Source of the DNA: Acidiferrobacteraceae bacterium
GTDB taxonomy: Bacteria > Pseudomonadota > Gammaproteobacteria > Arenicellales > UBA868
NCBI GenBank assembly: GCA_002731295.1
Contig: PCBE01000085.1
Location: 16,360 to 27,419 of the forward strand
DNA length: 11,060 nucleotides
Direction: 5' to 3'
Positions 1-11,060 of the stretch are shown piece by piece. Each line of letters starts with the position of its first letter. Position 1 is the first letter of the stretch. The notes under the pieces are model-generated. The model ran no database searches and was not told the DNA's origin. It saw only the letters and a program-made list of their open reading frames with translations. The position numbers and the translations under genes were made by a program.

Positions 1-558
1 ATTGATGTCCGCCATGTTCCAGCACTCGCCGGAACGGTAATCTGCATGACTTAAATAGACGATTGCGGTATCAGTATTGAAAGAATCGATCAGTTCGTCT
101 CTTGATGCGCACACCTTAACTTCGGGTGGATCGGGATGATTGCGATTAAGTCCTTGGGCCACGTACAGATCGGTAGGGAAATTGCCGTCTTCGGTCAATA
201 TCGTGCTGCCTGATTTGCGAGATTGCCAGGCATAGGTCAGAATTTTGTAGAGGTTTACCGTGGTGTTATCACAGACAACGACGTTGCCCTGACCGGCACC
301 CATCAAGTGGGCGATGGCATCACCGATCTGGCGCGGTCTGTCCAGCCACTCGGTGTGGTTCCACCCCTGGCGACGCAGCTCCACCCATTCGTCGGTGCAG
401 AAGGATGCCAACCGATCCGGCACCGCTGCCGGCATGGCACCCATCGAATTCGCATCCAGAAAAATTGTGTGTTTTTGCGGTGGCTGAAATCTTGCTTTAA
501 ACCCTGACAGCGGATCTTGGGCGTCCAGCTGCTGGCAGTGAGTGCGGTCAATGGCCAT
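1..558 (-). CDS. kynU: Kynureninase, N-terminal 186 residues (3' end beyond the left edge)
   Basis: Kynureninase is a cytosolic PLP enzyme that hydrolyses L-kynurenine to anthranilate and L-alanine. Reading the minus strand from the ATG at 558 gives one open frame of 186 codons to base 1 with no stop, so the gene is partial. Visible family motifs are FLDANSMGAMP (residues 33-43, matching the usual FLDGNSLG), GWNHTEWL (65-72), VVVCDNTTVNLYK (93-105, PLP-site Thr region), NFPTDLYVAQGL (126-137, the PLP-stacking Phe and Asp segment) and LSHADYRSGE (169-178). The catalytic PLP-lysine lies further on and cannot be seen. Family length is about 400-420 residues, so roughly half is present. The start is fixed by an in-frame TAG at 562-564, immediately upstream. 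No strong Shine-Dalgarno is seen. The gene is divergent from the hyuA-like gene. An unrelated PLP aminotransferase-fold hydrolase is unlikely given the motif set. Confidence 0.93.
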   Translation of the reverse strand, partial: MAIDRTHCQQLDAQDPLSGFKARFQPPQKHTIFLDANSMGAMPAAVPDRLASFCTDEWVELRRQGWNHTEWLDRPRQIGDAIAHLMGAGQGNVVVCDNTTVNLYKILTYAWQSRKSGSTILTEDGNFPTDLYVAQGLNRNHPDPPEVKVCASRDELIDSFNTDTAIVYLSHADYRSGECWNMADIN

Positions 559-597
559 GGTCTAGTTGTCCAGTTGCGGTTAGTTTTGTCCCTATTC

Positions 598-628
598 TTG
601 CAATTATGCAATATAATCTGCAATATTG
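598..628. repeat. TGCAAT repeat cluster, candidate operator
   Basis: TGCAAT occurs at 599-604, 607-612 and 619-624. The last two copies extend to the 8-mer TGCAATAT (607-614 and 619-626), spaced 12 bp start to start. The first two form an inverted repeat, TTGCA-ATTA-TGCAA (598-611). CAATATTG at 621-628 is itself palindromic. The cluster overlaps the TATAAT box at 612-617, a position where a bound repressor would block transcription. The repeats are seen directly; the operator role is inferred, and no regulator gene is in the window to pair with it. Confidence 0.4.
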
Positions 629-657
629 TAAGTAATTTTCACCAATGTACGGTGCAC

Positions 658-663
658 AGGAGA
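658..663 (+). promoter_or_regulatory. Ribosome binding site of the hyuA-like gene
   Basis: AGGAGA lies 7 nt before ATG 671 but only 4 nt before the in-frame GTG at 668. The spacing therefore favours ATG 671 as the start. Confidence 0.7.
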
Positions 664-670
664 TTGGGTG

Positions 671-2773
671 ATGGGTGAGGGGGCCTGCCGCTTGGCCGTA
701 GACATCGGCGGTACATTCACGGACGTTGTGCTTTGGTCGGCGGAAGGTCAGACCACCGCCAAAGTATTGACGACAGCCCAAGCGCCTGAACAAGGGGTGC
801 TGACCGCGGTTCACCAGGTGCTCAATAAGACCGGACGGTTGCTTTCGGATGTGAGTCTAATGATTCATGGCACCACGTTGGCGACCAATGCTCTCATTGA
901 GCGCAAAGGGGCCATTACCGCATTTCTAACCAGCGATGGATTTCGGGACATTCTCGAGATGGGTTATGAAAAGCGATTCGCTCACTACGATTTGAATGCT
1001 GCCCGGGCAGCGCCGCTGGTGCCTCGCTCTTTACGATATACGGTACCTGAGCGGATGACCGCAGATGGACGTGTACAAGTGCCGCTTGATCAGGGCGCGG
1101 TTCGCGAGGTCGCCAAGTCATTAGAGAGCGCCGGCGTGGAAGCGATTGCTGTCGGCTTCATTCATGCGTATGCGTATGGACGGCACGAGCAGATGGCGGC
1201 AGAAATACTCCAGGCTGAACTGCCCGGGGTGCGCATTTGTCTTTCAAGCGACGTTTGCCCAGAGATGCGCGAATACGAACGCTTCTCTACGACTTGTGCA
1301 AATGCCTATGTACAGCCACTGATGGCCGGTTATCTTGATCGATTGAGTAATCTTCTGATTCACGAGGGACTGCACAGTCCGCTCTACCTGATGATGTCGG
1401 GTGGCGGACTGACAACGCTGGATCAGGCGGTTCGTTATCCAGTGCGCCTTATTGAATCCGGGCCCGCCGGTGGGGCACTCATGTCTGCACGACTTGCTTC
1501 AGCCCGAAAACTCGACAATGTACTGTCGTTCGATATGGGGGGCACCACTGCAAAGATCAGTCTGATTCAGAACGGCCAACCTGACCGCAGTGCAACGTTT
1601 GAAGTGGCCCGTGAGTACCGCGATATGAAAGGCAGTGGGTTGCCGGTCCGAATTCCCGTTATCGACATGGTCGAGATCGGTGCAGGCGGTGGGTCCATCG
1701 CTCGAGTTGATACGCTGGGGCGCATCGGTGTGGGTCCTAACAGCGCCGGGTCGAAGCCTGGACCCGTGTCTTACGGGATGGGTGGCGAAGAACCCACGGT
1801 GACGGACGCAGATCTGGTTTTGGGCCGACTCGACAGCCGCCGCTTTGCAGGTGGCGGGCTGCAGCTCGATGAACAGGCTGCTCGCACCGCATTGGCAGTG
1901 GCTATTGGTGAGCCGCTGGCTCTTGATGAGTACTGGCCGGCAGCAGGTGTGATTGAGATGGTGGAAGAAAATATGGCGAATGCGGCTCGCGTTCATGCCG
2001 TCGAGCGGGGCAAAGAATCCGGCGAGTACACGATGATTGCGTTTGGCGGAGCCGCACCCCTTCACGCGGCCCGACTCGCTGAAAAACTGGGAATGGATCG
2101 CGTAATCGTACCGCCGGGTGCCGGAGTGGGTTCGGCTATTGGCTTTCTACAAGCGCCGGTGTCTTACCAGGTTGTCCGAAGTCTGAGAATCTTGATCGGA
2201 ACCGAGGATCTCTCACCGCTGATCGAACTGCTCGACCAGATGCTTGATGAAGCCACCCAGATCGTTGTTGCCGGCAGCAGCACCGAATCTCTCAAACACG
2301 CCCGAGAGGTCGCCCTGCGTTATCTGGGGCAGGGGCACGAACTGTCTGTCAATCTCCCCGACGGTCCAGTCACCGCCCAGATGCTGGAACTTGTCCGGCT
2401 CGACTTTGAGTCGTTATATCGACAGGTTTATGGTCTGACGATGCCCGACATTGCAGTCGAGTGTGTCTCCTGGTCCGTCACAGTCATGACACCTGCTGCT
2501 GCGGTGACGTTTGTGCATGAACCTGCCCGTAAGCAGTTACTCAAACCGTGCGAAACCCGGTCAACCTACGACCCGGCAGACGGTGTGATGGCAGATGCTG
2601 GACTGTACTGGCGGGCCAAGTTGAATCCAGGTGACTGGCTGGTTGGACCTGCACTGGTTCAGGAAGATGAAACGGTCACATTTGTACCGTCTGGATACAC
2701 CTGCAGCGTAGACGAAGGGCTTGCACTTGTCGTTGATCGAGAAAGCACCGATGCCATGGGGGCTATGTCATGA
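671..2773 (+). CDS. Hydantoinase/oxoprolinase family protein, HyuA-type (ATP-binding) subunit
   Basis: This is a 700-residue protein of the HyuA / N-methylhydantoinase A / acetone carboxylase beta family, an ASKHA-fold ATPase partner of a HyuB subunit. Family members use ATP to hydrolyse cyclic amides (5-oxoproline, hydantoins, oxindole-acetate) or to phosphorylate ketones for carboxylation. Seen in order: DIGGTFTD phosphate-binding motif (residues 11-18), HGTTLATNALIE (66-77), ESGPAGGA (262-269), DMGGTTAK (288-295), a Gly-rich IPVIDMVEIGAGGGSIA stretch (328-344), VGPNSAGSKPGP (354-365), FGGAAPLHA (458-466) and PPGAGVGSAIG (481-491). The C-terminal ~150 residues match the usual Hydantoinase_A C-terminal region less sharply. 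Length is normal for a stand-alone HyuA. It shares a 4-nt ATGA overlap with the next gene, so translation is coupled and the two products probably form a complex. No acetone carboxylase gamma-type gene follows. The substrate cannot be read from sequence. Confidence 0.93.
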   Translation: MGEGACRLAVDIGGTFTDVVLWSAEGQTTAKVLTTAQAPEQGVLTAVHQVLNKTGRLLSDVSLMIHGTTLATNALIERKGAITAFLTSDGFRDILEMGYEKRFAHYDLNAARAAPLVPRSLRYTVPERMTADGRVQVPLDQGAVREVAKSLESAGVEAIAVGFIHAYAYGRHEQMAAEILQAELPGVRICLSSDVCPEMREYERFSTTCANAYVQPLMAGYLDRLSNLLIHEGLHSPLYLMMSGGGLTTLDQAVRYPVRLIESGPAGGALMSARLASARKLDNVLSFDMGGTTAKISLIQNGQPDRSATFEVAREYRDMKGSGLPVRIPVIDMVEIGAGGGSIARVDTLGRIGVGPNSAGSKPGPVSYGMGGEEPTVTDADLVLGRLDSRRFAGGGLQLDEQAARTALAVAIGEPLALDEYWPAAGVIEMVEENMANAARVHAVERGKESGEYTMIAFGGAAPLHAARLAEKLGMDRVIVPPGAGVGSAIGFLQAPVSYQVVRSLRILIGTEDLSPLIELLDQMLDEATQIVVAGSSTESLKHAREVALRYLGQGHELSVNLPDGPVTAQMLELVRLDFESLYRQVYGLTMPDIAVECVSWSVTVMTPAAAVTFVHEPARKQLLKPCETRSTYDPADGVMADAGLYWRAKLNPGDWLVGPALVQEDETVTFVPSGYTCSVDEGLALVVDRESTDAMGAMS

Positions 2774-4431
2774 AAGCAACCTTGGGGCATCAGTCTCGTC
2801 AGTCAATCGATAAACAGGTGATGTGGACCCGTCTGATCTCGGTGGTTGAGGAACAGGCCCAGGCGCTGCTGCGTACGGCATTCGGGTCAGTGGTGCGGGA
2901 AGCGGGTGATCTGTCTGCTGGTGTGTACGACCTTAAAGGTCAGATGCTGGCTCAGGCCGTCACGGGTACGCCCGGACACGTGAACACGATGGCGATGGCC
3001 GTCAGCCATTTTCTCGAGCGTTTTCCGGTTGAAACGATGAAGCCGGGAGATGTTTTTGTAACCAACGATCCCTGGATGGGAACCGGGCACTTGTTTGACT
3101 ACGTGACGCTGACACCGGCTTTTCGCGATGAGGATCCCGTTGCTTTTTTTGCCTCGACCTGCCATGTCACCGATGTTGGTGGGCGTGGGTTTACGGCCGA
3201 TGCCGGTTCAATGTTCGAGGAAGGGGTGCTTATACCCCATATGCGGATTCGATCAGCAGGTACATTGAATGATGACCTGCTCGGTATTATTCAAGCCAAC
3301 AGTCGCAACCCGGTCGAGGTCATGGGTGATATTCGTTCGCTGTTGTCCTGCAACGATGCGGGTGTCGCGCGTTTCGCAGATATGCTTGACGAGTTCGGAC
3401 TCGATTCGCTGGATGATCTTTCTAGACACATCATTGAATCGTCCGTCACTGCCATGCGCCAGGCGATCCACTCCGTGCCAGATGGCGTTTATAGCGCGCA
3501 GATGACAATCGACGGCTATGAAAAGCCGATCGCACTCGAGGCTCGTTTGACAGTAGATAAGGAAAGAATTCATCTGGACTATAGCGGGTCATCCTCGGCC
3601 TCACGCTTTGGCATCAATTCGCCCAAGTGTTATACGGACGCTTATTCTGTGTTTGGCCTTAAGTGTGTTATTGCACCGGATGTCCCTAACAATGCCGGTT
3701 CACTGGGGTGCTTTGAAGTAGAGGCCGAGCCAGGCTCCTGCGTGGCGCCTGAGCGCCCTGCACCCGTGACGGCACGGCATGTGATCGGGCAGATGTTGCC
3801 GGACCTTGTTTTTGGGTGCCTGGCACAGGCGCTGCCTGACCGAGTACCGGCCGAGAGTGCGGGTTCAATCTGGGTGCTGGCGATGGCGAGCATGGAGGAT
3901 GCCACTGGTGGGGCGCGCTTCAACGTGATGAACGTGGGACTGGGCGGCATTGGCGCAGGACCCGGGTACGATGGCATGAGCACAACGGCGTTTCCGTCCG
4001 GTGTGGGTACGATTCCGATCGAAGTGACTGAAACAGAGTCTCCTCTGATCTTCCACCGTAAGGAGCTTCTGCCGGATTCAGGCGGTGCCGGTGCGCAGCG
4101 TGGTGGTCTATCTCAGGTTATAGAGGTGGGGCATGTTTTTTCTGAACCGTTTCTGGTGTCGGCGGCGACCTGGGACCGTCTGAACTATCCGGCCCGCGGA
4201 CGCATGGGTGGGGATGACGGCAGGGCTGGCGCGGCATATCTGGGTTCCGGTGAGCGGCTGATTGGTAAAAAGACGCACCGAATCCCCGCCGACCAAACGC
4301 TGGTCATCGAAACGCCCGGGGGCGGGGGTTTTGGCGATCCTGAAACACGCTCTGATGAGCAGATCGAAGCGGATACCGAGGCTGGTTACGTGAGTGAGGC
4401 TGGTGCGATCACGGATTACCACAAACACTAG
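2770..4431 (+). CDS. Hydantoinase/oxoprolinase family protein, HyuB-type subunit
   Basis: This is a 553-residue HyuB / N-methylhydantoinase B / acetone carboxylase alpha family protein, expected to be the catalytic partner of the HyuA-like protein. Visible family motifs are GTPGHVNTM (residues 66-74), PGDVFVTNDPWMGTGHLFD (92-110, the conserved NDP...H..D region), STCHVTDVGG (129-138), SRNPVEVMGDI (178-188), VTETESP with a downstream DSGGAGAQRGG segment in the last third, and the C-terminal PGGGGFGDP signature (516-524). Length is typical of HyuB; acetone carboxylase alpha is longer. The ATG at 2770 overlaps the upstream stop by 4 nt. Hydantoinase, 5-oxoprolinase, oxindole-acetate hydrolase and acetophenone-carboxylase-type activities are all possible. 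The family is certain; the reaction is not. Confidence 0.93.
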   Translation: MKATLGHQSRQSIDKQVMWTRLISVVEEQAQALLRTAFGSVVREAGDLSAGVYDLKGQMLAQAVTGTPGHVNTMAMAVSHFLERFPVETMKPGDVFVTNDPWMGTGHLFDYVTLTPAFRDEDPVAFFASTCHVTDVGGRGFTADAGSMFEEGVLIPHMRIRSAGTLNDDLLGIIQANSRNPVEVMGDIRSLLSCNDAGVARFADMLDEFGLDSLDDLSRHIIESSVTAMRQAIHSVPDGVYSAQMTIDGYEKPIALEARLTVDKERIHLDYSGSSSASRFGINSPKCYTDAYSVFGLKCVIAPDVPNNAGSLGCFEVEAEPGSCVAPERPAPVTARHVIGQMLPDLVFGCLAQALPDRVPAESAGSIWVLAMASMEDATGGARFNVMNVGLGGIGAGPGYDGMSTTAFPSGVGTIPIEVTETESPLIFHRKELLPDSGGAGAQRGGLSQVIEVGHVFSEPFLVSAATWDRLNYPARGRMGGDDGRAGAAYLGSGERLIGKKTHRIPADQTLVIETPGGGGFGDPETRSDEQIEADTEAGYVSEAGAITDYHKH

Positions 4432-4510
4432 TGTATGCCGTCTCGACCAACTGAATCGCATTTTGGGCAGCTGAACCGGCTGTTCAAGAGTAATACAGGC
4501 GGCTAATCGT

Positions 4511-6136
4511 ATGCATACCGTCAGCCAGCTGATTGATGCCCGTGCTGATATAGGCCCCCAGAAAATCGCTGTTATCGATAGAGGCGGGGTCTGGACTTAC
4601 GCCGAACTTGCTGCAGAATCGCGGCGTCTTGCTGGTGGCTTACTCAAGCTGGGTATCGGCTTGGGTGATCGGGTCGGTTTCTGGCTACCGAATATTGCCC
4701 AGTACCTTACACTTCATATCGCCTGTGCCCGGATTGGGGCAATCACTGTATCAATCAATACCCGTTATCGCTCGAGTGAGGTCGGCGACATTGTGGGGCG
4801 ATCGGGTTGCCGGGCACTCGTGCTGTGGCCGTCATTCAAGGACATTGCATTCCTCGATATCTTGGCAGAGGTCGATCGCACAGATCTGGAACAGCTTGAA
4901 TTTCTCATCACCTACAGCGAAGGCGAGCAGGAAATTCAGTTACCGGGACGACTATTAAGCCAGTGCTCCGTGCCCTATACCGACCTTGCACGGTCGGAGA
5001 TGTTTACCAGTGACGGAGCCACTGCGCAAAACGGTGTGGTTGTTTTTACCACCTCGGGGACCACGGCTGCGCCTAAGTTCGTTCTGCACAGTCAGGCCAG
5101 TATCAGCCACCACGCGCATGATGTGGCTTCGTTTTTCGACTGGAACGAGCCGGACGCTGTACTGCTTCAAGTATTGCCGCTGTGTGGTACGTTCGGACAT
5201 GCCGGCGCGATGGCAGCTTTATCAGCTGGCTGCCCGATGGTGTTGATGCCTGCGTTTTCTGACCATGAAGCTGTTCAGCTTATGCAGTCACATCGGGTTA
5301 CGCACTGTAACGGCTCGGATGAAATGTTCGCTAGGATGCTTGCAGCTGCAGACGATCCCTATCCATTTCCACTGTTTCGGTCCGGCGGTTATGCTGCTTT
5401 TAATCCTTTGTATCAGGATATTGTTGCCAGGGCTCATGATCGTGGAATGAACCTGGTTGGTCTGTATGGCATGAGTGAGATCCAGGCACTTTATGCCCGT
5501 CAGGACCCTTTAGCATCTGTCGAGCGGCGTGGACGATGCGGTGGCTATCCGGCGTCGACAGATTCCCAGGTACGTGTACGCGATCCTGAGAGCAAAGAGA
5601 TACTGCCCCATGGGCAGGTGGGTGAGCTCGAGGCGACGGGCCCCAGTCGCATGATCGGTTATTTGGACGACGCGACCGCCACTGAATCAGTTTTCACCAG
5701 CGATGGATTTGTACGTAGCGGGGATCTGGGCTATACGGAAAGCGATGGTGGTTTTGTATTTCTGGGCCGGATGGGTGACGCTATCCGACTGGGCGGGTTT
5801 CTGGTCAATCCGGTTGAGATTGAGCAGCATATTGAGCAGCATCCCGCGGTTGAAAGAGTGCAGGTGGTGGCGGTGGATACCCAGGCCGGTACAAGAGCCT
5901 ACGCATTCGTAATCCCTGCGGAAAATGCCCCCCTACATGAAGATGCTTTGCTGGCCCACTGTGCCAGCGGTATGGCGAGTTTTAAGGTTCCCATCGGAGT
6001 CCAGTTGCTGAATCAATTTCCCGTGACCGAGAGTGCCAATGGCATCAAAATTCAGAAAAGCCGTCTGCGTGAAATGGCAGGCGCTCGGCTGAGTCGGGAT
6101 AGACAGCCCCCCGACATCGATTCAATAGACCCTTGA
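4511..6136 (+). CDS. AMP-forming acyl-CoA synthetase (class I adenylate-forming enzyme)
   Basis: This 541-residue enzyme activates a carboxylic acid with ATP to an acyl-AMP and then transfers it to CoA. Seen are the P-loop-like TTSGTTAAPK (residues 180-189), the adenine-site GLYGMSE (317-323), RSGDLGY with the ribose-binding Asp405, GRMGDAIRLGG (419-429, hinge region) and a C-terminal ANGIKIQKSRLRE whose Lys513 is the likely catalytic lysine. Length is normal. All key residues are present, so it should be active, but the acid substrate cannot be predicted. The ATG at 4511 is preceded by a modest AGGCGG (4497-4502). It lies 79 nt after the hyuB-like gene with no convincing terminator between, so it is probably co-transcribed. 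An aromatic or aryl-alkanoic acid substrate would fit the neighbourhood, but that is inference. Confidence 0.92.
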   Translation: MHTVSQLIDARADIGPQKIAVIDRGGVWTYAELAAESRRLAGGLLKLGIGLGDRVGFWLPNIAQYLTLHIACARIGAITVSINTRYRSSEVGDIVGRSGCRALVLWPSFKDIAFLDILAEVDRTDLEQLEFLITYSEGEQEIQLPGRLLSQCSVPYTDLARSEMFTSDGATAQNGVVVFTTSGTTAAPKFVLHSQASISHHAHDVASFFDWNEPDAVLLQVLPLCGTFGHAGAMAALSAGCPMVLMPAFSDHEAVQLMQSHRVTHCNGSDEMFARMLAAADDPYPFPLFRSGGYAAFNPLYQDIVARAHDRGMNLVGLYGMSEIQALYARQDPLASVERRGRCGGYPASTDSQVRVRDPESKEILPHGQVGELEATGPSRMIGYLDDATATESVFTSDGFVRSGDLGYTESDGGFVFLGRMGDAIRLGGFLVNPVEIEQHIEQHPAVERVQVVAVDTQAGTRAYAFVIPAENAPLHEDALLAHCASGMASFKVPIGVQLLNQFPVTESANGIKIQKSRLREMAGARLSRDRQPPDIDSIDP

Positions 6137-6183
6137 TCGGAGACCGGCTCGCTAGCAAAGTTTCCCGAACGTGCTTGCCTGAT

Positions 6184-6213
6184 TTGTTAAAGTACTACTG
6201 AGGCAATTTAAAT
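6184..6213 (+). promoter_or_regulatory. Possible promoter before the TfdA-like dioxygenase gene
   Basis: In the 107-nt gap after the synthetase gene, TTGTTA (6184-6189) and TTTAAA/TTAAAT (6207-6213) are spaced 17-18 bp apart, resembling a sigma-70 promoter. The match is partial and by eye only. The gene could equally be read from upstream. Confidence 0.25.
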
Positions 6214-6231
6214 TCACCGAATCTTGGTATC

Positions 6232-6237
6232 GAGAGG
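6232..6237 (+). promoter_or_regulatory. Ribosome binding site of the TfdA-like gene
   Basis: GAGAGG ends 6 nt before ATG 6244. An in-frame TTG at 6238 abuts the site and would have no spacing, so ATG 6244 is preferred. Confidence 0.65.
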
Positions 6238-6243
6238 TTGGCT

Positions 6244-7110
6244 ATGACGATAGAGCTGCGGCCATTGCACGACGATTTTGGAATCGAGATTCTGAACGTT
6301 GATATCAGTGCTGGCCTAGATGATGCGGAATTCGCGGAAATCGAACGAGCTGTTGAGGACTACTCGGTAGTACTCATTAAGCATCAGAACCTCGATGACG
6401 ATCTGCAACTGGCATTCGGCAATCGGCTCGGTGAGCTCGAGTTTGACCATGTGACTTATGGTCGTGACCGTCGTATCAACTACGTCTATCGGATCGGAAA
6501 TATTGATTGGGACGGCAACCATATGCCCGCCAGTCACGAACGCGTTGTGTTTTCGACCGGGAATCAGATGTGGCACAGCGACTCGTCATTCAGACCCGCG
6601 CCCGCGAAGTTTTCGATTTCCTATGCCTATGAGGTTACGCCCCAAGGCGGTGAGCTTGAATTCGTCAGCGCTAGAGCAGCTTATGCTCGTTTGCCCGAGT
6701 CAATACGGTCCACCATTGATGATCTGGTTGTGACGCACGACTATGTATTCTCCCGGAGTAAGGTCAGCCCGGATGCAGTGACGCCGTCACATGCTGAGTC
6801 GTTGCCACCGGTTCCCCAGCGTTTGGTTCGTACCAATCCGGTCAACGGAAAGAAGAATTACTATGTCGGTTCTCATGCGCGTTCAGTTGAAGGCTGGTCG
6901 GATAGCGATGCCCGTGTGCTACTCGACGATTTGCTTGATCGCGCTATCCAGCCCGAGTGTATTTACAGCCACCGCTGGGAGACCCAAGATCTTCTGATCT
7001 GGGACAATCGATGCGTTCTGCATCATGGTCGTCCTTTCGATGCCGATCGTTATCGGCGTCGGATGCATCAGATACGCGTCACTTGTGGTTGTTCTTCAAT
7101 GGACGAATAG
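6244..7110 (+). CDS. TfdA/TauD-family Fe(II)/2-oxoglutarate-dependent dioxygenase
   Basis: This 288-residue enzyme belongs to the family that couples 2-oxoglutarate decarboxylation to hydroxylation of a substrate. Hydroxylation often breaks a C-O, C-S or C-N bond, as in TfdA (2,4-D) and TauD (taurine). The iron triad is visible: H111 and D113 in MWHSDSSFRPAPAKFS, and H260 in WDNRCVLHHGRPFD. The WHSDSSFRP stretch, the EFVSARAAYARLP region and the PQRLVRTNP segment resemble TfdA more than TauD, and the length is close to TfdA's. R272 (12 residues after H260) sits where the 2-oxoglutarate-binding Arg is expected. The position 16 after the His, a second active-site Arg in TfdA, is Gln276. It follows the synthetase gene in the same orientation and is convergent with ridA. 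Substrate unknown. Confidence 0.9.
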   Translation: MTIELRPLHDDFGIEILNVDISAGLDDAEFAEIERAVEDYSVVLIKHQNLDDDLQLAFGNRLGELEFDHVTYGRDRRINYVYRIGNIDWDGNHMPASHERVVFSTGNQMWHSDSSFRPAPAKFSISYAYEVTPQGGELEFVSARAAYARLPESIRSTIDDLVVTHDYVFSRSKVSPDAVTPSHAESLPPVPQRLVRTNPVNGKKNYYVGSHARSVEGWSDSDARVLLDDLLDRAIQPECIYSHRWETQDLLIWDNRCVLHHGRPFDADRYRRRMHQIRVTCGCSSMDE

Positions 7111-7123
7111 CCGTTTCGACGGC
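7110..7123 (+). terminator. Possible weak terminator hairpin after the dioxygenase gene
   Basis: GCCGT-TTCG-ACGGC is a perfect 5-bp stem with a UUCG tetraloop that begins on the last base of the stop codon. It lies between two convergent genes, where a bidirectional terminator is expected. No U-run follows on either strand, so intrinsic termination is doubtful. Confidence 0.3.
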
Positions 7124-7155
7124 AATACGTCTGGTTGTTAAACCGAGCGAGTCTG

Positions 7156-7545
7156 TTAGCTTTTTGCAGCCCAAGCTTCGATTTCAACAAGGATGTCAGG
7201 TGATGCCAGTCCGTCGACAATCACCAGTGTCGATGTAAAGATCGTTTCATCGCCGATTACCCGAGCCCTTGCCAAACGGTAGTCCTCAATAAAGCGTGAG
7301 TCGGTTAAGTACACCGTGGTTTTGACCAGATCTGATTTGCGCATGCCCTGATCGCGTAGACAACTCAAAATATTGCGCAGAGTCTGTTCCGTCTGTTTGC
7401 GAATGCCGTTTGCGAGGTTGCCTTTTTTGTCTATACCGACCTGGCCGGAAAGGACCAGCCATTGTGCATTGGCGGGCACCAGGGTCGTATGACAGTATTT
7501 ACCCAGGGGTTTGTGAACCATCGCTGGATTTGAAGAAATATTCAT
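7156..7545 (-). CDS. RidA/YjgF-family protein lacking the canonical deaminase arginine
   Basis: This is a 129-residue Rid-family protein (YjgF/YER057c/UK114 fold, usually a cytosolic trimer). Archetypal RidA hydrolyses reactive enamine/imine intermediates made by PLP enzymes. Seen are WLVLSGQVGID (residues 29-39), QTEQTLRNILSCL (51-63), DLVKTTVYLTD (72-82), FIEDYRLAR (85-93) and the C-terminal VEIEAWA (120-126). The segment that normally reads PAR-S with the catalytic Arg (Arg105 in E. coli RidA) reads FTSTL here (103-107), placing Ser or Thr at the Arg position. This argues for one of the Arg-less Rid subfamilies. The start at 7545 is preferred over the ATG at 7557 because a GGAGG (complement of 7551-7555) lies 5 nt before 7545, while 7557 has no such site. 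The gene is convergent with the dioxygenase and divergent from the isomerase-like gene. Confidence 0.9.
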   Translation of the reverse strand: MNISSNPAMVHKPLGKYCHTTLVPANAQWLVLSGQVGIDKKGNLANGIRKQTEQTLRNILSCLRDQGMRKSDLVKTTVYLTDSRFIEDYRLARARVIGDETIFTSTLVIVDGLASPDILVEIEAWAAKS

Positions 7546-7715
7546 TGCTGCCTCCATTGTTGTTTAGTCTTAGTCACCGAAGTTACCGCGTAAGATGATC
7601 TGTAAGTGTAAACGCGGACCACGTTTTGAAGGTAACAACATCACCCAACCCTGCGTAGAATGGGAGGTCTGGGCATTAATGACCGCCTGCTGTTGAGACT
7701 GGTCGGGATTATAAA
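7546..7715. promoter_or_regulatory. Divergent intergenic region between the rid and isomerase-like genes
   Basis: This 170-bp spacer should carry promoters for both directions. Two inverted-repeat pairs are seen. CCGCGT (7586-7591) pairs with ACGCGG (7612-7617), and GTTACC (7582-7587) pairs with GGTAAC (7631-7636). TAGAAT at 7656-7661 could be a plus-strand -10 box, but I see no good -35. Only GGGA (7706-7709) resembles a Shine-Dalgarno before ATG 7716. A regulator-binding role for the repeats is a guess. Confidence 0.3.
7551..7555 (-). promoter_or_regulatory. Ribosome binding site of ridA-like gene
   Basis: The complement reads GGAGG, 5 nt before ATG 7545. It overlaps the alternative upstream ATG (7557), which argues against that start. 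Confidence 0.75.
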
Positions 7716-8480
7716 ATGGTCGATTCGAAGGTTCGGAATGACGACGCGTTGGGTTGGCGTTTGAAGTTGGGTGTAATTGTGCCTGCAACCAACACCATTG
7801 TTGAGCCCGAGTTTCACAGCATGACCCCTGCTGGAGTAACTTGCCACACCGGGCGTTTTCCGCTCAGGGATGTTCGCATCACCAGCGATGACGATTTCGA
7901 ACGTCTGGTCGCCGATATTCATGCCAACCTGGATCGGGCAGTCGACGACCTGATGTCCGTGGCTCCCGATCACATTATCGTGGGGGTTTCTGCTGAATCT
8001 TTCTGGGATGGTGCGGACGGTGCAGAGATAATCAGAAACCGATTAGCGGAAAAGACGGGTGTCTCGATCACGCTGGGATCTGATGCGGCACGAGTAGCGC
8101 TGGAGGCAGTGGCCGCACAGCGTATAGGCGTATTAACACCTTACTGGCCAGTTGCAGATGAGCGTGTGCGGCAGTATTTCAACCAATGCGGTTTTACTGC
8201 AGTCAGAGTAACGGGCCTTAAGGCAACCAGCCCACTCAATATTGCCGAACAGAGTCGGGCCACATTACGCCAGGCTATCCTCGATCTTGACGGCGACGAT
8301 ATCGATACGATCGTCCAGGTCGGGACTAATCTTGCGCTTGCTGCTCTGGCCGATGAGCTTGAGCAGGAACTGGGTAAACCGGTGATCGCCATCAACGTAG
8401 CCCTGTACTGGCACGCACTGAGGCAAAACGGCATCAATGAACCTATTCCAGGATTCGGCCGGTTACTGAAAAATTTGTAG
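7716..8480 (+). CDS. Maleate isomerase / arylmalonate decarboxylase-like protein (Asp/Glu racemase superfamily), catalytic cysteines absent
   Basis: This 254-residue protein belongs to the maleate cis-trans isomerase / arylmalonate decarboxylase branch of the Asp/Glu racemase superfamily. The N-terminal LGVIVPATNTIVEPEF matches the ligand-binding GxxxPxxNTxxExE start of the family. The C-terminal ELGKPVIAINVALYWHALRQ matches the GKPVxxxNxAxxWxxLR block. Canonical members use one or two cysteines. Here the first Cys region reads VGVSAESFWDG (residues 89-99) and the second reads VQVGTN (200-205), with Gly203 where Cys stands in the usual CTN/CTS. Neither catalytic Cys is therefore present, and C-based racemase or isomerase chemistry is unlikely. 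The full frame is intact and the core folds look conserved, so this reads as a divergent subfamily rather than a decayed gene. It is first in a tight operon, with the next gene starting 4 nt after its stop. Function unknown. Confidence 0.85.
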   Translation: MVDSKVRNDDALGWRLKLGVIVPATNTIVEPEFHSMTPAGVTCHTGRFPLRDVRITSDDDFERLVADIHANLDRAVDDLMSVAPDHIIVGVSAESFWDGADGAEIIRNRLAEKTGVSITLGSDAARVALEAVAAQRIGVLTPYWPVADERVRQYFNQCGFTAVRVTGLKATSPLNIAEQSRATLRQAILDLDGDDIDTIVQVGTNLALAALADELEQELGKPVIAINVALYWHALRQNGINEPIPGFGRLLKNL

Positions 8481-8484
8481 GCGA

Positions 8485-9633
8485 TTGGGAGCACTTCAGT
8501 TCAACACAGCTTTACCACCATTGAAAACCAAAATTGATCAGAGCACTGTAGCTGGAACCCCGCCGGATAAAGATTTCAGCCGGCGTCGAATTGCAGCCGA
8601 TAAGCTGAGGCTTCTGGGTGTTCGCTTGCTGTCAGCAGCAGGCATGTCACACGATGACGCAGCCATGGTTTCCGAACACGTGGTGGGCAACAGCCTGATG
8701 GGTGTGGATTCCCACGGTGTGGTGCGATTTTCTCAATACATGTCGCTTATCGAATCGGGCGCAATCGATCCCCTCGGTACACCGCTTTTAGTCGTTGATG
8801 ATCCGGCAATGACCCGGATTGATGCTGGTGGTGGACACGGTGTTCCCGCTATGGTGCAACTTGCGGAATGTACAGCTCATAAAGCGAGTACTGCCGGGAT
8901 GGCGACCGGTGCTCTGGTGAATTGTGGTCACACGGGACGGATTGGTGCCTACGCTGAAATGATTGCCCGTCAGGGCTGTTTTGCCGTGATTATTGGCGGT
9001 GGCGGACATACCCGGGGCAATCCAAAAGTAGCACCCTACGGTGGTCGGGAAGGCATTATGGGGACCAATCCCTACACATTGGCTCTCCCGGGTGGTCCGA
9101 CAGGTGTGGTGGTCGTAGATTTTGCGACGTCCACCAGCGCTCAAGGCAAGTTGCTCGCGGCCTCTAAAACAGGAGAGCCTCTGCCCCCGGGGACCATTAT
9201 GGACCGCGACGGGCGGCCGAGTATTGATGCCCGGGACTACTATGCGGGGGGTGTACTGCTGCCGGCAGCCGGACCCAAAGGCTACGGACTGGGGCTTATT
9301 GGCGAACTGCTCGCTCATGGGGTCCTGGGTCAGGCAAGGGCACTGAACTGGCTGGTGCTGGCGGTTGATCTCGACCTGCTGAGCGATGATGACTATGGCA
9401 GCAGAATTGATGATTATCTGGAATGGGTGAAAGGGCGGGCGCCGGCAGAAGGATTTGACGAGGTGATGATTCCGGGCGAACCTGAGCAGCGTTGTCGACA
9501 ATTGCGGGAGCAGTTGGGGATTCCTGTTGCCGATGAAATATGGGCGGAGATCGTCGACTGGGCCGGTCGGATGGGTATCGTGCTGCCTGATATCGATGCG
9601 AATGCTGATTCTCACGAGGCACAGGTGCGCTGA
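8485..9633 (+). CDS. Ldh_2-family malate/lactate dehydrogenase-like NAD(P)H oxidoreductase
   Basis: This is a 382-residue member of the type-2 malate/L-lactate dehydrogenase family, which also includes ureidoglycolate dehydrogenase, sulfolactate dehydrogenase and Delta1-piperideine-2-carboxylate reductase. Such enzymes interconvert 2-hydroxy (or cyclic imino) acids and 2-oxo acids with a nicotinamide cofactor. Visible are GVDSHGVVRFSQYM (residues 73-86), NCGHTGRIGAYAE (146-158, with the conserved His), GTNPYTLALP (193-202), VVDFATSTSAQGK (210-222) and PKGYGLGL (264-271). The start is uncertain. An in-frame stop at 8467-8469 precedes it, and the only plausible starts are TTG 8485 and TTG 8521, because the first in-frame ATG (Met54) lies inside the conserved domain. 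TTG 8485, with a weak TAGG just before it, is chosen. About 30 N-terminal residues lie outside the family core. The stop overlaps the IDO start by 1 nt (TGATG), so the two are translationally coupled. Confidence 0.9.
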   Translation: MGALQFNTALPPLKTKIDQSTVAGTPPDKDFSRRRIAADKLRLLGVRLLSAAGMSHDDAAMVSEHVVGNSLMGVDSHGVVRFSQYMSLIESGAIDPLGTPLLVVDDPAMTRIDAGGGHGVPAMVQLAECTAHKASTAGMATGALVNCGHTGRIGAYAEMIARQGCFAVIIGGGGHTRGNPKVAPYGGREGIMGTNPYTLALPGGPTGVVVVDFATSTSAQGKLLAASKTGEPLPPGTIMDRDGRPSIDARDYYAGGVLLPAAGPKGYGLGLIGELLAHGVLGQARALNWLVLAVDLDLLSDDDYGSRIDDYLEWVKGRAPAEGFDEVMIPGEPEQRCRQLREQLGIPVADEIWAEIVDWAGRMGIVLPDIDANADSHEAQVR

Positions 9634-10778
9634 TGGCTTCGTGTTGGCAGGTGACCGGGAAGCAGGGATTTCTGATTGCTCCTGAACCAGTAACCGATCC
9701 GTTACCGTTTCTTTCGAATACCATGCGCAGTGCGGTTGGCGAGATTATGGATGTAGCCAGTTGTCTTCCACAGTTGGTTGCGGAGGGCCGCTGTCGTGAA
9801 GCATGTCTGGCGTTGCCTATACCGAATTTTTCAGGCAGCGATGTGATTCTCGATGAACGCGCTGCGGAGCGCCTGCACCAGGCTTATGCCTTTTTGAGCA
9901 ATGGCTATTTGTGGCAGCCTGGCGAGGAACCGACTCGGCAACTGCCGCGTACCCTCGCTATTCCTTTCGTCCAGCTTTCAGCACGGGTCAAACGGCCGCC
10001 GACACTGAGTTATACCAACACACAACTGGCCAATTGGCGGCGGCTAGACCCTGCCGGTGAAATTGCAGTTGAAAACATTAAAGCGGTGCAGATGTTTCAG
10101 CCTCTTCCTGATGAGGAATGGTTTTGGGTGCTGCACATTGTGATCGAGGCTCGTGGTGCTCCGGCAGTGGTCGCAGGCACAAGACTGGTGCAGGCAGCAA
10201 AACTTAACGATATAGATCAGATCGAAAGGCAGCTCGAGATTATCCGCTCCGGACTTGAGACGATCATAGAACTTGCAGGGCGTATGGAAGAGGGTTGCCG
10301 GCCGGAGGTGTATTACGAGACCTTACGTCCATTTCTGTTCGCACACCCCGATGGTGTGGTATTCGATGGTGTGCAGGCATTCGGTGGTAAACCACAGACA
10401 TTTCTGGGGCAAACTGGAGCACAAAGTGCTTTGATTCCAGCTATCTGTGCATCACTGGGATTGCGTCATGCGCGCAGCGAACTGACAACCTATCTGGAGA
10501 CTGTACGGGCCTACATGCCTGAGCCTCACCGGCGGTTTGTCGCCGGGCTGGACGGCCAGGTCGTGCGAGATTGTGTCAGCAGTACTGTGAGTCAGAACTC
10601 GGTACGGACGCTCTACAATAGCTGCATTGAGAAAGTAGTTGAGTTTCGGCGTCTTCATCTTGGCCTGGCTGCAAACTATATTGCCTCGCGTATGGATAAT
10701 CCCCGCGGCACCGGGGGTACCGACTTCATGCGCTGGCTGAAGCATATGACCCGGGAAACAACCGAACAGATGCTCTAG
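9633..10778 (+). CDS. Indoleamine 2,3-dioxygenase (bacterial IDO)
   Basis: This 381-residue heme protein is predicted to insert O2 across the C2-C3 bond of an indole ring, converting tryptophan or a related indole to an N-formylkynurenine-type product in the cytosol. Seen are PLPDEEWFWVLHIVIEA (residues 157-173), YYETLRPFL (227-235, with Arg232 at the human IDO1 Arg231 position), GQTGAQSALIPA (259-270), YLETVRAYMPEPHRRFV (287-303), EFRRLHLGLAANYI (337-350, His342 being the proximal heme ligand), and TGGTDFMRWLK (360-370), the distinctive IDO C-terminal loop. His168 aligns by eye with human IDO1 Ser167, a distal-pocket position where tryptophan 2,3-dioxygenase carries His. Length is similar to eukaryotic IDO (about 400). 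The ATG overlaps the preceding TGA. The nearby kynU supplies a later step of the same pathway. The family call is firm; a substrate other than tryptophan is possible. Confidence 0.93.
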   Translation: MASCWQVTGKQGFLIAPEPVTDPLPFLSNTMRSAVGEIMDVASCLPQLVAEGRCREACLALPIPNFSGSDVILDERAAERLHQAYAFLSNGYLWQPGEEPTRQLPRTLAIPFVQLSARVKRPPTLSYTNTQLANWRRLDPAGEIAVENIKAVQMFQPLPDEEWFWVLHIVIEARGAPAVVAGTRLVQAAKLNDIDQIERQLEIIRSGLETIIELAGRMEEGCRPEVYYETLRPFLFAHPDGVVFDGVQAFGGKPQTFLGQTGAQSALIPAICASLGLRHARSELTTYLETVRAYMPEPHRRFVAGLDGQVVRDCVSSTVSQNSVRTLYNSCIEKVVEFRRLHLGLAANYIASRMDNPRGTGGTDFMRWLKHMTRETTEQML

Positions 10779-10809
10779 TTGTGCGGACCGGATTCGCCTG
10801 GAGCAATTT

Positions 10810-10816
10810 AAGGAGA
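10810..10816 (+). promoter_or_regulatory. Strong ribosome binding site of the SDR gene
   Basis: AAGGAGA lies 5 nt before ATG 10822 and fixes that start. It is the best Shine-Dalgarno match in the downstream operon. Confidence 0.75.
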
Positions 10817-10821
10817 AGTGT

Positions 10822-11060
10822 ATGCAGGATTTGTTTTCAATTAAAGGCAAGACGGCGCTCGTGACCGGCGGGTCGCGCGGAATCGGGGAGATGATTGCTG
10901 GCGGGTTTCTGGCAAGTGGTGCCAGGGTCTATATCAGTTCGCGCAAAGTGGAGGCTTGTGATGCTGCCGCCGAGCGGCTGATGAAGACCTTTGGCGGAAA
11001 GTGCATTTCTCTGCCCGGCAATGTTGCCGAACTCGATGGCATCAGTGCCCTGGTTGAAAC
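10822..11060 (+). CDS. Short-chain dehydrogenase/reductase, N-terminal part (3' end beyond the right edge)
   Basis: The first 79 codons of a classical SDR are visible. They include the Rossmann dinucleotide motif TGGSRGIG (residues 15-22) after the typical SIKGKTALV first strand. VYISSRK follows (36-42), and its Arg41 at the end of the second strand, with Arg19 in the glycine motif, suggests NADP(H) preference. The acidic NV-type element appears as PGNVAEL near residues 65-71. The catalytic Ser-Tyr-Lys lies outside the window. The gene follows IDO after 43 nt in the same orientation with no clear terminator, so it may be the fourth gene of the operon. The start resembles SDRs of the RhlG/3-oxoacyl reductase type, but substrate cannot be assigned from this part. 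Confidence 0.88.
   Translation, partial: MQDLFSIKGKTALVTGGSRGIGEMIAGGFLASGARVYISSRKVEACDAAAERLMKTFGGKCISLPGNVAELDGISALVE

Follow-up and report, generated by a model that had tools for sequence, protein, structure and literature searches.

We propose that this DNA is part of a co-regulated island for the catabolism of cyclic amides and amino acids, in which an indoleamine dioxygenase (IDO1) would be an optional feeder for indolic substrates, a reading to which we give a probability of about 0.4. Its main target is unlikely to be simply an indole compound, since IDO1 is broken in one genus. The preliminary description had assumed an indole derivative as the unifying substrate of the gene set, and it is this part that the comparison of genomes does not bear out. 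The host is an uncultured gammaproteobacterium, probably from a marine habitat.

Gene content and extent of the island

The window, that is the whole 11,060-bp stretch analysed, is the terminal 11 kb of a contig of 27,419 bases (C95 of genome G000, positions 16360-27419). All of the genes first named in it, for a kynureninase-like protein, HyuA, HyuB, ligase, TfdA, Rid, Amdase, Ldh_2, IDO and SDR, are recovered by profile matches. The kynureninase-like gene kynU1 (1..558, minus strand) is present only in part, with its N-terminal 186 residues, and the rest lies upstream on C95 to position 15679, giving a total of 412 residues. Across a divergent intergenic region of 109 bp (559..667) lies hyuA1 (668..2773, plus strand), encoding an ATP-binding subunit of the hydantoinase/oxoprolinase/lactamase type, which overlaps by 4 bp with hyuB1 (2770..4431, plus strand), encoding the metal-site subunit. 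An AMP-forming acyl-CoA synthetase (ACS; 4511..6136, plus strand) follows, whose nearest model, PRK06164, gives 602 bits against a cut-off of 677, and then a TauD/TfdA dioxygenase (6238..7110, plus strand), whose best solved relative is 5bke, a 2,4-D dioxygenase. The gene of a Rid-family protein (7156..7557) is on the minus strand. The last genes, all on the plus strand, encode an Amdase/maleate-isomerase-like protein of the Asp-Glu racemase fold (7716..8480), an Ldh_2 dehydrogenase (8485..9633), IDO1 of the indoleamine dioxygenase family (9633..10778) and the 5' part of an SDR (10822..11060), which is complete, with 266 residues, on the overlapping contig C89. The spacings of 4 and -1 bp between the Amdase, Ldh_2 and IDO1 genes, the latter a 1-bp overlap, make these three an apparent single transcription unit, and IDO1 is not beside kynU1. 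kynU1 and IDO1 do flank the set, as first described, but the SDR lies outside this bracket and runs off the contig. No Rfam family reached its gathering score in the window, and a promoter scan found two candidates, compared with a mean of 7.3 in shuffled sequence.

C89, also from G000, overlaps C95 end to end over 2711 bp at 99.5% identity (13 mismatches). An identical IDO copy on C89 is thus not a true duplication, because the contig ends overlap and G003, a genome of the same genus, holds a single contiguous copy. C89 and the related loci extend the window into a larger island of about 20 genes found in two genera. On one side, kynU1 is accompanied by an XRE-cupin regulator and other enzymes; the middle comprises hyuAB1, ACS, TfdA, Rid, the Amdase-like protein, Ldh_2, IDO1 and SDR; the far side carries DppA, LLM and a second hyuAB (hyuAB2), the segment bearing the latter being oriented opposite to the first.

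Conservation of the kynU1-hyuAB1 link

The island was compared between the window's genome (G000), G003 and G007, the last belonging to another genus; all three are draft assemblies. Its order and orthologues recur in G003 (loci L023/L024) and, IDO1 excepted, in G007 (L026/L027), where identities are 56-88% and at least 65% in all matched genes but one. This recurrence indicates an arrangement beyond chance. The Rid gene on the opposite strand and the reversed segment with hyuAB2 speak against a single co-regulated island. Between G000 and G003, dN/dS values, obtained with our own Nei-Gojobori script, are 0.05-0.21 in all 15 genes compared. A tblastn search with 14 island proteins shows that G007 has the LLM gene (73%), and its part of the island also holds an enoyl-CoA hydratase and a CoA transferase. 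In G001, of the same genus as the host, the applied cut-offs yield no orthologue of IDO1, hyuA1, kynU1, Amdase or Ldh_2.

In each of the three genomes in which both are assembled (G000, G003 and G007), kynU1 and hyuAB1 stand side by side in divergent orientation, so that the two do not behave as freely separable blocks. The region between them contains a candidate operator, TTGCAAnnATGnAATAnnnnnTGCA (598..622, plus strand), which is kept in all three and is the sole zero-mismatch match in each, the pattern used in the search having itself been built on these three sites. By adjacency and candidate operator, the link is thus conserved, as seen in these three draft genomes only. The second divergent gap, between Rid and Amdase, aligns poorly to G007.

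The part of kynU1 in the window matches TIGR01814 (E 1.6e-25) and no Pfam family. The full-length G003 orthologue (L023) reaches 236.0 bits on this model, just under the equivalog cut-off of 246.4, and the genome's other kynureninase, kynU2, reaches 308.9. When kynU1 is aligned with kynU2 and two haloarchaeal kynU, F127, D130, D199, H202, Y224, K225, W254, T280 and R373 are invariant in six of six rows; we take these columns to be the PLP lysine and the substrate residues of the kynureninase structure 1QZ9.

Of 33 family genomes, three have an orthologue of kynU1 (at least 78% identity), and these are the three in which hyuA1 adjoins it; the other kynU matches in the family are at most 41% identical. 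At E 1e-120, kynU1 is found in 3 of 109 genomes of the order and, in a phylum sample, in its own genome only (1 of 398). Proteins of kynU1 type at 51-72% identity are numerous in the protein database (among the best 120 matches listed), and one kynU1-like cluster, at 87%, has 341 members. Beyond the island, 27 other neighbourhoods were searched by tblastn with the 14 island proteins: nine from class searches, four IDO loci of the order or class, seven from plasmids, six from the family, and NORP220. The seven plasmid neighbourhoods were drawn from 154, 2627 and 10 matching records; plasmid records matching kynU numbered 122 and contributed none of the seven. None of the 27 has a hyuA or hyuB match, and the only kynU matches, in three of them, each adjoin an IDO.

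IDO1 and the case for an indolic substrate

We predict from its profile match and residues that IDO1 is an indoleamine dioxygenase. It matches PF01231 with 235.7 bits (gathering cut-off 26; E 1.1e-69) and has H168 together with conserved H342, R232 and dioxygenase loop GTGGT at 359-363; H342 is presumably the proximal heme histidine and R232 the substrate arginine. IDO1 falls in a clade of 22 rows apart from the IDOs of canonical prokaryotic clusters (support 100/100), and its dN/dS of 0.17 between G000 and G003 indicates purifying selection. Its closest database relatives, at 88-95% identity, are clusters of 484 (at 92%), 132 and 23 members. Any IDO at E 1e-3 was found in 11 of 145 genomes, its own included.

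In contrast to kynU1, IDO1 is separable from hyuAB1. On one draft contig, G007 retains only an IDO1 remnant of about 60 codons that lacks a start codon, beside neighbours that remain open. A contig profile search with an IDO alignment gave two loci, G002 itself and NORP220, the latter holding the only IDO1-type gene (51%) found outside the genus by that scan. The NORP220 gene has a glyoxalase-family protein and a CoA transferase as neighbours on its 6-kb contig, and neither hyuAB nor kynU is in view. G007 still has another dioxygenase, IDO2, which might replace IDO1.

These observations bear on whether the whole island serves to degrade one indole- or kynurenine-derived compound, its indole ring being opened by IDO1 and a resulting lactam by HyuAB1. 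The presence of IDO1 and kynU1 in one island in G000 and G003, the purifying selection on IDO1 and its large clusters of close relatives speak for this. We consider it improbable, given the IDO1 remnant in G007 next to open hyuAB1, kynU1 and other genes, and given that scans of island genes recognised no formamidase, nor any mutase or acyl-CoA dehydrogenase of the known indoleacetate pathway.

A canonical IDO2-kynU2-hydrolase cluster is found elsewhere in G000 (contig C21, where an alpha/beta hydrolase adjoins kynU2), in G001 and in G007. IDO1 and kynU1 are therefore second copies, which excludes them as the sole kynurenine enzymes of the genome. They might still form a further route from tryptophan to anthranilate, relying on the C21 formamidase, with HyuAB1, ACS, TfdA and the rest serving an unrelated substrate. 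Such a division would fit the tryptophan- and kynurenine-enzyme residues kept in both proteins, the loss of IDO1 without loss of the rest, and the Amdase and Ldh_2 relatives found in other contexts. It is nevertheless rather unlikely, as kynU1 adjoins hyuAB1 in both genera, even without IDO1 and with a shared conserved site, as IDO1 belongs to the apparent Amdase-Ldh_2 transcription unit rather than standing by kynU1, and as canonical IDO2 and kynU2 already exist in the genome.

Known ring-opening systems and proposed function

The canonical clusters on C21 and on the haloarchaeal plasmids NZ_CP099998 and NZ_CP085306 combine the IDO and kynureninase families, as does the island. They differ from it in carrying an alpha/beta hydrolase, likely a formamidase, a function that we did not recognise among the island genes scanned, and neither plasmid locus gives a hyuAB match.

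HyuAB1 resembles the two-subunit caprolactamase CapAB of Pseudomonas jessenii, which has a metal tetrad in CapB (D41/H99/D102/H124) and the ATP-site residues D11 and D295 in CapA (PMC8453981). Both HyuB1 and HyuB2 are identical to this tetrad in the alignment, and HyuA1 carries the aspartates aligned with D11 and D295, HyuA2 falling outside this alignment. However, HyuAB1 stays far under the NCBIfam caprolactamase equivalog cut-offs, with 481.9 and 188.7 against 1000 each.

Arylmalonate decarboxylase and maleate isomerase carry their catalytic cysteine(s) in two motifs; both motifs lack cysteine in the Amdase-like protein, where the corresponding positions hold Val91 and Gly203 and the only cysteines are 43 and 158. 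Class-wide, ACS at E 1e-120 occurs in 5 of 369 genomes including its own, the others at 48% identity or less, and Amdase at E 1e-40 in 4 of 369 including its own, with five places in the other three. Relatives of Amdase and Ldh_2 in a sister genus (63-66%) sit in other neighbourhoods, which, along with the numerous kynU1-type proteins, shows that parts of the island are used elsewhere.

Among pathways for indolic compounds, IaaCE acts on oxindole-acetate. IaaCE is a HyuAB-type enzyme (PMC8453981), and the anaerobic indoleacetate (iaa) pathway of Aromatoleum (PMC8360864) combines it with a CoA ligase, two kinds of enzyme that the island shares, for an indolic substrate that is only supposed. 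The island differs in its O2-dependent IDO, and no domains of the B12 mutase IaaGH or of an IaaF-type acyl-CoA dehydrogenase were seen among the neighbours scanned with profiles, a few genes of L004 being named by eye. The iad auxin operon of Variovorax serves the aerobic breakdown of an indole compound from one operon, but with a two-subunit Rieske dioxygenase, IadD/E, instead of IDO, and the available part of that report mentions no hydantoinase (PMC10374108). In line with the preliminary description, no account of this gene set turned up in our searches of open-access PubMed Central literature, nor did any of an enzyme of the kynureninase type paired with ATP-dependent ring opening.

A further possibility is that IDO1 acts mainly as a monooxygenase, giving a 2-oxindole, a lactam that HyuAB1 would hydrolyse in the manner of IaaCE. 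MarE, which shares the heme oxygenase superfamily with IDO1, forms a 2-oxindole (PMC11904535, PMC12312684), IDO is said to do so with peroxide (PMC11904535, PMC12921851), and wild-type TDO is implied to yield some oxindole from indole-3-propionate, which has no amino group (PMC12312684). HyuAB1 is also of the lactamase kind. By analogy, such a route may be imagined, but it appears very unlikely, as the IDO1 loop is of the dioxygenase type, GTGGT rather than the SLGGR of MarE, and as G007 retains hyuAB1 without IDO1. Even less probable is an aerobic version in which IDO1 would convert an indolic acid without an alpha-amino group, for example indole-3-propionate, into a 2-oxindole, HyuAB1 would open this lactam with ATP, and kynU1, ACS and the rest would finish the breakdown; HyuAB1 of G007 would then obtain its lactam from another source.

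In the cyclic-amide and amino-acid island that we prefer, we infer that the arms form one pathway, and likewise the order of the steps, the regulator's use of the site and the substrate class. The XRE-cupin regulator of the kynU1 arm would act at the site lying between this arm and that of hyuA1. At the expense of ATP, HyuAB1 and HyuAB2 would open a cyclic amide (lactam, hydantoin or imide), and the product would be trimmed and oxidised by TfdA, Rid, the Amdase-like protein, Ldh_2 and SDR. From a 2-amino-4-oxo acid, KynU1 would release L-alanine and a carboxylic acid, the latter entering CoA-thioester metabolism through the acyl-CoA synthetase, with SDR and, in G007, the enoyl-CoA hydratase and CoA transferase. 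As an optional entry, IDO1 would supply kynU1 with an acid of the kynurenine type, made from an indolic substrate resembling tryptophan.

Because one genus has lost IDO1 naturally, core and accessory steps can be told apart cleanly. Given the IDO1-like cluster of 484 and the kynU1-like cluster of 341, close relatives of both enzymes are frequent in public sequence, and the island may therefore handle some common nitrogen compound.

Extent, gene content and candidate operator of the island

The window is the end of a 27,419-base contig (C95) in a 2.5-Mb draft genome (G000), and its final 2711 bases (window 8350-11060) overlap, end to end and gap-free, the start of the reverse-complemented contig C89 at 99.5% identity, indicating that C89 carries the island onward. 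The assembly was probably split here by strain variation. Pfam and NCBIfam scans of the open reading frames agree with the gene identities given in the preliminary description. On the C89 side, the SDR is followed on the opposite strand by DppA (M55), an LLM flavoprotein, a second HyuAB pair (hyuB2, hyuA2), and a PanE-like reductase, and then by a class V aminotransferase; DppA, LLM, and hyuAB2 were profile-scanned via their orthologues in G003, a relative of the same genus. On C95 upstream of kynU1, and on its strand, lie genes for an XRE-cupin regulator, a polyketide-cyclase-like protein (a weak match, scoring under the gathering cut-off), a carboxymuconolactone-decarboxylase-type protein (typed by eye, with no match in Pfam or NCBIfam), an SDR, and an aldo-keto reductase. 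Past these lie genes for a PhyH dioxygenase and a carboxyl transferase, and those for a CoA ligase, hydratase, LLM protein, Rieske oxygenase, and TRAP transporter are located farther away. Several of these upstream genes were profile-scanned via G003 orthologues, and two more were identified by eye only.

The regulator gene lies 9 bp downstream of kynU1. A candidate operator, TTGCAATTATGCAATATAATCTGCA, occupies window 598-622, within the 109 bp that separate kynU1 from hyuA1. Allowing up to two mismatches, the pattern TTGCAANNATGNAATANNNNNTGCA occurs at five places in four genomes. The three places with no mismatch are the kynU1-hyuA1 gaps of G000, G003, and G007 (a relative from another genus), the gap of a further relative, G002, being unassembled; the remaining two, with two mismatches each, are look-alikes in G000 and G002. 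Because the pattern was built from the same three gaps, recovering them is circular, which does not apply to the lack of further exact places.

Conservation across genomes and the position of IDO1

The gene order from the carboxyl transferase to hyuA2 is identical in G000 and G003 (84-96% identity); no match to panE was seen in G003. Between these genomes, dN/dS is 0.05-0.21 in all 15 genes compared. In G002, a contig of 9 kb covers the stretch from hyuB1 through SDR. G007 keeps the island order at 56-88% identity, with only the polyketide-cyclase-like gene below 65% and the LLM gene at 73%, and carries three inserted genes, for a nucleotide-cyclase-type protein, a CoA transferase, and a hydratase. 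Counted from these matches and excluding IDO1, G000, G003, and G007 have 20 genes in common.

The proposal that the kynU, hyuAB, and IDO blocks form one pathway for an indole or kynurenine derivative is partly supported: kynU1 and the HyuAB arm stay linked, but IDO1 is lost in G007. There, the Ldh_2-SDR interval (locus L026, 13774-13956) retains only codons for the C-terminal IDO residues 315-375 (34/61 identical), with GAGGA in place of the GTGGT loop. This remnant sits after a shortened Ldh_2 in a different frame, with no ATG, GTG, or TTG from the upstream stop to the match; the reading frames elsewhere in this island are open and conserved. Judged from these sequences, IDO1 is optional in the island.

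Across 33 family genomes, orthologues of hyuA1 (at least 67%) occur in four (G000, G003, G007, and G010) and those of kynU1 (at least 78%) in three. Amdase matches at E 1e-30 are found in seven and Ldh_2 matches at E 1e-60 in 25, four of each being at least 74% identical. G001, of the same genus as G000, has no orthologues of IDO1, hyuA1, kynU1, Amdase, or Ldh_2 at the search cut-offs. The hyuA of G010, a draft genome from another genus (G010:C96:3239-5266), is 100% identical to the window hyuA over residues 26-701, which may be due to mis-binning of the contig or to a transfer in the very recent past.

No neighbourhood checked outside genera g1 and g5 holds the full gene set; besides the queried gene, these contain only distant LLM, ACS, or Amdase relatives, the Rid and TfdA-type pair of locus L085, and kynU adjoining IDO. 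L085, in a sister genus (G014 C23, 4459-10573), groups Rid (69%), TauD-type (28%), and Amdase (64%) genes inside about 6 kb, with no IDO, hyuAB, or kynU matches. A third hyuAB pair on the same G007 contig as the island (C42; locus L028, 4501-8260), about 35-37% identical to hyuAB2, adjoins FAD-oxidoreductase-like ORFs, as identified by eye. Among the open-access papers listed as matches, no title or abstract start describes this gene set.

Sequence features of the individual enzymes

KynU1 retains the residues common to KynU2 and two haloarchaeal kynureninases. Nevertheless, it has DANSMG and YKYLS in both genera, whereas the other four sequences have DGNSLG and YKYLN, and its score falls slightly under the kynureninase equivalog cut-off, which together hint at an altered substrate. 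Its best named relative is an Arenicellales bacterium protein (80%), and the source of the window is likely a marine gammaproteobacterium with affinity to that order. Most of the best 120 protein matches listed are of the KynU1 type, at 51-72% identity; the labels of some are Alphaproteobacteria, Burkholderiales, or Geminicoccaceae, so this type is more widespread than the island.

In a tree of 43 IDO rows, several of whose long branches were flagged by the program, IDO1 falls within a 22-row clade (support 100/100) well separated from IDO2. The latter belongs to canonical IDO2-kynU2-hydrolase clusters in G007 (C22), G000 (C21), and G001 (C29), whose hydrolases share 52-90% identity (Pfam scan on the G000 copy). 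At one such locus, L030 (1708-5060), the alpha/beta hydrolase-kynU2-IDO2 cluster has a Lrp-type regulator-like ORF downstream, recognized by eye. NORP220, from another lineage, has an IDO1-type gene (51%) next to genes for a glyoxalase-family protein and for a CoA transferase, with no kynU or hyuAB on its 6-kb contig, which is too short to speak for more distant genes.

IDO1 conserves H342, R232, and GTGGT. The position corresponding to S167 of human IDO is His in IDO1 and in 20/20 rows of alignment A1; one of the two IDO2 rows has Thr there and the other an undetermined letter. In the passages of PMC12312684 consulted, loop swaps in TDO and MarE link GTGGS to dioxygenation, ascorbate is named as the main determinant, and the oxindole-forming MarE has an SLGGR loop, unlike the GTGGT of IDO1. 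Dioxygenation would therefore be expected of IDO1.

The metal tetrad of caprolactamase, whose mutation abolishes activity according to the part of PMC8453981 consulted, is kept in HyuB1 and HyuB2, and its two ATP-site aspartates in HyuA1. Another HyuAB neighbours a 2-aminophenol pathway, its role being unclear, in the portion of PMC10470539 consulted.

The Amdase-like protein (window 7716-8480) belongs to a wider group, with nine aligned relatives at 38-95% identity, and has no cysteine in either motif. The first-motif cysteine, present in maleate isomerase, is absent in 10/10 aligned rows; in the second motif, two of the ten (L069, L050) have a cysteine immediately before GTNL. Some relatives are annotated as adjoining FAD-dependent oxidoreductases or isochorismatase-family proteins. 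Given the absent cysteine and these neighbours, the group may have a chemistry of its own.

A proposed two-armed catabolic island

These observations are consistent with a catabolic island of two arms under local regulation, in which kynU1 and the HyuAB arm are constant and IDO is accessory. Kynureninases release alanine, and imines are the targets of Rid proteins. With a reaction class assigned to each enzyme from knowledge of its family, a cyclic amide would be converted into a 2-amino-4-oxo acid, and this into alanine and a CoA-activated acid, a chain that would employ every constant part of the island.
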